Assembly: GCA_963812945.1 (NCBI GenBank)
Contig: CAWEXD010000008.1
Location: 682,001-746,000 of the forward strand
Length of the DNA: 64,000 bases
Reading direction: 5' to 3'
Source of the DNA: DASRDR01 sp963812945 [NCBI: uncultured Candidatus Rokubacteria bacterium]
GTDB lineage: Bacteria; Methylomirabilota; Methylomirabilia; Rokubacteriales
The notes under the pieces are model-generated. The model did no database searches. It was not told the DNA's origin and was given only the letters and a program-made list of their open reading frames with translations. Positions 1 through 64,000 of this stretch are shown here, one piece after another. Position 1 is the first letter of the stretch. Each line of letters starts with the position of its first letter. The translations under genes were made by a program, and so were the position numbers.

Positions 1-323
1 CGCCGGCGGCCGAGCGCCTCGATGCGGTGCTGAGCGGAATCCGCGCGGTGGATCCGGGTCGGCCCGTCGTCCGCAACGTGGACGCGGAGTTCACCACGCG
101 GGCGGACGACGTGCGGCCGTTCCTGGTCCGCCAGGTCACGGCGCCGGTCCGGTGGACCGACTGCGTCGGGCGCATGGCGCGCGAGGGATGCGGCACCTTC
201 CTCGAGGTCGGGCCCGGCAAGGTGCTCACCGGTCTCCTGAAGCGGATCGACGGTGCCCTGGCCGGCCTCGCCGTCGAGGACGTGGCCGGGATCGATCGGG
301 CCGCGGCCGCCCTGGGAGCCTGA
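1..323 (+). CDS. fabD: Malonyl-CoA:ACP transacylase, C-terminal part (5' end outside window)
   Basis: Malonyl-CoA:ACP transacylase loads malonate on acyl carrier protein for fatty-acid elongation in the cytoplasm. Only about the last 106 residues are present, and the frame is open to the left edge. The visible part has the FabD tail pattern: PVVRNVDAE, then a QVTAPVRW segment, then FLEVGPGKVLTGLLKRI near the end. The neighbours fabG, acpP and fabF in the same direction make this the standard fab operon order. The stop is followed six bases later by the fabG start, so the genes are probably co-transcribed. The active-site serine region lies upstream of the window and cannot be checked. Confidence 0.93.
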   Translation, partial: PAAERLDAVLSGIRAVDPGRPVVRNVDAEFTTRADDVRPFLVRQVTAPVRWTDCVGRMAREGCGTFLEVGPGKVLTGLLKRIDGALAGLAVEDVAGIDRAAAALGA

Positions 324-329
324 TCCGCC

Positions 330-1091
330 GTGGGCTCGGACAGCGCCCGATGCCCCCTGGACGGGCAGGTCGCCCTCGTGACCGGCGGGACGCGTGGGAT
401 CGGCCGCGCGATCGTCGAGGGGCTCCTCGACGACGGCGCGGCGGTGCTGTTCACCGGGCGGGACGCCGCCCGGGTCGAAGCGGCCGCGCAGGAGCTCGAG
501 GGACGCGCCGGCAAGTCGGTCGGGCTGGTGGCCGAGATGGCCAAGGGCGAGGACGTCCAGCGGGCGGTGGCCGAGGCCCAGGAGCGGTTCGGACGCCTGG
601 ACCTCCTCGTCAACAACGCCGGGATCACGAAGGACGGCCTCCTGATCCGCATGAAGGACGCCGACTGGGACGAGGTCCTCGGCGTCAATCTCCGCGCCGT
701 GTTCCAGGCGACGCGGGCGGCCGCGCGCCTGATGGTCCGGCAAAGGGCCGGCCGCATCGTCAACGTGACCTCGGCCGCCGGGGTCATGGGCACGCCCGGG
801 CAGGCGAACTACTCGGCGGCGAAGGCCGGGCTGATCGGGCTCACGAGGTCTTCGGCCCGGGAACTGGCCCATTGGGGTATTCTGGTCAACGCAGTTGCGC
901 CGGGTCTGATCGAGACGGACATGATCACGACCTTGCCCGGCAACGTCCGCGAAGCGTACGTCGCCCAGATCCCGCTGAAGCGGGCCGGGACGGCGCGCGA
1001 GGTGGCAGAGGTCGTCCGGTTCCTGGCCTCGGAGGGGGCAGGCTACATCACGGGCCAGGTCATCCACGTGAACGGCGGGCTGTACATGTGA
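330..1091 (+). CDS. fabG: 3-oxoacyl-ACP reductase (SDR family)
   Basis: NADPH-dependent reduction of 3-oxoacyl-ACP in the fatty-acid elongation cycle. At 253 residues it has normal FabG length. The N-terminal cofactor motif TGGTRGIG is at about residues 18-25, the NNAG motif is present, the catalytic serine is in NVTSAAG, and the YSAAK motif supplies Tyr and Lys. The C-terminus ends in the SDR pattern ITGQVIHVNGG. The GTG start at 330 lies directly after the fabD stop and fits the usual FabG N-terminus. A strong ribosome-binding site for the next gene (GAGGAGGTGAGG) overlaps its last codons. Confidence 0.95.
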   Translation: MGSDSARCPLDGQVALVTGGTRGIGRAIVEGLLDDGAAVLFTGRDAARVEAAAQELEGRAGKSVGLVAEMAKGEDVQRAVAEAQERFGRLDLLVNNAGITKDGLLIRMKDADWDEVLGVNLRAVFQATRAAARLMVRQRAGRIVNVTSAAGVMGTPGQANYSAAKAGLIGLTRSSARELAHWGILVNAVAPGLIETDMITTLPGNVREAYVAQIPLKRAGTAREVAEVVRFLASEGAGYITGQVIHVNGGLYM

Positions 1092-1108
1092 GGAGGTGAG
1101 GGACGGAC

Positions 1109-1354
1109 ATGGCTTCGAGCGACAAGCCGGTGGAGGAGCGTGTCAAGGCGATCATCGTCGAGCAGCTCGGCGTGGAGGAGAACGACGTCGTGCCCGCTGC
1201 GAAGTTCATCGAGGATCTCAGCGCGGACTCGCTGGACACGGTGGAGCTCGTGATGGCGTTCGAGGAGGAGTTCGACATCGAGATCCCCGACGAGGACGCC
1301 GAGAAGATCACCACGGTCGGGGACGCGATCCAGTACATCAAGGAGAACACCTAG
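1109..1354 (+). CDS. acpP: Acyl carrier protein
   Basis: Small acidic carrier of the growing acyl chain. It is 81 residues long, close to the usual 75-80. The phosphopantetheine attachment site is Ser41 in the DSLDTVE motif, and the rest is the typical acidic four-helix pattern ([16 protein letters not shown]). The ATG is preceded at good distance by GAGGAGGTGAGG. It lies between fabG and fabF, as in most bacteria. Confidence 0.97.
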
Positions 1355-1406
1355 CACCCCGGGCGCCGCGCGGCGCCAAGACGCCAGAGACACCGGAGGC
1401 TGGGCG

Positions 1407-2663
1407 ATGGGAGCGGACAGCGGCAAGACGCGGGTGGTGGTGACCGGGCTCGGGGCAGTGACCCCGGTGGGGAACTCGGTCCCCGAGTACTGGCGCGCCG
1501 TCTGTGAGGCCCGATCGGGCGTCGGACCGATCACCCGGTTCGACCCCAAGCGTCTCGACTCGCGCATCGCGGGCGAGGTCAAGGGCTTCGACCCGCTGAA
1601 GGTGATCGAGAAGAAGGAGCTCAAGAAGCTCGATCTGTTCATCCAGTACGCGCTCGTGGCGGGGGTCGAGGCCGTCGAGGACGCCAAGATCGATTTCGCG
1701 CAGGTCGACCCGACGCGGGCGGGCGCCCTCGTCGGGTCGGGCATCGGCGGCATCCTCTCGATCCTCGAGTGGCACCGGGTGCTGCTGGAGCGGGGGCCGG
1801 GCCGGGTCTCCCCGTTCTTCGTCCCGTCGCTCATCGTCAACATGGCGGCCGGGCAGCTCTCCATGCGCTACAAGCTGAAGGGGCCCAACTCCGCGGTGGT
1901 GACCGCCTGCGCGACCGGCAACCACGCGATCGGAGACGCGTTCAAGATCATCCAGCGCGGCGACGCCGACCTGATGGTGGCCGGGGGCTCGGAGGCCATC
2001 ATCGACGAGCTTCCGCTCGGGGGGTTCGGCCAGATGAAGGCGCTGTCCACGCGCAACGACGAGCCGGAGCGGGCCTCCCGGCCGTTCGACGCCGATCGTG
2101 ACGGGTTCGTGCCCGGCGAGGGGGCGGGAATCGTCGTGCTCGAGAACGCCGAGCACGCTCGGCGGCGCGGCGCGCGCATCTACGCGGAGATCGTCGGCTA
2201 CGGCATGACCTCCGACGCCTACCACATGACCGCGCCCGATCCGGAAGGCGACGGCGCCATTCGGGCCATGCAGGGGGCGCTGAAGGATGGGGATCTCCGG
2301 CCCGAGGACGTGGGATACATCAACGCCCACGGCACCTCCACCCCGTACAACGACAAGACGGAGACCCTGGCCATCAGGCAGGTGTTCGGGGCGCACGCCC
2401 GGAAGCTCGCCGTGTCGTCGACCAAGTCGATGATCGGGCACCTCCTGGGCGCCGCCGGCGGCGTCGAGGCCATCGTCACGGTGCTCGCGCTTCAGCAGGC
2501 GATCCTGCCGCCGACGATCAACTACGAGACGCCCGATCCGGACTGCGATCTCGACTACGTGCCGAACGCGGCCCGGAAGGTCGAGGTCCAGGCGGCGCTG
2601 TCGAACGGCTTCGGGTTCGGCGGCACGAACGCCACGCTCGCCTTCCGGCGCTGGCGCGCCTGA
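1407..2663 (+). CDS. fabF: 3-oxoacyl-ACP synthase II
   Basis: Condensing enzyme that joins malonyl-ACP to acyl-ACP. At 418 residues it is the expected length. The thiolase-fold catalytic triad is complete: Cys168 in TACATG, His308 in NAHGTS and His345 in [10 protein letters not shown]. The C-terminal GFGFGGTNA loop is also present. Its TGA stop overlaps the probable CTG start of the RNase III-like gene (CTGA), which suggests translational coupling. Confidence 0.96.
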
Positions 2664-3133
2664 CCCACTCGGACGCGCCCCGCGCGCTCGCCGCGCGGCT
2701 CGGCGTCACGCCGGCCCCCGACCTGCTCGATCTCCTCACGCAGGCGCTGACGCACCCCTCGTACGCCCACGAGCACCCACCCACCGAGCACAACGAGACG
2801 CTCGCGTTCCTGGGGGACGCCGTCCTCGGGCTGGTCGTCGCGGAGCTGTTGGTCCGGGGCCGCCCGGGTGCGGGCCCGGGATCCCTGACGATCCGCCGGG
2901 CCGAGTTCGTCTCGACACGCGGCCTGGCGGCGTGGGCACGTGAGCTCGGGGTGGACGCGTGCCTCAGGCTCGGGCGGGGCGAGGCGCAGGGCGGCGGACG
3001 GGAGAAGGAGTCGGTGCTGGCGAGCGCGCTCGAGGCCGTGCTGGCCGTGCTCTACCTGGGCGGCGGTCTGCCGCCGGTCGTGTCCGTCGTGCGCCGGCTG
3101 ATGCCGCCCGGAGACGAGCCGGCCGAGCCGTAG
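2660..3133 (+). CDS. RNase III-like protein, single domain, two catalytic acids replaced
   Basis: The frame reads through an RNase III catalytic domain: [21 protein letters not shown], a GSLT..RAEFVS segment and [13 protein letters not shown]. Counting from the CTG at 2660, the family's metal-binding Glu is Ala49 (LAFLGD instead of LEFLGD). The second pair reads Ser122 and Glu125 where family members have Asp and Glu. Asp53 is kept. The protein is 157 residues and has no double-stranded-RNA-binding domain. No ATG, GTG or TTG precedes the domain in frame. The CTG at 2660 overlaps the fabF stop and gives the usual N-terminus; the only TTG (2849) would delete the active-site helix. Position after fabF matches rnc in many bacteria. 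It is probably a non-catalytic or altered RNase III paralogue. Confidence 0.72.
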
Positions 3134-3167
3134 CTCCGGACCAGCCGGGCGGAGTGGATCGGCATGA

Positions 3168-3173
3168 TAGGCT
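3168..3173 (+). promoter_or_regulatory. Possible -10 hexamer TAGGCT
   Basis: An AT-richer hexamer in a GC-rich gap, 24 bases before the protease start. It belongs to a recurring TAGGAT-like set in this window. No convincing -35 element is visible. Confidence 0.3.
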
Positions 3174-3191
3174 TTCCGCGAGGAACTCCGC

Positions 3192-4322
3192 GTGCCTTTC
3201 TGGTCCCGCCAACCCCCCGAGGAGCCCCCGAGCTGGGACGAGCTGTTCCCGCTCGAGGCGCGGCTCCGATCCCAGCTCGACGACGTGCTGATCGTCCAGG
3301 ATCGACGGCTCGTCGGGCGGTCGCTGGCCTTCGGAGGCCGCCTCCTGGTGGCGCCGGGGGAGGCGCTCGAGCGCCTGCGACCCCGTCTCCTCCCCCACGG
3401 CTACACGCCGTTCGTCCGGGAAGAAGGAGGGGTCGCGTGGGTGCAGGCGATCCCGTACGAGGAGGTCGCGGAGCCGCGGCGCGTCGGGCTCCACGTCGGC
3501 CTGTTCCTGGCCACGGTCCTGACCACTCTTTTCAGCGGCGCCCTGCAGGCCGGGGTGGGACCGACGGATCTCTGGCATCACCCGGCCCGGCTTCTCCTCG
3601 GCCTGCCCTTCTCGGTCTCGCTCCTGGCGATCCTTGGCGTGCACGAGTTCGGGCACTACACGCTCGGGCGCCGCCGTGGCATCCCGGTCTCTCTGCCGTA
3701 CTTCATCCCGGTGCCGCCGCCGTTCATCGCCGGCACCCTCGGGGCCGTGATCCGCATGAGCGGGCCCATCCGGGACCGACGGGCCCTCTTCGACATGGCG
3801 ATCGCGGGCCCGCTGGCCGGTCTCGTGGTGGCGATCCCCGTCTACGTGATCGGGCTCAAGCTCTCGGTCGTGGCGAGGATCCCGGGCGACTCCTACGTTC
3901 GGCTGGGCGACTCGATCCTGCCGAAGCTGATCGAGTGGCTGACGCTCGGGCCGCTGCCGCCGGGCCACGACGTGATCTTGCACCCGGTGGCCTTCGCCGG
4001 ATGGTTCGGGTTCCTGGTGACCGCGCTGAACCTGATCCCGGCCGGCCAGCTGGACGGCGGCCACATCGTCTACGCGCTGTTCGGGGCTCGCCACGCGCTC
4101 ATCTCGAAGGTCGCGGTTGCCGGCCTCATCCTGATCGGGGTCGCCTTCAGCAGCGTCAACTGGCTCCTCTGGGCGATCCTCATCGTCACCCTGATGGGCT
4201 TCCGGCACACCCCGACCATGGACGACATCACGCCGCTGGATGCCCGGCGGCGGGGGCTCGGCTTCTTCACCTTGGCCTTGCTGTTGCTGCTGCTGCCCCC
4301 CGTTCCGATCTCTCTGGGCTGA
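3192..4322 (+). CDS. Site-2 protease family zinc metalloprotease (M50)
   Basis: Intramembrane metalloprotease that would cut transmembrane segments of substrate proteins. The zinc motif HEFGH starts at His151, and the second motif NLIPAGQLDGGH carries the ligand Asp288. Several hydrophobic segments surround both motifs, from about residue 105 to the C-terminus. A soluble N-terminal stretch of about 100 residues precedes them, as in the FtsH/EGY1-like cyanobacterial and plant subgroup. The start is GTG at 3192. No PDZ domain is visible. The substrate is unknown and the neighbours give no clue; it is probably its own transcription unit. Confidence 0.88.
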   Translation: MPFWSRQPPEEPPSWDELFPLEARLRSQLDDVLIVQDRRLVGRSLAFGGRLLVAPGEALERLRPRLLPHGYTPFVREEGGVAWVQAIPYEEVAEPRRVGLHVGLFLATVLTTLFSGALQAGVGPTDLWHHPARLLLGLPFSVSLLAILGVHEFGHYTLGRRRGIPVSLPYFIPVPPPFIAGTLGAVIRMSGPIRDRRALFDMAIAGPLAGLVVAIPVYVIGLKLSVVARIPGDSYVRLGDSILPKLIEWLTLGPLPPGHDVILHPVAFAGWFGFLVTALNLIPAGQLDGGHIVYALFGARHALISKVAVAGLILIGVAFSSVNWLLWAILIVTLMGFRHTPTMDDITPLDARRRGLGFFTLALLLLLLPPVPISLG

Positions 4323-4362
4323 GCGGCCGCGAGCGCTCTGGCGGCTCTTTGGACGACTGCGC

Positions 4363-4368
4363 TAGGAT
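4363..4368 (+). promoter_or_regulatory. Possible -10 hexamer TAGGAT
   Basis: TAGGAT lies 57 bases before the nitrilase GTG, in a short gap after the protease stop. Same hexamer as at 7538 and 46489. No clear -35 box at 17 bases. Confidence 0.35.
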
Positions 4369-4419
4369 GGGGGCCACGCGCGCCGGCTGGCGGCCGGGCG
4401 CCGACGGGAGGGGACGAAC

Positions 4420-5229
4420 GTGCGCGTCGCGCTGATCCAGATGAACAGCGGGGAAGAGAAGGCGGAGAACCTCGAGCGCGGCGAGCAGCTGGTCGCGCAG
4501 GCCGCGGCGTGGGGGTCGGACCTCGTCGTGCTCCCGGAGCTGTGGACCTACCTCGGGCCGAGGAAGCGCCACGCCGAGGTCGCGGAGCCCATTCCCGGCG
4601 AGACCACGGAGCTCCTGGGTCGCCTGGCGGCGCGCTACGGCTTCTGGCTGGTGGGGGGCTCCTTCCTCGAGGTCGTCGAGGGGCAGGAACGCTTCCACAA
4701 CACGTCGGTCGTCTTCAACCCCGACGGTGAGCTGGTCGCGCGCTACCGGAAGCTCCACCTCTTCGACGTCGAGGTCGACGGCACGACCTACCAGGAGTCG
4801 GCGACGATGGCGCCGGGCGAGGAGGTCGTCGTCGCGTCGGTCGCCGGCGTGCCGGTGGGCCTGACCGTCTGCTACGACCTGCGCTTCCCGGAGCTCTACC
4901 GCCGCCTTGCCGGCTGGGGGGCTCGGCTCGTCACCGTGCCGGCCGCGTTCACCATGGACACCGGGAAGGACCACTGGGAGGTGCTCCTCCGGGCTCGCGC
5001 CATCGAGAACCAGGTGTACGTGCTCGCGCCCGCCCAGTGCGGGACGCATCCCCCGGGCCTCGCCTGCTACGGGAACTCCATGATCGTGGACCCGTGGGGC
5101 ACCGTGGTCGCCCGCGCGGGCTACCGCGAGGGCGTGATCGTGGCGGACGTCGACCTCGGCCACGCGGAACGCATCCGGAAGTCCCTGCCCGCGCAGGGGC
5201 ATCGTCGCGGGGACCTCTTCACCTACTAG
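4420..5229 (+). CDS. Carbon-nitrogen hydrolase (nitrilase superfamily, Nit/omega-amidase-like)
   Basis: Hydrolyses a C-N bond of an amide; the substrate is not known. The full catalytic triad is present: Glu40 in VVLPELW, Lys111 in YRKLHLFD and Cys151 in TVCYDLRFPEL. At 269 residues it matches the Nit2/YafV-like branch, and the NSMIVDPWG motif near residue 220 also fits. The start is GTG at 4420. The glutamine-synthetase-like gene begins 57 bases downstream, so a joint role in glutamine-type amide metabolism is possible but is only an inference. Confidence 0.88.
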   Translation: MRVALIQMNSGEEKAENLERGEQLVAQAAAWGSDLVVLPELWTYLGPRKRHAEVAEPIPGETTELLGRLAARYGFWLVGGSFLEVVEGQERFHNTSVVFNPDGELVARYRKLHLFDVEVDGTTYQESATMAPGEEVVVASVAGVPVGLTVCYDLRFPELYRRLAGWGARLVTVPAAFTMDTGKDHWEVLLRARAIENQVYVLAPAQCGTHPPGLACYGNSMIVDPWGTVVARAGYREGVIVADVDLGHAERIRKSLPAQGHRRGDLFTY

Positions 5230-5286
5230 ACGGCGGCCTGCCTGCTCCTCGGATCGGGCGGGCCCGCGTCGGGGACCGAGGACACC

Positions 5287-6651
5287 ATGCCGGGCAATCT
5301 CGACCTCAAGGAGCTGGAGAGCCTCGTTCGCCGGGACGAGATCGACACCGTGCTGACGGTGTTTCCCGACGTCCAGGGCCGGCTGATGGGCAAGCGTGTC
5401 GTCGGCCGGCACTTTCTCGAGCACATCGCCGGCGACGGGGTTCACGCCTGCGCGTACCTCCTCACCGTCGACGTCGACATGGAGCCCTTGCCCGGCTACC
5501 GGTTCGCGTCGTGGGCCACCGGCTACCAGGACATGAAGGCGGTGCCGGACCTCGGGACGCTCCGCCGGATCCCCTGGCTCGAGAAGACGGCGCTCGTCTT
5601 CTGCGACCTCCACACCGAGGAGGGCGAGCCGATCGAGATCAGCCCCCGGCGGATCCTCCAGCGCCAGGTCGACCGGGCGGCCAAGCTCGGGTATCGCGTG
5701 ATGGTGGCCTCCGAGCTCGAGCTCTACCTGTTCAAGGAGTCGTTCGCGGAGGCGCGCGCGAAGCGGTACCACGGGCTGACCCCGGTGTCGCAGTACATCG
5801 AGGACTACCACATCCTCCAGACGACCAAGGAGGAGGGGCTGGTCCGGGCCATCCGCAACGGCATGGAGGCGGCCGCGGTGCCCGTCGAGTTCTCGAAGGG
5901 CGAGTGGGGCTGCGGGCAGGAGGAGATCAACCTGCGCTACGCCGAGCCGCTCGAGATGGCGGACCGCCACACGCTCTACAAGCACGGCGTGAAGGAGATC
6001 GCCCACGCCCAGGGCAGCTCGATCACGTTCATGGCGAAGTACGACATGGGCTCGGCGGGCTCGTCGTTCCACCTCCACTCGAGCCTGTGGGACCGGACGG
6101 GGAAGAAGAGCCTGTTCTACGAGAAGGGGAAGCGCTTCGGCTCGGCCCTCTTCGGGCACTGGCTGGCCGGGCAGATGGCGATGGCCCGGGAGTTCTCGTA
6201 CTTCTACGCGCCCTACGTCAACTCGTACAAGCGCTACCAGGCGGGCTCGTTCGCGCCGACGCGCATCGTCGCGGGGTGGGACAACCGAACCTGCGGCTTC
6301 CGGCTCTGCGGCGAGGGCTCGGCGTTCCGGGTGGAGAACCGCATTCCCGGCGCCGACGCGAACCCGTACCTGGCCTTCGCGGCGACGATCGCGGCCGGGC
6401 TCCACGGCATCCAGAAGAAGCTCGCGGCCCCCAAGGTCTACGAGGGCAACGCCTACGAGGACCGGAAGCTCCTGCAGGTCCCGAAGACGCTCCGCGAGGC
6501 GGTCGCCGCGCTGGAGGCGTCGCGGCTCGCGCGCGAGGCGTTCGGCGACGAGGTGCTCGAGCACTACCTCCACACCGCGCGGCTGGAGCAGCAGGCGTTC
6601 GACCAGGTTGTCACCGACTGGGAGCTGATGCGGGGCTTCGAGCGCATCTGA
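5287..6651 (+). CDS. Glutamine synthetase family protein (possible gamma-glutamylamide ligase)
   Basis: ATP-dependent ligase fold that joins an amine to glutamate. The 454 residues include the GS landmarks: glutamates in SELELYLF, GCGQEEINLRYA, the histidine motif SSFHLHSSLW, and NSYKRYQAGSFAPT followed by WDNRTCGFRL. The N-terminal DTVLTVFPDVQGRLMGKRV pattern is like PuuA and GS-like enzymes rather than GlnA. A true GlnA adenylylation loop is not obvious. The stop overlaps the next gene by the CTGA arrangement. The amine substrate cannot be predicted; polyamine or methylamine are family examples. Confidence 0.86.
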   Translation: MPGNLDLKELESLVRRDEIDTVLTVFPDVQGRLMGKRVVGRHFLEHIAGDGVHACAYLLTVDVDMEPLPGYRFASWATGYQDMKAVPDLGTLRRIPWLEKTALVFCDLHTEEGEPIEISPRRILQRQVDRAAKLGYRVMVASELELYLFKESFAEARAKRYHGLTPVSQYIEDYHILQTTKEEGLVRAIRNGMEAAAVPVEFSKGEWGCGQEEINLRYAEPLEMADRHTLYKHGVKEIAHAQGSSITFMAKYDMGSAGSSFHLHSSLWDRTGKKSLFYEKGKRFGSALFGHWLAGQMAMAREFSYFYAPYVNSYKRYQAGSFAPTRIVAGWDNRTCGFRLCGEGSAFRVENRIPGADANPYLAFAATIAAGLHGIQKKLAAPKVYEGNAYEDRKLLQVPKTLREAVAALEASRLAREAFGDEVLEHYLHTARLEQQAFDQVVTDWELMRGFERI

Positions 6652-7535
6652 CGGGAATCGTCGTCGTCGTCAATCCGGCGGCCGGGCCCCGGCGGACCCG
6701 GATCGCGCAGCGGGACATGGCGTTGGCCGAAGAGGCCCTCGCCACGCTCGGCGCCGAGGCGACCGTGCGGCTGACCGAGGGGCCCGGCCATGCCCTCGAG
6801 CTGGCCCGGCAGGCCGTGGCCGCCCGCGCCACCCTCGTGTGCGCGTGGGGCGGTGACGGGACGGTCAACGAGGTCGCGCGCGCCGTGACCGGCACCGGGA
6901 CGGCGCTCGGCATCGTGCCGATGGGCTCCGGGAACGGTCTCGCCCGCGAGCTCGGCCTCCCGCGGGACCCCGGTCGAGCCCTGGGCGTCGCGCTCGGCCG
7001 GCGGGAGCGGGTGATCGACGTCGGAGACGTCGAGGGCCACCTGTTCGTCAACCTGGCCGGGATCGGGCTCGACGCCCAGGTGGCCGCGCGCTTCAACGCC
7101 CGGCCGGGCGGGGGGCGAGGGCTCTGGCCCTACGTGCGGATCGGCGCGCAGGAGCTCCTCCGCTACCGCGCCCGACCATACACGATCCGCATCGCGGACG
7201 AGACCTGGCAGGAGGAAGCGCTCGCCATCATCTGTGCGAACGCCCGCCAGTACGGCGGGGGAGCGGTCGTCGCGCCGACCGCGCGACCCGACGACGGCCA
7301 GCTGGACCTCGTGGTGGTGGCGGCGCGGCCGCCGCTCCAGGCCCTGCGGGACTCGCTCCACCTGTTCCGCGGCACGCTCGACCGCGCGCCCGGCGTCCGC
7401 ACGCGGCGCACGCCGTCGGTGGAGATCACGGGACGGGAGCCGATCCTCTTCCACGTGGACGGGGAGGCGGTGATGGCCGGACCGGTCGTCACCGTGCGGG
7501 TGCGCCCGGCGGTCCTCCGGGTGCGGGTGCCGTGA
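6648..7535 (+). CDS. Diacylglycerol/sphingosine kinase-like lipid kinase (YegS/DagK family)
   Basis: Cytoplasmic lipid kinase fold that phosphorylates diacylglycerol-like lipids. Motifs in order: VVVNPAAG at the N-terminus, nucleotide loop GGDGTVNEV, MGSGNGLAREL, and LFVNLAGIGLDAQVA. A C-terminal FHVDGEA strand follows, typical of the YegS C-terminal domain. From the CTG at 6648 it is 295 residues, the usual length. There is no ATG, GTG or TTG between the preceding stop and the first motif, so the CTG overlapping the upstream TGA is the only start that keeps the family N-terminus. Translation is therefore probably coupled to the glutamine-synthetase-like gene. Confidence 0.85.
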   Translation: MTGIVVVVNPAAGPRRTRIAQRDMALAEEALATLGAEATVRLTEGPGHALELARQAVAARATLVCAWGGDGTVNEVARAVTGTGTALGIVPMGSGNGLARELGLPRDPGRALGVALGRRERVIDVGDVEGHLFVNLAGIGLDAQVAARFNARPGGGRGLWPYVRIGAQELLRYRARPYTIRIADETWQEEALAIICANARQYGGGAVVAPTARPDDGQLDLVVVAARPPLQALRDSLHLFRGTLDRAPGVRTRRTPSVEITGREPILFHVDGEAVMAGPVVTVRVRPAVLRVRVP

Positions 7536-7537
7536 GG

Positions 7538-7543
7538 TAGGAT
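7538..7543 (+). promoter_or_regulatory. Possible -10 hexamer TAGGAT
   Basis: TAGGAT immediately after the lipid-kinase stop, 45 bases before the SDR ATG. No recognisable -35 element. Confidence 0.35.
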
Positions 7544-7582
7544 GACGGAGTTGCTCACCTCGATCGGACGGGAGGACGCGTG

Positions 7583-8368
7583 ATGGCGGGGGACGGGGCC
7601 GGCCTCGGACCGAGGCTCGCGGGAAAGGTGGCCTTCATCACGGGGGCCGGCATGGGCATGGGGCGGGAGGCCGCGATCCTGTTCGCCGAGCACGGCGCCC
7701 GGATCGGCGTCGCCGACATCAACAAGGCGGCGGCCGAGGAGACGGCGGCGCTCGTCGAACGCGCGGGCAGCCAGGCGATCCCGGTGGCGGGGGACGTGGC
7801 CGTCGAGGCCGACGTCCAGCGGATGGTCGACGAGACCGCGCGCCGGTTCGGGGCGCTGCACGTCCTCTACAACAACGCGGGCGTCCTCTGGAAGGACCGG
7901 GACCGCTCCGTGCTGGAGACCGACGACGGCTGGTGGGATCGGGTCATGGCCGTCAACCTGAAGTCGGTCTTCTGGGTCACCAAGCACGGCATCCCGCACC
8001 TCCGCGGAGCCGGCGGCGGGTCGATCGTCAACGTGGGCTCGGTGTCGGCGCTGGTCGGCTTCACGCGCGCCCAGGACGCCTATACCTCGGCGAAGGGGGC
8101 GCTCATCTCCCTCACCAAGTCGCTCGCCATCCAGTTCGCCAAGGACCGGATCCGCTGCAACATCATCCACCCGGGCATCGTCGACACGCCGCTTCAGGCC
8201 CCGTACCTGACGGACGCGATCCGGAAGGAGTTCGAGACCGGCATCCCGCTCGGGCGCATCGCCCGGCCGCGGGAGATCGCGTTCGCCGCGCTCTTCCTCG
8301 CGTCGGACGAGTCGTCGTTCATGACCGGCGCCGAGCTCGTGGTCGACGGCGGCTTCACCGCGGGGTAG
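7583..8368 (+). CDS. SDR family NAD(P)-dependent oxidoreductase
   Basis: Classical short-chain dehydrogenase of 261 residues. Cofactor motif TGAGMGMG near the N-terminus, NNAG at mid-protein, catalytic serine in NVGSVSAL, and the YTSAK motif with Tyr and Lys. The C-terminal MTGAELVVDGG pattern also fits. The ATG at 7583 is preferred because GGAGG lies seven bases upstream; a GTG three bases earlier is an alternative. Substrate unknown. The downstream HAD gene starts 18 bases after the stop and is probably co-transcribed. Confidence 0.92.
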   Translation: MAGDGAGLGPRLAGKVAFITGAGMGMGREAAILFAEHGARIGVADINKAAAEETAALVERAGSQAIPVAGDVAVEADVQRMVDETARRFGALHVLYNNAGVLWKDRDRSVLETDDGWWDRVMAVNLKSVFWVTKHGIPHLRGAGGGSIVNVGSVSALVGFTRAQDAYTSAKGALISLTKSLAIQFAKDRIRCNIIHPGIVDTPLQAPYLTDAIRKEFETGIPLGRIARPREIAFAALFLASDESSFMTGAELVVDGGFTAG

Positions 8369-8386
8369 ACACGCTCGGGTCGACGC

Positions 8387-9088
8387 GTGCCGGCGCAGGC
8401 GGGAGTCCTGTTCGACGTCGGCTATTGCCTCATGGACGAGTCGGCGCGGCTCGAGCACGCGCTCGCCTGGCTCGCGGAAGCTCTGATCGCCTCGGGGCAC
8501 AGGCTCAGCCCGGCGGATCTTCACGCGGCCTATCGAGCGGCGTGTCATCGTCCCGATTCCGGCGAGCCCAGCCTCCTGGTGCAGATGCTGCGGAGCCTGC
8601 GGATACCTGACGAGACGACGGCAGCGCTGCGCCGCGCTGTGCCATGGGACGCGGTGCCGCTCGAGCCGTTTCCGGAGACTCTCTCGGTGCTTCGTCAGCT
8701 CCGGGCGGCCGGGTTCCGCCTCGGGGTGCTGGCCAATCAGCCCGTCTCCGCGCAGGCCGACCTCGACCGCGCCGAGATCAGCGCCCTGTGCGACGGCGTG
8801 TGGCTGTCCGGGGCCGTCGGGCTGTCCAAGCCGGACCCGGCGTTCTTCCGGCTCGGGCTGGACGCGTGGGCGCTCCCGCCGGGCCGCGTCGTCTACGTGG
8901 GCGACCGCCCCGACAACGACGTCGCCCCCGCGAAGGCGCTCGGCCTGGCCACCGTGCGCCTGCGCCGCGGGCCCCACGCCGACCAGCCTGTGCCCGACGG
9001 GGCCGAGCGGGCCGACATGGAGGCCCGCGATCTCGAGGAGGCCGCCAGATGCCTCATCCGGTGGCGCGCGGCTCTCGGCGAGGTGTGA
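8387..9088 (+). CDS. HAD family hydrolase with altered first motif
   Basis: Haloacid-dehalogenase-like phosphatase fold, 233 residues, GTG start. Motif I reads FDVGYCLMD: the nucleophile Asp is kept, but the second Asp two residues on is Gly. Some HAD proteins of the DVGGT type share this. Motif III Lys is in GLSKPDPAFF, and motif IV is YVGDRPDNDVAPAKALG. The cap between residues 20 and 85 suggests a C1-cap member. Loss of the general acid/base Asp could mean weak or different phosphatase activity. The physiological substrate is unknown. Confidence 0.82.
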   Translation: MPAQAGVLFDVGYCLMDESARLEHALAWLAEALIASGHRLSPADLHAAYRAACHRPDSGEPSLLVQMLRSLRIPDETTAALRRAVPWDAVPLEPFPETLSVLRQLRAAGFRLGVLANQPVSAQADLDRAEISALCDGVWLSGAVGLSKPDPAFFRLGLDAWALPPGRVVYVGDRPDNDVAPAKALGLATVRLRRGPHADQPVPDGAERADMEARDLEEAARCLIRWRAALGEV

Positions 9089-9232
9089 GGCCGCCGGCCG
9101 TGCTAACGTGCAGGATCACGGCCAACGAATGCGTGCGGCTCGACGTGTGCTCCTTCTCATCGGCGCGATCGCCAGGCGCTCCGCGGGACGCAGGCTCGTG
9201 ATTCCGTCGCGCCCCGAAGCCCGGTCGGGCCC

Positions 9233-10225
9233 ATGACGGCAGCGGATCAGTCCGAGACCTGGCGTCAGCCTTCAGGGAGCCCGGCTCGGGAGTGCAGCGT
9301 CGTGGTGCCGGTCTACAACAGCCAGGCGACGCTGCCGGCGCTGATCGATCGCCTCGGCGCCGTGCTGCCGGGCGTCTCGGCCCGCTTCGAGGTCGTGCTG
9401 GTCAACGACGGCAGCCACGACGGGTCCTGGGGGGTCATCGCCGAGATGGCGCGCAAGCACGCCTGGGTGCGCGGCATCGACCTGATGCGGAACTACGGCC
9501 AGCACAACGCGCTCCTGGCGGGGATCCGGGCCGCGCGCTACGCGGTCACGGTGACCATGGACGACGACCTCCAGCACCCCCCGGAAGAAATTCCGCTCCT
9601 TCTCGATGCTCTCGGCCGGGGCAACGACCTCGTCTACGGTGTTCCCATCGAAGCCCAGCAAGGGGCCGGGCGGACCCTCTCGTCGCGGATCACGAGGTTC
9701 TGGCTGCACCGCGTGCTGGGGGTCTCCATCGCGTCCCGCGCCAGCGCCTTCCGCGCATTCGGGACCGTGCTGCGCGAGGGCTTCGCCCACTACGAGGGCC
9801 CCGCGGTCGCGATCGACGCGCTCCTCGGATGGACCACGACCCGCATCGCCTCCGTTCCCGTCCGGCACGAGCCGCGGCGCCACGGGCGGTCCCAGTACGG
9901 CTGGCTCGGGCTCGCCCGCCTGGCCATCGACATGACGACGACCTTCCGGACGTGGCCGCTGCGCCTGGCCAGCGTGATTGGGTTCGTCGTGATGACGCTG
10001 GGACTCGGCGCGCTCGCGTTCGTGCTCGGGTCCTACTTCGCTACCGGGACGCCGCTGTCGATCTTCCGGTTCCTCGCCGCGGTGCTGGCCGTCTTCTCGG
10101 GCGCGCAGCTCTTCACGCTCGGGATCATGGGAGAGTACGTGGCCCGCATCCACCATCGCGTGCTGCGGGAGCCCGCGTACGTGGTGCGGGAGCGGATCGA
10201 CGAGCCCATCGACGGCGATGCCTGA
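9233..10225 (+). CDS. Family 2 glycosyltransferase with C-terminal membrane anchor (ArnC/GtrB-like)
   Basis: Transfers a sugar, probably to polyprenyl phosphate, at the inner face of the membrane. The N-terminal GT-A domain has VVPVYNSQATL, VNDGSHDGS, the LMRNYGQHNALLAG motif, and the metal/nucleotide motif MDDDLQHPPEE (Asp110-112). Two hydrophobic segments at about residues 245-270 and 280-305 match the membrane hairpin of ArnC, DPM and GtrB proteins. At 330 residues the length fits. The last eight bases overlap the WecD-like gene, so the two are almost certainly co-translated. Donor sugar unknown; the WecE/WecD neighbours suggest an amino-deoxyhexose. Confidence 0.88.
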   Translation: MTAADQSETWRQPSGSPARECSVVVPVYNSQATLPALIDRLGAVLPGVSARFEVVLVNDGSHDGSWGVIAEMARKHAWVRGIDLMRNYGQHNALLAGIRAARYAVTVTMDDDLQHPPEEIPLLLDALGRGNDLVYGVPIEAQQGAGRTLSSRITRFWLHRVLGVSIASRASAFRAFGTVLREGFAHYEGPAVAIDALLGWTTTRIASVPVRHEPRRHGRSQYGWLGLARLAIDMTTTFRTWPLRLASVIGFVVMTLGLGALAFVLGSYFATGTPLSIFRFLAAVLAVFSGAQLFTLGIMGEYVARIHHRVLREPAYVVRERIDEPIDGDA

Positions 10226-11039
10226 GGTCTCGGCTCATCCGCTCGACGCGGAGCGGCCAGAGTGGGGAAGAGTGTTCGTCGTGCCCTGGGACACCGAGAT
10301 CTTCGGATTCCCGGTCGGCACGTACGAGCCCGGGGAGGCGAAGGCCATCCACGCGGGCCTGGGGGTCATTGGCGAGCGGCTTCTCGTCTGGGCGGCCACC
10401 AACCGGATCGAGCTGGTCTCCTGCACCGTTGCTGCCGACGATCGGACTTGGCGCACGCTCCTGCCCGCGCTGGGCTTCACGTGCGTGGAACAGACTCTCG
10501 ACGTCGCGTTTCGCGTCCAGACGTACGACGCGCCACCCCCGTCGCGTCCGGTGCGGCTCGCGACAGCGGACGACCACCCACAGATCGAAGAGATCGCTGG
10601 ACACACTTTCCGTCACGGCCGCTACCATGCGGACCCCCGCTTCCCGCCGGACCTGGCGGACCGTCGCTATCGCCACTGGGTCCGGAGCGCGTGCACTTCG
10701 ACACACTCTGTGGACCGCGTGTACGTCGTCGGCCCGCCGGGCAACGTCAAGGGCTTCTTTCAGCTGAGGCTCGTGGAGGACCGCGCCGAGGTCGGCATCA
10801 TGGGGGTGACCGAGTCGGCCAAGGGCACGCCGGCCACGTTGGCTCTCATGACCGGAATGCAGCTCGATCTGAAGGCCCTCGGTGTCCGGTGGCTCACAGC
10901 CAAGCTCTCGGCCGGCAACACGCGCATCATGAACCTAGTCGCACACTTCGGCTGGCGGTTCCGGAACCCCCAGGCAACCTTTCACTGGCACGCGCCGGAT
11001 GCCCCGCATCTCCTGGCGCCGGTGACGATTTCCCGATGA
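10218..11039 (+). CDS. WecD/RffC-like GNAT acyltransferase
   Basis: Probable N-acetyltransferase acting on a nucleotide-linked amino sugar. The N-terminal half carries the PWDTEIFGFPVG signature of the dTDP-fucosamine acetyltransferase (WecD/RffC) group. The C-terminal GNAT part has VEDRAEVGIMGV followed by the KGTPATLALMTG acetyl-CoA-binding region and the LSAGNTRIMNLVAHFGWRF segment, where the Asn and the FGW pattern are typical. It is 273 residues, somewhat longer than E. coli WecD. The ATG lies inside the preceding glycosyltransferase gene. A WecE-like aminotransferase, the enzyme before WecD in the pathway, is at 12.3-13.5 kb on the other strand. Exact sugar not known. Confidence 0.75.
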   Translation: MPEVSAHPLDAERPEWGRVFVVPWDTEIFGFPVGTYEPGEAKAIHAGLGVIGERLLVWAATNRIELVSCTVAADDRTWRTLLPALGFTCVEQTLDVAFRVQTYDAPPPSRPVRLATADDHPQIEEIAGHTFRHGRYHADPRFPPDLADRRYRHWVRSACTSTHSVDRVYVVGPPGNVKGFFQLRLVEDRAEVGIMGVTESAKGTPATLALMTGMQLDLKALGVRWLTAKLSAGNTRIMNLVAHFGWRFRNPQATFHWHAPDAPHLLAPVTISR

Positions 11040-11126
11040 GCCCACAGGCCGCCACAGGCCGAAGGCCGTCCGGTCAGACCCCGTCCGATCAACGCTCGCG
11101 GAGCCAGGGGAGCCCAGTGAGCCCTC

Positions 11127-12308
11127 TCAGGCCACCCAGTACCAGTGGGTGTAGAGAATCGTCAGGAGCGCGAGGAGCAGCGTCGAGAGCACGACGACGC
11201 CAGTGAACGCGAGCCGGCTTTCCAGGCCGAGCGCCCAGGCGAGGAACACCGGGAAGGCCGGGAGCACGTAGCGGCCCCAGCCGCCGGGCTGGAGCACGCC
11301 CGACGCGACGATCAAGAGACTGAAGACCCCCCACGCGAGCGGTTGCCGCCGGAACACGGAGACGAGCGAGCCCAGGCACAGGAAGGCAGCCAGCACGTTC
11401 AGGTTGAAGACCCACGGGATCTGCCCGGTCCGCCAGTTCTCGAGCGACCGCATCGTCCGGAGGCCCCGCTCGACGGGCTTCAGGGTGAACCCGGCCTGCC
11501 ACCAGCCCGCGACCCGCGTGGCCTTGAACGCGAGCCAGGGGTCGCCGAACGCCGCCCCGAGGTACGCGTAGTAGAGGAAGGGTCCCAGGGCGCTGAGGCC
11601 GATCCACAGAACGTCCGGGCGCAGCTTCCTCAGATCGAACCGGACACGCTCGAGGTAGAGGAGCAGAAGCGCGGGCCCCAGCGCCACCCCCGGGGCCCGC
11701 GTGGCGCCGCAGAGGAGCGCGCAGACCGAGGCGGCCGCCCACCGGCCCCGCTCCCCGAGGTACAGGGAGGCCACCGCCAGGAGCAGGAAGAGGCTTTCCG
11801 AGTACACGGCGCTGAAGAAGAAGGCGTAGGGGAAGATCGACAGCAGCACCACGCAGCGGAACGCCGCGTCCGCGCCGAACCGGGCGCTCGCCATCCGGTG
11901 GACGAGCACCAGCGCGACGAGGAGCGCCAGGTTCGAGACCAGGATGCCGGCCGCCAGGGGACCGAGGCCGGTGAGGCTCACGAGCCGCATCGCGAGGGGA
12001 TAGAGAGGATAGAACGCGAGGTTTCGCTGGCCGGGCGGCCCGACGGGCTCGGCGACGTAGCCGTGGGTGGCGATGTGGCGGTACCAGCCGGCGTCCCACC
12101 GGGCCCAGCCGTCGAGCCAGAGGTTGTCCGGGAACCCCCGCCACGGGCCTCCGCTCGGGGTCGCGACGCTCGGATCCGAGTTCAGCGGCAGGACTGCGAG
12201 GCTCAGGTAGGCCAGCAGGAACAGCGCCCCGCGGGTGGCGGCGAAGACCAGGAGGGGCTCGCGGCTGTCGCGGAGGCCCTGCGCCAGGCGACCCAGAAGA
12301 GGCCTCAT
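11127..12308 (-). CDS. PIG-V-like membrane mannosyltransferase (GT-C fold)
   Basis: Polytopic membrane protein of 393 residues with about nine to eleven hydrophobic segments. Around residues 70-105 it has RWDAGWYRHIATHGY and then FYPLYPLAMRL, the signature of the PIG-V/GT-C mannosyltransferase group. In that family the Asp of the first loop is catalytic. Such enzymes use polyprenyl-phosphate sugars on the outer face of the membrane, so the GT2 gene nearby could supply the donor. It follows the WecE-like gene after 40 bases on the same strand and is probably in one transcript with it. The gene ends toward the WecD-like gene (convergent). Confidence 0.78.
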   Translation of the reverse strand: MRPLLGRLAQGLRDSREPLLVFAATRGALFLLAYLSLAVLPLNSDPSVATPSGGPWRGFPDNLWLDGWARWDAGWYRHIATHGYVAEPVGPPGQRNLAFYPLYPLAMRLVSLTGLGPLAAGILVSNLALLVALVLVHRMASARFGADAAFRCVVLLSIFPYAFFFSAVYSESLFLLLAVASLYLGERGRWAAASVCALLCGATRAPGVALGPALLLLYLERVRFDLRKLRPDVLWIGLSALGPFLYYAYLGAAFGDPWLAFKATRVAGWWQAGFTLKPVERGLRTMRSLENWRTGQIPWVFNLNVLAAFLCLGSLVSVFRRQPLAWGVFSLLIVASGVLQPGGWGRYVLPAFPVFLAWALGLESRLAFTGVVVLSTLLLALLTILYTHWYWVA

Positions 12309-12348
12309 TCACGCGAGGGCGCGCGGAGCTGGCAGCTCGCTCGGGGCG

Positions 12349-13488
12349 TCAGCCGTCGAACGCGCGCAGGCTCTCGATCACGTAGGCCTGCTCTCCCTCG
12401 TCGAGGTCGTTGTAGAAGGGGAGCCGGAGCACGCGGTCGCTCAGATCCTCGGTCACCGGGCAGTCGCCGGGCTTCCCGCCGAAGCGCTGGCCCATCTCGG
12501 AGAGGTGGAGCGACAGGTAGTGGAAGACCGCCAGGATCCCGCGGGCCTTGAGATGCGCGATCAGCCGCGTCCGCTGCTCGAGCGAGCGGGTGACCAGGTA
12601 GAAGAGGTGGTACGGCTGCCGGCAGTGGGCGGGGACGACCGGCAGGCGGATGCCGCGCGCGTCGGCCCACCCCGGGAGCTCCCGCGCGTAGCACTCCCAG
12701 ATCCGGCGCCGCGCCGCCTGGATGTCCGCCCGCCGCTCGAGCTGGCCATAGAGGAATGCCGCCAGGATGTCGGACGGCAGCGCGCTCGATCCCACGTCGA
12801 CCCAGGTGTACTTGTCCACCAGGCCGCGGAACATGCGGCTCCGGTTGGTCCCCTTCTCGCGGATGATCTCCGCGCGCTCGGCGTGGCGGGCGTCGTTGAC
12901 GACGAGCGCCCCACCCTCGCCGCAGCTGATGTTCTTCGTCTCGTGAAAGCTCAGGGCGGCCAGGGCGCCGAAGCTGCCGAGCGGCCGGCCGCGGTACTCG
13001 CCGAAGAGGCCCTGCGCGTTGTCCTCGACCACCGCCAGCCCGTGCCGCTTCGCGACCGCCAGGATCGTGTCCATCTCGCAGCCGACGCCGGCGTAGTGCA
13101 CCGGCATGATCGCCCGCGTGCGCGGCGTGACGAGCGGCTCCAGCAGGCGCTCGTCGAGGTTCAGGGTGTCCGGCCGGATGTCGACGAAGACGGGGCGCGC
13201 CCCGCGGAGCACGACCGCGTTCGCCGTGGAGACGAAGGTGAAGGACGGCATGATGACCTCGTCGCCCGGCGCCAGGTCGAGGAGGAGCGCGGCCATCTCG
13301 AGCGCGGTCGTGCAGGAGGTCGTCAAGAGCACCCGCGGCGCGCCCAGGAGCTCCTCGAGGATGCGGCGGCACTTCTCGGTGAACACGCCGTCGCCGGAGA
13401 TCCGCCCCGACTCCACGGACTCCCGGATGTAGCGGAGCTCGTCGCCGGCGACGCTAGGGCGGTTGAACGGGATCCGGTAGGAGCTCAT
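12349..13488 (-). CDS. wecE: dTDP-4-amino-4,6-dideoxygalactose transaminase (WecE-like)
   Basis: PLP-dependent sugar aminotransferase of the DegT/DnrJ family that forms dTDP-Fuc4N from the 4-keto-6-deoxy sugar nucleotide. It closely follows the E. coli WecE pattern from end to end: IPFNRP at the N-terminus, TTSCTTALEMAALLLD, GDEVIMPSFTFVSTANA, VHYAGVGCEMDTI, SFHETKN with PLP lysine Lys185, and EIIREKGTNRS. The 379-residue length is normal. The ATG at 13488 is chosen because it starts the family N-terminus MSSYRIPFNRP; a GTG eight codons upstream is possible. In enterobacteria WecD follows this step, and a WecD-like gene is close by. Confidence 0.88.
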   Translation of the reverse strand: MSSYRIPFNRPSVAGDELRYIRESVESGRISGDGVFTEKCRRILEELLGAPRVLLTTSCTTALEMAALLLDLAPGDEVIMPSFTFVSTANAVVLRGARPVFVDIRPDTLNLDERLLEPLVTPRTRAIMPVHYAGVGCEMDTILAVAKRHGLAVVEDNAQGLFGEYRGRPLGSFGALAALSFHETKNISCGEGGALVVNDARHAERAEIIREKGTNRSRMFRGLVDKYTWVDVGSSALPSDILAAFLYGQLERRADIQAARRRIWECYARELPGWADARGIRLPVVPAHCRQPYHLFYLVTRSLEQRTRLIAHLKARGILAVFHYLSLHLSEMGQRFGGKPGDCPVTEDLSDRVLRLPFYNDLDEGEQAYVIESLRAFDG

Positions 13489-13569
13489 GCGTCTCGCCGG
13501 AGAATACCCCACCCGGGCGGGCTGTCGCCACCAAGGTGAGACCGTGTGGTCGGGATGCGACCCTACTGA

Positions 13570-14391
13570 CTACAGCTCGACGAGGTCCTCGCCGACGGTG
13601 ATTGGGCCGCCGAACTGGCGGCGAGCGCGGCCGGCGAGATCGGCGGGATCGGAGCCCGGCATGAGGTGCGTGAGCACGAGGTGGCGGACCCTGGCCCGAG
13701 CCGCGACCTCGCCGACCTCGTCGGGCCCCGTGTGGTAGGCTTGTAGGTCGCGCACCTTCGCCTCCCGCGTGGGCCAGCCGCACCCCGGTGTCCAGGCCGC
13801 GTGTGTCATGTCGGTGCACTCGTGGATCAGGAGGTCGACGTCGCGGGCGTGCCGGACGAGGTTCTCGCAGGGGCGGGTGTCGCCCGAGATCACGACCCGG
13901 CGCTCGCGCGTCTCGAAGTGGAAGCCGAACGCCGGCTTCACGGGCTCGTGCTCCACCAGGAAGGCCGTGACGGCGAGGCCCTCACGCGCGAGGACGTGCC
14001 CCTCCTCGATCTCGGTGACGGTGACCCGAGGTGGCTCGCGATCTGGCATGTGGGCCCGGCGCACCTCGACATCCCAGCGCCACAGCGCGAGCAGTCGCTC
14101 CACGTGAGCGGCCGTGCCCGCCGGGCCGAGGACCTCGAGCGGCGCGTTCTCTCCGACGATCCAGCGCGTCAGCACCAGATGCCCGAGGTCGAGGACGTGG
14201 TCCGAGTGGAGATGGGTCAGGAGCACCGTGCGGAGCTGGCTCGTCCGGACGCCGGCGCGGAGCAACTGGACGGCAACACCCGAGCCGGCGTCCACGAGGA
14301 CGATCTCGCCGCCGGCTCGCACGAGCGTGGCGGGGCCGTGGCGCGCTGGGTTCGGCGGGGGACACCCGGTCCCGAGCAGCGTGACCCGCAT
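13570..14391 (-). CDS. MBL-fold metallohydrolase (RNase Z-like)
   Basis: Metallo-beta-lactamase fold of 273 residues. The di-zinc motif HLHSDH spans residues 60-65, with Asp64 and His65. Further ligand candidates are in SGDTRPCENL (Asp), LIHEC, and LVLTHLMPG near the C-terminus. The N-terminus MRVTLLGTGCPPPNP is typical of RNase Z and arylsulfatase-like members. The long exosite arm of tRNase Z is not obvious, so a tRNA 3'-processing role is uncertain. The ATG at 14391 is preferred; a GTG two codons earlier exists. It stands 81 bases upstream of the WecE-like gene on the same strand. Confidence 0.85.
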   Translation of the reverse strand: MRVTLLGTGCPPPNPARHGPATLVRAGGEIVLVDAGSGVAVQLLRAGVRTSQLRTVLLTHLHSDHVLDLGHLVLTRWIVGENAPLEVLGPAGTAAHVERLLALWRWDVEVRRAHMPDREPPRVTVTEIEEGHVLAREGLAVTAFLVEHEPVKPAFGFHFETRERRVVISGDTRPCENLVRHARDVDLLIHECTDMTHAAWTPGCGWPTREAKVRDLQAYHTGPDEVGEVAARARVRHLVLTHLMPGSDPADLAGRARRQFGGPITVGEDLVEL

Positions 14392-14488
14392 TGTCACCGC
14401 CCTGGCACCTCCTCCCGCGTCACCCGTACCACGCGGCGCGGCGGCGCGGCAAGGGCGTGCCGGAGCCGCGGCCGGCCCGGCGTGGCCC

Positions 14489-14518
14489 TTGACTCGATCG
14501 TGGCTGCCCCTCGATAGT
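14489..14518 (+). promoter_or_regulatory. Sigma-70-type promoter, TTGACT-N18-GATAGT
   Basis: TTGACT at 14489-14494 and GATAGT at 14513-14518, separated by 18 bases. It ends 23 bases before the GTG of the ABC permease. It lies in the divergent gap between the MBL gene and the transporter operon. Clearest housekeeping-type promoter seen in the window. Confidence 0.6.
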
Positions 14519-14541
14519 AGGGGCCACCCAAAGAGGGATCC

Positions 14542-15471
14542 GTGCTCCAATACGCGGCGTCCCGCGTCCTGTGGTTGGCTCCGACGCTCCTGGCCATGGC
14601 GCTCGTGACCTTCCTGGTGATGCATGCGACGCCGGGGAGTCCGCTCGACCCCGTGGCAGAAGGGGCCAATCCTCTGCCTCCGGAAGCCCAGAAGAACCTG
14701 GCCAGGGCCTACGGCCTCGACAGGCCGCTCCACGAGCAGTTCCTCATCTTCGTCGGCAAGGCGGTCCGCGGCGATTTCGGCCAGTCCTTCGTCTACAAGA
14801 CGCGGACCGTCAGCGAGATCATCGTCGCGACATTCCCCGTCTCGCTCCTGCTGGGGACGATGGCCTTCGTGCTGGCGGTCGTCGTGGGGCTGTCGCTCGG
14901 CATCCTGGGCGCCGTGCACCAGAACCGCGCGTGGGACTACGTCTCGGTCAGCCTGGCGACGTTCGGCGTGGCCGTCCCCAACTTCGTCATGGCCGTCTTC
15001 GCGATCATCCTCTTCTCCTTCGTCATCCCGCTGTTCCCGACCGGGGGGTGGGACTCGCCCCGGAACTGGGTGCTGCCGACGATCACGCTGGCGTTCGCGC
15101 CCATGGGCCTGGTCGCCCGCTACACGCGCGCGAGCATGCTCGAGGTGATCCGGTCGGACTACACGCTCACCGCCCGGTCGAAGGGGCTCGCCGAGGGCCC
15201 GGTCATCTTCAAGCACGCCCTGAAGAACGCGCTGATCCCCATCGTCACCCTGCTCGGCCCGCTGTTCGCCGCCATCGGCACCGGCTCGTTCTTCGTGGAG
15301 GCCATCTTCCGGGTGCCGGGCATGGGCCAGTTCTTCGTCCTCTCGATGACGGGGCGCGACTACCCGATGATCATGGCCGTCGTTCTCGTGTACGGCGCGT
15401 TCCTCGCCGCGATGAACCTGGTCGTCGACCTGGCCTATGGTGCTCTCGACCCCCGCATCCGGTACCAGTAG
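14542..15471 (+). CDS. Peptide/nickel-type ABC transporter permease (DppB/OppB family)
   Basis: Inner-membrane permease subunit of a class of ABC importers for oligopeptides, nickel complexes or similar solutes. It is 309 residues and has six hydrophobic segments. The N-terminus has the family pattern LVTFLVMHATPGSPLDP. The cytoplasmic loop has YTLTARSKGLAEG, the contact to the ATPase (EAA loop), followed by KNALIPIVTLLGP. The start is GTG at 14542, behind a good promoter. The 3' end overlaps the next permease by 35 bases. The substrate is not predictable. Confidence 0.9.
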   Translation: MLQYAASRVLWLAPTLLAMALVTFLVMHATPGSPLDPVAEGANPLPPEAQKNLARAYGLDRPLHEQFLIFVGKAVRGDFGQSFVYKTRTVSEIIVATFPVSLLLGTMAFVLAVVVGLSLGILGAVHQNRAWDYVSVSLATFGVAVPNFVMAVFAIILFSFVIPLFPTGGWDSPRNWVLPTITLAFAPMGLVARYTRASMLEVIRSDYTLTARSKGLAEGPVIFKHALKNALIPIVTLLGPLFAAIGTGSFFVEAIFRVPGMGQFFVLSMTGRDYPMIMAVVLVYGAFLAAMNLVVDLAYGALDPRIRYQ

Positions 15472-16369
15472 CCTCCGGGCCGAGGGGCTCCTGGCTCCGG
15501 CTGGCACGGCGCGCTCCGGACGGGCCGAGTCTTCGAGTCTCTGGCGGGACGCCGTCCGGCGCCTCCTGCGAAACCGTCTGGCGGTGGTTGGAGGCGTGGT
15601 GGTGATCGCCTTGTGCGCCGTCGCGATCCTGGCCGACGTGCTCGCGCCCTTGCCGTACACGAAGACCAACTTCGGGCGCCTGAACGAGCCGCCCTCGCGC
15701 GACTACCCGCTCGGCACCGACCAGGTCGGCCGCGACCTCCTCTCGCGGATGATCTACGGCGCCCGCGTCTCCATGCTGGTGGGGCTGGGCGCTCAGGCAA
15801 TCGTCGTCCTGATCGGCGTGCCGATCGGCGCCCTGTCCGGCCATCTGGGCGGCCGGGTCGATCTGGTGCTGATGCGCTTCGTCGACGTGATGTACGCGTT
15901 TCCGAACCTGCTCTTCGTGATCCTCGTCATGTCCATGCTGGGCGCCGGGCTCATGAACATCTTCATCGCCATCGGGCTCACCGGGTGGGTCGGCATCGCC
16001 CGGCAGACGCGGGGTCAGGTGCTGGCAATCCGTGAGAAGGAGTTCATCGAGGGCGCCCGCGCGCTGGGCGCCGGGTTCGGCCGGGTCCTCCTGCGCCACG
16101 TCCTGCCGAACGCGCTGACTCCCATCGTCGTCGCTGTCACGTTCGGGATTCCCCAGGCGATCTTCACCGAGGCGGCGCTGTCGTTCATCGGGGTGGGGAT
16201 CAATCCGCCCACGCCCTCCTGGGGGCAAATGGTCGGCGAGGGCCAGCAGTATCTCCGGACCTACTGGCACCTCTGCGTGTTCCCGTCGATCGCCATCGGC
16301 ATCACGATGCTGTCGTTCACGTTCCTGGGCGATGGGGTCCGGGATGCGCTGGATCCAAAGCTGAAGTAA
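15437..16369 (+). CDS. Peptide/nickel-type ABC transporter permease (DppC/OppC family)
   Basis: Second permease subunit, 310 residues. It has an N-terminal cytosolic stretch followed by a first hydrophobic segment near residue 50. The DppC hallmark PLGTDQVGRDLLSRMIYGARVS follows the first periplasmic loop (shown here only as PLGTDQVGRDLLSR). The EAA-type loop reads EFIEGARALGAGFGRVLLRH. The start at 15437 lies within the dppB-like gene, which is common for this pair. The paired ATPases DppD and DppF are missing from the window. Confidence 0.9.
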   Translation: MVLSTPASGTSSLRAEGLLAPAGTARSGRAESSSLWRDAVRRLLRNRLAVVGGVVVIALCAVAILADVLAPLPYTKTNFGRLNEPPSRDYPLGTDQVGRDLLSRMIYGARVSMLVGLGAQAIVVLIGVPIGALSGHLGGRVDLVLMRFVDVMYAFPNLLFVILVMSMLGAGLMNIFIAIGLTGWVGIARQTRGQVLAIREKEFIEGARALGAGFGRVLLRHVLPNALTPIVVAVTFGIPQAIFTEAALSFIGVGINPPTPSWGQMVGEGQQYLRTYWHLCVFPSIAIGITMLSFTFLGDGVRDALDPKLK

Positions 16370-16387
16370 CGGCGAAATTCAACCCCG

Positions 16388-16473
16388 GGATCAGGCCCTT
16401 GACTTTGATTGGCGCCGTCGCGCACGAGCACCGCTGAAGACTGTTCGGGAGTCAAAATCAAGGCCTGACCCCC
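16388..16473. repeat. Palindromic intergenic repeat, copy A
   Basis: An imperfect inverted pair: the left arm at 16388-16411 (GGGATCAGGCCCTTGACTTT...) and the right arm at 16451-16473 (GTCAAAATCAAGGCCTGACC...). It fills the gap between the permease and the binding-protein gene. It shares the GGTCAG/CTTTGA words with copies at 26213, 27279, 42695 and 46815. It could act as a processing or stability hairpin between the genes. Confidence 0.7.
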
Positions 16474-16492
16474 ACACAGAGGAGGACTTCCA

Positions 16493-18232
16493 ATGAGGCG
16501 ACCGATCTCTGACCGAGAGCTGGACCACCTGTCCGAGCGCCTGCAGGCGGTGGGTATCGGGCGACGCGGCTTCCTGCGGGTCGCGGCCGGGCTCGCCGCG
16601 ATGGGCGCGGCTGGCTTCAACGCCCGGCCGGCGTCGTCGTCGCCGAAGCTCGCGCCGGGCGAGAAGCTCGCCAAGGAGCAGGTCTTCCGGTACGGGGGCG
16701 GCGGCTTTGCCTTCTCGCAGGTCGACCCTTCGAGCCACGACTTCAACCGGGACCTCTACTGCAACGGCGTGGCCTCGCTCTGGGCCGGGCTCATGAAGTT
16801 CACCGCCGACTTCCAGGCGGTGCCCCACGTCGCCAGCAAGGTCACCTCGAACGCCGACGGGTCGGTCTGGACCTTCGCGATCCGCAAGGACTCGAAGTGG
16901 TCCGACAATGGCCCGTGCACGGCCCGCGACTTCGAGTACTCCTGGAAGCGCCAGCTGGATCCGGCCACGAAGGCGCCGTACGCCGCGTTCCTCTACGACA
17001 TCAAGAACGCCGAGGGTTACAACAAGGGCCAGATCACCGACGCGGGGCAGGTGGGCGTCAAGGCGAAGGACGACTGGACCCTCGAGGTCACCCTGGAGGG
17101 GCCGCGCGGCTACTTCCCGGTCCTCTCCGCCTACCTGGCGGCCCTGCCCGGCCACAAGGCGTCGATCGAGAAGCACGGCGACAAGTGGACCGAGCCCGGG
17201 AACATCGTCTCCAACGGGCCGTTCGTGCTGGAGACGTGGGACCACGGCAAGCAGCTGATCCTCAAGAAGAACCCGCACTTCTTCGGCGCGAAGGACGTCA
17301 CTCTCGAGAAGGTGGTCATCCCGATCATCCCGTTCGCGGCCGGCGTCTTGCCGTACGAGAACAACGAGATCGACCTCACGATCCTGCAGGCCGCCGATCT
17401 GAAGCGCTTCCAGAGCAATCCAAAGGTCGCCCCCGAGGTGTTCCGCTACCCGTACCCGGGGACCTGGTACCTCACGCCCCAGGTGACCAAGCCCCCGTTC
17501 GACAACCTGAAGGTCCGGAAGGCCCTCGGACACGCGATCGACCGCGAGTCGGTCGCCAAGGTCGCCCAGGGGTTCTCGCTGCCCGCCCACTGCATGATCC
17601 CGCCGGGCTTCCCCGGATACCTCGAGGACAAGAAGACCCGAGACCTTCAGAAGTTCGACCCGAAGCTCGCGATGGCGGCGCTGAAAGGCACGCCGTACGA
17701 GGGCGGCAAGAACTGGCCGAAGATCGTGCTCTCGATGCGCCAGGAGGCGCTCCAGTCGCAGCCCATGGCCGAGGCGGTGCAGGCCATCCTCCTCGAGAAC
17801 CTCAACATGAAGACCGAGCTCGAGGTCCTGGAGCAGCGCGTCTTCCGGGAGCGGCTCTGGAAGCAGGATCTCCAGCTGGTCTGGATCCGCTGGTTCATGG
17901 ACTACCCGGATCCCCACAACGAGTACTTCGACACCTTCTACTCGAAGCGGACGACCGGAAAGCGCCAGGCGTGGGGGAACGAGGCGTTCGACAAGGAGCT
18001 CGAGACCGGACGCGACACGCGGGACGCCAAGAAGCGTCTGGAGAACTACGCGAAGGCGGAGGAGATCCTCCAGAGCGACGGCGGCTACGTCCCGGTGGCG
18101 TGGGTCGTCCGGTACGCGGTGGCCAAGCCGAACGTGCGCGGCATCGAGAAGAACCGCGCGGGGGAACAGGTCATCGAGGGCAACATCTACAATGACATGC
18201 TGACCCATCTGTACATGGTCGAGCGCGGCTGA
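16493..18232 (+). CDS. ABC transporter substrate-binding protein, family 5 (peptide/nickel type)
   Basis: Periplasmic solute receptor of the DppA/OppA family, 579 residues. The N-terminus contains GRRGFLRVAAGLAAMGAAG, a twin-arginine-like signal (RRGFLR) rather than a simple Sec signal, so export in folded form is likely. The mature domain has TWYLTPQVTKPPFDN, the segment VRKALGHAIDRESV typical of family 5, and the WFMDYPDPHN pattern. It follows the two permeases in the same direction and is probably their receptor. The order permease-permease-receptor without ATPases is unusual. A hairpin with a T-run follows the stop. Confidence 0.9.
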   Translation: MRRPISDRELDHLSERLQAVGIGRRGFLRVAAGLAAMGAAGFNARPASSSPKLAPGEKLAKEQVFRYGGGGFAFSQVDPSSHDFNRDLYCNGVASLWAGLMKFTADFQAVPHVASKVTSNADGSVWTFAIRKDSKWSDNGPCTARDFEYSWKRQLDPATKAPYAAFLYDIKNAEGYNKGQITDAGQVGVKAKDDWTLEVTLEGPRGYFPVLSAYLAALPGHKASIEKHGDKWTEPGNIVSNGPFVLETWDHGKQLILKKNPHFFGAKDVTLEKVVIPIIPFAAGVLPYENNEIDLTILQAADLKRFQSNPKVAPEVFRYPYPGTWYLTPQVTKPPFDNLKVRKALGHAIDRESVAKVAQGFSLPAHCMIPPGFPGYLEDKKTRDLQKFDPKLAMAALKGTPYEGGKNWPKIVLSMRQEALQSQPMAEAVQAILLENLNMKTELEVLEQRVFRERLWKQDLQLVWIRWFMDYPDPHNEYFDTFYSKRTTGKRQAWGNEAFDKELETGRDTRDAKKRLENYAKAEEILQSDGGYVPVAWVVRYAVAKPNVRGIEKNRAGEQVIEGNIYNDMLTHLYMVERG

Positions 18233-18238
18233 GGCCGC

Positions 18239-18301
18239 GCCGCCCGCCGGGGGGCCTGAGGACGGCTCTCCGGCGGGCGGCCGGGCCCGGGCGGGGGTTT
18301 T
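18239..18301 (+). terminator. Probable intrinsic terminator after the family 5 binding-protein gene
   Basis: A perfect 12-bp stem: GCCGCCCGCCGG at 18239-18250 pairs with CCGGCGGGCGGC at 18270-18281, with a 19-base loop. A TTTT run follows at about 18298-18301. It sits just behind the stop, so it likely ends the dppBC-receptor transcript. Confidence 0.55.
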
Positions 18302-18366
18302 GGGCGCCGGGCGGCTCGAAACCGAAACGTCACGGTGAGCCCGTGGCGCGGCTCCGGCCGATCGGC

Positions 18367-18372
18367 TAGAAT
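18367..18372 (+). promoter_or_regulatory. Possible -10 hexamer TAGAAT
   Basis: TAGAAT lies 64 bases before the start of the phosphonate-type receptor and downstream of a terminator hairpin. The -35 region is weak. Confidence 0.4.
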
Positions 18373-18430
18373 GAGGCGCCGTCGGATCCGGTAGCTTCCG
18401 CCCAACACGCACAGCCAGGAGGAGAACACG

Positions 18431-19480
18431 ATGCGCCGCAGTGGAATGCCCAGGGTGTGGTCCGTGACACTCGCCATCGTCGTCGGCGCCGCCCTGGTCG
18501 GGCTGGGCGCCGGCGGCGCGGCGGCCAAGACGACGCTCACCGTGTACACGGCCGTCGAGTCAGACGACCTCAAGAAGTACGCCGCCCGCTTCAACGAGGA
18601 TCACCCGGACATCGAGATCAAGTGGGTCCGGGACTCCACCGGGGTGGTCACGGCCAAGCTGCTCGCCGAGAAGGCGAACCCCCAGGCCGACGTGATCTGG
18701 GGCCTCGCGGCCACGAGCCTGCTCGTGCTGAAGCCCGAGGGCCTGCTGCTGCCCTACGCACCCAAGGGGCTCGAGAAGCTCGACGCCCAGTTCCGCGACA
18801 AGGACAACCCGCCGGCGTGGGTCGGGATGGACGCCTGGGTGGCCGCGATCTGCTTCAACACGACCGAGGCCGCGAAGAAGGGCCTGCCCAAGCCGACCTC
18901 GTGGAAGGACCTGACGAAGCCGGTCTACAAGGGCCAGATCGTCATGCCGAATCCCGCCTCCTCCGGCACGGGCTTCCTCGACGTGTCGAGCTGGCTCCAG
19001 CTCTTCGGCGAGGCCGAGGGCTGGAAATACATGGACGCCCTTCACCAGAACATCGGCGTCTACACCCACTCGGGGTCGAAGCCGTGCGTCCAGGCGGGCC
19101 AGGGCGAGTACGCGGTCGGCATCTCGTTCGAGTTCCGGGCGGCGCGCGTGAAGAAACAGGGCGCGCCGATCGATATCATCTTCCCGGAGGAGAAATCGGG
19201 CTGGGACATGGAGGCCACGTCGATCGTCAAGGGGACGAAGAACCTGGAGGCCGCCAAGACCCTGGTCGACTGGTCGGTGAGCGAGAAGGCGATGAAGCTC
19301 TACAACGAGGGATACGCGGTCACGGCCATTGCCTCCATCGCTCAGCCGGTCGAGAACCTCCCGGGCAGCATGCTCCAGCACATGGCCAAGAACGACTTCC
19401 AGTGGGCCGCGACCAACCGGGCGAAGATCCTCGCCGAGTGGGAGAAGCGGTACGGCTCGAAGTCCGAGCCGAAGAAGTAA
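18431..19480 (+). CDS. ABC substrate-binding protein, putative 2-aminoethylphosphonate type
   Basis: Periplasmic receptor of 349 residues in the iron(III)/2-aminoethylphosphonate group. Signal peptide: basic start, hydrophobic core to about residue 28, cleavage near GGAAAKTT. Family patterns in the mature part are TVYTAVESDDLKKY, VIWGLAATSLL, and PTSWKDLTKPVYKGQIVMPNPASSGTGF. The next gene is the matching ATPase type, and the matching two-domain permease lies at 27.4 kb. Specificity for aminoethylphosphonate is a family label; no phosphonate-degrading gene is visible here, so iron or another anion is possible. A hairpin after the stop may favour higher receptor levels. Confidence 0.82.
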   Translation: MRRSGMPRVWSVTLAIVVGAALVGLGAGGAAAKTTLTVYTAVESDDLKKYAARFNEDHPDIEIKWVRDSTGVVTAKLLAEKANPQADVIWGLAATSLLVLKPEGLLLPYAPKGLEKLDAQFRDKDNPPAWVGMDAWVAAICFNTTEAAKKGLPKPTSWKDLTKPVYKGQIVMPNPASSGTGFLDVSSWLQLFGEAEGWKYMDALHQNIGVYTHSGSKPCVQAGQGEYAVGISFEFRAARVKKQGAPIDIIFPEEKSGWDMEATSIVKGTKNLEAAKTLVDWSVSEKAMKLYNEGYAVTAIASIAQPVENLPGSMLQHMAKNDFQWAATNRAKILAEWEKRYGSKSEPKK

Positions 19481-19507
19481 CCGGGGCGTCCGCGGGTTGT
19501 CGCTGAC

Positions 19508-19534
19508 GGGGCCGGTCGCTCGGCGGCCGGCCCC
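19508..19534 (+). terminator. Hairpin between receptor and ATPase genes
   Basis: Stem GGGGCCGG (19508-19515) with CCGGCCCC (19527-19534), loop of 11 bases, no T-run. More likely an attenuator or 3'-stabilising structure than a full terminator, since the ATPase gene follows closely. Confidence 0.4.
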
Positions 19535-19567
19535 GCGCACGCCCGGCGGCCGCGGAGCTCACTCCCG

Positions 19568-20674
19568 ATGACCGGCGCGCCCGGTTCGGCCGGCTCCCCG
19601 TTCCTCCGCATCCAGGACCTCACGAAGCGGTTCGGTGCGTTCACTGCCCTCGACCGCATCTCCCTGGAGGTCCACGAGGGCGAGTTCGTGTGCTTCCTGG
19701 GCCCGTCGGGCTGCGGGAAGACGACGCTCCTCCGCGCGATCGCGGGTCTCGATCCCCACACCAGCGGACGCATCGAGCAGGCGGGTCGTGACATCTCGAC
19801 CCTCCCGGCCTCGAAGCGGGATTTCGGGATCGTCTTCCAGTCCTACGCCCTCTTCCCGAACATGACCGCGGAGAAGAACGTCGCGTACGGCCTCGAGAAC
19901 TCCCGGATGACCAGGGCGAAGATCCGCGCCCGGGTCCGGGAGCTACTCGAGACGGTCGGCCTTGCCGAGCAGGGCGCGAAGTACCCGGCGCAGCTGTCGG
20001 GCGGCCAGCAGCAGCGCGTGGCGCTCGCGCGCGCCCTGGCCACCTCGCCGGGTCTCCTCCTCCTGGACGAGCCCCTCTCCGCCCTCGACGCGAAGGTGCG
20101 CGTCCACCTCCGGCAGGAGATCCGGCAGCTCCAGCGGCGGGTGGGGGTGACGACCATCATGGTCACGCACGACCAGGAGGAGGCGCTGACGATCGCCGAC
20201 CGGATCGTGGTGATGAACCACGGCGTGATCGAGCAGGTGGGCACGCCGGTCGAGATCTACCGCCGGCCGGCGTCGGCGTTCGTCGCGGACTTCATCGGCG
20301 TCATGAACTTCATGCCTGCCGTCGTGGCGGGTCCCGCGACCGTCCGGCTCGGCGGCCTCGAGCTGGTGTGCGACGTCGAGGGGTTCCCCGTCGGCACCGA
20401 GCTCACCCTGGCCATCCGCCCGGAGGACATCCGCGTGCAGAGCGTGGCGGGGAGCGAAGAGAATGTCGTCACGGTGCAGATCAAGGCGATGGAGTTCCTC
20501 GGCTCCTTCTTCCGCGTCGACCTCGCCGGCGACGCCCTGGACGGCGTGACGCTCCGGGCGGACCTCGCGGTCGACATGGTCCGCCGCCTGGACCTCGGCG
20601 CGGGCCAGGCCCTGCCCGTCACGCTGCCGCGCCGGCGCCTCCGCGTGTACCCCGCCCCGGGGGGGCGCGGCTGA
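19568..20674 (+). CDS. ABC transporter ATP-binding protein, putative 2-aminoethylphosphonate type
   Basis: Cytoplasmic ATPase of 368 residues that powers an importer. Walker A is GPSGCGKTT near residue 43, the Q-loop is VFQSYALFPNMT, the signature is LSGGQQQRVALARAL, Walker B is LLLLDEPLSALDA, and the switch His is in MVTHDQEEAL. A C-terminal TOBE-like domain (about 240-365) is typical of the CUT1/Fe/phosphonate group. It is 87 bases downstream of the receptor gene. Its probable partner permease is at 27435, with four unrelated genes in between. A strong palindrome follows its stop. Confidence 0.9.
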   Translation: MTGAPGSAGSPFLRIQDLTKRFGAFTALDRISLEVHEGEFVCFLGPSGCGKTTLLRAIAGLDPHTSGRIEQAGRDISTLPASKRDFGIVFQSYALFPNMTAEKNVAYGLENSRMTRAKIRARVRELLETVGLAEQGAKYPAQLSGGQQQRVALARALATSPGLLLLDEPLSALDAKVRVHLRQEIRQLQRRVGVTTIMVTHDQEEALTIADRIVVMNHGVIEQVGTPVEIYRRPASAFVADFIGVMNFMPAVVAGPATVRLGGLELVCDVEGFPVGTELTLAIRPEDIRVQSVAGSEENVVTVQIKAMEFLGSFFRVDLAGDALDGVTLRADLAVDMVRRLDLGAGQALPVTLPRRRLRVYPAPGGRG

Positions 20675-20679
20675 CCGCC

Positions 20680-20704
20680 CCCCGGGGGATAATGGCCCCC
20701 GGGG
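20680..20704. terminator. Palindrome in the gap before the molybdopterin gene
   Basis: CCCCGGGGG (20680-20688) pairs with CCCCCGGGG (20696-20704) around the loop ATAATGG. The loop itself contains a -10-like ATAAT, so the element might be either a terminator or part of the promoter of the next gene. Confidence 0.4.
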
Positions 20705-20771
20705 ACGATCCAGGAGCGGCCCTTTACCGGGGCCACCCACTTGCCCGTAAGATCGCTCCGGAGGTAGCCCA

Positions 20772-22820
20772 GTGACCCTACAGACCGAACGCCGTCCCAC
20801 CGTGATCCGCACGGTGTGCGCCCACGACTGCCCCGACATGTGCTCGATCCTCGCGCACGTCGACGACGGGCGTCTGGTCCGCGTCGAGGGGGATCCCGAC
20901 CAGCCGTTCACGGCTGGCTTCGTGTGCGCGAAGGTGCGGCGCGAGCCCGAGCTCGTCCACTCGCCCGATCGCGTGCGCACCCCGCTCCGGCGGACGGGGC
21001 CCAAGGGAGCCGGGCAGTTCGAGCCGGTGAGCTGGGCCGAGGCCCTCGACGAGCTGGTGACCCGCTGGCAGGCCATCGTCCGCGAGGACGGGCCGCTCGC
21101 GATCCTCGGCTACTGCTACAGCGCGCACCAGGGGCAGCTGAACCGCTGGCTTCCGATGGCGATGTTCCACGCGCTGGGGACGACGCGGCTCCAACCGGGG
21201 ACCATCTGCGACACGTGTGCCGACGTCGCGTGGGAGGCGACCTGCGGCCCGGTGGGGGGGGCCGATCCGGAATCGATGGTCGACTCGGACCTCATCGTGT
21301 CGTGGAGCGCCGACCTGATCACGACGGCGGTCCACTCGTGGGCGAAGGTCGAAGAGGCGCGGAAGCGGGGCACGCAGCTGATCGTGATCGACCCCCGTCG
21401 GAGCCGCACCGGCGCCCAGGCCGACTGGCACGTCGCTCCGAGGATCGGGACCGACGCGGCCCTGGCGCTCGGGCTCATGCACGTCCTCGTGCGAGAGGGG
21501 ATGGCCGACCGCGACTACCTCGGGCGCGAGACGGTCGGCTTCGACCGGCTCGAGCGGGAGGTCCTCCCGCGCTTCGCCCCGGACCGGGTCGCCGCCATCA
21601 CGGGGCTGCCGGCGGCCGACATCGAGCGCCTGGCGCGCCTCTACGGCCGGGCGCGGGCGCCGCACATCCGGCTCGGCTTCGGGATGTCCCGCAACACGCA
21701 GGGCGGCCAGGCCATACGGGCGGTCGCCTGTCTCCCGGCCGTCGTCGGCGCGTATGCCAAGCGGGGCGGGGGGGCGATGCTCGCGACCGTGGGCGGGTTC
21801 GGCTTTTCGTTCGAGGCGGTCCGCCGCCCCTCGGGACCGGCTGCGACGCGTCTCGTGAACCACTCGCGGCTCGGGCAGGACCTGCTCGAGCTGCGCGACC
21901 CGCCCATCCGCGCGCTCTTCGTGGCGGCGAACAATCCCGCGGTGACCTGTCCGGACGCCGGGACGGTCCGGCGGGCGCTCTCGCGCGACGATCTCTTCAC
22001 GGTCGTGCACGACCCCTTCCTCACGGATACCGCGCGCTACGCGGATCTGGTCCTGCCGGCGGCCACGTACCTCGAGACCGAGGATCTCTTCCGGGCCTAC
22101 GGCGCCTACTACGTCCAGTTCGCGCCGCGGGCGGTTCCGCCCCAGGGGGAGGCGTGGTCGAACGTGCGGCTCGCCCAGGAGCTGGCGCGGCGGCTCGGCG
22201 TCCCCGACCCCGTCTTCCGCATGACCACCGACGAGCTCGTCCGCACCGCCTTCGTGGGCGCGACGGGCCCGGTTGCCCGCCTCGACCCCGACACGCTCCG
22301 GACGGCCGGCCCGGTCAAGGTGGATCCCTACCCGGACGGCCAGCGGTTCCGGACGCCGTCGGGGAAGCTCGAGTTCTACTCCGAGACCCTCGCGACCCGG
22401 GGGCTGCCGCCCATGCCGGACTGGCGCGAGGACGCCGAGGAGACGGCGCTCGCCGAGCGCTGGCCACTGCGTCTCCTCACCGCGCCCGGCTACTTCCAGA
22501 GCCACACGGCCTTCTCGGGCAATCCCGCGCTCCGGCGCCGCGAGGGCGCGCCGGTGGTCGTCCTGCACCCCGCCGAGGCAGCTCGGCGCGGCCTCGGTCC
22601 GGACGACGGCGTCGAGCTCTTCAACGAGCTGGGCAGGGTAGGCATGCGCCTCCGCGTCTCCGACGAGGTCGCGCCGGGCGTGGCGCTGGTCCCGGGCCAG
22701 CGGCCGGCGGGGGAAGCGCTCTCCGGAACGGTCAACCTTCTCTGCGGAGACCGGCTGAGCGATCTCGGCGACGGCGCGACCTACCAGAGCACTTTCCTGG
22801 ACGTGCGGCGAGCCCCGTAG
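20772..22820 (+). CDS. Molybdopterin oxidoreductase (DMSO-reductase family) with N-terminal 4Fe-4S site
   Basis: Large redox subunit that binds bis-molybdopterin guanine dinucleotide. It is 682 residues. Cys16, Cys20, Cys24 and Cys52 form the CxxxCxxxC...C iron-sulfur motif. The region TICDTCADVAW follows, then several cofactor loops such as VVIDPRRSRTGAQADWH and the C-terminal MopB-binding domain (HTAFSGNPALRRRE to the end). No signal peptide is visible, so it is probably cytoplasmic. No electron-transfer or membrane subunit lies next to it, unlike most relatives. It sits between the phosphonate-type ATPase and a membrane protein on the other strand. Reaction unknown. Confidence 0.86.
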   Translation: MTLQTERRPTVIRTVCAHDCPDMCSILAHVDDGRLVRVEGDPDQPFTAGFVCAKVRREPELVHSPDRVRTPLRRTGPKGAGQFEPVSWAEALDELVTRWQAIVREDGPLAILGYCYSAHQGQLNRWLPMAMFHALGTTRLQPGTICDTCADVAWEATCGPVGGADPESMVDSDLIVSWSADLITTAVHSWAKVEEARKRGTQLIVIDPRRSRTGAQADWHVAPRIGTDAALALGLMHVLVREGMADRDYLGRETVGFDRLEREVLPRFAPDRVAAITGLPAADIERLARLYGRARAPHIRLGFGMSRNTQGGQAIRAVACLPAVVGAYAKRGGGAMLATVGGFGFSFEAVRRPSGPAATRLVNHSRLGQDLLELRDPPIRALFVAANNPAVTCPDAGTVRRALSRDDLFTVVHDPFLTDTARYADLVLPAATYLETEDLFRAYGAYYVQFAPRAVPPQGEAWSNVRLAQELARRLGVPDPVFRMTTDELVRTAFVGATGPVARLDPDTLRTAGPVKVDPYPDGQRFRTPSGKLEFYSETLATRGLPPMPDWREDAEETALAERWPLRLLTAPGYFQSHTAFSGNPALRRREGAPVVVLHPAEAARRGLGPDDGVELFNELGRVGMRLRVSDEVAPGVALVPGQRPAGEALSGTVNLLCGDRLSDLGDGATYQSTFLDVRRAP

Positions 22821-22842
22821 GGCCTCCCGCGCGCCCGTCCCG

Positions 22843-25005
22843 TCAGGTCTGTCGCCCGGCCTCCCTGGCCCAGCCTCGCCCGATCGCGTAGAGAGTGACG
22901 AGCGCCATGGCGAGGTGCCCGGCGATGATGTGCCGCGGGTAGTAGAACTCCACGTGGTAGACAAGGTGCACCACGAGATAGGCGAGCGGCAGGCCCATCA
23001 GGACCTTCGTGGTGCCGGGCGCCACTCTCCGCGCGAGCGTCAGGAGGGCCGCGCCCAGCCACACGACCTGAATGCCGCGGATCGCGACCCACGACATCCA
23101 GTCTCCCCGCGGGAACCGGTCGCGAACGGTGTGGAGATAGAACATGTGGTCGACCTGGTACCAGACCTTCTCGCGCACCGCAGGGTCCTTGAGCACGCCC
23201 CCGAGCTCCCGGGGCGCGATGGCCGTCGCCCCCGGCCCCTGCGCTTGGAGCGTGGTCCACACGAGTTGCCCACCGTAGTAGAGATTGTGCGCGGCCGGCA
23301 GCGAGAACATCGCGAGCATGAGGCCCGCCACGGCCAGCACGGCGCGCGGCCGGATCCGGCAGGCCCGCCAGGCGAACACGGCCATGAGGGCGAAAAGCGC
23401 GAGGAGGTGGTTCAGTCGGGTCAGGCAGGAGAGCGCGACCAGGACCCCCCCCCGCAGCCAGTCGCGGGGTGACCGGCTCACGACGAGGAGGGGGAACACG
23501 AGCGGCAGGAAGATCCAGGTGGGGTACTCGGAGAGGCTGGCCTGGACGAAGAAGACGATCGGCGGCGAGCTCCATAGGCTCAGCAAGAGGACGCCCATGG
23601 CCCCGAACACCGCTGCCCGGAGGCCCGTGGGACGCGGGCGCGGCCACAGCCGCGCGAAGGCAAAGCAGAGCGTCCAGTAGAGCGCGGTCAGCGCGAGGAT
23701 GCTGAGGAGCCCGTCGCCGTCGCCGAGCAGGAGACGCTCCAGGAACCGGAGATACCGGAAGCCCGGCTGCATGAAGAAGACTCGCTCGCCGGCTTCGAGC
23801 GACCAGGTATCCAGGATCGAGCGGGCATGGGACTCGTAGAAGAGCGGATCGCCCGCGAACTCCCGCAGCGTGACGACGTCCAGCCGGCGAAGGCTGCGCA
23901 GGGTGACGAGCCACGCGACGTAGAGGAGGGCGAAATAGGCGCCCAGGAGACGCCGGCGCCAGCGCTGTCCCAGCACGGGCACGGCGATCAGGACCAGCAG
24001 CAGGAGGAGGCCGATGCTGGTCGGAAGCCCGACCCGGGTGAGATTCAGGCGGTCCACCACCGGGGCTGCCACTCCGACCAGCGCCAGGAGCCACGCGTCC
24101 CGCCACAGGAGCCCGAGGTAGAAGAGCAGGAGCGGCGCGCCGAGCGCGACGATGGCCACGTCGACGGCGCCCGCGAGCGCTCTCCAGGCGAGGGCGAGAC
24201 GGACGGGGCGGACGGCTGCTCCCGGTTCCCGGCCGTCCGGGCCGCGCCCCCGATCGATGTGGAGCGTGGCCCAGGGGCCGATGGGTGGAGGTCCGTCCCG
24301 TCGCGAGCCGTCGTCAAAGCGGTAGTCGACCCGGAGGACGTGGCGGCCCGCGGGCATCGGCACCGCGTGCGTCTGCGGCGGGCCGTAGTGCGGGAGGAGC
24401 CGGGTCACGGCCCGACTGGCCGGCGGCCCCTCGGGGTCGACGACGAGGGCCGCCTCGCCCGCGTAGGTGACCCGGGCGACCCACGGCTCGGACCGTTCGA
24501 CGATTCCTTGCCACGAGGCCTGGATCGGCAGCCGCCACCTGAGCCGCTGCTCCTCGCCCATGTAGTGGCGGTCGAAGCGGATCGCGTTGAGGAATCCCAG
24601 GTTCCAGTCGTGCTCGTCGAAGCTGATGGCCCGGTCAATGCGCGTGACGGCGAATCGGAAGAATTGGTTCTCGAACGACCGCTCGCAGGGACCCGCCGTC
24701 GGCGCCTGTAGCGGGGTGCGATAGCAGGCAAGGAATCCCTGGTGTGTGCCGGAGGCCAGCAGCAGGAGCTTGGCCCCGAGGGCCAGCGCGACGGACGTGA
24801 GCGCCGCGCCCCGGATGGCTCGCGGCCACGAGTCGACCCAGCGTGCGTGAAGTCGCCGGAGCGCCCGGCTCAGGACGAGCGGGATCAGGAGGGCGAGCCC
24901 GACGAACTCCGCGCCACGCGAGAGCGGGAGGCCGTCGAAGACCTGGTAGTTCGCGGAGGGAACGAGCAGGAGGAGGGCGAAGAGGAACGGGCCTGCCCGC
25001 GCCAT
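22843..25005 (-). CDS. Large polytopic membrane protein, probable GT-C glycosyltransferase
   Basis: About 720 residues with a dozen or more hydrophobic segments and one extracytoplasmic stretch between the first three segments (about residues 80-220). The C-terminal half has the look of GT-C/dolichol-phosphate-mannose-type transferases, including a DPLFYESHARSI loop and LSEYPTWIFLPL. No decisive catalytic motif is recognised. The ATG at 25005 opens directly into the first membrane segment; an earlier GTG at 25032 is possible. It is divergent from the proline-racemase-family gene and converges with the molybdopterin gene. Function and acceptor are unknown. Confidence 0.65.
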   Translation of the reverse strand: MARAGPFLFALLLLVPSANYQVFDGLPLSRGAEFVGLALLIPLVLSRALRRLHARWVDSWPRAIRGAALTSVALALGAKLLLLASGTHQGFLACYRTPLQAPTAGPCERSFENQFFRFAVTRIDRAISFDEHDWNLGFLNAIRFDRHYMGEEQRLRWRLPIQASWQGIVERSEPWVARVTYAGEAALVVDPEGPPASRAVTRLLPHYGPPQTHAVPMPAGRHVLRVDYRFDDGSRRDGPPPIGPWATLHIDRGRGPDGREPGAAVRPVRLALAWRALAGAVDVAIVALGAPLLLFYLGLLWRDAWLLALVGVAAPVVDRLNLTRVGLPTSIGLLLLLVLIAVPVLGQRWRRRLLGAYFALLYVAWLVTLRSLRRLDVVTLREFAGDPLFYESHARSILDTWSLEAGERVFFMQPGFRYLRFLERLLLGDGDGLLSILALTALYWTLCFAFARLWPRPRPTGLRAAVFGAMGVLLLSLWSSPPIVFFVQASLSEYPTWIFLPLVFPLLVVSRSPRDWLRGGVLVALSCLTRLNHLLALFALMAVFAWRACRIRPRAVLAVAGLMLAMFSLPAAHNLYYGGQLVWTTLQAQGPGATAIAPRELGGVLKDPAVREKVWYQVDHMFYLHTVRDRFPRGDWMSWVAIRGIQVVWLGAALLTLARRVAPGTTKVLMGLPLAYLVVHLVYHVEFYYPRHIIAGHLAMALVTLYAIGRGWAREAGRQT

Positions 25006-25175
25006 CAGGCCGTGCGCGAGGGCGGGGGAAACGCGCCTCCCGCGTCCCGGAGCCCCGAGCGATGCACGCGCCGAATCATAGGGGCCGCCGACGCGGCTGA
25101 CAAGGCGGCGACCGGGGGTTGAGCGACGGCGGCGCTTCTGGTAGACCGGAGCGCGAACACGCACGAGGAGGGTCC

Positions 25176-26210
25176 ATGCGCTGGAAGCGGACAGTGACCG
25201 CGGTCGGGGTGCACGCGGAGGGCGAGTACGCGAAGGTCGTGACCGGGGGCGTCGTGGACGTGCCCGGACGGACGATGTTCGACAAGATGCGATGGCTCTC
25301 CCAGCATGGGGACGGGCTGAGGAAGTTCCTTCTCTTCGAGCCCCGCGGTGCCGCCGTGCACAGCGCCAACATCGTGCTGCCGTCGAGCCATCCGAAGGCG
25401 GCGCTCGGCTACGTGATCATGGAGTCGACCGAGTATCCTCCCATGTCAGGCTCGAACACGATATCCACCGTCACCGCGATCCTGGAGACCGGCATCCTGC
25501 CGATGCGGGAGCCGGTGACGCGCCTCACGCTGGAGGCGCCGGCCGGTTTGATCGAGGTGACGTGCCGGTGCGAGGGAGGGCGCGTGCTCCAGGTGAAGTT
25601 TCGGAACGTGCCGGCGTTCGTCCAGGTCCTGGATGCGCCGGTGGAGGTCATCGGCGTCGGCACCGTGACGCTGGACGTCGCGTACGGCGGGATGCACTAT
25701 GCTCTCGTCGACGCGCGCGCGCTCGGATTCGCGATCACCCGCGACGAGGCGCGAGACATCTGCGTGGTGGGGGAGCGGATTCGCGCGGCGGCGAAGGAAC
25801 AGCTCCGCATCGTGCATCCGGAGAACCCGGAGATCCGTGACGTGACGATCACCGAGTTCATGGGACCTCTCCGCCGGAAGGGCCGGGGTCTCACCGCGCG
25901 GAACACCGTGGTGGTCTCCCCCGGCCGCCTGGACCGGTCACCTTGCGGGACGGGCACCTCGGCGCGGCTGGCGGTGATGCACGCGCGGCGCCTGATCAAG
26001 AAGGGCCAGCCCTTCGACCACGAGTCCGTGATCGGGAGCCACTTCCTCGCCGAGATCGTCGGCACGACCCGCGTCGGGCGGAAGCCGGCGGTGATCACGA
26101 CCGTCGCCGGCCGCGGCTGGGTGACCGACCTCTCGCAGTACGGCTGCGACCCCGAGGACCCGTTCCCGGAGGGCTACACGCTCTCGGACACCTGGCTCCG
26201 CGCGATCTGA
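25176..26210 (+). CDS. Proline racemase family protein with Ser/Cys active-site pair
   Basis: Two-base racemase/epimerase or dehydratase fold, 344 residues, acting on proline or hydroxyproline. The first catalytic position, normally Cys in MCGHN, is Ser91 in MSGSNT. The second is Cys257 in SPCGTGTSA. Cys/Cys members are racemases or 4-hydroxyproline epimerases and Cys/Thr members are trans-3-hydroxyproline dehydratases. Ser/Cys members form a separate group for which mixed hydroxyproline activities have been described. The ATG at 25176 is chosen because GAGGAGGG stands just before it. Its 3' end faces the DHDPS-like gene across repeat copy B; such genes often occur together in hydroxyproline use. 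Confidence 0.88.
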   Translation: MRWKRTVTAVGVHAEGEYAKVVTGGVVDVPGRTMFDKMRWLSQHGDGLRKFLLFEPRGAAVHSANIVLPSSHPKAALGYVIMESTEYPPMSGSNTISTVTAILETGILPMREPVTRLTLEAPAGLIEVTCRCEGGRVLQVKFRNVPAFVQVLDAPVEVIGVGTVTLDVAYGGMHYALVDARALGFAITRDEARDICVVGERIRAAAKEQLRIVHPENPEIRDVTITEFMGPLRRKGRGLTARNTVVVSPGRLDRSPCGTGTSARLAVMHARRLIKKGQPFDHESVIGSHFLAEIVGTTRVGRKPAVITTVAGRGWVTDLSQYGCDPEDPFPEGYTLSDTWLRAI

Positions 26211-26212
26211 GG

Positions 26213-26298
26213 CGGGGTCAGACTTTGACTTCCGGACAGTTCCGGGGGGATGGCCTGGCACACGACCCGAATTGTCCCGAAGTCAAAGTCTGACCCCG
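26213..26298. repeat. Palindromic intergenic repeat, copy B (30-bp inverted arms)
   Basis: Left arm 26213-26242 and right arm 26269-26298 are inverted copies of 30 bases with two mismatches, separated by 26 bases. Each begins CGGGGTCAGACTTTGACTTC. It lies between two convergent genes. The TGA stop and last codons of the DHDPS-like gene are inside the right arm. Could work as a bidirectional terminator. Best-preserved long copy in the window. Confidence 0.85.
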
Positions 26299-27197
26299 TA
26301 GGGCCCGAGGCCGGCGGCGTAGCGCTCGGCCGACGCGAGGCCGAAGGGGGTCGGCGGCTGAGCCGGTGGGCGGTCGTGAACCTCGTGGAGCCCGAGACGG
26401 CGGGCCGTCACGCGCTTGCCGTAGCAGAGGAAGGTCTCGATCGACTGCATCAGGAAGAGGATGAGCGGCAGGATCTCCCGGTAGAGACGCTCCGCCTCGG
26501 CCTCGTCCGCCGGCCGGCCGGTCCGCATCAGCTCGTAGATGCGCACCTGGACGTCGAAGCACTCGGGCGCGGGGATGAGGCCGACGCAACCCGCGCGGAG
26601 GTTGTCGGGGAGCTCCAGGCCCCCCCGTCCGTTCAGCACGCGGAACGCGCCCGCCGTCTCCTCGATCAGGCGGCGGATCACGAGCGCCGGGCCCTCGCCC
26701 TTCAGGAGGCACACGTTCGGGTGCTGCCGGGCGAGCTCGCGGAGCCCCGCGTTCGAGAGCGCCACGCCGAGGTAGCCCGGCGCGTTCTGGATCGCCACCG
26801 GGATGGACACCCGGTCGGCGACCGCCCCCAGGAAGCGCACGTACTCGATCTCCGGGAGCCCGGCCACCGGTGGCGGCTGGAGGATCACCCAGCCCGCCCC
26901 CAGCTGCTCGGCGGCGCGAGCCATCTCGACCTGCCCCGGGACGCTGGGCTCGGCCACCGTGACCGCGAGCGGTCGCCTCCCGCCGAGATCGGTCGCGACC
27001 CACTCGAGGAGCTCGCGCCGCTCGCGGACGTCGAGCTTCCCGACCTCCGTGGCCAGGCCCATCACGGCGACGCCGTGGGCCCCTCCCGCCACGCACGCGT
27101 CGAGCTGCCGCCGCATCGCCGCCCGGTCGATCCGCCCGGCGGCGTCGAAGAAGGCGTAGAGGATCGGCCAGATGCCGCCGATGGTCGAGGGATCCAT
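26283..27197 (-). CDS. Dihydrodipicolinate synthase/N-acetylneuraminate lyase family protein
   Basis: Schiff-base (beta/alpha)8 aldolase or dehydratase of 304 residues. The catalytic lysine is Lys166 in VCLLKGEGP. The usual tyrosine of the DHDPS triad (in YNxP) is Gln137 in IQNAPGY, and the GTTGE motif reads GLATE, so lysine biosynthesis is unlikely. Related proteins act on keto-deoxy sugars or on 4-hydroxyproline breakdown products, which would suit the proline-racemase-family gene opposite. The ATG at 27197 starts the typical fold (MDPSTIGGIWPILYAFFD). The final residues GVRL and the stop lie in repeat copy B. Confidence 0.83.
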   Translation of the reverse strand: MDPSTIGGIWPILYAFFDAAGRIDRAAMRRQLDACVAGGAHGVAVMGLATEVGKLDVRERRELLEWVATDLGGRRPLAVTVAEPSVPGQVEMARAAEQLGAGWVILQPPPVAGLPEIEYVRFLGAVADRVSIPVAIQNAPGYLGVALSNAGLRELARQHPNVCLLKGEGPALVIRRLIEETAGAFRVLNGRGGLELPDNLRAGCVGLIPAPECFDVQVRIYELMRTGRPADEAEAERLYREILPLILFLMQSIETFLCYGKRVTARRLGLHEVHDRPPAQPPTPFGLASAERYAAGLGPYGVRL

Positions 27198-27278
27198 GGG
27201 GTGGAGGCCTCCGGGCGCAGGGGGAGGGGCCGCGTCCGGCCACATGGTAGACGGGCCGGGACGCCGGGGGCAACCGCC

Positions 27279-27363
27279 GTCAAAGCGGGGCCTGACCCTG
27301 GGCTTTGATTTCCCGGCGCCCTCGTCAAAGCGGGGTCTGACCCCGCACTTTGACTTCCGGCGG
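27279..27363. repeat. Palindromic repeat, copy C: two tandem units
   Basis: Two units start at 27279 and 27324, a period of 45 bases. Unit 2 reads GTCAAAGCGGGGTCTGACCC and continues CGCACTTTGAC, so it folds as a hairpin with GTCAAAG/CTTTGAC and CGGGG/CCCCG stems. Unit 1 is a diverged version. They sit between divergent genes (DHDPS-like and the permease), in the 237-base gap. Confidence 0.8.
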
Positions 27364-27434
27364 TTGCGGCGCGCGCGGCGGCTCGGGTATGGTGACGGCA
27401 TGCCCCTGGCCCCCACGGGGAGCCCTGCCCTGCC

Positions 27435-29165
27435 GTGGCCCACGTCCCAGTGAGCGTCGCGCCGGCCGTGGGCCCCGCCGCGGTGACTGCGGCCGTTGTC
27501 CGACAGGAGGTCTCCCGCGACGACTGGCTGATGCGCCTGTTCCTGGCGCTCATCGGCCTCTACCTGGTCGTCATGCTCGCGGTCCCCCTCGGGATCATGC
27601 TCACCAAGAGCGTCCAGGACTCGAAGGGGGTCTTCGTCGGGCTGGCGAACTACGCGCGGTACTTCCAGACCCCGGCGCTCGCCCAATCCATCAACAACAG
27701 CGTCTTCGTGGCGATCCTGAGCACCGCCATCACGGTGCCGCTCGCGTTCCTGTACGCGTACGCGCTGACCCGGAGCTGCATGCCGTGGAAGCCGCTCTTC
27801 AAGACGGTGGCGCTCGTTCCCATCCTGGTGCCCTCGCTGCTGCCGGGCCTGTCGCTCGTGTACCTCTTCGGCAACCAGGGCCTCATCAAGGGGCTGCTGC
27901 TCGGCTACTCGATCTACGGGCCGATCGGGATCGTGATGTCCGAGGTCTTCTTCACGTTCCCGCACGCCCTCCTGATCATCGTCACCGCGCTCTCGCTCGC
28001 GGACGCGCGGCTCTACGAGGCCGCGACCGCGCTCCGGGCAAGCCGGCGGCGGATCTTCTTCACGGTGACCCTGCCGGGGGTGCGCTACGGGCTGATCAGC
28101 GCGATCTTCGTCGTCTTCGTGATGGTGATCACCGATTTCGGGGCGCCGAAGGTCATCGGCGGGCAATACAACGTGCTCGCCACCGACGTCTACAAGCAGG
28201 TGATCGGCCAGCAGAACTTCGAGATGGGCGCGGTCGTGAGCGTTCTCCTGCTGGTCCCGGCCGCCTTCGCGTTCTTCGCGGACCGTATCGTCCAGCGGCG
28301 CCAGGTCGCGCTCCTGACCGTGCGTGCCGTGCCCTACGCGCCCCGGCCCAACACCGGCTTCGACATGGCGATGCTGGCGTGCTGCACGATCATCGGTGTC
28401 TTCCTCGTGGGGATCGTCGCGATGGCGCAGTTCGGCGCCCTGGTGAAGTTCTGGCCGTACAACCTCAGCCCGACGCTGTTCCACTACGACTTCGACCGGA
28501 AGGGCGGCGGCGGCTGGACGTCGTACTTCAACTCCATCCGTCTCGGTCTCTACACTGCCGTGGCGGGGACCGCGATCGTCTTCGTGGGCGCCTACGTCGT
28601 GGAGAAGGCGCGGGGAGTCCGCTGGGGCCGCACGGCCTTCCAGTTCCTCGCGATGCTGCCCATGGCGGTGCCGGGCCTGGTGCTCGGCCTGGCCTACATC
28701 TTCTTCTTCAACGACCCCCGGAATCCCCTGAACGGCCTCTACCGGACGATGGCCGTCCTGGTCATCAACACGATCGTCCACTTCTACACGGTCGCGCACC
28801 TCACGGCGCTGACCGCGCTCAAGCAGATGGACCCCGAGTTCGAGACCGTCTCGATGTCGCTCCGGCAGCCCGTGTACCGGACGTTCTGGCGGGTCACGGT
28901 GCCGATCTCGCTGCCGGCGATTCTCGACACGGCGATGTACCTGTTCGTCAACGCGATGGCGACGGTGTCCGGAGTGGTGTTCCTCTACGGGCCCCGGACG
29001 GAGCTGGCGTCGGTCGCGGTTCTGAACATGGACGACGCCGGGGACGTCGCCGCGGCGGCGGCGATGGCGATGATGATCTTCTACACCAACGTGGGGGCCC
29101 GGGTGGTGCACGCGGGACTCGCGCAGGGCCTCCTGCGGCGAACCCAGGCGTGGCGGCGGCGATGA
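27435..29165 (+). CDS. Two-domain ABC permease, putative 2-aminoethylphosphonate type
   Basis: Fused inner-membrane permease of 576 residues with two copies of the binding-protein-dependent transport domain, about 12 membrane segments. EAA-like loops are seen in both halves: EAATALRASRRRIFFTVTLP (about 200) and the corresponding ETVSMSLRQPVYRTFWRVTVP (about 475). This architecture is typical for the phosphonate/iron(III) family and matches the receptor and ATPase at 18.4-20.7 kb, which lack a permease beside them. The GTG at 27435 is used; a GTG five codons later also fits. A TATGGT hexamer 47 bases upstream could be a -10 element. Confidence 0.86.
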   Translation: MAHVPVSVAPAVGPAAVTAAVVRQEVSRDDWLMRLFLALIGLYLVVMLAVPLGIMLTKSVQDSKGVFVGLANYARYFQTPALAQSINNSVFVAILSTAITVPLAFLYAYALTRSCMPWKPLFKTVALVPILVPSLLPGLSLVYLFGNQGLIKGLLLGYSIYGPIGIVMSEVFFTFPHALLIIVTALSLADARLYEAATALRASRRRIFFTVTLPGVRYGLISAIFVVFVMVITDFGAPKVIGGQYNVLATDVYKQVIGQQNFEMGAVVSVLLLVPAAFAFFADRIVQRRQVALLTVRAVPYAPRPNTGFDMAMLACCTIIGVFLVGIVAMAQFGALVKFWPYNLSPTLFHYDFDRKGGGGWTSYFNSIRLGLYTAVAGTAIVFVGAYVVEKARGVRWGRTAFQFLAMLPMAVPGLVLGLAYIFFFNDPRNPLNGLYRTMAVLVINTIVHFYTVAHLTALTALKQMDPEFETVSMSLRQPVYRTFWRVTVPISLPAILDTAMYLFVNAMATVSGVVFLYGPRTELASVAVLNMDDAGDVAAAAAMAMMIFYTNVGARVVHAGLAQGLLRRTQAWRRR

Positions 29166-29226
29166 GAGACGGCTCCCGCGGGCGGACCGCGGGAGGCCGA
29201 CGTGAACACAAAGAGGAGGAGGGGAC

Positions 29227-30204
29227 ATGAGCACGCGACGAGCGTTCCTGATCCTGGCGCTAGGACTCCTGGCCGCGCTCCCCGGGGGCGCGTGGGGGCA
29301 AGCCTATCCGAACCGTGCCATCGAGATCGTGGTGCCGTACGCGCCCGGCGGGGGCACGGACATCATGGTGCGGCAGATCGTCAAGGTCCTCGAGGAGCAG
29401 AAGCTGGTCACGGTTCCCGTCACGGTCAACAACCGCACCGGGGGCAGCGGCGTGGTCGGCAAGTCCTTCGCCATCAACCGGCCCGCCGACGGCTACACGC
29501 TGGTCGCCGTCGACGCCGGGAACTGGCAGCAGGAGCTCCAGGGCAACGCGACCTGGAACTACCGGAAGGACTTCACCTACATCGCGCGCATGGTCACCGA
29601 CGTGAACCTGCTCATCGTCCGCAAGGAGTCGCCGATCAACAGCTTGCAGGAGTTCGTGGCGGCCGCCCGGGCCAAGGGCAAGGGCGGGCTCTCGGTGGGC
29701 GGGACCAATGTCGGCCAGGTCGACCACATCGCGAACATCAACCTCGCCAAGGCCGCGAAGGTGGACCTCACGTACGTGCCCTTCAAGAGCGGCGGCGAGG
29801 TGACGACGAACCTCCTCGGCGGTCACGTCGACGCCGCGTGGGCGAACCCGAATGAGTGCATCGGGCAGCTGGAGGCCGGGCAGGTGCGGGCCCTGGCCGT
29901 CGGGGACGAGGAGCGGCTCAAGGGGCTGCCGAAGATCGCCACGATGAAGGAGCTCGGCGTGTCCATGGTCTCGAACCAGTGGCGCGCCCTTGGCGGCCCG
30001 GGCAACCTGCCGAAGCCGGTGGTCGACTTCTGGGTGAACGCCCTCGACAAGGTCCGGAAGACCGATAGCTGGAAGAAGGGCTTCCTCGAGAAGAGCGTGC
30101 TCGAGGACGGCTGGCTCATCGGCGACGACTTCCTCAAGTCCGTCGATCGCGAGATGGAGATCGACAAGGGCGTCTTCGCCGAGCTCGGCATGCTGAAGAA
30201 GTGA
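29227..30204 (+). CDS. tctC: Tripartite tricarboxylate transporter receptor (Bug/TctC family)
   Basis: Periplasmic receptor for a carboxylate, 325 residues. Signal peptide MSTRRAFLILALGLLAALPGGAWGQ with likely cleavage after GAWGQA. The Bug family pattern YPNRAIEIVVPYAPGGGTDIMVR follows, then NRTGGSGVVGK, and GGHVDAAWANPNE. A strong GGAGGAGGGG precedes the ATG. tctB and tctA follow in the same direction, so this is a complete transporter. A hairpin downstream of the stop may separate high receptor expression from the membrane subunits. Ligand unknown. Confidence 0.92.
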   Translation: MSTRRAFLILALGLLAALPGGAWGQAYPNRAIEIVVPYAPGGGTDIMVRQIVKVLEEQKLVTVPVTVNNRTGGSGVVGKSFAINRPADGYTLVAVDAGNWQQELQGNATWNYRKDFTYIARMVTDVNLLIVRKESPINSLQEFVAAARAKGKGGLSVGGTNVGQVDHIANINLAKAAKVDLTYVPFKSGGEVTTNLLGGHVDAAWANPNECIGQLEAGQVRALAVGDEERLKGLPKIATMKELGVSMVSNQWRALGGPGNLPKPVVDFWVNALDKVRKTDSWKKGFLEKSVLEDGWLIGDDFLKSVDREMEIDKGVFAELGMLKK

Positions 30205-30205
30205 G

Positions 30206-30222
30206 CCGGGGCCTCTCCCCGG
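30206..30222 (+). terminator. Hairpin after tctC
   Basis: CCGGGG (30206-30211) pairs with CCCCGG (30217-30222), loop CCTCT, no T-run. Likely an attenuator or mRNA-stabilising hairpin between receptor and membrane genes. Confidence 0.4.
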
Positions 30223-30283
30223 AGGCACTGGCCCCGCGACCCGCGTCGCAGGACGCGGGCCGCGCGGGCAGGCGCGGAGCGCC

Positions 30284-30736
30284 GTGATCTTCACGGGCGG
30301 CCGCGCGGTCGGCCTGGGTCTGGCCCTGGTGGGTCTCGTCGCGATCTATCTCGCGAGCGGGTTCCGCGAGGGGACCGCGACCGGCGGCCCCGGCGCCCGA
30401 TTCTTTCCCATCCTGCTGGCCGTCATCGTGATCGTCCTGGGCGCCGTCCTGGCCCTCCGGCCGCCGGCCTCCGAGGGTCCGGCGGATCCCCTCGTGCCAG
30501 ACGGTTCGCGGCGGGCGATGTGGACGCTGGGGGCGATCCTCGGGTACGTGCTCGCCTTCGAGCGCCTCGGTTTCCTGCTCGCGACGGTTCCGTTCCTGGC
30601 GATTCTCCTCCTCGTCCACAGCGAGCGGCGGTGGCCGGTCGTCCTGGCGGTCGCGCTGGGGGCGACCGGCGCCACCTACGCCCTCTTCGCGATGTGGCTC
30701 GGCGTGCCGCTGCCTCCAGGCGCGCTCGGCCGGTGA
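30284..30736 (+). CDS. tctB: Tripartite tricarboxylate transporter small membrane subunit
   Basis: Small membrane subunit of 150 residues with four hydrophobic segments. The PGARFFPILLA pattern after the first segment is typical of TctB. GTG start. It lies between tctC and tctA, and the tctA start is only 19 bases after its stop. It is needed with TctA for carboxylate import driven by an ion gradient. Confidence 0.88.
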   Translation: MIFTGGRAVGLGLALVGLVAIYLASGFREGTATGGPGARFFPILLAVIVIVLGAVLALRPPASEGPADPLVPDGSRRAMWTLGAILGYVLAFERLGFLLATVPFLAILLLVHSERRWPVVLAVALGATGATYALFAMWLGVPLPPGALGR

Positions 30737-30755
30737 CGCGCGCCCGCAGGTCTCC

Positions 30756-32264
30756 GTGACCGACCTCTTCCAGCACCTCGCCCTCGGGTTCGGGGTCGCG
30801 CTGACCCCGGTGAATCTCCTCTACTGCTTCGTGGGCGTCGTGGTCGGCACGGCCATCGGCGTCCTGCCGGGGATCGGCCCGGTGACCACCGTGGCGATGC
30901 TCGTGCCGCTGACCTTCGGCATGAGCCCGACGGCGGCGCTGATCATGCTGGCGGGAATCTACTACGGCTCCCAGTACGGGGGGTCGACCACCGCCATCCT
31001 CATCAACACGCCGGGCGAGACGTCTTCGGTAATGACGTGCCTCGACGGCTACCAGATGGCCCGCCAGGGGCGGGCCGGTCCGGCGCTCGGCATGGCGGCG
31101 ATCGGCTCCTTCGTCGCCGGCACCGCGAGCGTGATCCTCCTCATGCTGCTGGCGCGCCCCCTGGTCCGCGTCGCGCTCGAGTTCGGGCCGACGGAGTACT
31201 TCGCGATCATGCTGCTGGCGCTCCTGACGCTCGGGGGGCTCACGGGGGAGTCGGTGGTCAAGGGCCTCCTCATGGCCGGCTTCGGCCTCCTCCTGGGGAC
31301 GATTGGCGGCGACCCCTTGACGGGCACTCCGCGGTTCACGTTCGGCGTCCCGAGCCTCCTCGACGGACTCGAGTTCCTGCCCGTGACGATCGGCCTGTTC
31401 GCGGTGGCGGAGGTGCTGACCACGGCGACGCGCTCGCTGGTGCACGACGTCTACGCCGCGCCGATCCGCGGCTTGCTCCCGACCCGGGCGGACTGGTGGG
31501 CGTGCCGGTGGACCCTCCCGCGGGCGAGCCTCATCGGGTTCGTGGTGGGCGTTCTGCCGGGCGCGGGGGCGACGCTCGCGTCGATCATCGCCTACCTCGT
31601 CGAGAAGCGCGTGTCCCGGCATCCGGAGCGCTTCGGGACGGGGGTCATCGAGGGGGTGGCGGCGCCGGAGACCGCGAACAACGCGGCGAGCGGCGGGGCG
31701 CTGGTGCCCCTTCTGACGCTCGGCGTGCCCGGCTCGGGCACGACGGCCGTCATGCTCGGCGCGCTCATGCTCTGGGGGCTCAGGCCCGGGCCCCTCCTGT
31801 TCGAGAAGAATCCGGAGCTCGTCTGGGGCCTCATCGCCAGCATGTACATCGGCAACGTCCTGCTGCTGATCCTGAACCTCCCGCTGATCGGGCTCTGGGT
31901 GCGGCTCCTGTCGGTGCCGCCCCGCATCCTGATGCCCCTGATCCTCCTCTTCTGCTTCACTGGCACCTACGCCGTCAGCGGGAACCCCTTCGACCTCTGG
32001 GTCATGGTCGTCTTCGGGGTGATCGGCTTCGCCCTCCAGCGCTACGGCTATCCGGTGGCTCCGATCGTGCTCGGGCTCATCCTGGGGCCGATGCTCGAGA
32101 CGCACTTCCGCCGGGCGCTGATCGTCTCCCGCGGGGACTACGGGATCTTCCTCCAGCGCCCGATCGCGGCCGGGCTCCTGGCGGTCGCGGCGATCTATCT
32201 CCTCGCGCCGATCGTCGTGTGGCTCTGGCGGCGGCGGCGCGTCGTGGCTCCCGCGGGCGGGTAG
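30756..32264 (+). CDS. tctA: Tripartite tricarboxylate transporter large permease
   Basis: Twelve-segment permease of 502 residues. Family patterns are GVLPGIGPVTTVAMLVPLTF, the YYGSQYGGSTTAILINTPGE loop with the transport-linked GGST/INTPGE motif, and PETANNAASGGALVPLLTLGVPGSGTTAV in the second half (PGSGTTAV). GTG start. It is the channel subunit working with the TctC receptor upstream. Confidence 0.93.
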   Translation: MTDLFQHLALGFGVALTPVNLLYCFVGVVVGTAIGVLPGIGPVTTVAMLVPLTFGMSPTAALIMLAGIYYGSQYGGSTTAILINTPGETSSVMTCLDGYQMARQGRAGPALGMAAIGSFVAGTASVILLMLLARPLVRVALEFGPTEYFAIMLLALLTLGGLTGESVVKGLLMAGFGLLLGTIGGDPLTGTPRFTFGVPSLLDGLEFLPVTIGLFAVAEVLTTATRSLVHDVYAAPIRGLLPTRADWWACRWTLPRASLIGFVVGVLPGAGATLASIIAYLVEKRVSRHPERFGTGVIEGVAAPETANNAASGGALVPLLTLGVPGSGTTAVMLGALMLWGLRPGPLLFEKNPELVWGLIASMYIGNVLLLILNLPLIGLWVRLLSVPPRILMPLILLFCFTGTYAVSGNPFDLWVMVVFGVIGFALQRYGYPVAPIVLGLILGPMLETHFRRALIVSRGDYGIFLQRPIAAGLLAVAAIYLLAPIVVWLWRRRRVVAPAGG

Positions 32265-32283
32265 GGACCGGCTGCCCGGACCG

Positions 32284-32817
32284 ATGGCGGAGGACGACCT
32301 CCACGCCGACGTCCGACCGATCGTCCGCCGGCTCTGGCTCGTGGGCGCGTTCGCCTACCTGGTCGGAGCCTGGCTGCTGGTCGCCGGCGTGCTCGCGCCC
32401 GGAGTGGTGCCCGGGGTCCGGGTTCCCCGGTGGGTGCTGTCGCTGGCGGGAGCTTTTCTCGTTCTGGTGGGGTGGCTGGCCTCGTCCTACGGACCACGCT
32501 GGTACCGGCGCGCGAGCTGGGTGGTCCGGCGAGTCGCGCCGACGGTGATGCACCTCGAGGTGCAGATCTCGACCGACTCCGAGGGATCCCGCTCCCTCCG
32601 AGCCCTTCTTCGCGAAGAGCCCGGCGATCCTGCCGGACGACCGGCGGAGCGCATCAGCGTGCAGTGGCCGAGCTGGGACGTGGCGACGCTGTCCGACGGG
32701 CCGGCCGACGTATTCCGGGATCCGCGGCCTGGAGGACCGATCGTCATCCGGACGAGCCGCGGTTGGCTCTGGTCGGTCCCCGGCGCGGGATTCAGAAGGG
32801 GCCGACCTTTCGGCTAG
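32284..32817 (+). CDS. Hypothetical protein with two N-terminal membrane segments
   Basis: A 177-residue protein without recognisable family. Two hydrophobic segments at about residues 18-40 and 48-68 are followed by a cytosolic or periplasmic tail of about 105 residues, rich in Arg, Pro and Gly, with a PGGPIVIRTSRGWLWSVPG strand-like end. The ATG is 20 bases after the tctA stop, so it could be part of the same transcript; a role with the transporter is only guessed. It is the last gene before the chemosensory block. Confidence 0.6.
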   Translation: MAEDDLHADVRPIVRRLWLVGAFAYLVGAWLLVAGVLAPGVVPGVRVPRWVLSLAGAFLVLVGWLASSYGPRWYRRASWVVRRVAPTVMHLEVQISTDSEGSRSLRALLREEPGDPAGRPAERISVQWPSWDVATLSDGPADVFRDPRPGGPIVIRTSRGWLWSVPGAGFRRGRPFG

Positions 32818-33033
32818 CGAGGACGCCGGACCTCGGGCCGAGGTCCTCCGCGTTCCCCGGAGGCCTACGGCGATTTGTCAGCCCGCCTGTCAGGGAGCGT
32901 CACCGGGTCCGTTCCCCGCCTCCTGACGCTCCGTCGCACCGCGCGGCATGCTCGCCGCCGTGAGCCGGAACTGCGCATTGCAGTGATCGACTTTGCCATG
33001 ACGCGACGCGCTACCCGGTCGCGGGGCCAGCGA
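32818..33033. other. Gene-free upstream region of the chemosensory operon
   Basis: Together with the promoter and leader this gap is 349 bases, the longest without a gene in the window. I see no conserved protein or RNA gene in it. It holds a GC-rich hairpin near its start (GGACCTCGGGCCGAGGTCC at about 32828-32846), the ATTTGTCAG and TGTCAG words at 32873-32893, and the sigma-54 promoter at 33034. Confidence 0.5.
32873..32893 (+). promoter_or_regulatory. Possible activator site (ATTTGTCAG and TGTCAG)
   Basis: ATTTGTCAG at 32873-32881 is followed by TGTCAG at 32888-32893, about 140-160 bases upstream of the sigma-54 promoter. The same ATTTGTCAG is found upstream of the other sigma-54 promoter at 51204. 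Enhancer-binding proteins usually sit at such distances. The regulator is unknown. Confidence 0.4.
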
Positions 33034-33049
33034 TGGCGCGCAGGTTGCT
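33034..33049 (+). promoter_or_regulatory. Sigma-54 (RpoN) promoter of the chemosensory operon
   Basis: TGGCGCG-CAGG-TTGCT matches the consensus TGGCACG-N4-TTGCW except for one base, and has the required GG-N10-GC spacing. The start of transcription would be near 33060, leaving a leader of about 105 bases before the CheY gene. It needs an activator ATPase, not encoded in the window. Confidence 0.6.
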
Positions 33050-33166
33050 TCCCCTCACCGCGTACGGGTGGAGAGCGCCCAGAGCTGGACACTCTTCGCC
33101 GGGGTCTTCCGGGGGTGGCGTGCCCGCGGAAGGCGACGGCTACCCCGCTCCAGGGAGGCACGCGGC

Positions 33167-33529
33167 GTGGCAAAGGTCATGGTCGTGGACGATGCGGTGG
33201 CCGACGTGAAGCTCATCGAATCCATCCTGCGCGGCGCGGGATACCAGGTTGTCTCGTACGGCGACGGCGAGGGCCTGGAGCAGAAGGTCGTCAGCGAGCG
33301 ACCGGACGTCCTCCTGCTCGACATCGTGATGCCGAAGCGCAGCGGCTACGAAGTCCTCCGGAGCCTCAAGAAGGACGCCGTCACGAAGAGCACTCCGGTC
33401 GTGCTGGTGACTTCCAAGAACCAGGCGAGCGACGAGTTCTGGGGACGACGCCAGGGCGCCGACGACTACCTCGGCAAGCCGTTCAGCCCGGAGCAGCTCG
33501 TCAGCATGGTCCGCCGGTTCGTGCGGTAG
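33167..33529 (+). CDS. Single-domain response regulator (CheY/PilH-like)
   Basis: Receiver of 120 residues. The acidic pair is Asp8-Asp9 and the phospho-acceptor is Asp52 in LLLDIVMPKRSG. The Thr is in VLVTSK, and the Lys is in YLGKPF. So it should be phosphorylatable. The GTG at 33167 is the only start that gives the normal CheY N-terminus (MAKVMVVDD), with AGGGAGG upstream. It is the first gene of the chemosensory operon and probably the output or sink of the CheA-like kinase. Confidence 0.88.
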   Translation: MAKVMVVDDAVADVKLIESILRGAGYQVVSYGDGEGLEQKVVSERPDVLLLDIVMPKRSGYEVLRSLKKDAVTKSTPVVLVTSKNQASDEFWGRRQGADDYLGKPFSPEQLVSMVRRFVR

Positions 33530-33544
33530 CGCGAGAGGCCGGCC

Positions 33545-34039
33545 GTGAGCGCGCCCGACCCAAGCCCTCACGGACCGGTGAGGGCGTGCGTGTTCACGGT
33601 GGCGGGCCGGCAGCTCGCCGCCGACATCCGGCATACGCGCGAGGTCGTCGTCCTCCCGGACCGCACCCCGGTCCCGCGGGCACCCGCGCACGTCCTGGGC
33701 GTGGCCAACCTGCGGGGCTACATCGTTCCCATCGTGGACATCCGTCACCTCCTGGGCCTGCCCCCGCGCCCGCCGAGCGAGGCGCCCAGGACGCCGCGGA
33801 CCATCATCCTGGAAGGCGACGGAGCCCAGATCGCGATCCTGACGGACGAGGTGCTGGGCCTGGAGTCCTTCGACGAGATTCTGCCGGCCCCGGCAGCGGC
33901 GGCCGACAGCGCGGAGGGGTCGGACGCGGCCCCGGCGCTCGGCCTTCTGCGGCGAGGTGACGGGATGGCGACGCTACTCGACGTGCCTGGGCTCGTCGAG
34001 GCGGTCCGCGTGAGACCGCCGAGTCGACCCGATGCCTGA
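33545..34039 (+). CDS. CheW-like coupling protein
   Basis: Scaffold that links receptors to the kinase. It is 164 residues, GTG start. The CheW fold is recognisable from FTVAGRQLAADIRHTREVV, then HVLGVANLRGYIVPIVDIRHLLGL, and IAILTDEVLGLESF. It starts 15 bases after the CheY stop and precedes the receptor. Longer than minimal CheW because of an Ala/Pro-rich loop near residue 120. Comparable to PilI of type IV pilus chemosensory systems. Confidence 0.86.
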   Translation: MSAPDPSPHGPVRACVFTVAGRQLAADIRHTREVVVLPDRTPVPRAPAHVLGVANLRGYIVPIVDIRHLLGLPPRPPSEAPRTPRTIILEGDGAQIAILTDEVLGLESFDEILPAPAAAADSAEGSDAAPALGLLRRGDGMATLLDVPGLVEAVRVRPPSRPDA

Positions 34040-34121
34040 CGACCCACGCGTGACCGCGCATCGAGCCGGTGCCGGTCCGCGCCAGGATCCGACGCGCGCG
34101 CGGCGCGAGGAGGAAACGACC

Positions 34122-36476
34122 ATGACGGGCAGGGCCAAGGACGATCGCAGGGCGAAGGGCGCCGGAATCCGCTCCAAGCTCACGGGGCAGATGCTCCTGG
34201 TCGGCCTCGCGCCCCTCGTGCTGCTGGGCGTGTTCGGCTACCTGGTGCTGCGCCGCACGACGGACGCGTTCGACCAGAACCTCCAGGAGTCGGCGCAGCT
34301 GACGCTGACCAATGCCGCGAAGGACCTCGCCGGTCAGCTCGACACCTACATGGAGGAGCGGGTGAGGGACGTGCTGACCTGGGCGTCGGACCCCCTCGTG
34401 GTGGATGCGGCGGCCCGAGCCGACGCGTCGGCCCGGGCGCACGGGTGGCCCGGCTACCCCGAGATCGCCGGCCAGACCGACGCCATCAAGCGGATCGAGC
34501 TCGAGATGGCCGGAGTGCGGAGCCTGAACCCGCTCCCGGGGGCGACCCAGTATCTCAAGGACCAGGGCGCGCGCTCGAAGGTGTTCAAGGAGGTCTTCTT
34601 CACGGACAAGAGCGGCTACAACGCCGCCATCAGCAACATGACGTCCGACTTCGTCCAGAGCGACGAGGGCTGGTGGGTCAGCGCCTGGACCAAGGGCATC
34701 GACATCGGCAAGGTGGGCTTCGACGAGTCGGCGGGCGTGTGGTCGATCGACGTCAGCGCCCGGATCGACAATCCCCGCACCGGGGAGCCGCTCGGCGTGC
34801 TCAAGGCCGTGCTCGACATCTCGGCCGTGCAAGTCCTGGCGACTCAGACGGCGCAGAAGCTGCCCGGCTCGGACGTCAAGGTCATGGTTCGCCGCACCGG
34901 CATGCTGCTCGCGGACACCGGGGTGAGCCACGACCGCCAGTTCATCATGGCGGACCTCGGCAACCTCCTGAAGAAGAAGGTGCGGGCGGCCGAGCTGGTG
35001 GCCAAGGAGGGCGCCAAGGCCGGGTACCTGATCGACGAGGGCGACACCACCGGCACGCGGCGTGACCAGGTGGTCGGCTACGCGGTCGGCGCGGGGAAGG
35101 GTCAGTTCCGGGATCTCCCCGACTTCGAAGGCCTCGGGTGGGGCACGATCGTCGGCCAGGACAAGACGGTGGCCTTCGCCGCCCTGGACCAGCTCGGGGC
35201 CCAGCGGCGCACCCTGACCGGGCTCCTGCTGGGCGCGGTCTCGCTGGCGGCCGTGGCGCTGGTCGCGGTCGGGGCCGTCCTCGGCCGCCGCATCAGCCAG
35301 CCCCTGCTGGAGCTCAGCCACGCGTCGCGCCGGCTCAGCACCGGCGATCTGGGGGTCGAGGTGCCGGTGCGGTCGACGGACGAGATCGGCCAGCTGGCCC
35401 ACACGTTCAACGAGACGGTCGTGCGGCTGCGGGGCCAGGTTCGCACGGAGGCCGAGCGCGACGACGAGCGGCGCAAGCGCGAGGAGCTGCAGCGGAACAT
35501 CGCCCGCTTTCTGGACACCGTCACGGAGATCGCCGGAGGCGACCTCACGAAGCGCGGCGAGGTGACCGCCGACGTGCTCGGCAACGTGGTGGACGCGATC
35601 AACGTCATGGTCGACGGCATCGAGACGATCATCCGAGACGCCCGGCAGGCGACGCTGCAGATCGGCGCGAGCGCGAGCGAGATGATCCAGGCCAGCGAGC
35701 AGATGGCCACCGGGGCACAGGAACAGTCCCGTGAGTCCCTCAGCGTCTCGGGGGCCGTGGACGAGCTGACCCATTCCGTGCGACAGGTCGCCGAGAGCGC
35801 CGACGCTTCCGCGCGTGCGGCCCGCGAGACGCTGGACGCCGCTCAGAAGGGCGACGGAGCCGTGCGGGCGAGCCTCGAGGGGATGCAGCGCATCCGCGCA
35901 GAGGTTCAGGCCATCTCCAGGAAGATCAAGAGCCTGGGCGACCGGTCCCTCGAGATCTCGAACATCGTCAACACCATCGAGGACATCGCGTCCCAGACCA
36001 ACCTCCTCGCGCTCAATGCCGCGATCGAGGCGGCGGGGGCCGGCGAGGCCGGGCTTCGCTTCGCGGTCGTCGCCGACGAGGTGCGGAAGCTCGCGGAGCG
36101 CTCGGCGAAGGCGACCAAAGACATCGCCGTGCTCATCAAGAACGTGCAGGCCGAGACCCAGGAAGCGATCGTCGTCATGGAGCAGGGCACCCGCGAGGTC
36201 GAGAACGGCTACGGCGTGACCGTCGAGGCGGGCGAGAGCCTCAAGCAGATCGCGGAGATCTCCGGGCGCTCGGCCGAGCTGGCCCAGGAGATCTCGCTGG
36301 CGACGCAGCACCAGGTGCGGAGCTCGGAGGGCGTGGCGGTGGCCATGCAGTCGATCACGACCGTTGCGGTGCAGACCGAGCAGGGCGTGCTCCAGACACG
36401 AAAGACCGTGGACGAGCTGGTGAAGCTCGCCGACACCCTGCAGGCCGAGCTGGCGCGGTTCCGGCTGGCCAGCTGA
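34122..36476 (+). CDS. Methyl-accepting chemotaxis protein, PilJ-like tip, periplasmic cache-like domain
   Basis: Transmembrane receptor of 784 residues. The first membrane segment is at about residues 22-42, followed by a periplasmic domain of about 320 residues that looks like a double cache domain, then a second segment at about 365-390. A HAMP domain (ISQPLLELSHASRRL) and a second HAMP-like stretch come next. The cytoplasmic hairpin tip reads TNLLALNAAIEAAGAGEAGLRF followed by AVVADEVRKLAERS, closer to PilJ (AAMAGEAGRG) than to Tsr (AARAGEQGRG). The ATG at 34122 has GAGGAGGAAAC before it; an ATG at 34032 overlapping the cheW stop is less likely. No CheR-binding pentapeptide at the C-terminus. 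Confidence 0.88.
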   Translation: MTGRAKDDRRAKGAGIRSKLTGQMLLVGLAPLVLLGVFGYLVLRRTTDAFDQNLQESAQLTLTNAAKDLAGQLDTYMEERVRDVLTWASDPLVVDAAARADASARAHGWPGYPEIAGQTDAIKRIELEMAGVRSLNPLPGATQYLKDQGARSKVFKEVFFTDKSGYNAAISNMTSDFVQSDEGWWVSAWTKGIDIGKVGFDESAGVWSIDVSARIDNPRTGEPLGVLKAVLDISAVQVLATQTAQKLPGSDVKVMVRRTGMLLADTGVSHDRQFIMADLGNLLKKKVRAAELVAKEGAKAGYLIDEGDTTGTRRDQVVGYAVGAGKGQFRDLPDFEGLGWGTIVGQDKTVAFAALDQLGAQRRTLTGLLLGAVSLAAVALVAVGAVLGRRISQPLLELSHASRRLSTGDLGVEVPVRSTDEIGQLAHTFNETVVRLRGQVRTEAERDDERRKREELQRNIARFLDTVTEIAGGDLTKRGEVTADVLGNVVDAINVMVDGIETIIRDARQATLQIGASASEMIQASEQMATGAQEQSRESLSVSGAVDELTHSVRQVAESADASARAARETLDAAQKGDGAVRASLEGMQRIRAEVQAISRKIKSLGDRSLEISNIVNTIEDIASQTNLLALNAAIEAAGAGEAGLRFAVVADEVRKLAERSAKATKDIAVLIKNVQAETQEAIVVMEQGTREVENGYGVTVEAGESLKQIAEISGRSAELAQEISLATQHQVRSSEGVAVAMQSITTVAVQTEQGVLQTRKTVDELVKLADTLQAELARFRLAS

Positions 36477-36534
36477 CCATCGCGCACGGACTGACGCGAG
36501 CGCTCGAGATGAGGAGGACCGCGCGGGGCGCGCC

Positions 36535-39453
36535 ATGACAGAGCACGACCCGGAGTTCCTGCGCAGCATCTTCCTCATGGAAGCGTGGGACACCGTGGCG
36601 ACGGTGGAGGAGGGGTTGTCGCGCCTTCTCCAGCCGGCGCCGACGGGCGAGACGCTCGCGCCGCTGGTCGTCGTGGCGCACCGGCTCAAGGGAGCGGCGG
36701 GCCTCCACGGCTTCCCGGTGACGGCGGAGGTGGCCGGCTTCCTCGAGGCCGTGCTGGAGCGCCTCCCCGCGCGAGGGGACGGCGTCCGCGCGCACGGCCT
36801 CGTGCTGGATCTCCTGACCACCCTCAAGACGGTGCTCGACGGCATCGCGGCCACGGGCGGGGAAGACGCCGCGGCCAGCGAGGCGTTCGTCGCCGCGCAT
36901 CCGGGCGCCTTCGGGCTCGGCGAGGCGACCGGCTCGCCGGCCCGGTCCCCGGCCCGCGGCCCTGGTGACACCCTGCTCCGCGAGGTGCGGGATTTCTTCG
37001 CCGAGCACTCCGACGTCCTCGCCTACTTCGGGCCCGAGGCGGCCGAGCATCTCGAGACGATCACCCGCTCGCTTCTGGCGCTGGAGCAGACCGGCCCCCA
37101 CCTGCCAGATGCGCCAGATCCGGACAATGCGGAGCTCCACGCCCTGTTCCGGGCGGTTCACACGCTGAAGGGCGCGGCGTACACGGTCGGCTGCGAGGTC
37201 GTGGGCCGGATGGCGCATCGGGCGGAGGACATCCTCGGCGCCATCCGCGAGCGGCGGCTCCGCTGGTCTCCCGACGTGATGGACACGCTGTTCCGGGCGA
37301 CGGACGCCATCAAGGTGCTGCTCGCGACGTCCGACGCGCCGGGGGGAGATCCGGCCGAGGTGATCGAGGGCGCCATGCAGGCGCTGGCCGCCGTGACGCT
37401 GGACGACGTGGCGCCGGTCGAGGCGCCTCTCGTCGCGGTCAGGCCGGCGGTCCCGGCGGCGGCGCGCCTGGAGCCGGCGGTGCCCGGTTTTTCGGCGAAC
37501 CGCCCGGCGCGCGAGGCGAGCCCCCCGCTGGAGGCCGGCCGCCCGGCCCGGACCAGCATCCGGGTGAGTGTCGGGCGGCTCGACGCCCTCATGAACCTGG
37601 TCGGCGAGCTGGTCATCGCCCGGAGCCGTCTCGACCGGCGCTTCCGTCAGCTCGAGCGGCTCGACGACCTTCTGACCGTGAGCCGAGCTCGGATGAGCCG
37701 GACGGTGCGGGACTTCGAGACCAAGTATCTCGATCCGCGCCTGAGATTCTCGGACGACGACGTCTCGCCGCCCCGGCCGGATGCGCCGGGCCGGGACGGG
37801 TTCGCGCCGGTGTCCGCCCTCTTCGAGGAGCTCGAGTTCGACCGCTACGACGACTTCAACATCCTGGCCCGGACGATCGGCGAGCTCTCGGCCGACCTCG
37901 GCGAGATCCAGGCCGAGCTCGCGGCGACCATCCGCAGCATCGAGGAGGACACGCGGCACGTCCAGCGTCTGACCAGCGGCCTGCGGAGCGAGATCACGCG
38001 CGCTCGGATGGTGCCCATCGGCAAGCTGTTCGCGCGGTTCCCGCGGCGGATCCGCGAGCTCGCCGCGTCCACGGGGCGCGCCGTGCGGCTCGAGGTCACG
38101 GGCGAGGCGGTGGAAGTGGACAACGCGGTGATCGAGCAGATCGCGGATCCCCTGCTGCACCTGATTCAGAACGCCGTTGTCCACGGGATCGAGCCGGAGA
38201 CCGAGCGCCTCGCGCGCGGCAAGCCGCCGGAGGGCCGGGTGACCCTCACCGCGTACCAGCGCGGCGGCGCGATGTTCGTGGAGATCGAGGACGACGGGCA
38301 GGGCATCGACGTGGCGGCGGTGCGCGAACACGCCGTCGGGCGGGGGATGCTGTCCGCCCAGGCGGCCATCGGCCTGGGTGACCGCGAGGCCCTGAGCCTC
38401 TTGTTCCTTCCGGGATTCAGCACGGCGCCGAGCGTGACGGACGTCGCCGGGCGGGGGGTGGGACTCGACGTGGTCCGCACCAACGTCGCCCGCGTCAACG
38501 GGGAGGTGGGCATCGAGACCGATCCGGGCGTCGGGACGCGATTCACGCTCCGGCTGCCGCTCGCGCTGGCCATCTCCGACGCGCTCTTGGTCCGGGCGGG
38601 CGCCGAGACGCTCGCCCTGCCGCTCAACGCCGTCCGTCAGATCGTGGCCTGCGGACCCCGGGAGATCCGCGGCGTGGGGTCGAGCGAGATGGTGCGGGTG
38701 GAGGGCCAGCTCCTGGACCTCTCTCGCATGGATCGCATCCTCGGGCTCGTCGCCACGGAGCCCGCCTCCGCCCTCCCGGTGCTGCCCGTCCTGGTCATCC
38801 GCTCCGGCGGGCGGTCCTTTGCCGTCGCCGTCGACGCGATCGTCGGCAAGGAGGAGATCGTCGTCAAGCCGCTCGGCGGGATCCTGGCGGAGCTGGCCCC
38901 GTTCGGGGGCGCCACGATCACGGGTGAGGGGCGCGTGATCCTCCTGGTGGATCCGGCGCGCCTCCTGGCGCTGGCCGAGAGCGGCGCCGGCCGGGTGGGA
39001 CCGGCGCAGGGAGCGGTCGACCCGGCGCCGCGCTCCCGCGAGCCGGCCGTTGCCACCCGGCGCGTCCTGCTGGTCGATGACTCGGTCAGCGTTCGGCGGT
39101 TCGTCGGGCACATGCTCGAGAAGGGCGGGTTCGAAGTCCTGACCGCCAACGACGGAGGGGAGGCGCTCGAGCGCCTGGTCGACACGACCGTGGACGTCGT
39201 GATCACCGACCTCGAGATGCCCCGCGTCAACGGGTACGAGCTCATCGAGAACCTCAAGCGCCGTCCGTCGACCCGGGAGGTGCCCGTCGTCGTCCTGACG
39301 ACGCGAGCCGGGGAGAAGCACTGGGCGTTGGCCCGCCGGCTGGGAGTGCGGCACTACGTCGCGAAGCCGGTGGACGAGGAGACCTTCGTGCGCCTGATCA
39401 CCAATGTCGCCGCCGGCGCTCTCGAAACCGAGCCGAGCGGAGCCCGCGGATGA
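36535..39453 (+). CDS. Hybrid chemosensory histidine kinase CheA with two Hpt domains and C-terminal receiver (ChpA-like)
   Basis: Kinase of 972 residues. Hpt domain 1 has His49 in AHRLKGAAG, and Hpt domain 2 has His209 in VHTLKGAAYTVG. A dimerisation helix begins near 343 (SVGRLDALMNLVGELV). The ATPase contains LLHLIQNAVVHGIE, EDDGQGID and GRGVGLDVV. The CheW-like domain is at about 680-810, and the receiver has Asp892 in VVITDLEMP with Lys in VAKPVD. The region between dimerisation and ATPase holds an unusual insertion (about residues 375-440). The architecture recalls ChpA of the Pil-Chp system, with fewer Hpt units. It starts 58 bases after the receptor. Confidence 0.92.
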   Translation: MTEHDPEFLRSIFLMEAWDTVATVEEGLSRLLQPAPTGETLAPLVVVAHRLKGAAGLHGFPVTAEVAGFLEAVLERLPARGDGVRAHGLVLDLLTTLKTVLDGIAATGGEDAAASEAFVAAHPGAFGLGEATGSPARSPARGPGDTLLREVRDFFAEHSDVLAYFGPEAAEHLETITRSLLALEQTGPHLPDAPDPDNAELHALFRAVHTLKGAAYTVGCEVVGRMAHRAEDILGAIRERRLRWSPDVMDTLFRATDAIKVLLATSDAPGGDPAEVIEGAMQALAAVTLDDVAPVEAPLVAVRPAVPAAARLEPAVPGFSANRPAREASPPLEAGRPARTSIRVSVGRLDALMNLVGELVIARSRLDRRFRQLERLDDLLTVSRARMSRTVRDFETKYLDPRLRFSDDDVSPPRPDAPGRDGFAPVSALFEELEFDRYDDFNILARTIGELSADLGEIQAELAATIRSIEEDTRHVQRLTSGLRSEITRARMVPIGKLFARFPRRIRELAASTGRAVRLEVTGEAVEVDNAVIEQIADPLLHLIQNAVVHGIEPETERLARGKPPEGRVTLTAYQRGGAMFVEIEDDGQGIDVAAVREHAVGRGMLSAQAAIGLGDREALSLLFLPGFSTAPSVTDVAGRGVGLDVVRTNVARVNGEVGIETDPGVGTRFTLRLPLALAISDALLVRAGAETLALPLNAVRQIVACGPREIRGVGSSEMVRVEGQLLDLSRMDRILGLVATEPASALPVLPVLVIRSGGRSFAVAVDAIVGKEEIVVKPLGGILAELAPFGGATITGEGRVILLVDPARLLALAESGAGRVGPAQGAVDPAPRSREPAVATRRVLLVDDSVSVRRFVGHMLEKGGFEVLTANDGGEALERLVDTTVDVVITDLEMPRVNGYELIENLKRRPSTREVPVVVLTTRAGEKHWALARRLGVRHYVAKPVDEETFVRLITNVAAGALETEPSGARG

Positions 39454-39506
39454 CACGATCGAGGGTCCCCGGCACCGCCCCGCGGCGGGTGTGGACGGAG
39501 TGAGCC

Positions 39507-39884
39507 ATGGCGAAGGTTCTGCTGGTTGACGGGGAGACCGAGCGAAGCCGCTCGATGACCGAGGCCCTCGGGACGGCCGGATTCGACGTCACCGAGGCGG
39601 CAAGCGCCTCGGTCGCGCTGACGACCCTCGAGTGGAACCGCCCGGATGTCGTCGTCAGCCAGGAGGACGTCCCCGAGCTGGACGGCTACGAGCTCTGCAG
39701 CATCATCCGCAGCGATCCCAGCACCAAGGCGCTGCCGTTCCTGCTCCTGACGTCGCCGACCGGGCCTCCGCCCGGCGCGCCGACCCGGGCCGGCGTGGAC
39801 CTCGTCCTGGGGGGGACGTTCGACGCCTCCGACGTCGTGAACCGCGTCCAGCGGCTCGTGTCCTCGGGAGGACATCATGCCTAA
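39507..39884 (+). CDS. Degenerate receiver domain protein (pseudo-response regulator)
   Basis: Receiver-like protein of 125 residues. The acidic pair DD is reduced to Asp8-Gly9. The position of the phospho-acceptor Asp is Gln52 (VVVSQEDVPELDG), and the Lys-Pro-Phe motif reads GGTFDA. Fold-defining patterns (KVLLVDGE, DGYELCSIIRS, FLLLTSP) are kept. It therefore should not be phosphorylated by the usual route and may act as a structural or protein-binding partner. It overlaps the next regulator gene by eight bases, so the two are translationally coupled. ATG start with GGAG upstream. Confidence 0.82.
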   Translation: MAKVLLVDGETERSRSMTEALGTAGFDVTEAASASVALTTLEWNRPDVVVSQEDVPELDGYELCSIIRSDPSTKALPFLLLTSPTGPPPGAPTRAGVDLVLGGTFDASDVVNRVQRLVSSGGHHA

Positions 39885-40770
39885 GGTCCTGATCGTCGAC
39901 GACAGCCTGAGCGTCCGCAAGGTGGTGGAGCGGATCCTGGAATCGCGTCAGCTCGTGGTGCTCCAGGCGAGCCTGGGGACCGAGGCGATCGAGTGCATCC
40001 AGCGCGACGAGCCGGACCTCGTCGTGTGCGACGTGCTCCTGCCCGACCGGGAAGGCTACGACGTGTGCGAGTTCGTCAAGTCACATCCGCGCTTCGACCA
40101 CACGCCGGTCCTGCTGATCTCCGGAATCGTGAATCCCGCGGTCATCGACCGCGCGGATCGGGTCGGCTCGGCCGGCGTCATGCGAAAGCCCTTCTCGGCC
40201 GAGGAGCTGACCGGCAAGGTGAACGCGCTCTTGGGGCTGGCGGCTCAGGCGAAGACTCAGCGGACCGGCGCCAACGGGACCGCCCGCCCATCGGTCGCGC
40301 CGGCCCTTCGGCCCACGCTTCCGGTGACCGCTCCACCGAACGGGATCCACCCCGTTGCGCCGACCAGGCTGCCGGAGCCGTCGCCCCTGACTCCGGCTGC
40401 GACGGTGGCCCCGAGTCCGGCCCTCAGCCTGGAAGGCTGCCTGGCGGCTCTCGCCGCGTCGGACGGTGTCCACGCGGTCGTGCTGGCGGATCGTGGCGGC
40501 CAGCTGATCGGAACGGCCGGCAGCCCGGCCGGCGCCGCGATGCTCGGCGCGGAGACCGCGTGCCTGGCCTCGGCGTCCGACGAGCTCGGCAGCGAGCTTC
40601 GGCGGGGAGCTGTCCAGGGGCTCATCCTGGAGCACGAGCACGGGCTGATGCTCGTGAGCGTGCTCGGCGAGTCCGCCGTGCTCACGCTCGTGCTCGACGA
40701 GCCGGCGTCCCTGGGGAAGGCCAGGTACTACATCAAGAAGGCCGTGCCGGACCTCCTGCGAGTGCTCTGA
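39877..40770 (+). CDS. Response regulator fused to a Roadblock/LC7-type domain
   Basis: Protein of 297 residues. The N-terminal receiver is complete: Asp8-Asp9, acceptor Asp52 in VVCDVLLPD, and Lys in MRKPFS. A Pro/Ala-rich linker spans about residues 128-180. The C-terminal domain (about 185-297) has the Roadblock/LC7 pattern: LAALAASDGVHAVVLADRGGQLIGTAG, a long helix, then GLILEHEHGLMLVSVLG and VLTLVLDEPASLGKARYYIKKAV (pattern given in parts). Roadblock domains such as MglB control small GTPases of cell polarity, so the kinase may signal to a GTPase; none is encoded here. The next gene starts one base after its stop. Confidence 0.78.
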   Translation: MPKVLIVDDSLSVRKVVERILESRQLVVLQASLGTEAIECIQRDEPDLVVCDVLLPDREGYDVCEFVKSHPRFDHTPVLLISGIVNPAVIDRADRVGSAGVMRKPFSAEELTGKVNALLGLAAQAKTQRTGANGTARPSVAPALRPTLPVTAPPNGIHPVAPTRLPEPSPLTPAATVAPSPALSLEGCLAALAASDGVHAVVLADRGGQLIGTAGSPAGAAMLGAETACLASASDELGSELRRGAVQGLILEHEHGLMLVSVLGESAVLTLVLDEPASLGKARYYIKKAVPDLLRVL

Positions 40771-40771
40771 G

Positions 40772-42673
40772 ATGGCGCACCGGCGCGCCGCGGCACGATC
40801 CCACGGCTGGGCCCCATGGCTCGCGGTGCCGGCCGCGCTGATCCTGGACGCGGCGACCGCCGCGTATCTTGCCGGGAAGCCGTTCCCGACGGGTGTCATC
40901 GTCCCCGAGATCGTCCTCTTCGCGGCGCCGCTCGTCGTGTACGGGGCGCTGGCCGCTCTGGTCTTCCGGACGCAGCCGCTCGCGATCCGGCTGACTGCGG
41001 CGGCGATCCTGCTGGGGATCCACGCGGGACTGATCGCGCTCCATACCCTCGGCTACGTCGTCCTGTGGTCGCTGCCGGCTCCGGCCGCGATCCGGCTCGC
41101 GCACCGCTGGTCGCCCTTGATCCCGCTCCTCCAGCTGATCTGGGTGCCGCTCCTCGCCCTGCCCCTGGCCGGGCTGATCCGTCGGCAGCCATCGCCGGCG
41201 CCGCGCCGGAGCCTCTCGCCACCCGGTCGGCGTGATGCGACGGCGGCCAGGGCTTCGCACCCGAGCTCGCGCGAGCGTGTTCAGCCGAGTCGCGAGGTGC
41301 GCGTCGATCCGGGTGTGCCGGAATCTGGGCCCGAGGTCCCGCCGATCGCCCTGCCCGCCGCGCCGCCCGCGGTGCTGCCCACCGTCCTCGCGGTGCCGCC
41401 CGCGGCCGTGCTCGTCGCTCCGCCGGTGGCCGTGGTCGAGGTGCCGCTCGAAGCGTCGCCGGTGGCCGAGCCGGCATCGGTCCCGACCACGCCCGTTCTC
41501 CCGATGCTGACCGCCGGGGTGGTGCCCACCGCGCTCCCCGAGATGTCGCCAGTGGCGTCGCCAACCCCGCCGCCCGTGTTGCCGCCAACCGTGCCGCCAG
41601 CGGTCTCGCCAAGCGCTTCGGAGGCCGTGGTGGTGGAGGCAAGCGCCACCGCTCTGCCCGCCCCGGTCGCCGATGTCCTGCCGCGGACGATGGCGCCCGC
41701 CCCGGTCTGGTTCGATGAGCTGGTCGATGCGTCCGCCCCGGCCGCCGCTCCGGCGCTCCCGAGCGCGGCGGAGGTCGATCAGGAGCCCGCGGTCGTCGCC
41801 GAGACCGAGGCGCCATCGTCACCGCTGCGGATCGACGTCGCGGCCACCCTTGCTTCGCCGGCGATTCCGGAGTCGGTGGCGCCGGTCCCAGCCATGCCGG
41901 GATCCCCGGCAGGCACGCGGCAGGACGAGCGGACCCGCGTGTGGGCCGCCGAGTCCCCGGTCGATCCCTATCTCGTCGCCAGGCTGTTCGAGCCCTACGG
42001 CCCGCTCCTGTCGCGCGACCGGATGGTCGTGGTGGACTGGACGCCCGGGCCGGAGGCGGCGGTCCTGTGCGCGGCACCGCGAGGAATGCTCCGGGACCAG
42101 GTCATCCGTCTCGGGGCTCGTCTCGCGCGCGCTCTCGACGCCGGGGCCGGGCCGTCGGCACCAGGCCCGGTCCGGCGCCTGTCGCTTCGCGGCCGCGATG
42201 CCGTCGTCGTGCTCACGCCGCTCGACGGCGCCATCCTGGTGGCCGCCTCTCGTCGCCGCGGCGCCCTTGCGCTGCTCGAGGTCCTCTCGGCGCGGGTGGT
42301 GCCCGGCGCGATTCCAGGGACGTCCGACGCCGTAGGCGAAGACGCGCCCGCGACGATCCTCGACATCGCCGTGTCCGGTGCGACCCGCGTGGAGACCCCC
42401 ACGGCGATCGTCGACGTCCTGGCGCCCGAGGGTGTCGGGGCGGCCGCCATGGGCGAGCTCGCGGGTCGGCTCCTGGCGGCCATCGCCGCGGCCGACGGGC
42501 CCGTGCCCGACTCCCTGAGTGTCGACCTCGGGCTTCACCGCCTGATGGTGCATCCGATCCATCCCGACGCCCGGCCGCCTCGCTTCGTCGCGGTCGTCGG
42601 GGGCCCGGAGCGCCCCGGGCTCCTCGGGCGCCGGACGGAACAGGCCGCGCGCACGCTCCGCCAAGCGTCCTGA
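40772..42673 (+). CDS. Membrane protein with long Pro/Ala-rich linker and probable Roadblock-like C-terminal domains
   Basis: Protein of 633 residues in three parts. Residues 1-135 contain about four hydrophobic segments. Residues about 135-385 are a low-complexity stretch rich in Pro, Ala and Val (VPPAAVLVAPP-type repeats). Residues about 390-633 form a folded region in which I see two units of the Roadblock-like pattern. The first is AVLCAAP, a long helix, VRRLSLRGRDAVVVLTPLDGAILVAAS; the second runs from ATILDIAV to FVAVVGG. No known family is recognised for the whole. Its ATG follows the receiver-Roadblock gene by one base, so it is surely part of the operon. It could anchor Roadblock signalling at the membrane. 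Confidence 0.68.
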   Translation: MAHRRAAARSHGWAPWLAVPAALILDAATAAYLAGKPFPTGVIVPEIVLFAAPLVVYGALAALVFRTQPLAIRLTAAAILLGIHAGLIALHTLGYVVLWSLPAPAAIRLAHRWSPLIPLLQLIWVPLLALPLAGLIRRQPSPAPRRSLSPPGRRDATAARASHPSSRERVQPSREVRVDPGVPESGPEVPPIALPAAPPAVLPTVLAVPPAAVLVAPPVAVVEVPLEASPVAEPASVPTTPVLPMLTAGVVPTALPEMSPVASPTPPPVLPPTVPPAVSPSASEAVVVEASATALPAPVADVLPRTMAPAPVWFDELVDASAPAAAPALPSAAEVDQEPAVVAETEAPSSPLRIDVAATLASPAIPESVAPVPAMPGSPAGTRQDERTRVWAAESPVDPYLVARLFEPYGPLLSRDRMVVVDWTPGPEAAVLCAAPRGMLRDQVIRLGARLARALDAGAGPSAPGPVRRLSLRGRDAVVVLTPLDGAILVAASRRRGALALLEVLSARVVPGAIPGTSDAVGEDAPATILDIAVSGATRVETPTAIVDVLAPEGVGAAAMGELAGRLLAAIAAADGPVPDSLSVDLGLHRLMVHPIHPDARPPRFVAVVGGPERPGLLGRRTEQAARTLRQAS

Positions 42674-42694
42674 GCCCGTCGTCCGCCCTTCGCG

Positions 42695-42714
42695 CCTGAC
42701 CCCACGCATTGACG
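42695..42714. repeat. Palindromic repeat family, degenerate copy E
   Basis: CCTGACCCCACGCATTGACGG at the end of the chemosensory block resembles the half unit TCTGACCCCGCACTTTGACTT of copy C. Only one arm is visible, so it may be a decayed copy. Confidence 0.4.
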
Positions 42715-42781
42715 GCCTGCGCCGACGCAGGAAGAATGGGGCGGTCGTTTCGAGGGTCCACGGAAACCTCGGGGGAGGCGC

Positions 42782-45223
42782 GTGCGAGATCAGGCGCGGG
42801 TCGTCATCGTCGGCGGCGGTATCGCCGGCTGCAGCATCGCGTACCACCTGGCGCGGAAAGGGTGGACCGACGTCCTCCTCCTCGACAAGGGCGAGCTGAC
42901 GAGCGGGTCGACGTGGCACGCCGCCGGGATGGTGACGCACTTCCACACGTCGCCCACGATCATGCGCATGCGGCGGGACTCGATCCGCCTCTACCGGAGC
43001 CTCCAGGCCGAGGCCGGCGCGGCCGAGCACTGGCACGAGGTCGGGAGCCTCCGGGTCGCGTCGAGCCGGGACCAGTGGCTCTTCCTCCGGCGCCAGGTTG
43101 GAACGGCGCGCGCCCTCGGGCTCGACGTCGACACGATCTCGCCCGAGGAGGCGCTCCGGCTGTTTCCGCTCATGTCCCCCGATGACCTCCACGGGGCGAT
43201 GTACCTCCCGGGAGACGGTTGGATCGATCCCAGCGGAGCGACGACCGAGCTCGCACGGCGCGCCCGGAAGCTGGGGGTGGCCGTCGAGACGGGCGTGCGA
43301 GTGACAGGCCTCGAGCGGTCGGCCCGCGGAGCCATCGCCGCCGTGGTCACCGACCGCGGGCGGGTGCGGGCCGAGACCGTGATCAACGCGGCCGGGATGT
43401 GGGGCCGCCAGGTGGCGGCGATGGCGGGCGTGAGCCTGCCGATCACGCCCCTGATCCACCAGCACCTGACCACGAAGCCCCTGGCCGGCCACGAGCTGCC
43501 GCGCGCGACCCCGTGCCTTCGCGACCCGGAGAACCTCGTCTACCTGCGCGAGGAGGTCGGCGGCTTCCTGATCGGCGGCTTCGAGCGGGAGCCGGTGGCC
43601 TGGTCGGTGGACGGGGTCCCGTGGGACTTCACGCAGCAGCTCCTGCCGTCCGACTGGGAGCTCTTCGGCGAGATCATGGAAGGCGCGATCCGGCGCGTGC
43701 CGGCGCTCGCGCGGGCGGAGCTGGCCCACCTCACCAACGGGCCCGAGGGGATCAGCCCGGACAGCCGGCCGCTCCTCGGGCCCGTGCCCGGCGTGCCCGG
43801 CTTCTGGGTCGCCGCCGGGCTCTCGCACACGGGCTTCGGCGCGGGAGGCGCGATCGGGGAGATCGTGGCCGACTGGCTGGTCGACGGCGAGCCGCCCTAC
43901 GACGTCAGCGAGATGAACGTGCGGCGGTTCGGCCCCGTGTTCGAGGACCGCCGGTACGCGGCCGAGCGGGCGCGAGAGTCGTACCGCTACTACTACATGC
44001 TCCGGTACCCTCACGACGAGAACGAGTCGGTCCGTGAGCGCCGCCTCTCGCCGCTCGACGGACGCTGCCTGGCCGAGGGCGGCGTGTTCGGCGAGAAGAA
44101 CGGCTGGGAGCGCGTCAACCACTTCGCGCCCGGCCGGCCCGGCCGGCGCGCCGGCGCCGACCAGCGCGCCTGGGGATGGGGACGCCCGGCGTTCTTCGAC
44201 CTGGTCGGCGCCGAGCACCGCGCCGTCCGGGAGCAGGCGGGCCTGCTCGACATGACGTCGTTCGGGAAGATCGACGTGCGGGGGCCCGGCGCACTGGCCT
44301 TTCTCCAGCGGCTCGCGGACAACGACGTCGGCAAGCCCCCGGGCAGCCTCGTCTACGCCCAGTTCTTGAACCCGCGAGGAGGGATCGAGGCCGACGTCAC
44401 GGTCGTCCGGCTGGCCGAGGACCGCTTCCGGGTCGTGACCGGCTCGGGCTTCGTGCCCGGCGACCTCGGCTGGCTCCGCATGCACCTGCCGCCGGACGGC
44501 TCGGTGGAGGTGCGCGAGGTGACCGAGGCGCTGGCCGTGATCGGCCTGTGGGGCCCAGCCGCCCGTCGGGTCCTCGCGGCGGTCACGCCCGACGACGTGT
44601 CGAACGCCGCGTTCCCGTACCTCACCGCGCGGTCGATCCGCGCCGCCTCGGCCGACGTCTGGGCCCAGCGCGTGACCTACGTGGGCGAGCTGGGCTGGGA
44701 GCTGTACGTCGCACCCGACAGGGCGGGATCGTTGTGGGATGCGCTCATCGAGGCCGGCCGGCCCGCGGGACTTCGCCCGACCGGGTACAAGGCGCTCGAG
44801 TCCTTGCGGCTCGAGAAGGGCTACCGCTACTGGAGCGTGGACATGACCCCCGCCGACAACCCGTACGAGGCGGGGCTCGGGTTCTGCGTCCGCCTCGGAA
44901 AGGGCGATTTCATCGGGCGCGAGGCCCTCGCGCGGGTGAAGGCCGAGGGCGTGACGCGGCGGCTCGCGACGGTGACGATCGACCCCGCGCCCACGGTCTA
45001 TGGCGGCGAGGCGGTGTGGATGGACGGCCGAGTTCTCGGGCGCCTCCGGAGCGGGGGCTACGGCCACACGGTGGGGCGCAACATCGGGCTCGTGTACCTG
45101 CCGGCCGACCTCGCCCGCGCCGTGGGCACGCCGCTCGAGGTCGAGGTCTTCGGCGAGCGCGTCTCCGCCGAGGTCGCGCCCGACGTCCTGTACGACCCCG
45201 AGGGCGCGCGGATCCGGGCCTAG
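42782..45223 (+). CDS. FAD-dependent oxidoreductase with GcvT-type C-terminus (dimethylglycine/sarcosine dehydrogenase-like)
   Basis: Flavoprotein of 813 residues that likely oxidises an N-methylated glycine and passes the one-carbon unit to folate. The N-terminal Rossmann motif is VVIVGGGIAGCS at residues 7-18. His46 in STWHAAG is at the position of the covalent flavin linkage in dimethylglycine dehydrogenase. The DAO domain extends to about residue 400. The C-terminal half is an aminomethyltransferase (GcvT-like) fold, from RPAFFDLVGAEHRAVREQAGLLDM to YVGELGWELYV and the GYGHTVGRNIGL barrel. GTG start behind GGGGAGG. No partner genes nearby; substrate not determined. Confidence 0.87.
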   Translation: MRDQARVVIVGGGIAGCSIAYHLARKGWTDVLLLDKGELTSGSTWHAAGMVTHFHTSPTIMRMRRDSIRLYRSLQAEAGAAEHWHEVGSLRVASSRDQWLFLRRQVGTARALGLDVDTISPEEALRLFPLMSPDDLHGAMYLPGDGWIDPSGATTELARRARKLGVAVETGVRVTGLERSARGAIAAVVTDRGRVRAETVINAAGMWGRQVAAMAGVSLPITPLIHQHLTTKPLAGHELPRATPCLRDPENLVYLREEVGGFLIGGFEREPVAWSVDGVPWDFTQQLLPSDWELFGEIMEGAIRRVPALARAELAHLTNGPEGISPDSRPLLGPVPGVPGFWVAAGLSHTGFGAGGAIGEIVADWLVDGEPPYDVSEMNVRRFGPVFEDRRYAAERARESYRYYYMLRYPHDENESVRERRLSPLDGRCLAEGGVFGEKNGWERVNHFAPGRPGRRAGADQRAWGWGRPAFFDLVGAEHRAVREQAGLLDMTSFGKIDVRGPGALAFLQRLADNDVGKPPGSLVYAQFLNPRGGIEADVTVVRLAEDRFRVVTGSGFVPGDLGWLRMHLPPDGSVEVREVTEALAVIGLWGPAARRVLAAVTPDDVSNAAFPYLTARSIRAASADVWAQRVTYVGELGWELYVAPDRAGSLWDALIEAGRPAGLRPTGYKALESLRLEKGYRYWSVDMTPADNPYEAGLGFCVRLGKGDFIGREALARVKAEGVTRRLATVTIDPAPTVYGGEAVWMDGRVLGRLRSGGYGHTVGRNIGLVYLPADLARAVGTPLEVEVFGERVSAEVAPDVLYDPEGARIRA

Positions 45224-45246
45224 GCGGGGAGCGTCCCTGCCGGCCT

Positions 45247-46482
45247 CTAGGCCGCCACGCGGGCCGGCCCGCCGGCTCGGACGCGCGCCAGCAGCACGAG
45301 GCCGACGACGAACATGAGGCCGACCGCCAGGATGGCCGCGCGCTGGTTGCCGCCGGTCAGGCGCGACACGGTCCCGAAGATCACGGGCCCCATGATGGCG
45401 GCGGTCTTTCCGCAGAGCGAGTAGAAGCCGAAGAGCTCGGCCTCCCGGCCCCGGGGGATCAGGCTCGCCATGAAGGCCCGCGCGGCGGCCTGCACGGCGC
45501 CGAGCCCCGTCCCGGCCAGGACGGCGACCACGTAGAACTGCGCCTTTGTCGTCACGAAGTAGGCGGCAAGCACGACCAGACACCACTGGACCAGAGTGAC
45601 CATCACCACGCGGCGCGGGCCCCAGGTGTCGATCGGGCGCGCCCAGAGCCAGGCGCCCCCGAGCGCCGAGAGCTGGACGACGAAGTAGAGCCCGATGACC
45701 TCGGCGGTCGAGAAGCCGAGCGTGTGGCCGGCGAACACCGACGAGAAGTAGACGACGGTGTTGATCCCGTCCTCGAAGAACAGGTACGCGAGCAGGAAGC
45801 CGCGAAGATCGGGGAGGGTCCGAAGCTGCCGGAGCGTCGCCAGGGTCTTGGTGAAGCCGATGCGTACCGCCTGGACGGGGGTCACCGCCCCCGGCCGGTC
45901 GGCCGGCAGGTAGCGCATCGCGGGCAGCGCGAAGACGCCGAAGAGGGCCGCCGCGGTCAGGAAGGCGCCGCCGTACCGGCCGCTGAGCGCGAAGGGCAGG
46001 GCAGCAAGCAGCGCCAGCGCCGAGCCCGCGTAGCCGGTGGCGAACCCGTACGCGGAGAGCCGGCCACGCCGGGTCTCGTCGGCGAGGTCGGGGAGGTAGG
46101 CGTTGTAGTAGACGATGGCGGCCTCGAAGCCGACCGTCGCCACCACGGCCAGGATCAGACCCCAGACGACGTCGCCCTTGCCGACGGTGGCCATGAGCGC
46201 CGTCGCCCCGACGGCGAGGTAGGTGAGGATCGCGAGGAAGCGCTTCCGGACTCCCGCGTGATCGGCGATGGCCCCGAGCGGCGGCGAGAGGACGGCGACG
46301 ATCACCATCGAGAGCGTCACCGCCAGGCCCCACCAGAAGTCGCCCTCGCCGCGCTCGTTGCCCACGACCGAGAGCGCGTAGTACTTGGCGTACACCGTGG
46401 CGGGGATGATCGCGACGTAGGACGAGTTGGCAAAATCGTAGAGGAGCCAGGCGAGGACGGCCCTGCGGGGCGGGGGCGTCAC
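45247..46482 (-). CDS. MFS transporter, UMF1 (Atg22-like) family
   Basis: Membrane transporter of 411 residues with about 12 hydrophobic segments. The N-terminus LAWLLYDFANSSYVAII is the UMF1 family signature. Other patterns are SPPLGAIADHAGVRKRFL (loop 2-3 of major facilitators) and AYLPDLADETRRGRLSAYGFATGYAGS. The GTG at 46482 is the start just before this signature; longer frames give non-homologous residues. It is divergent from the DUF971 gene with a gap of only 39 bases. The substrate is not predictable. Confidence 0.87.
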   Translation of the reverse strand: MTPPPRRAVLAWLLYDFANSSYVAIIPATVYAKYYALSVVGNERGEGDFWWGLAVTLSMVIVAVLSPPLGAIADHAGVRKRFLAILTYLAVGATALMATVGKGDVVWGLILAVVATVGFEAAIVYYNAYLPDLADETRRGRLSAYGFATGYAGSALALLAALPFALSGRYGGAFLTAAALFGVFALPAMRYLPADRPGAVTPVQAVRIGFTKTLATLRQLRTLPDLRGFLLAYLFFEDGINTVVYFSSVFAGHTLGFSTAEVIGLYFVVQLSALGGAWLWARPIDTWGPRRVVMVTLVQWCLVVLAAYFVTTKAQFYVVAVLAGTGLGAVQAAARAFMASLIPRGREAELFGFYSLCGKTAAIMGPVIFGTVSRLTGGNQRAAILAVGLMFVVGLVLLARVRAGGPARVAA

Positions 46483-46488
46483 GCCTGG

Positions 46489-46494
46489 TAGGAT
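46489..46494 (+). promoter_or_regulatory. Possible -10 hexamer TAGGAT
   Basis: TAGGAT in the 39-base divergent gap, 33 bases before the DUF971 start. No clear -35 box. Confidence 0.35.
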
Positions 46495-46521
46495 ACGGGC
46501 TCGGGAGGGGGAACGGAAGGC

Positions 46522-46842
46522 ATGTCCGACGCGGTGCCGGTGGAGATCCGCAGGGTCGAGGATCGCGAGATCCACGTGACGTGGGCCGACGGCCACCGGA
46601 GCGTCTTCTCGAACAAGACGCTTCGCGAGCGGTGCCCGTGCGCCGGCTGCGTGCACGAGCTGACGGGGCGGCGACTCCTGGATCCGGCGTCGGTGCGCCC
46701 CGACATCCGCGCGGACGAGATCGCGCTCGTCGGGCGGTACGCGATCCGCATTCGCTGGAGCGACGGCCACTCGACGGGGATCTATACCTTCGACAAGCTT
46801 CGCGAGTGGGATCCCGGGTCAAACCCCAAAGTCGGGGTCTGA
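46522..46842 (+). CDS. DUF971 domain protein (gamma-butyrobetaine hydroxylase N-terminal-like)
   Basis: Small protein of 106 residues. The DUF971 pattern is clear: IHVTWADGHRSVF, then LRERCPCAGCVHELTG with zinc-binding Cys residues, and IRWSDGHSTGIYTFDKLRE. Such proteins occur near iron-sulfur or Mrp-like genes, but not here. The last residues GSNPKVGV are coded by repeat copy D, and the stop lies in the palindrome. It converges with the DUF488-like gene and the two coding ends overlap. Confidence 0.85.
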   Translation: MSDAVPVEIRRVEDREIHVTWADGHRSVFSNKTLRERCPCAGCVHELTGRRLLDPASVRPDIRADEIALVGRYAIRIRWSDGHSTGIYTFDKLREWDPGSNPKVGV

Positions 46843-46860
46843 CCCCGACTTTGGCTTCTT
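46815..46860. repeat. Palindromic repeat, copy D (perfect 12-bp stem)
   Basis: CCAAAGTCGGGG (46826-46837) pairs perfectly with CCCCGACTTTGG (46843-46854) around the loop TCTGA. Both convergent genes end inside it: the TGA in the loop region stops the DUF971 gene, and the opposite gene reads the other strand. Likely bidirectional terminator or mRNA end structure. Confidence 0.85.
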
Positions 46861-47283
46861 GGCCCCGCGGGGGGCGGGTTCGGGCAGCTCCTGGACGGAA
46901 GGGTCGAGCTCGCGGGCGAGGTCGAGGAGGGCGTACGTGTGGCACGCGCGCCCGGGCGTGCGGTAGGCGCACATGCACATGAGGTACACGTCGCCGGCGC
47001 GCGCCTCGGCGAGGAGCTCGCGGAGCGCGGCGCGCGCTCCGGGCCGGGCTCGGACCTCGTCGAGGTATCGCGTGCGATAGTCCATGGCGCGGTGGGCCTC
47101 CGCGTGAGCCGCATCGGCCGTCGTGCCCGCGCGCACGAGCGCCTTCTTCCGGGCCAGGAACTCCGCCAGGAGGTCGTCGGACGGGGCGAGGGCCTTCACC
47201 CCGCCGGCGCCCGCGCGCATGACGCTGACGCGGCGGGCCCCCGGGGGAAGCGGCGCGAACCGCGTCGTGCGCCCCAGACCCAT
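46819..47283 (-). CDS. DUF488-like protein
   Basis: Protein of 154 residues. The core RAGDVYLMCMCAYRTPGRACHTYALLDLA fits the DUF488 pattern, in which a Cys and a CH(R/T) motif are conserved. The N-terminal part is rich in Arg and Ala. The ATG at 47283 gives the complete domain. The last residues KSGSDPDFGV are coded by repeat copy D and are therefore not ancestral sequence. It lies between the DUF971 gene and the divergent NUDIX gene. Function unknown. Confidence 0.65.
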   Translation of the reverse strand: MGLGRTTRFAPLPPGARRVSVMRAGAGGVKALAPSDDLLAEFLARKKALVRAGTTADAAHAEAHRAMDYRTRYLDEVRARPGARAALRELLAEARAGDVYLMCMCAYRTPGRACHTYALLDLARELDPSVQELPEPAPRGAKKPKSGSDPDFGV

Positions 47284-47439
47284 GGCCGGAGTGTGCCACA
47301 GGGCGGATCCGGGGTCGCCGGGGTTGCGTTGTTGACAGCGGGCACCCCGTCGCCCTACCGTGCTGGAGATCGTGATCTCCCCGGGTCGACTGCGCGTCGC
47401 GAGCGGGACCCCTCGTCGTCTCGCGCCGGGCCACGCCGG

Positions 47440-48060
47440 ATGGTTCGACGGATGACGCGAGCGCCCGGCGCCCTGGGTCTCCGCGAGACGCTCCGGCGTC
47501 ACCTGCCGGCGGATGCCAAGGAATCCGCCGACGTGGCCGAGGTTCTCGCCTTCCTCGACCGGCACCCCGATCCCTTCGACCGCCGGATCCTGGAGGGGCA
47601 CCTCACCGCCAGCGCGGTCGTGGTGTCCGCGGCGGGTGATCGCGTCCTGCTCCTTCACCACCGGAAGCTCGCGCGCTGGCTTCAGCCCGGCGGCCACGCC
47701 GAGCCGGGTGAAGGAGACCCGGAGCGGATTGCGCTCCGGGAAGCGTGGGAGGAGACGGGCATCCCCGGGCTCGTCCTCCACCCCTCGGCCCCGCGCCCCC
47801 TCGACGTCGACGTTCACCCCATTCCCGCGCGAGGTGACGAGCCGGCTCACCGGCACCTCGATCTCCGGTACCTCGTCGTCGCGGCGGAGAACGTGGTGCT
47901 GCGTCTCGCCCCCGCGGAGGCCCGGGCGCTCCGGTGGTTCCACTGGGAGGAGCTTTCCACGCTCGATCTCGACCCCGGCCTCCGCCGCGCGCTCCGCGCC
48001 GCGCGGGCTCTCACGTCGGCCGCGCCCACCCCACTTCTCGAACAAGGAGCTGACCGGTGA
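47440..48060 (+). CDS. NUDIX hydrolase
   Basis: Pyrophosphohydrolase fold of 206 residues. The NUDIX box is in WLQPGGHAEPGE...LREAWEETGI, with the REAWEETG core complete and one residue more between the first Glu and REA than in the minimal motif, as in many WLQPGGH-type members. The ATG at 47440 is used; a second ATG at 47452 is possible. Its stop overlaps the GTG of the NIPSNAP gene (GTGA). Substrate unknown; probably a nucleotide or a diphosphate compound. Confidence 0.87.
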   Translation: MVRRMTRAPGALGLRETLRRHLPADAKESADVAEVLAFLDRHPDPFDRRILEGHLTASAVVVSAAGDRVLLLHHRKLARWLQPGGHAEPGEGDPERIALREAWEETGIPGLVLHPSAPRPLDVDVHPIPARGDEPAHRHLDLRYLVVAAENVVLRLAPAEARALRWFHWEELSTLDLDPGLRRALRAARALTSAAPTPLLEQGADR

Positions 48061-48380
48061 CCTACGAGATCCGCAGCTACGAGGTCGTCCCCGGCCGCAT
48101 GCCGGCCATGCACGCACGCTTCCAGAACCACACCCTCGGCCTCTTCAAGCGGCACGGGATCCGGGTGGTCGGCTTCTGGGAGGCCGCCATTGGCGTGAGC
48201 AACGTGCTCCACTACATCGTCCAGTTCGACGACCTCGCCCACCGGGAGCGGGCGTGGGCGGCCTTCGGTGCGGATCCGGACTGGCTGCGAGTCCGGGCGG
48301 AGTCCGAGAAGGACGGCCCCATCGTGGCGCGGATCCGGAGCGAGATCTGGCGGCCGGCGCCGTACTCGCCGATGCAGTGA
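48057..48380 (+). CDS. NIPSNAP family protein
   Basis: Dimeric alpha/beta barrel protein of 107 residues. The NIPSNAP pattern YEIRSYEVVPGRMPAMHARF and HTLGLFKRHGIRVVGFWEA are clear, followed by NVLHYIVQFDD and RAWAAFGADPDW. GTG start overlapping the NUDIX stop by four bases, which indicates coupled translation. The role of bacterial NIPSNAP proteins is mostly unknown. Confidence 0.87.
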   Translation: MTYEIRSYEVVPGRMPAMHARFQNHTLGLFKRHGIRVVGFWEAAIGVSNVLHYIVQFDDLAHRERAWAAFGADPDWLRVRAESEKDGPIVARIRSEIWRPAPYSPMQ

Positions 48381-48394
48381 GGGGATCCCGCCGG

Positions 48395-49330
48395 GTGAGG
48401 TCCTGGCTGTCCGCCCTGCTCGTGGCCGCGGCGCCACAGGCCGAAGGCCGCCTAGTCAACGCCGCCCAGCCGGTGGTGAGCCCGGCGTCGCCCGAACACG
48501 CCGGGGCCGGTACCGAGGGTGCCCCCGCGAGCGAGCTCGTCAGCTTCGTGGGTGAGCCGCGACAGGGTCGGGCGCCCGCGCGGATCGAGGGCGTCCTGCT
48601 CCGCCCCCCAGGGCCCGGACCGTTCCCCGCGATCGCCATGCTCCACGGCTGCACCGGCCTCCGGACGCCGAACCGCGGCATCCAGGCGAAGCCGCGATTC
48701 TGGGCGGAGCACTTCCGGGACCGCGGCTACCTGACGCTCCTGGTGGACAGCTTCGCCACGCGCGGCATCGACGAGGTGTGCACGGGCCGCCATCTCCTCT
48801 CGCCCGTGCGCGACCGTGCGGACGACGCGCGCGGCGCCCTCCGCTATCTCCAGGCGCGGCCCGACGTGCGGCCCGACCGCGTGGGGCTGCTCGGCTGGTC
48901 GAACGGGGCCGCCGCCACGCTGAGCGTGCTCTTCGACGGCGGCACCGCGGCCCAGGATTTCCGGGCCGCGGTCGCGTTCTATCCGAACTGCACGCGCAAC
49001 TATCCGGGCGGCCCCGACTTCCGACCCTACGCGCCCCTCTTCTTGCTCGTGGGCGCTCTCGACGACTGGACGCCGGCCGCCCCCTGCGTCGCCTTGATCG
49101 AGCGCGCGCGCGCCCTGGGGGCGCCGGTGGCCATCAAGGTCTACCCGGGCGCCCACCACAGCTTCGACTCGCCGGGGACGTCCGTGCGATACCGTCCGGA
49201 GGTCCGCAACCACAGCAAGCAGGGCGATTCTTCGGGGGCCACGGTGGGGACCGACCCGGCCGCCCGGGCGGACGCGATCGTCCAGGTGACGCGGTTCTTC
49301 GCCACCGAGCTGGGCGGCGGCGAGCCCTGA
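48395..49330 (+). CDS. Dienelactone hydrolase-like alpha/beta hydrolase, possibly secreted
   Basis: Alpha/beta hydrolase of 311 residues. The nucleophile is Ser in GLLGWSNGAAAT, not Cys as in classical dienelactone hydrolase. The acid is likely Asp in GALDDWTP, and the His is in AHHSFDSPG. The oxyanion region is in AMLHGCTGL. The N-terminus is hydrophobic (RSWLSALLVAAA) but the signal peptide is weak, and the GTG start at 48395 is not certain. The first codons contain the 18-base word also found at 11050. It follows the NIPSNAP gene by 14 bases. Substrate unknown. Confidence 0.78.
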   Translation: MRSWLSALLVAAAPQAEGRLVNAAQPVVSPASPEHAGAGTEGAPASELVSFVGEPRQGRAPARIEGVLLRPPGPGPFPAIAMLHGCTGLRTPNRGIQAKPRFWAEHFRDRGYLTLLVDSFATRGIDEVCTGRHLLSPVRDRADDARGALRYLQARPDVRPDRVGLLGWSNGAAATLSVLFDGGTAAQDFRAAVAFYPNCTRNYPGGPDFRPYAPLFLLVGALDDWTPAAPCVALIERARALGAPVAIKVYPGAHHSFDSPGTSVRYRPEVRNHSKQGDSSGATVGTDPAARADAIVQVTRFFATELGGGEP

Positions 49331-49607
49331 GGGGAGGCGCCCCCGTCGTCCGGGCTGAACGGCCGTCGAGCTCCTGTCGGCTCTTGGCGGCCCTTGACGA
49401 CCCTTGCCCCGGGCGATAGAGTCCGCGGCATCCGAGGCCCGCTCGGAGACGCGATGCTTCCAGGCGCTCCTGCTCGGTCGACCAGCCTCGAGGGGTACCA
49501 CCGGCGGAGCCGGCGTCACGAGGTCGCCGCCCGCGTGGGCATCGCGCCATGTTCTCGGCCCAGCCTTCTCTGCCCAACCTTCGCTGATTGATCGAGGAGG
49601 ATCACCG
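49331..49607. other. Upstream region of the DUF1326 gene
   Basis: A 277-base gap. It contains the TTGACG/TAGAGT promoter at 49394-49422 and then about 185 bases without recognised gene, possibly a long mRNA leader. I see no clear riboswitch fold. The ribosome-binding site of the next gene is GAGGAGG at its end. Confidence 0.4.
49394..49422 (+). promoter_or_regulatory. Sigma-70-type promoter, TTGACG-N17-TAGAGT
   Basis: TTGACG at 49394-49399 and TAGAGT at 49417-49422, spacer 17 bases. About 185 bases upstream of the DUF1326 ATG, so a long untranslated leader would result. Confidence 0.5.
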
Positions 49608-50222
49608 ATGCCGTCCAAGCCCAAGTACCGGGTTCAAGGCTCTCTCCTGGAAGCGTGCTCCTGCAGTGCGCCGTGCCCCTGCTGGATCGGCGAGGATCCG
49701 CACGGCGGGACATGCGACGCCTTCCTCGCGTACCGCATCGACAAGGGGACCATCAACGGCGTGGACGTGAGCGGGATCCCGTTCGCGCTGATCTGCCAGA
49801 TCCCCGGGAACGTGCTCAAGGGCAACTGGAAAGTCGTCGTCTACATGAGCAGCAAGGCGAAGCCGGCCCAGAAGCAGGCGATTCTCGACGCCTGGACCGG
49901 GAAGCTGGGCGGTCCGCTGGCCGACCTCGCCAAGCTGGTCGGGGAGGTCAAGGGCGTCTACGACGTCCCCATCCAGTTCAAGCTCAACAAGGGCAAGGGG
50001 ACCATCAAGATCGGCGAGAAGGTGGAAGCGGCCATGGCGCCGTACGTCGACGCCAAGGGCAAGCCCACGACGATGAACAACACCATCTTCACCACGATTC
50101 CGGGCTCGCCCGCCTACGTCGCCAAGGCGACGTACCACAAGGTCAACATCCCCGAGCACGGGATGCAGTGGACGTTCCAGAACCGGAACGCGGTCGAGGG
50201 CTCGTTCCGCTTCGCTGCCTAA
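49608..50222 (+). CDS. DUF1326 domain protein
   Basis: Protein of 204 residues. The N-terminus has the DUF1326 Cys-rich motif LEACSCSAPCPCWIGEDP, with Cys residues that could bind metal. A later HGGTCDAFLAYRIDKGTINGVDVSG region follows the family pattern. The ATG at 49608 has GAGGAGG before it. The DUF2182 gene starts seven bases after the stop, and this pair is found together in many bacteria. Function unknown; metal handling has been suggested from the Cys motif only. Confidence 0.88.
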   Translation: MPSKPKYRVQGSLLEACSCSAPCPCWIGEDPHGGTCDAFLAYRIDKGTINGVDVSGIPFALICQIPGNVLKGNWKVVVYMSSKAKPAQKQAILDAWTGKLGGPLADLAKLVGEVKGVYDVPIQFKLNKGKGTIKIGEKVEAAMAPYVDAKGKPTTMNNTIFTTIPGSPAYVAKATYHKVNIPEHGMQWTFQNRNAVEGSFRFAA

Positions 50223-50228
50223 CCCTCG

Positions 50229-51029
50229 GTGGCAACGACACCGGACGCGACCGCGGCTCCGGGCGCTCACGAGCGCGCGGAGCCGTGGGTGTACGGGGGC
50301 GTCCTTGCGGCGCTGGTCGCCGGGGCCTGGGCGGGTCTCGCGCTCGCCGAGGCCACCGGCGCCGGCGCGTGGCTCTCGCACTCGGGTCTCGGCGAGGCGG
50401 GCGCCCTCTGGTCGCCTCGGCTCCTCGGCTTCCTGGCGGCTTGGACCCTGATGTCGGTCGCGATGATGCTGCCCTCGACCTTCCCCCTCGTGCGGGTGTT
50501 CCTCACGATCACGGAGGGCTCGGCCGGCCTCCTCGTCCTCCTGTGCCTCGGGTACCTCGGGATCTGGGCGCTCTTCGGCGTGGCCGCGCTCCTCGTGGAC
50601 GCGGGCCTCCATCGGGCCGTCGATGGATCGGCGTGGCTCGCCGCCCGGCCGGAGCGGCTGCCGGGCGCGCTCCTCCTCGGAGTCGGCCTCTTCCAGTTCT
50701 CACCGCTCAAGTACTCCTGCCTCCGCCAGTGCCGCTCTCCGGTCGGCTTCGTGATCCAGCACTGGCGCGGGGCCTCGCGCGCGCTCCGGGCGCTCCGGGT
50801 GGGCGCGCTCCACGGCGTCTACTGCGTGGGCTGCTGCTGGGCGCTGATGTTACTGATGTTCGCGGTGGGCGGTGCCCATCTCGGCTGGATGCTGGTGCTT
50901 GCGGCCGTGATGTTCGTGGAGAAGGCGGTCACGTGGGGCCGTCGGGTGACGCTGTCCGCCGGCCTCGTCCTCGCGGGCTGGGGGCTCGCGCTGCTCCTCG
51001 GCGTGCCCGGCTTGCCCCGCCCGTTCTGA
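50229..51029 (+). CDS. DUF2182 membrane protein (predicted metal-binding integral membrane protein)
   Basis: Membrane protein of 266 residues with about seven hydrophobic segments. The family signature MLPSTFPLVRVF in the first third and the YSCLRQCRSP motif with Cys residues, then GVYCVGCCWALMLLMFAVG, are present. These Cys and Met side chains could bind copper. GTG start at 50229. It is paired with DUF1326 upstream, which suggests they work together. Mechanism unknown. Confidence 0.86.
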   Translation: MATTPDATAAPGAHERAEPWVYGGVLAALVAGAWAGLALAEATGAGAWLSHSGLGEAGALWSPRLLGFLAAWTLMSVAMMLPSTFPLVRVFLTITEGSAGLLVLLCLGYLGIWALFGVAALLVDAGLHRAVDGSAWLAARPERLPGALLLGVGLFQFSPLKYSCLRQCRSPVGFVIQHWRGASRALRALRVGALHGVYCVGCCWALMLLMFAVGGAHLGWMLVLAAVMFVEKAVTWGRRVTLSAGLVLAGWGLALLLGVPGLPRPF

Positions 51030-51075
51030 CCCTTCCCCGCTATCGCGGGTGACGATCTTCGGCGAGGCGGTCGGC

Positions 51076-51100
51076 AATTCGTCACGCGCCAATTTGTCAG
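51076..51100 (+). promoter_or_regulatory. Possible activator site, AATTCGTCAC and AATTTGTCAG
   Basis: AATTCGTCAC at 51076-51085 and AATTTGTCAG at 51091-51100 form a direct repeat 15 bases apart, about 105-130 bases upstream of the sigma-54 promoter. The second word is identical to the one upstream of the chemosensory operon. Confidence 0.4.
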
Positions 51101-51203
51101 CTCTGATGGCCAGATGGGCTCTCTCCCTCGAGTTCCGGCTCATGTGAGTTCCACAAAGGGGTCGGAGAGGCCCCTGGCGCACCCTGATTCGCGGCATTCT
51201 TCC

Positions 51204-51219
51204 AGGCACGAGACTTGCC
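51204..51219 (+). promoter_or_regulatory. Sigma-54 (RpoN) promoter of the GGDEF-EAL gene
   Basis: AGGCACG-AGAC-TTGCC gives the consensus TGGCACG-N4-TTGCW with mismatches only at the outer bases and with GG-N10-GC spacing. It lies 25-40 bases before the ATG at 51244. Confidence 0.65.
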
Positions 51220-51243
51220 AGTGTCCAGGCTCGGTAGGCCCGG

Positions 51244-53739
51244 ATGGGTCCGGGACAGTCCCACTTGTGCCTGGGAGAGCCTGTGGAGCGTAGACTTCCT
51301 GGCTGGCCGTTCCGTGGTCGATCGCGCCGATCCAGCCCGCGCCCTGTGGCCCCTGAGGCGACGGGGGATTCCCGGCGGCCGGAGGCGGGTTCCACGGGTC
51401 AGCGCCTGAGCGTCCCGGGCCGGCTCACGGTCGCCACCGCGCTCCTCCTCGCGGGCCTGGCCACCCTCGGTGGCTTCCTGCTCGTTCAGCAGACGACGGC
51501 CCATCGGCAAGCCCTCCTCATGATGTCCCAGGTGGAGGAGCGGGTCGGCCAGGAGCACGTCTTGAAGCGCCAGGCGATCCTCGACCCTCGTCGCGGCGCC
51601 GAGCTCATGGCGCGGCTCCGCGAAACGCGCCAGCAGCTCGGCGCCGACCTGGACACGCTCGATCGCGCGGAGGCGCGCATCGGCGCCCTCGACCGTCTGC
51701 TCCGCCTGGACGGGGGGCCGCGGGCGGCGGGCCGCATCCGGACGGCGGTGCAGGCCCAGCAGGCGGCGGTGGACGAGGCCTTCGCGCTGGTCCTTGCGGG
51801 GCGTCTCGACCAGGCGCGCGCGGTCGCTCCACGCGGTCCGGGTCTGGAGGACGTGAGCCAGACGCTCGGGTTGGCCGCCGGCGTGTACGCCGGCGCGCTC
51901 GAGCGTACCCACCGGGCTCTCGCCACCAGCGTCGCCCTTTTCGCGGGCCTCGCCGGTGCGACGATGGGCTGGCTCGGCTTCCGGGTGATGCGGCTCGGGC
52001 GAGCCTACCGACGGCTCGTGAACGAGGAGCAGGGGCTCCGGACGAGCGAGGAGCGCTTCCGGGCCCTCGTTCAACACGCCGCCGACGTGATCCTGGTTCT
52101 CGAGCCCGATGGCACGCTCCGGCACGTGAGCCCCGCCGTCCGGAACGTCCTCGGCTACGACCCCGAGCGGCTGGTCGGGACCCGCGGATGGACGCTCGTC
52201 CACGAAGGAGACGCGCAGAGCGCCCAGGGCTTCCACGCGGAGCTGCTCGAGCAGCGGGGCGGGTCGCGGTCCGTCGAGCTGCGCTGGCAGCACCGGGACG
52301 GCTCCTGGCGGTGGCTCGAGGTCAAGGGGACGAACCTGCTCCATCAGCCCGAGGTTCGGGGGATCGTCCTCAACGCGCGCGACATCAGCCGGCACAAGTC
52401 GCTCGAGCAGCAGCTGGTGCAGCGGGCGCTCCACGACCAGCTGACCGGGCTCCCGAACCGGATGCTGTTCATGGACCGCCTCGAGCAGGCGCTCGAGCGG
52501 TGCGCGCGCCGGGGGAAGTTCGCCGCGGTTCTCTTCCTCGACCTCGACCGGTTCAAGCTGGTCAACGACAATTTCGGACACGATCGCGGCGACCAGCTGC
52601 TGGTCCAGGTTGCCGAGCGCCTCCGCGGCTGCCTCCGGCGGGTGGACACCATCGCGCGCATCGGCGGCGACGAGTTCACCGTGCTCCTCGAGGAGGTTGG
52701 CTCGGCCGGCGACGCGACGCTCGTCGCCGAGCGCATCATCGAGGCGTTCCGCGCGTCATTCCGGATCGAGAGCCAGGAGATCTTCGTCGGGGCGAGCATC
52801 GGGATCGCGCTGGGGGCGCCGGATCAAGGTACGACCGCGCAGGGGCTCCTGCGGAACGCCGACATCGCCATGTACCGGGCAAAGGCCAACGGCCGCGCGT
52901 GCTTCGAGGTGTTCAAGTCCAGCATGCGCGAGACGGTCAAGGGCCGGCTCAAGATGGAAACCGAGCTCCGGCGCGCTCTCGACCGGGGCGAGCTCCGCGT
53001 CCACTACCAGCCCCAGGTCGACCTCCGCACGGCCCGCATCGTCGGGCTGGAGGCGCTGGTGCGCTGGGAGCACCCCGAGCGGGGGCTGGTGCCACCCGGG
53101 TCCTTCATCCCGATGGCCGAGGAGACGGGCCTCATTCTCCCGATCGGGCGATGGGTGCTCCAGACCGCCTGCCGGCAGGCGGCCATCTGGCGGGCCGACG
53201 CGGAGATCGGCCTGGACCTGGTCATGGCCGTCAACCTCTCGCCGCGGCAGTTCCGGCACCCGCGGCTCGTCGCGGACGTGGGTCAGGTGCTCGCCGAGAG
53301 CGGGCTCGACGCGTCGGGGCTCGAGGTCGAGATCACCGAGGGCTGCGCGATGGGCGACGCCGACGCCACCGTCAAGACGCTCGAGCACCTGAAGGCGATC
53401 GGGATCCGGCTGGCCATCGACGACTTCGGGACGGGCTACTCGAGCCTGGGCTATCTCAAGCGGTTCCCGATCGACGTGCTCAAGGTGGACCGGTCCTTCG
53501 TGGCCGGCCTGCCGGCGAACCGCGGAGACGCGGCGATCGTGCGCGCCGTCGTCGGGCTCACGCGCGCGCTGGGACTCAAGGCGGTGGCGGAGGGCGTCGA
53601 GACGGCGGACCAGCTCGCGGAGCTGCGCGATCTGGGCTGCGACCAGGGGCAAGGGTACTTCTTCGGCCGTCCGGTCGCGACCGAGGTGACCGACGCCGTG
53701 CTTCGACGCTCCGCGGTCGCGGAGGCCGTCCCGGCCTAG
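51244..53739 (+). CDS. PAS-GGDEF-EAL protein, membrane-bound c-di-GMP synthase/phosphodiesterase
   Basis: Bifunctional c-di-GMP enzyme of about 831 residues. A hydrophobic segment near residues 60-80 and a second near 220-240 frame a helical periplasmic region. A PAS domain follows (RFRALVQHAADVILVLEPDG). The GGDEF domain has the intact motif RIGGDEF and DQLTGLPNR, so cyclase activity is likely. The EAL domain has GLEALVRWEHP, VEITEG, DDFGTGYSSLGYL and KVDRSFV, so phosphodiesterase activity is also likely. The ATG at 51244 lies just behind a sigma-54 promoter; a GTG at 51283 is an alternative. Linked by promoter type to the chemosensory operon. Confidence 0.9.
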   Translation: MGPGQSHLCLGEPVERRLPGWPFRGRSRRSSPRPVAPEATGDSRRPEAGSTGQRLSVPGRLTVATALLLAGLATLGGFLLVQQTTAHRQALLMMSQVEERVGQEHVLKRQAILDPRRGAELMARLRETRQQLGADLDTLDRAEARIGALDRLLRLDGGPRAAGRIRTAVQAQQAAVDEAFALVLAGRLDQARAVAPRGPGLEDVSQTLGLAAGVYAGALERTHRALATSVALFAGLAGATMGWLGFRVMRLGRAYRRLVNEEQGLRTSEERFRALVQHAADVILVLEPDGTLRHVSPAVRNVLGYDPERLVGTRGWTLVHEGDAQSAQGFHAELLEQRGGSRSVELRWQHRDGSWRWLEVKGTNLLHQPEVRGIVLNARDISRHKSLEQQLVQRALHDQLTGLPNRMLFMDRLEQALERCARRGKFAAVLFLDLDRFKLVNDNFGHDRGDQLLVQVAERLRGCLRRVDTIARIGGDEFTVLLEEVGSAGDATLVAERIIEAFRASFRIESQEIFVGASIGIALGAPDQGTTAQGLLRNADIAMYRAKANGRACFEVFKSSMRETVKGRLKMETELRRALDRGELRVHYQPQVDLRTARIVGLEALVRWEHPERGLVPPGSFIPMAEETGLILPIGRWVLQTACRQAAIWRADAEIGLDLVMAVNLSPRQFRHPRLVADVGQVLAESGLDASGLEVEITEGCAMGDADATVKTLEHLKAIGIRLAIDDFGTGYSSLGYLKRFPIDVLKVDRSFVAGLPANRGDAAIVRAVVGLTRALGLKAVAEGVETADQLAELRDLGCDQGQGYFFGRPVATEVTDAVLRRSAVAEAVPA

Positions 53740-53828
53740 CCAGCGCGGCGTCCCCACCGAGGCTGGCGCGCCCGCCCCGTCGCGCATATCGTGAGGGGGC
53801 CGGCCCGGGGCCGGTCGGAGGCGACGCC

Positions 53829-55028
53829 ATGGACCTCACCTACTCCTCCCAGGATCTCGCGTTCCGCGAGGCCACCCGGCGCTGGCTCGAGGCGAACGTC
53901 CCCGGCGAGGAGCCGACGACCCTCGACGCGCGCCGCGCCTGGCACCGCCGGCTCTACGACGCGGGCTACGTCGGTATGGGGTGGCCCGTCGGGTACGGCG
54001 GGCGCGGCGCCACGCCGCTCCAGCAGGCCATCGCCGCGGACGAGATGGCCCGGGTCAACGCGCCGCCGCCGATCAACCCCCTCGGGATCGCCATCGTGGG
54101 GCCGACGATCATCGTCCACGGCACCGAGGCCCAGAAAGAGCGCTACCTCCGGAAGATCCTGACGGCCGAAGAGCTCTGGTGCCAGCTGTACTCGGAGCCG
54201 AACGCCGGCTCCGACCTGGCCAGCCTGCGCACGCGGGCCGAGGACCGGGGCGACCACTTCGTGGTCAACGGCCAGAAGATCTGGACGAGCTGGGGCCTGA
54301 TCGCCGACTGGGGGCTTCTCCTGGCGCGAACGGACACGGCCATCCCCAAGCACAAGGGCATCTCGTGCTTCCTGATCTCGATGCGCCAGCCGGGCGTCGA
54401 CGTGCGCCCCCTCCGCCAGATCACCGGCAGCGCGCACTTCTCCGAGGTCTTCATGACCGACGCCCGCGTCGAGAAGGCGGACCTGGTGGGGCGGCTGGGG
54501 CAGGGCTGGGAGATCGCCCAGACCACGCTCTCCTACGAGCGCGGGGGCAGCTCGCTGGCGCGGGTCACGCGCTACGCCTCGGCGTTCAACCAGCTGATCC
54601 GGGCGGTGAAGACGCTCCGGCGCGGCGGCCGGCCGCTCCTCGAGGACCCCGCGGTGCGCGCCAGGCTCGGGCGGATCTACGCGGAGCTCGAGGTGCAGCG
54701 CTACGCCGCGCTCCGGGTTCTCTCCGCGCTCGAGAAGGGCGAATCGCCGGGCGCCGCCGCGTCGATCACAAAGCTCTCCTACAGCGAGTTCGAGAAGCGG
54801 TACCACGAGCTGGTCCAGGAGATCCTGGGGCCCTGGGGCCAGGACATGAGCGGGGCGGCCGGCGAGGTCGACACGTCCTCGGGCGAGCCCGGCACCTGGG
54901 CGACCGCGTACCTCTGGTCCCGGGCCGGGACGATCTACTCCGGCTCCTCGGAGATCCAGAAGAACATCATCGGCGAGCGCGTGCTCGGGCTGCCGAAGGA
55001 GATACGCGCCGACCGGGCGCGGAGCTGA
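53829..55028 (+). CDS. Acyl-CoA dehydrogenase, first subunit of a pair
   Basis: Flavin-dependent oxidation of an acyl-CoA to the enoyl-CoA. It is 399 residues. The family patterns are CQLYSEPNAGSDLASLRTRAE (FAD/substrate region, PNAGSDL), NGQKIWTSWG, and at the C-terminus GSSEIQKNIIGER, which binds FAD. The ATG at 53829 fits the usual N-terminus. The second dehydrogenase gene begins nine bases after the stop. Such pairs form heteromeric enzymes, for example in steroid side-chain or carnitine-related oxidation. Substrate unknown. Confidence 0.9.
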   Translation: MDLTYSSQDLAFREATRRWLEANVPGEEPTTLDARRAWHRRLYDAGYVGMGWPVGYGGRGATPLQQAIAADEMARVNAPPPINPLGIAIVGPTIIVHGTEAQKERYLRKILTAEELWCQLYSEPNAGSDLASLRTRAEDRGDHFVVNGQKIWTSWGLIADWGLLLARTDTAIPKHKGISCFLISMRQPGVDVRPLRQITGSAHFSEVFMTDARVEKADLVGRLGQGWEIAQTTLSYERGGSSLARVTRYASAFNQLIRAVKTLRRGGRPLLEDPAVRARLGRIYAELEVQRYAALRVLSALEKGESPGAAASITKLSYSEFEKRYHELVQEILGPWGQDMSGAAGEVDTSSGEPGTWATAYLWSRAGTIYSGSSEIQKNIIGERVLGLPKEIRADRARS

Positions 55029-55037
55029 GGGGGCGCC

Positions 55038-56156
55038 ATGGACTTCGCGTTCAGCCCGGACCAGCAGCTCCTGCGCGGGGCCGCCCGCGCCTTTCTCGAC
55101 GAGCACGTGACGCCGGCCGCCGTCCGCGCTCTCTGGGACGATCCCCGGGGCGAGCGTGACGACCTCTGGAAGGAGATGGCCCGGCTCGGCTGGCTGGGCC
55201 TGGCGCTCCCGGAGGCCCACGGCGGCAGCGCCCTCGGGATGGTGGAGACCGCGATCGTCCTCGAGGAGATGGGACGCGTGGCGTGTCCGGGCCCGTACCT
55301 CGACACCGTCATCGCGGCCTGGGCGTTGCACGTGGCCGGGGCCCCCGGCCAGCAGGCGCGATGGCTGCCCGCCATCGCGGGCGGCGCCGCGCGAGGCACC
55401 GTCGCGTTCCTCGACGCCGAGCTCGACTGGCGCCCGGAGGCCGCCCTGACGCGCGCCGAGCCGACCCCCGGCGGCCTGCGGCTCACCGGGGTGAAGCAGT
55501 GGACGCCCTGGGCTCACGTCGCAGACGCGCTGCTGGTGCCGGCGCGCGAGCCCGAGGGGCTCTCCCTGTTCCTGGTCGAACCGGGAGCGAAGGGGCTGTC
55601 CGTTTCACCGGTGCCGGCCATGGACCCCGGGATGCGGTGGTCGACGGTCAGGCTCGACGGCGTGCCGGTCGGCGCCGATGCACGCGTGGGCGCGCCCGGG
55701 AGCGCGGCCGCGCTGCTCCACGACCTCCTCCGGTGGGGCGCGGTGGGGGCCTCGGCGGCGATGCTCGGGGCCGCGCGCCGTTGCCTCGACCTGTCCGTCG
55801 AGTACGCCAAGGTGCGGGAGCAGTTCGGCCAGCCCATCGGGTCGTTCCAGGCCATCCGGCACCGCTGCGCGGAGATGCTGCTCGAGGTGGAGAACGCCCA
55901 CGCGGCGACCTACTACGCGGCCTGGGCGCTGGACGCGGACGCGGGGGATCGCGCGCTGGCGGCCTCGGTGGCGAAGGCGTACGTGGGGGACGCCGCGCGG
56001 AAGGTGTGCGGCGATGCGATCCAGGTCCACGGCGGGATCGGCTTCACCTGGGAGTACGACCTCCACCTCTACTTCAAGCGCGCCAAGACCCTCGAGGCGA
56101 CCTGGGGCGACGCGGACTACCACCGGGAGCTGATCGTCCGCCAGGTGGCGGGCTGA
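55038..56156 (+). CDS. Acyl-CoA dehydrogenase, second subunit
   Basis: Protein of 372 residues with the acyl-CoA dehydrogenase fold. The middle GVKQWTPWAHVADALLV and the C-terminal QVHGGIGFTWEYDLHLYFKRAK match the group. It lacks the GSSEIQ FAD motif at the end, ending instead with ATWGDADYHRELI. This is usual for the second subunit of heteromeric acyl-CoA dehydrogenases. ATG start at 55038 with GGGGGC upstream. It should assemble with the protein encoded just upstream. Confidence 0.88.
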   Translation: MDFAFSPDQQLLRGAARAFLDEHVTPAAVRALWDDPRGERDDLWKEMARLGWLGLALPEAHGGSALGMVETAIVLEEMGRVACPGPYLDTVIAAWALHVAGAPGQQARWLPAIAGGAARGTVAFLDAELDWRPEAALTRAEPTPGGLRLTGVKQWTPWAHVADALLVPAREPEGLSLFLVEPGAKGLSVSPVPAMDPGMRWSTVRLDGVPVGADARVGAPGSAAALLHDLLRWGAVGASAAMLGAARRCLDLSVEYAKVREQFGQPIGSFQAIRHRCAEMLLEVENAHAATYYAAWALDADAGDRALAASVAKAYVGDAARKVCGDAIQVHGGIGFTWEYDLHLYFKRAKTLEATWGDADYHRELIVRQVAG

Positions 56157-56177
56157 CCTCGGGGGCGAAACCCCCGG

Positions 56178-57005
56178 TCAGGGCCTGGCGGCCGAGGTGA
56201 GGACGGCCGGCATCGGTAGCTCGACGGTGCCGGCGCGCGCGTAGGCGCGGACCGCCTCCCGCACGTCGGCGCGGATCGCCTCCTGCGCCTCGGGCGTCTG
56301 CGCGCGCAGGAGCCCGGCGGTCCGCACCGTGCCGTCCCGCATGACCAGGAAGAGCGCGTCCGGGGACGCGAGCCGCCAGACCTGCGGGATCGTGACCACG
56401 TCCGGTGACTGGAAGCCCAGCTCGCCGAGGACGCGGCGACTCTCCGCCGGGTCGCTGAACCGAAAGAACGGAGGCCCGGGCGGGAGCGGCACGTCGAGCC
56501 GGCCGTGGCGCTCGATCGCGCGGAGCACGATGCCGAACGCGATTGCCTCCTCGGGCTTGGCCCACACCGTGAAGCCGAGCCGCCCGCCAGGGCGGAGCAC
56601 CCGGTGCGCTTCGGCCAGCGCCTGGTCCGGGCGGCCGAGGTGCAGGAGCCCGAAGTTCATCACGACGGCGTCGAAGCTCCCATCGGGGAAGGAGAACGCC
56701 TCGGCGTCGCCTTCACGGAAGTCGACCGTGGGGGAGTGGCGGCGGGCCTCGGCCAGCATTGCCGCGGAGAAGTCGACGCCCACCACGGCGGCGCCCCGTC
56801 CGGCGGCCGCGGCGGCGACGTAGCCGGGCCCGGTCGCGACGTCCAGCACGCGGACGCCGGGCCCGACGCGGGCCGCATCGAGCAGGGGCTCGATGGCCTG
56901 GGTCGTCAGCGTGCCGAAGGCGTCCTGGTAGGCCCGGGGGATGCTCTCCCAGCCGGCGCGCTCGAACGCATGGAACGCGGCGGGATCGACGGCGGGGGAC
57001 ACCAT
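56178..57005 (-). CDS. Class I SAM-dependent methyltransferase
   Basis: Methyltransferase of 275 residues. SAM-binding motif I is VRVLDVATGPGYVAAAAA near residue 50, followed by VVGVDFSAAMLAEAR, then DAEAFSFPDGSFDAVVMNFGLLHL, typical of the UbiE/Methyltransf_11 group. ATG start at 57005. It is downstream of the OsmC gene on the same strand, 28 bases apart. The methyl acceptor is unknown. Confidence 0.87.
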   Translation of the reverse strand: MVSPAVDPAAFHAFERAGWESIPRAYQDAFGTLTTQAIEPLLDAARVGPGVRVLDVATGPGYVAAAAAGRGAAVVGVDFSAAMLAEARRHSPTVDFREGDAEAFSFPDGSFDAVVMNFGLLHLGRPDQALAEAHRVLRPGGRLGFTVWAKPEEAIAFGIVLRAIERHGRLDVPLPPGPPFFRFSDPAESRRVLGELGFQSPDVVTIPQVWRLASPDALFLVMRDGTVRTAGLLRAQTPEAQEAIRADVREAVRAYARAGTVELPMPAVLTSAARP

Positions 57006-57033
57006 GCCCGTACCTCCGGGTCGCCCGCTCGGG

Positions 57034-57459
57034 TCAGCCCTGCGGGCCGGGCGCGATCTCGAACGTCGTCTGGAAGTCGATGTCGGACCGGAGGCTGTGC
57101 CACACGGAGCAGTAGCGTTCCTGGGACAGCGCGATCGCGCGCTCGACCCGATCGGGCGGGACGTCGCCGCGGACCACGAAGTGGAGCGCGACCCGCGTGA
57201 CGTAGCGGGGCGGCTCCGGCCGCCGCTCGCTCTCGAGGCGAGCCTCCACTCCAGTGAGCTCGAACCGGCCTTTCTGCAGGATGTCCACGACGTCGATCGC
57301 CATGCACCCGGCGAGGCTCACGGCCAGCGCCTGCGTCGGCGAGACGCCGGCCTGGCGCTGGCTGTCGACGACCAGCGTCTGGCCGCCGGCGCGCGCCTCG
57401 AACCGGAGGCCGCCCTGCCAGGTGAGCTCCACGACCTCGCCGAAGCGCTGGCCGCTCAT
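57034..57459 (-). CDS. OsmC/Ohr family protein
   Basis: Peroxide-reducing or thiol-linked protein of 141 residues. The two conserved Cys are Cys52 in SLAGCMAIDVV and another in QERYCSVWHSL. The N-terminal FGEVVELTWQGGLRF and the C-terminal region fit the OsmC fold. ATG at 57459 with GAGGAT upstream. It is the first gene of a two-gene operon with the methyltransferase, divergent from the hydroxyacid oxidase. It could protect against organic peroxides. Confidence 0.85.
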   Translation of the reverse strand: MSGQRFGEVVELTWQGGLRFEARAGGQTLVVDSQRQAGVSPTQALAVSLAGCMAIDVVDILQKGRFELTGVEARLESERRPEPPRYVTRVALHFVVRGDVPPDRVERAIALSQERYCSVWHSLRSDIDFQTTFEIAPGPQG

Positions 57460-57498
57460 TCGATCCTCACGAGAGGCGATGGTATCATCACCGCTCGT

Positions 57499-58659
57499 AT
57501 GCGGGCCCTCGGCCGCGCCCTCACGATCGACGACCTCCGGCGTCTCGCGCGGCGCCGGCTCCCGCGCGCCGTGTTCGACTTCGTCGAGGGCGGGGCAGGG
57601 GACGAGCGAACCGTCGCGCGCAACCGCGTGGCCTTCGAGCGGCTGCTCTTCCGGCCGCGGGCCCTCGTGGACGTCTCGAAGCGGGAGCAGGCGACCGTCG
57701 TCCTCGGCGAGCGCGTCTCGACGCCGGTCCTCGTGTCCCCGACGGGCATGGCGGGGCTCTGCTGGCCGAAAGGCGAGGTGGCGGCGGCCCGCGCGGCGCA
57801 GGACGCCGGCACGATCTACACGCTCAGCACCCACTCGAGCTGCTCGATCGAGGAGGTCGCGGCCGGGGCGCCGGGCCCGCTTTGGTTCCAGCTCTACGTC
57901 TGGCAGAATCGCGACCTCACGCGCTCGTTCGTCGAGCGGGCGCGGGCCGCGGGGTACCGGGCCCTGGTCCTCACGATCGACGTGCCGATCATCAGCCGGC
58001 GCGAGCGCGATCTCCGGAATGGCTTCACGATTCCGCCTCGGATCACGGTGCGGAACGCCCTCGACACCCTCCGGCGCGTCGGCTGGATGCGCCGCGTGCT
58101 GTTCGGCCCCCGGCTCACCCTGGCCAACCTGGTGGGCGCGCCGGGCGCGCCTCGCGCCGACATCGTGACCCTCGGAGGGGTGGCGCACCGTCAGGTCGAC
58201 CCGTCGGTCGCCTGGGCGGACCTCGCGTGGTTTCGGTCGCTCTGGCAGGGGCCGCTCGTGCTGAAGGGGATCCTCACCGCCGCCGACGCGCGGCGCGCGG
58301 CGGACCACGGCGTCGACGGGCTGATCGTCTCGAACCACGGTGGCCGCCAGCTCGACGGGACGCCCGCGTCCGTCGAGGCGCTGCCCGAGATCGCGGACGC
58401 CATCGGCGACCGCGTCGAGGTCCTGCTCGACGGCGGCATCCGGCGCGGCGCGGACGTGGTGCGCGCCCTCGCGCTCGGCGCGCGGGCGGTCATGGTGGGC
58501 CGCCCGTACCTCTACGGGCTCGCGGTCGGCGGGACGGCGGGGGTGCGCCGCGCGCTCGACATCCTCGCGGGCGAGGTGGACCACACGCTGGCGCTCGTCG
58601 GCGTGCCGCGCGTCGGGGACCTCGACCGGACGGTCGTCCGCCGCGCGGACGATCCCTGA
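57499..58659 (+). CDS. FMN-dependent alpha-hydroxy-acid oxidizing protein
   Basis: Enzyme of 386 residues of the L-lactate dehydrogenase/glycolate oxidase family. It has AVFDFVEGGAGDERTVARNR at the start, SPTGMAGLCWPKGE, LWFQLYVWQNRD, the FMN Lys in LVLKGILTAADA, and SNHGGRQLDG, in which His is the catalytic base and Arg binds the substrate. C-terminal GGIRRGADVVRALALGARAVMVGRPY binds the phosphate of FMN. ATG at 57499. Substrate is a 2-hydroxy acid not determined. The LLM gene starts 27 bases after the stop. Confidence 0.9.
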   Translation: MRALGRALTIDDLRRLARRRLPRAVFDFVEGGAGDERTVARNRVAFERLLFRPRALVDVSKREQATVVLGERVSTPVLVSPTGMAGLCWPKGEVAAARAAQDAGTIYTLSTHSSCSIEEVAAGAPGPLWFQLYVWQNRDLTRSFVERARAAGYRALVLTIDVPIISRRERDLRNGFTIPPRITVRNALDTLRRVGWMRRVLFGPRLTLANLVGAPGAPRADIVTLGGVAHRQVDPSVAWADLAWFRSLWQGPLVLKGILTAADARRAADHGVDGLIVSNHGGRQLDGTPASVEALPEIADAIGDRVEVLLDGGIRRGADVVRALALGARAVMVGRPYLYGLAVGGTAGVRRALDILAGEVDHTLALVGVPRVGDLDRTVVRRADDP

Positions 58660-58686
58660 CGGCCGCCACGTAGGCCGCGCTCGCCC

Positions 58687-59673
58687 GTGCAGGTCGACAT
58701 CCGGGTGCCCGTCGGGCGCCCGCTCCGGGAGGTGGCCCACCTCATCGCGCGGTGCGAGGACGCGGGCTTCGACGGGGTCGGCGTTCACGACCACCCGCAC
58801 ATGGGCCGGGACGTCTACCTGGCGCTGGCCCTGGCCGCCGAGCGGACCCACCGGCTCCGCCTCTATCCGGCGACGTCGAGCCCTGCCGTGCGCCACCCGG
58901 TCCTCCTGGCCGCGCTGACGCAGAGCCTCAGCGAGCTCGCGCCCGGGCGCACGTGCCTCACCCTGGCCCCGGGCTTCCTCGCCGTGCGGAGCATCGGCGG
59001 CCGTCGCGCGACCGTGGCGACGATGCGAGAGGCCGTGCTCTCGGTGCGCCGCCTCCTCGCCGGCGAGCCGGTCGCGTTCGGCGAGCCGCCGAGCCGGCTC
59101 TGGAACCTGAGCCCCGCGCCTCCGCCCGTCTACCTACTCGCCGCGGGGCCGCGCATGATCGAGCTGGCCGGCGAGGTGGCCGACGGCGCGTTCCTCATGG
59201 TGGGCCTCCAACGCGACGCGGTCGCCGCCGCCCGGCGACACCTCGAGGCAGGGGCCCGGCGGGCGGGCCGCTCGCTCGACGGCTTCCGGACCGTCTTCAT
59301 CGTGACCCTCGCGCTCGAGCCGGAGGGGCTGGGCGTGCCGCGCTGGCCGCAGCGGTGGTACGCGCCCGGGCATCCGTGGCTCACGTATCCGAGCGCCTCG
59401 AACCTCCACTGGCTACGTCAGGCAGGCCTCCCGCTGCCGGAGGACCTCATGCCGGAAACGGTCACCGACGAGCTCGCGGCGCGGATCGAGGACGCGTTCG
59501 GCCTCTTCGGTCCGCCCGAGCGCTGCGCGGACCGACTCCTCCGGGCGCGCGAGGAGGCCGGGGTGGAGCACGTCTTCCTGTTCCCTGCGCACACGTTCGC
59601 GGGCGGCTACGACATGCCAGAGCGGGAGATCGAGGCCTTCCGCCGCGCGATCCGCCCGCGCCTCGGGCGTTAG
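58687..59673 (+). CDS. LLM class flavin-dependent oxidoreductase
   Basis: Luciferase-like monooxygenase fold of 328 residues, using FMN or F420. Typical features are EDAGFDGVGVHDHPHMGRDVYLALALAAERT, RLRLYPATSSPAVRHPVLLA, and the PPPVYLLAAGPRMIELAGEVADG strand that follows the middle barrel. GTG at 58687. It is close to the hydroxyacid oxidase and probably in the same transcript. Substrate unknown. Confidence 0.85.
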   Translation: MQVDIRVPVGRPLREVAHLIARCEDAGFDGVGVHDHPHMGRDVYLALALAAERTHRLRLYPATSSPAVRHPVLLAALTQSLSELAPGRTCLTLAPGFLAVRSIGGRRATVATMREAVLSVRRLLAGEPVAFGEPPSRLWNLSPAPPPVYLLAAGPRMIELAGEVADGAFLMVGLQRDAVAAARRHLEAGARRAGRSLDGFRTVFIVTLALEPEGLGVPRWPQRWYAPGHPWLTYPSASNLHWLRQAGLPLPEDLMPETVTDELAARIEDAFGLFGPPERCADRLLRAREEAGVEHVFLFPAHTFAGGYDMPEREIEAFRRAIRPRLGR

Positions 59674-59715
59674 GACCGACCCGCTCGCCCGCTTTCGACT
59701 AGCCGAGCGGTCGCG

Positions 59716-60696
59716 TCACTCGATGGTGTCGTCCGCTCGCGCGAGGAGGTGCGGCGGGATCGTCAGGCCGAGCGCTTTGGCAGTCTTGAGGTTGACGACC
59801 AGCCTGATCTTCGTCACCTGCTCGATCGGCAGGTCGCCGGGCCGAGCGCCCTTCAGGATCTTGTCGACGAAGATGGGTGCCTGACGGAATCCGTCCGCGA
59901 GGTCGGCGCCGTAGGCGATCAGGCCTCCGGCCTGAGCGTACTCCGGCGAGCCGAACACGGTCGGGAGCCGATGCTTCACGGCGAGCGCGGCCAGGCGCTG
60001 GCGTTCCCCGAAGAACATCGGGCTCGTGGTCACCAGGAGGACCGCGGGACGCTCCCGAGCAATCGTCGAGAAGGCGCCGTCGAGCTCGGTCAAGCCGCGA
60101 ACACGGACGGCGTTGAGATGCACGCCGAGCGCCTGCGCTGCCGCCTGCGTCTCCCGGACACTGGAGATGCTGTTGGTGTTCGTGTCCCCCAGGATCGCGA
60201 GGCGGGACGCCGCCGGGACGACCTCCCGCGCCAGCTCGAGCCGCTTCGCGCTCAACTCGATGCTCAGCGTGGCGACGCCGGTCAGGTTCCCGCCTGGCCG
60301 GGCGAGGCTCGTGACGAGACCCAGCTCGAGCGGGTTCCCGCTCGCCATGACGATGGGGATCGTCGCCGTCGCCTGTTGCGCGGCCCGCCCGGCGTCCCCG
60401 CCCCCCGTCACGATGACGTCGACCTTGCGCCGAACGAGCTCCGCCGCGAGCTCCCGGAGCCGTTCGACCTTTCCGTCCGCGGCCCGGGGCTCGAAGACCA
60501 CGGTCCGGCCCTCGACGTACCCGCGCTCGCGCATTCCCTGGCGGAACGCCTCCCACAGAGACGCTCGGCCCGCCAGGGAGCCGGTCTCCAGGAGCCCGAT
60601 CCGGGGAACCTTCTCCGGCTGGGCCGTACCGGCCAGCGGGATGGCGAGCAGGGCGAGGGTCACGCCCGCCACGCGCACTCGCCGAGACACGGTCAT
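59716..60696 (-). CDS. ABC transporter substrate-binding protein (TrpX/ABC_sub_bind type), orphan
   Basis: Periplasmic receptor of 326 residues. Signal peptide with a hydrophobic core ending in LAGTAQ. The family pattern PRIGLLETGSLAGR, FRQGMRERGYVEGRTVVFEPRAADGKVERL, and VDVIVTGGGDAGRAAQQATATIPIVMA is clear. No permease or ATPase gene stands beside it. Ligand unknown; some relatives bind aromatic amino acids. The ATG is preceded by GGAGGAGAAC. It is divergent from the polyamine-type operon. Confidence 0.85.
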   Translation of the reverse strand: MTVSRRVRVAGVTLALLAIPLAGTAQPEKVPRIGLLETGSLAGRASLWEAFRQGMRERGYVEGRTVVFEPRAADGKVERLRELAAELVRRKVDVIVTGGGDAGRAAQQATATIPIVMASGNPLELGLVTSLARPGGNLTGVATLSIELSAKRLELAREVVPAASRLAILGDTNTNSISSVRETQAAAQALGVHLNAVRVRGLTELDGAFSTIARERPAVLLVTTSPMFFGERQRLAALAVKHRLPTVFGSPEYAQAGGLIAYGADLADGFRQAPIFVDKILKGARPGDLPIEQVTKIRLVVNLKTAKALGLTIPPHLLARADDTIE

Positions 60697-60946
60697 GTTC
60701 TCCTCCGAGTGGGCGACACCATCAGCACTGTCCCGACCGTCCCGTCAGGCCTGATCTCGCATGGACCGGCCCGGATTGGATCTCGACGTCGGGCGCTAGT
60801 CTATTCGCGGCCGAGGGGGATGGCCAGCCAATTCGACCGGCTCGAATCAGCCAATGAACACGCCGAGCTCCGGACTATCGCGGCGGCTGTGCTAGGCTGA
60901 TTCGCGACGCAGAGGCGCCGTCGGCGCCGGTGCGATGGAGGGCGAC
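60697..60946. other. Divergent intergenic region
   Basis: A 250-base gap between the orphan receptor (minus) and the polyamine-type receptor (plus). It holds the probable start signals of both. TAGGCT at 60893-60898 may be the -10 of the plus-strand operon. I see no other gene or RNA in it. Confidence 0.4.
60893..60898 (+). promoter_or_regulatory. Possible -10 hexamer TAGGCT
   Basis: TAGGCT 54 bases before the ATG of the polyamine-type receptor. No good -35 is visible. Confidence 0.35.
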
Positions 60947-62044
60947 ATGTCGACGAAGCGCGGGGCGGAAGGGCGGGCGGTTCTCGGTCGGCGGACGTTT
61001 CTTCGCCAGACCCTGGGAGTTGGCGCGGTCGCGGCGACCGGCGCGGGGCTTGCGCCGCTCGGGCGGCGGCCGGCGAATGCCCAGGCGGGCGGCGAGGTCG
61101 TGGTCTGCACCTGGGGCGGTACCTACACCGAGGCTCAGCGGAAGTTCTTCTTCGACCCGTTCGAGAAGGAGACCGGGATCCGGGTCCGGACGGTGGGCGT
61201 GCCGGACATCGCGAAGATCCGCGCGATGGTCCAGGCAAAGGCCGTCGAGTGGGACCTGGTGGACGCCGAGGGCCAGATGATGCTGCGTCTGGCGGCCGAC
61301 GACATGCTCGAGCGCGCCGACTTCTCGGTGATCCCGAAGGCCGACCTGCTCCCGTCGGCCGTGAGCGAATGGGGCATCGGCTCGGTCGCCTACGCCTACT
61401 CGCTCGGCTGGAACACCCAGAAGTTCCCGGCCGGGCGTCAGCCGCGCACGTGGAAGGACTTCTTCGACACGAAGGCGTTCCCAGGGCGCCGTGCCATGTA
61501 TGGTCAGCCGATCCCGGTCCTCGAGTTCGCCCTCCTGGCCGACGGTGTCGCGCCGACGAGCCTGTATCCTCTCGATGTCGACCGCGCGTTCCGATTCCTG
61601 GAGGCCCGGAAGGACGTCGTCAACGTCTGGTACAAGAGCCCGGCCCAGATCCAGACGCTCCTCCGCGGCGGCGAGGTGGACCTCATCGAGGGCTTCAGCG
61701 GTCGCCTGATCGACCTCAAGAAGGCGGGCGCCGAGGTCGACTGGACGTGGGACCAGGGCGCGTGGATGCAATCGTTCTGGATCACGCCGAAGGGAGCCCG
61801 GAACCGTGAGGCCGCGATGCGGCTCGCGGCCCACTACACGCGGCCCGAGCCCCTGGCCCAGTTCGCCGAGCTCTTCCCCTACGGCGTGCCGAACCGGCTC
61901 GCCTACCAGAAGATGTCGCGGGAGACGCTCGCGCTCCTGCCCACGGCGCCCGGCAACGTGGAGCGCCAGTTCCAGATCGACAGCCCCTGGTGGGCGAAGA
62001 ACATCGACGCGGTCCTCAAGCGCTGGCTGACCTTCCTCGGCTGA
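60947..62044 (+). CDS. Polyamine-type ABC substrate-binding protein with Tat signal
   Basis: Periplasmic receptor of 365 residues. The N-terminus contains GRRTFLRQTLGVGAVAATG, a twin-arginine motif (RRTFLR), then NAQAGGEVVV as likely cleavage region. The mature protein has VVVCTWGGTYTEAQRKFFFDPFEKETGI, and the SYLYPLD-like loop typical of PotD/PotF-like receptors. The ATG at 60947 is preferred because GGAGGG lies just upstream; an ATG 12 bases earlier would overlap it. The permease genes follow. Ligand probably a polyamine or similar cation. Confidence 0.85.
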   Translation: MSTKRGAEGRAVLGRRTFLRQTLGVGAVAATGAGLAPLGRRPANAQAGGEVVVCTWGGTYTEAQRKFFFDPFEKETGIRVRTVGVPDIAKIRAMVQAKAVEWDLVDAEGQMMLRLAADDMLERADFSVIPKADLLPSAVSEWGIGSVAYAYSLGWNTQKFPAGRQPRTWKDFFDTKAFPGRRAMYGQPIPVLEFALLADGVAPTSLYPLDVDRAFRFLEARKDVVNVWYKSPAQIQTLLRGGEVDLIEGFSGRLIDLKKAGAEVDWTWDQGAWMQSFWITPKGARNREAAMRLAAHYTRPEPLAQFAELFPYGVPNRLAYQKMSRETLALLPTAPGNVERQFQIDSPWWAKNIDAVLKRWLTFLG

Positions 62045-62131
62045 GCGCCCCTGTGAGCGAGCCGCCACCGGCGCTCCACCGGGAGCGGGGGGCGGGGATG
62101 ATGGCGTGACGCTCGGCGCGGCTGACGGCGC

Positions 62132-63019
62132 GTGGAGGCCGGAACGGGCGGCATGAGGCCGGGGGTCTCCACTTGGCGGGCCCTCTGGCCCGTCCTGCCG
62201 CTCCTCGGCTTCCTCCTCCTGGTCGTCGTCGAGCCGATCGCTCGCGTGCTTCTCTGGGGGCTCGCGCCGTCGATGGCGCCGACGGCGCCGACGATCGAGA
62301 TTGGGACCCCGTGGCGCGAGCTCGTCGCCACGCCGCTCTACCGCGACGCGCTCCTCCGGACCTTCCGCCTGAGCCTCACGGTCACGCTCGCGTGTCTCGT
62401 CCTCGGCTACCCGGTGGCCTACGTCCTCGCCCGCACCGGGGGCTGGCGCGGCCAGCTCCTCCTGGCCCTGGTCGTGGCGCCCTTCTGGATCAGCATCCTC
62501 GCTCGGAGCTTCACGTGGATGGTCCTCCTCCAGCGCCAGGGCGTCGTCAACCGCATCCTGCTGGCCCTCGGTCTGGTGACGGAGCCCGTCCCGCTGATCT
62601 ACAACGAGATCGGCGTCCACGTCGGGATGGTCCACGTCCTCTTGCCCTACATGATCCTGTCGCTCTACGGCGCCATGCGGGCGATCGACCCCGGTCTCTT
62701 CCGCGCCGCCGCGGGGCTCGGCGCGACCGAATGGCAGGCCTTCCGGCGAGTCTGGTGGCCCCTGTCGCTGGCCGGCGTCGCCGCCGGGAGCCTCCTCCTC
62801 TTCGTGGTGGCCCTAGGCTTCTTCGTCACGCCCGCGCTCCTCGGCGGCGGCAAGGTGACGACCCTCGCGATGCTGATCGAGGCCCACGTGAGCCAGGCGC
62901 AGGACTGGCCGCTCGCCTCGGCGCTGGGTCTCGTGCTCTTGGTCGCCACGCTCCTCGCGCTCGTGCCGGCCCAGCGCGTGCTGCGGCTTGAGGCGCTGGT
63001 CGGAGCCGGGGGGCGCTGA
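62132..63019 (+). CDS. Polyamine-type ABC permease (PotB-like)
   Basis: Membrane permease of 295 residues (288 if the ATG at 62153 is used instead of GTG 62132). About six hydrophobic segments. The EAA loop reads RAAAGLGATEWQAFRRVWWPLSLAGVAAG. The neighbouring receptor upstream and the fused permease-ATPase gene downstream make a complete importer. Start uncertain. Confidence 0.85.
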   Translation: MEAGTGGMRPGVSTWRALWPVLPLLGFLLLVVVEPIARVLLWGLAPSMAPTAPTIEIGTPWRELVATPLYRDALLRTFRLSLTVTLACLVLGYPVAYVLARTGGWRGQLLLALVVAPFWISILARSFTWMVLLQRQGVVNRILLALGLVTEPVPLIYNEIGVHVGMVHVLLPYMILSLYGAMRAIDPGLFRAAAGLGATEWQAFRRVWWPLSLAGVAAGSLLLFVVALGFFVTPALLGGGKVTTLAMLIEAHVSQAQDWPLASALGLVLLVATLLALVPAQRVLRLEALVGAGGR

Positions 63020-63020
63020 C

Positions 63021-64000
63021 GTGGCGTTCCGTCTCCTGACGGGGAGCGCTGCCGGGCTCACGGTCGGCTTCCTGCTCCTGCCCATCCTGGCGCTGGTGCC
63101 GATGTCGCTCTCCCGCACGACCTGGCTTGCCTTCCCGCCCGACGCGCTGACGCTCGAGTGGTACGGGCGCGTACTCGGGGACCGCGAGTGGCGCGAAGCC
63201 GCGGGGACGAGCCTCGCGGTCGCCGCGCTGGCCGCGCTCCTCGCGGGCCTCCTCGGGACCCCGGCGGGCCTCGCCCTCGGCCGTGGCCGTGGGACACCGC
63301 GACTCCGTCGCGGCCTCCGGGGTGTGGTCCTCCTGCCGGTGATGGTGCCGGTCGTGCTGGTGGCGATCGCGCTCTACGCGGCCTTCGCCGCCGCCGGCCT
63401 CGGCGGGACGCTGGTCGCGCTGGTCCTTGCCCACACCGCCCTCGGGGTCCCGTACGTCGTGCTGAGCGTCGAGGCGGCGGCGCGGGGCCTCGACCCCAGG
63501 CTCGATCGCGCGGCGCGGGGTCTCGGGGCGACGGCGTGGCAGGCCCTCTGGCGCGTGACGCTGCCGCTCACGCGCCGGGGCCTCCTCGCGGGGATGCTCT
63601 TCGCGGCCATCGTCTCGTTCGACGAGGTGGTCGTCGCGCTCTTCGTCGGGGGCCCGACCACCACGACGCTCCCGCGGAAGATGTGGAGCACGATCACCCA
63701 GGACGAGTTCAACCCGCTCCTGACGGCGGTGGCGACGCTCCAGATGGTGGTGGCGCTGGGCCTGCTCGGCGTGGTCGCGTGGCTCGCCGCCATCGGGCGG
63801 CGCGGAGACGCCAGCGCGCCGAGTCCCGAGGCCGGCGAGGCGAAGGCGGTCGACGCGGACGCCGGCCCGCCCTCGTCGAGCGGCCTGCCGAAGCGGGTCG
63901 GGGCCCGCCTGGACCTCTCGGGCCTCACGAAGCGATTCGGCGCCGTGATGGCGGTCGACGAGCTTTCGCTCACGGTCGAGCCCGGCGAGCTCCTGACGCT
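63021..64000 (+). CDS. Fused ABC permease-ATPase (PotC-like permease joined to PotA-like ATPase), 3' end outside window
   Basis: An open frame runs from GTG 63021 without a stop to the window edge, at least 326 codons. Residues 1-260 are a PotC-like permease with about six segments and the EAA loop GLGATAWQALWRVTLPLTRRG. A short Ala/Asp/Pro-rich linker of about 30 residues follows. Then the start of an ATPase appears, LDLSGLTKRFGAVMAVDELSLTVEPGELL, just before the Walker A motif that would come outside the window. The reading frame is continuous through the linker, so permease and ATPase are one protein here. In most bacteria they are separate genes. Confidence 0.8.
   Translation, partial: MAFRLLTGSAAGLTVGFLLLPILALVPMSLSRTTWLAFPPDALTLEWYGRVLGDREWREAAGTSLAVAALAALLAGLLGTPAGLALGRGRGTPRLRRGLRGVVLLPVMVPVVLVAIALYAAFAAAGLGGTLVALVLAHTALGVPYVVLSVEAAARGLDPRLDRAARGLGATAWQALWRVTLPLTRRGLLAGMLFAAIVSFDEVVVALFVGGPTTTTLPRKMWSTITQDEFNPLLTAVATLQMVVALGLLGVVAWLAAIGRRGDASAPSPEAGEAKAVDADAGPPSSSGLPKRVGARLDLSGLTKRFGAVMAVDELSLTVEPGELLT

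What the first reader, a model, noticed from the sequence alone, without database searches (positions are those of the whole stretch)
33167..42673. Chemosensory operon with Roadblock/LC7 outputs and no adaptation enzymes
Seven genes in one direction: CheY, CheW, PilJ-like MCP, ChpA-like CheA with two Hpt domains, pseudo-receiver, receiver-Roadblock, and a membrane-linker-Roadblock-like protein. CheB and CheR are missing. Roadblock domains control Ras-like GTPases (MglB on MglA) in gliding and twitching bacteria, but direct fusion of one to a CheA-driven receiver is not a standard arrangement. This suggests phospho-signalling from a chemosensory array to a polarity GTPase, and is the best candidate in this window for an undescribed system.
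Basis: partly seen in the sequence, partly recalled or inferred. Interest (0 to 1): 0.8.

Follow-up and report, generated by a model that had tools for sequence, protein, structure and literature searches.

The report
Chemosensory receiver fused to GTPase-regulator domain
An uncultured soil bacterium carries a chemical-sensing gene set whose output protein is a phosphorylation switch fused to a domain that normally controls a polarity GTPase; most relatives keep that GTPase next door, but here and in several relatives it is missing there while the switch remains.

Summary
Seven co-directional genes (33167-42673) encode CheY, CheW, MCP, hybrid CheA (two Hpt), a pseudo-receiver, REC-linker-Roadblock, and a membrane protein (orf7) ending in two Roadblock-like domains. 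The window is rokubacterial. Of 95 genomes of that class, 29 carry the REC-Roadblock, 28 with CheA upstream on the same contig; in 22 of 29 mglA directly follows orf7. That MglA type occurs in 22 of 29 REC-Roadblock genomes and 0 of 66 others. FliG is in none of the 29; PilT-family ATPases are in all 95, so type IV pili are the likely output. Five relatives lost mglA at the locus with visible junctions; in one such pair the Roadblock is under strong purifying selection (dN/dS about 0.03), and one genome has also lost the chemosensory genes but keeps REC-Roadblock and orf7. I read it as a new variant of chemosensory-to-MglA signalling, like a covalent RomR-MglC, with a detachable GTPase module. 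Phosphotransfer, partners and localisation are inferred; no genome is held for the window.

The parts
33167..33529 (+). CheY-like single-domain receiver (D8, D9, D52 present; GTG start)
   Evidence: Pfam Response_reg 1.9e-24; residues
33545..34039 (+). CheW
   Evidence: Pfam CheW 1e-26
34032..36476 (+). MCP: two hydrophobic segments, dCache-like sensor (below cut-off), HAMP, MCPsignal; likely start 34122
   Evidence: Pfam; hydropathy
36535..39453 (+). Hybrid CheA: two Hpt (H49, H209), H-kinase_dim, HATPase_c, CheW, receiver
   Evidence: Pfam; motifs
39507..39884 (+). Pseudo-receiver without phospho-Asp; the C-terminal DUF4388 (PATAN) domain of most relatives is missing here
   Evidence: Pfam Response_reg 2.8e-10; residues; PATAN in relatives
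39877..40770 (+). REC (about 1-120), disordered linker, Roadblock/LC7 (185-297); central output protein
   Evidence: Pfam; AF2 model pLDDT 81.6; one open frame
40396..40767 (+). Roadblock/LC7 domain of the receiver protein
   Evidence: Robl_LC7 24.9 bits; alignment A1; profile match to solved MglB; hhalign to MglB set 7e-8
40772..42673 (+). orf7: four hydrophobic N-terminal segments, Pro/Ala-rich linker, tandem Roadblock-like C-terminus
   Evidence: hydropathy; an ORF of this type follows in the relatives; AF2
41954..42670 (+). Two tandem Roadblock-like domains of orf7 (domain 1 firmer than domain 2)
   Evidence: AF2 pLDDT 75.7, pTM 0.76; structure comparison of domain 1; hhalign between domains

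Best explanation
A membrane chemoreceptor array (MCP-CheW-CheA) passes phosphate from CheA Hpt domains to receivers, among them the receiver of the REC-Roadblock protein. Phosphorylation is inferred to change how its Roadblock dimerises or stacks with other Roadblock dimers, notably the membrane-anchored tandem Roadblock-like protein (orf7) and, in the complete form of the locus, MglB. This sets where and when MglA-GTP can act on polar type IV pili. It works like a covalent RomR-MglC link. In the window mglA, mglB, the divergent Roadblock pair and the PATAN domain are absent from the locus, so here either the REC-Roadblock and orf7 act on their own as a polar scaffold, or a GTPase encoded elsewhere is used. 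Shown: gene order, domains, phosphotransfer residues, conservation, co-occurrence, losses, purifying selection in one GTPase-less pair. Inferred: phosphotransfer, Roadblock contacts, polar location, pilus output.
For: CheA and the REC-Roadblock keep the phosphotransfer residues. Its Roadblock matches MglB. 29 of 95 class genomes have the fusion, in one frame in 27; mglA follows orf7 in 22 of 29. MglA at least 68% identical to that of L001 is in 22 of 29 fusion genomes and 0 of 66 others (Fisher 7.6e-16, not corrected for kinship). That MglA matches solved Thermus and Myxococcus MglA at 5e-67 to 9e-67. FliG: 0 of 29. Outgroup loci have RomR-like receivers in the same slot (17 of 20 translated; RomR-C has invariant Trp and Pro, passage of PMC3441718). 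In M. xanthus RomR binds the Roadblock protein MglC, which binds MglB (passages of PMC10329633 and PMC12719032); RomR D53E hyper-reverses and D53N hypo-reverses (passage of PMC3441718).
Against: No mglA/mglB in the window. Five relatives lost mglA at the locus (G003, G009, G010, G014, G067) and four of them have no MglA hit at all. G067 also lost cheY to the PATAN gene and has no CheA match at E <= 1e-30, yet keeps the pair, so CheA is not needed for retention there. In M. xanthus the delta-mglC data argue that MglC is not the direct target of Frz (passage of PMC10329633), which weakens the analogy. PilT is in 95 of 95 genomes, so it does not discriminate. For orf7, Foldseek gave no significant match, VIA Z is at most 6.2, under the caution level of 8, hhalign probabilities are only 15-42% and neither domain matched the MglB profile. 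REC-Roadblock is frameshifted in L003 and L036. A sample of 297 genomes of the phylum of G020 gave no fusion among 30 loci inspected. No biochemical data.
Confidence: 0.55

Rival explanations
1. The window's locus is a remnant: the GTPase module was lost first and the remaining Roadblock genes are decaying without function.
For: REC-Roadblock is frameshifted in 2 of 6 relatives without mglA after orf7 (L003, L036) and in 0 of 21 with it (Fisher 0.043; frames). L003 orf7 is also frameshifted. The window lacks PATAN, the orf7 repeat, the binding protein and the divergent Roadblock pair. The window Roadblock is the most divergent of 14 rows (46% mean identity). Pairs of L010 (mglAB lost) with L004 and L006 have Roadblock dN/dS 0.288 and 0.206 and orf7 0.343 and 0.481, at or above the mglAB-bearing pairs.
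Against: Window ORFs are intact with strong GC3 bias. In L009/L036, both without mglAB, Roadblock dN 0.012, dS 0.403, dN/dS 0.029. The window's Roadblock-to-REC divergence ratio of 1.36 is within that of mglAB-bearing relatives, 1.07-1.49. MAG frameshifts can be assembly errors.
Confidence: 0.15
2. The window's organism has MglA and MglB elsewhere and the REC-Roadblock acts on them in trans, so nothing differs from the complete form.
For: G003 lost mglAB at the locus but has another MglA (51%) on a different contig with Roadblock matches before it. No genome is held for the window.
Against: G009, G010, G014, G066, G067 and G099 (nearest CheA) have no MglA hit at E <= 1e-10. A Ras-family search showed no MglA-sized frame in G009, G010, G014 or G099, but this test is weak: it also missed the known MglA of G087 and G003 (found those of G001 and G004). 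Completeness of these assemblies is not told.
Confidence: 0.22
3. The Roadblock is only a dimerisation module for a response regulator; it has nothing to do with GTPases, and mglAB neighbours are passengers.
For: The fusion persists, in one pair under strong selection, where mglAB is deleted. An archaeal REC output domain, NitrOD3, is reported as Roadblock-related (one passage of PMC5847659).
Against: Near-exclusive co-occurrence of the MglA type with the fusion (22 of 29 against 0 of 66) and tight gene order.
Confidence: 0.2
4. An ordinary flagellar chemotaxis operon with an odd accessory receiver.
For: CheY, CheW, MCP and CheA are present.
Against: FliG_C is in 7 of 95 class genomes and in none of the 29 with the fusion.
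Confidence: 0.03

Closest known systems
Frz - RomR/MglC/MglB - MglA polarity system of Myxococcus xanthus
   Same: Chemosensory signalling upstream of an MglA/MglB switch that controls type IV pili; a receiver with a disordered linker attached to a Roadblock protein (RomR-MglC, non-covalent there).
   Different: Here receiver and Roadblock are one polypeptide, encoded in one operon with CheA and, in most relatives, with mglA/mglB; a membrane tandem Roadblock-like protein is added. In M. xanthus mglA is not near its response-regulator partners (passage of PMC4316618), and how Frz acts on the module is called unknown (passages of PMC10329633 and PMC12719032).
RomR family response regulators
   Same: REC, disordered linker, small C-terminal module; RomR-like proteins hold the same operon slot in Nitrospirota loci.
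   Different: The C-terminus is a Roadblock, not the RomR-C helix with invariant Trp and Pro.
Pil-Chp chemosensory system
   Same: Hybrid CheA with more than one Hpt domain and a receiver; type IV pili as likely output.
   Different: No PilJ-domain match in the MCP; two Hpt rather than the many of ChpA (recalled); Roadblock outputs rather than only PilG/PilH-type CheYs (recalled).
Actinobacterial conservons (Cvn)
   Same: Kinase, Roadblock and MglA-type GTPase encoded together (passages of PMC4316618).
   Different: There a histidine kinase without a response regulator; here a chemoreceptor array with a fused receiver.
Ragulator (LAMTOR) scaffold
   Same: A Roadblock assembly that recruits Ras-like GTPases (passage of PMC10329633); p14 is the top structural match of orf7 domain 1.
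   Different: Eukaryotic, several separate chains; only fold and an analogy of layout are shared.

Membership tests
Roadblock/LC7 (gene 39877-40770) | Match over the curated Robl_LC7 cut-off | tested here: met
   24.9 bits against 23; 38.7 and 56.2 bits in relatives L001 and L004
Roadblock/LC7 (gene 39877-40770) | Roadblock secondary-structure order | tested here: met
   AF2: H185-193, E198-205, E210-215, H217-233, H237-242, E248-253, E256-263, E267-273, H276-296
Roadblock/LC7 (gene 40772-42673) | Match over the curated Robl_LC7 cut-off | tested here: not met
   No Pfam family for the window protein (E up to 1) nor for L001 and L006 (E up to 0.5)
Roadblock/LC7 (gene 40772-42673) | Roadblock fold, domain 1 | tested here: met
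   Model order H-E-E-H-E-E-E-H; top VIA-align rows are Ragulator p14, archaeal Roadblocks and MglB, Z up to 6.2; rank 16 is a Gtr-Lam complex chain I did not identify. Foldseek alone not significant
Roadblock/LC7 (gene 40772-42673) | Roadblock fold, domain 2 | tested here: inconclusive
   First helix short and poorly predicted; hhalign to domain 1 E 4e-5 to 7e-5 (36-42%) and to the receiver Roadblock 1.2e-4 to 3.9e-4 (15-28%); not searched alone
Chemosensory-to-MglA polarity system | CheA with Hpt, kinase and CheW domains | tested here: met
   motifs
Chemosensory-to-MglA polarity system | MglA and MglB genes at the locus | tested here: not met
   No match in the 64 kb window; mglA at the locus in 22 of 29 relatives. 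The window's genome is not available
Chemosensory-to-MglA polarity system | Type IV pili present | tested here: inconclusive
   PilT family in 95 of 95 class genomes at E <= 1e-50, 90 of 95 over the cut-off; the window's genome is not held
RomR | Receiver plus RomR-C helix with invariant Trp and Pro | tested here: not met
   C-terminus is a Roadblock; Trp-Pro ends are seen instead in 17 of 20 outgroup slot proteins
RomR | Direct sequence comparison with M. xanthus RomR | not tested
   I had no M. xanthus RomR sequence in hand
Pil-Chp | PilJ-type MCP | tested here: not met
   dCache-like, HAMP, MCPsignal only
Chemosensory-to-MglA polarity system | Phosphotransfer from CheA to the output receiver | not testable with these tools
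   Residues present; needs an assay

The most novel reading that the evidence does not exclude
The REC-Roadblock and the membrane tandem Roadblock-like protein form a core polar output device that does not need a Ras-like GTPase; the MglA/MglB module (and, in one genome, even the CheA array) is detachable and has been lost several times. The window would be such a Roadblock device that outlives its GTPase.
Probability: 0.4. Interest if true: 0.82.

Novelty: new variant of a known kind. Interest (0 to 1): 0.7.

Why it matters
How a chemosensory system reaches the MglA polarity switch is stated to be unknown in M. xanthus (passages of PMC10329633 and PMC12719032). Here one polypeptide joins a CheA-type receiver to an MglB-type Roadblock, in an operon with CheA and usually with MglA/MglB, so the missing step becomes an assay on a few purified proteins. 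Relatives without the GTPase are natural experiments on what Roadblock proteins do without a Ras-like partner, which bears on the idea that Roadblock-GTPase pairs are an ancient minimal module (raised in passages of PMC9481161).

Tried and rejected
Flagellar output: rejected for relatives, FliG in 0 of 29. A general loss of adaptation: rejected as a family trait, CheB lies by the locus in G002, G012, G053 and G099; some of the other loci are cut by contig ends, and CheR was not searched. Fusion widespread in the phylum of G020 (Acidobacteriota by recall): of 297 genomes 74 had a match, and none of the 30 loci inspected had a receiver in the same frame; that search scored only part of its candidates (G020: 14 of 74) and did not report the L029 fusion (31.7 bits), so it is not exhaustive. 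Nitrospirota slot proteins as hidden Roadblocks: no A1 match over the inclusion threshold except L029; a PDB sequence search with one of them listed only receivers, no RomR entry, in the 60 of 123 rows shown. Foldseek on the orf7 model: best E 0.037, unrelated entries. PilT as discriminator: useless, in 95 of 95. Ras-family search as proof of GTPase absence: weak, it missed two known MglA. Rfam and tRNA scans of the window: nothing. CheA tree: the window's place is unresolved (long branches); L038 and L114 are not in it; at least 4 changes of mglAB state over 26 labelled rows (two rows unlabelled). L116 (G099) is nearest by identity (64%) but is not shown to be a sister. dN/dS pair L107/L108 REC gave a stop from a wrong frame and was dropped. 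Paper searches: no listed title or abstract start described a receiver-Roadblock fusion beside CheA; only open-licence papers are held and I read passages of eight, so this is a weak negative.


Full report
What is there. The window (GC 71.6%) has seven co-directional genes from 33167 to 42673 with short gaps or overlaps. Pfam gives CheY, CheW, an MCP with HAMP and signalling domain and a dCache sensor below cut-off, a hybrid CheA with two Hpt domains and a C-terminal receiver, a degenerate receiver, a receiver with a Roadblock/LC7 domain (24.9 bits, cut-off 23), and a last protein (orf7) without any family match. CheA keeps both Hpt histidines and its ATP-binding motifs; the REC-Roadblock keeps D8, D9, D52, S82 and K104; the lone receiver at 39507 lacks the phospho-Asp and the lysine.

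Where it comes from. A pattern-and-tblastn scan of genome contigs with the window's CheA gave 43 loci: 15 Rokubacteria (best segments 46-55% identical) and 28 others, mostly Nitrospirota, with one Thermoanaerobaculia and one Deferribacteraceae locus. No whole genome is held for the window.

The Roadblock parts. Profile A1 of the receiver's Roadblock (14 sequences) finds solved Roadblock structures: best 7f8m (5.7e-12; titled as a Thorarchaeota Roadblock), MglB entries at 8e-10 to 2e-7, MglC only at 0.1. hhalign of A1 against 19 MglB sequences from the same loci gives 7e-8 (92%). AlphaFold2 shows REC, a linker with pLDDT under 50 over most of 136-181, and a Roadblock order. Orf7 has four hydrophobic segments at its N-terminus, a Pro/Ala-rich linker and a C-terminus modelled as two units of Roadblock order (pLDDT 75.7, pTM 0.76). 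Foldseek found nothing significant. VIA-align over Foldseek's 1000 best chains put Ragulator p14, archaeal Roadblocks and MglB at the top for domain 1, Z up to 6.2, below the tool's caution level. Domains 1 and 2 match each other (E 4e-5 to 7e-5, probability 36-42%) and domain 2 matches the receiver's Roadblock (1.2e-4 to 3.9e-4, 15-28%) over nearly full length; domain 1 does not match that Roadblock, and neither domain matches the MglB profile. I call orf7 a membrane tandem Roadblock-like protein, firmer for domain 1.

Conservation and the GTPase. Of 95 genomes of the class of G001, 29 have the REC-Roadblock (weakest 8e-44; the next hit is 7e-13 in a 172-residue frame); receiver and Roadblock share one frame in 27 of 29 and in the window. 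An orf7-type ORF follows in all 29, cut by a contig end in two (L105, L108) and frameshifted in L003. CheA lies upstream on the same contig in 28, not in G067. MglA (the L001 protein matches solved Thermus MglA at 5e-67) is encoded directly after orf7 in 21 (in G064/L112 the match is partial) and in G068, where the end of orf7 and mglA lie on a second contig: 22 of 29. G003, G009, G010 and G014 lack it although the contig continues; the contigs of G067 and G099 end 340 and 492 bases after orf7 without it; that of G066 ends inside orf7. MglA at least 68% identical to L001's is in 22 of 29 fusion genomes and 0 of 66 others (Fisher 7.6e-16, not corrected for kinship). MglB was found after mglA in 20 of the 21 single-contig loci (not L110; cut in L111). 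In 19 of these 21 another Roadblock gene (Rob2) lies on a flank, with a TPR gene beside it in 18.

Losses. In L010 the gene that follows mglB in L004 (87.5% identical) begins 80 bases after orf7, and the first eight codons of mglA remain in between; in L003 the same gene follows directly; in L009 and L036 the next aminotransferase gene follows directly. L010 keeps a fragment of the TPR gene and no Rob2 match, L036 has neither although flanking genes are visible; the upstream side is not visible in L003, L009 and L116. On a CheA tree the minimum was 4 changes of mglAB state. G067 is the extreme case: against L107 (92-97% identical DNA in pieces) it lacks the stretch from the start of cheY to the start of recrob, joined in frame at the shared receiver start, and lacks mglA after orf7; it has no CheA match at E <= 1e-30 and no MglA match, yet REC-Roadblock and orf7 are open. 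Mis-assembly at the similar receiver starts cannot be excluded. G009, G010, G014, G066, G067 and G099 have no MglA hit; in G009, G010 and G014 the receiver's Roadblock is the only Robl_LC7 match in the genome. A Ras-family search showed no MglA-sized frame in G009, G010, G014 or G099, but missed known MglA in G087 and G003. Completeness of the assemblies was not reported.

Selection without the GTPase. L009 and L036 both have mglA, mglB and the next gene missing. Between them the Roadblock has dN 0.012, dS 0.403, dN/dS 0.029 over 121 codons, against 0.093-0.261 in seven mglAB-bearing pairs (L008 used twice); REC 0.066; orf7 C-terminus 0.264, within the 0.134-0.370 of those pairs. This speaks for continued function of the receiver's Roadblock after the loss, from one pair. 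Against it: pairs of L010 with L004 and L006 give 0.288 and 0.206 for the Roadblock and 0.343 and 0.481 for orf7, and L036 and L003 carry a frameshift inside the REC-Roadblock, in L036 in the GC-rich linker, by assembly error or decay; 2 of 6 against 0 of 21, p 0.043.

What else the locus tells. The window has no match to the periplasmic binding protein, PATAN, orf7 repeat, Rob2/TPR pair, mglA or mglB of the relatives. G099 (L116), nearest in CheA (64% over 615 columns), also lacks PATAN, the repeat and mglA but has the binding protein and CheB. FliG is in 7 of 95 class genomes and in none of the 29; the PilT family is in all 95. Pili rather than flagella are the likely target.

The slot after CheA. 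Of 28 non-rokubacterial loci I translated 20 slot proteins: 17 are receiver-linker proteins whose C-terminal helix-like end holds W[ED][VI][VI]P (16 WE, L028 WD), fitting the description of RomR-C (passages of PMC3441718; M. xanthus RomR itself was not compared); two (L014, L015) look like receiver plus coiled coil by eye; and L029 is a receiver-Roadblock (Robl_LC7 0.0038, under cut-off; A1 31.7 bits) with a PATAN receiver before it. RomR binds the Roadblock MglC, which binds MglB (passages of PMC10329633, PMC12719032, PMC7949163). The rokubacterial protein thus resembles RomR and MglC made into one chain: an inference from architecture and gene position. [quoted passage not shown]

Novelty. 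Chemosensory control of MglA is known from M. xanthus, and MglA/MglB genes near PATAN proteins are in print (passages of PMC4316618). The covalent receiver-Roadblock, its operon with CheA, MglA and MglB, the membrane tandem Roadblock-like partner and the GTPase-less derivatives were not described in the passages and listings I saw (open-licence papers only). A Roadblock-related archaeal REC output domain, NitrOD3, is in print (one passage of PMC5847659). I file it as a new variant of a known kind.

Noticed in passing
L017-L043 (Nitrospirota) and L033, slot after CheA, e.g. L043:9697-10638: RomR-like receivers (receiver, long linker, end with W[ED][VI][VI]P) sit in the same operon position; 17 of 20 loci translated. 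A RomR-type regulator beside CheA would be worth its own study.
   Followed up: partly
L114 (G067:C458): Deletion from the start of cheY to the start of recrob, joined in frame, plus loss of mglA; REC-Roadblock and orf7 remain and no CheA is found in the genome. Mis-assembly not excluded.
   Followed up: partly
L029:14324-16344: Thermoanaerobaculia locus with a PATAN receiver followed by a receiver-Roadblock beside CheA; no MglA hit in this locus.
   Followed up: partly
L010:16473-16553: Deletion scar: the first eight codons of mglA remain, fused to a short tail, between orf7 and the gene that normally follows mglB.
   Followed up: yes
L001:19178-20577 (- strand) and counterparts: A further Roadblock protein beside a TPR protein whose C-terminus looks Roadblock-like by eye; no Rob2 match in L010 and L036, which also lost mglAB.
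   Followed up: partly
L001:14618-17965, residues about 345-460: Orf7 of most relatives carries one or two copies of a repeat domain without Pfam match, not detected in the window or L116.
   Followed up: no
L001:6775-8115: In most relatives a Peripla_BP_6 binding-protein gene lies between CheW and the MCP; a candidate ligand carrier for the receptor.
   Followed up: no
L118 (G003:C472:1-4261): G003 lost mglAB at the locus but has a different MglA (51%) on another contig with two Roadblock matches just before it.
   Followed up: no
window 29227-32264: Gene run just upstream that looks like a tripartite tricarboxylate transporter (TctCBA) by eye; not run through a family library.
   Followed up: no
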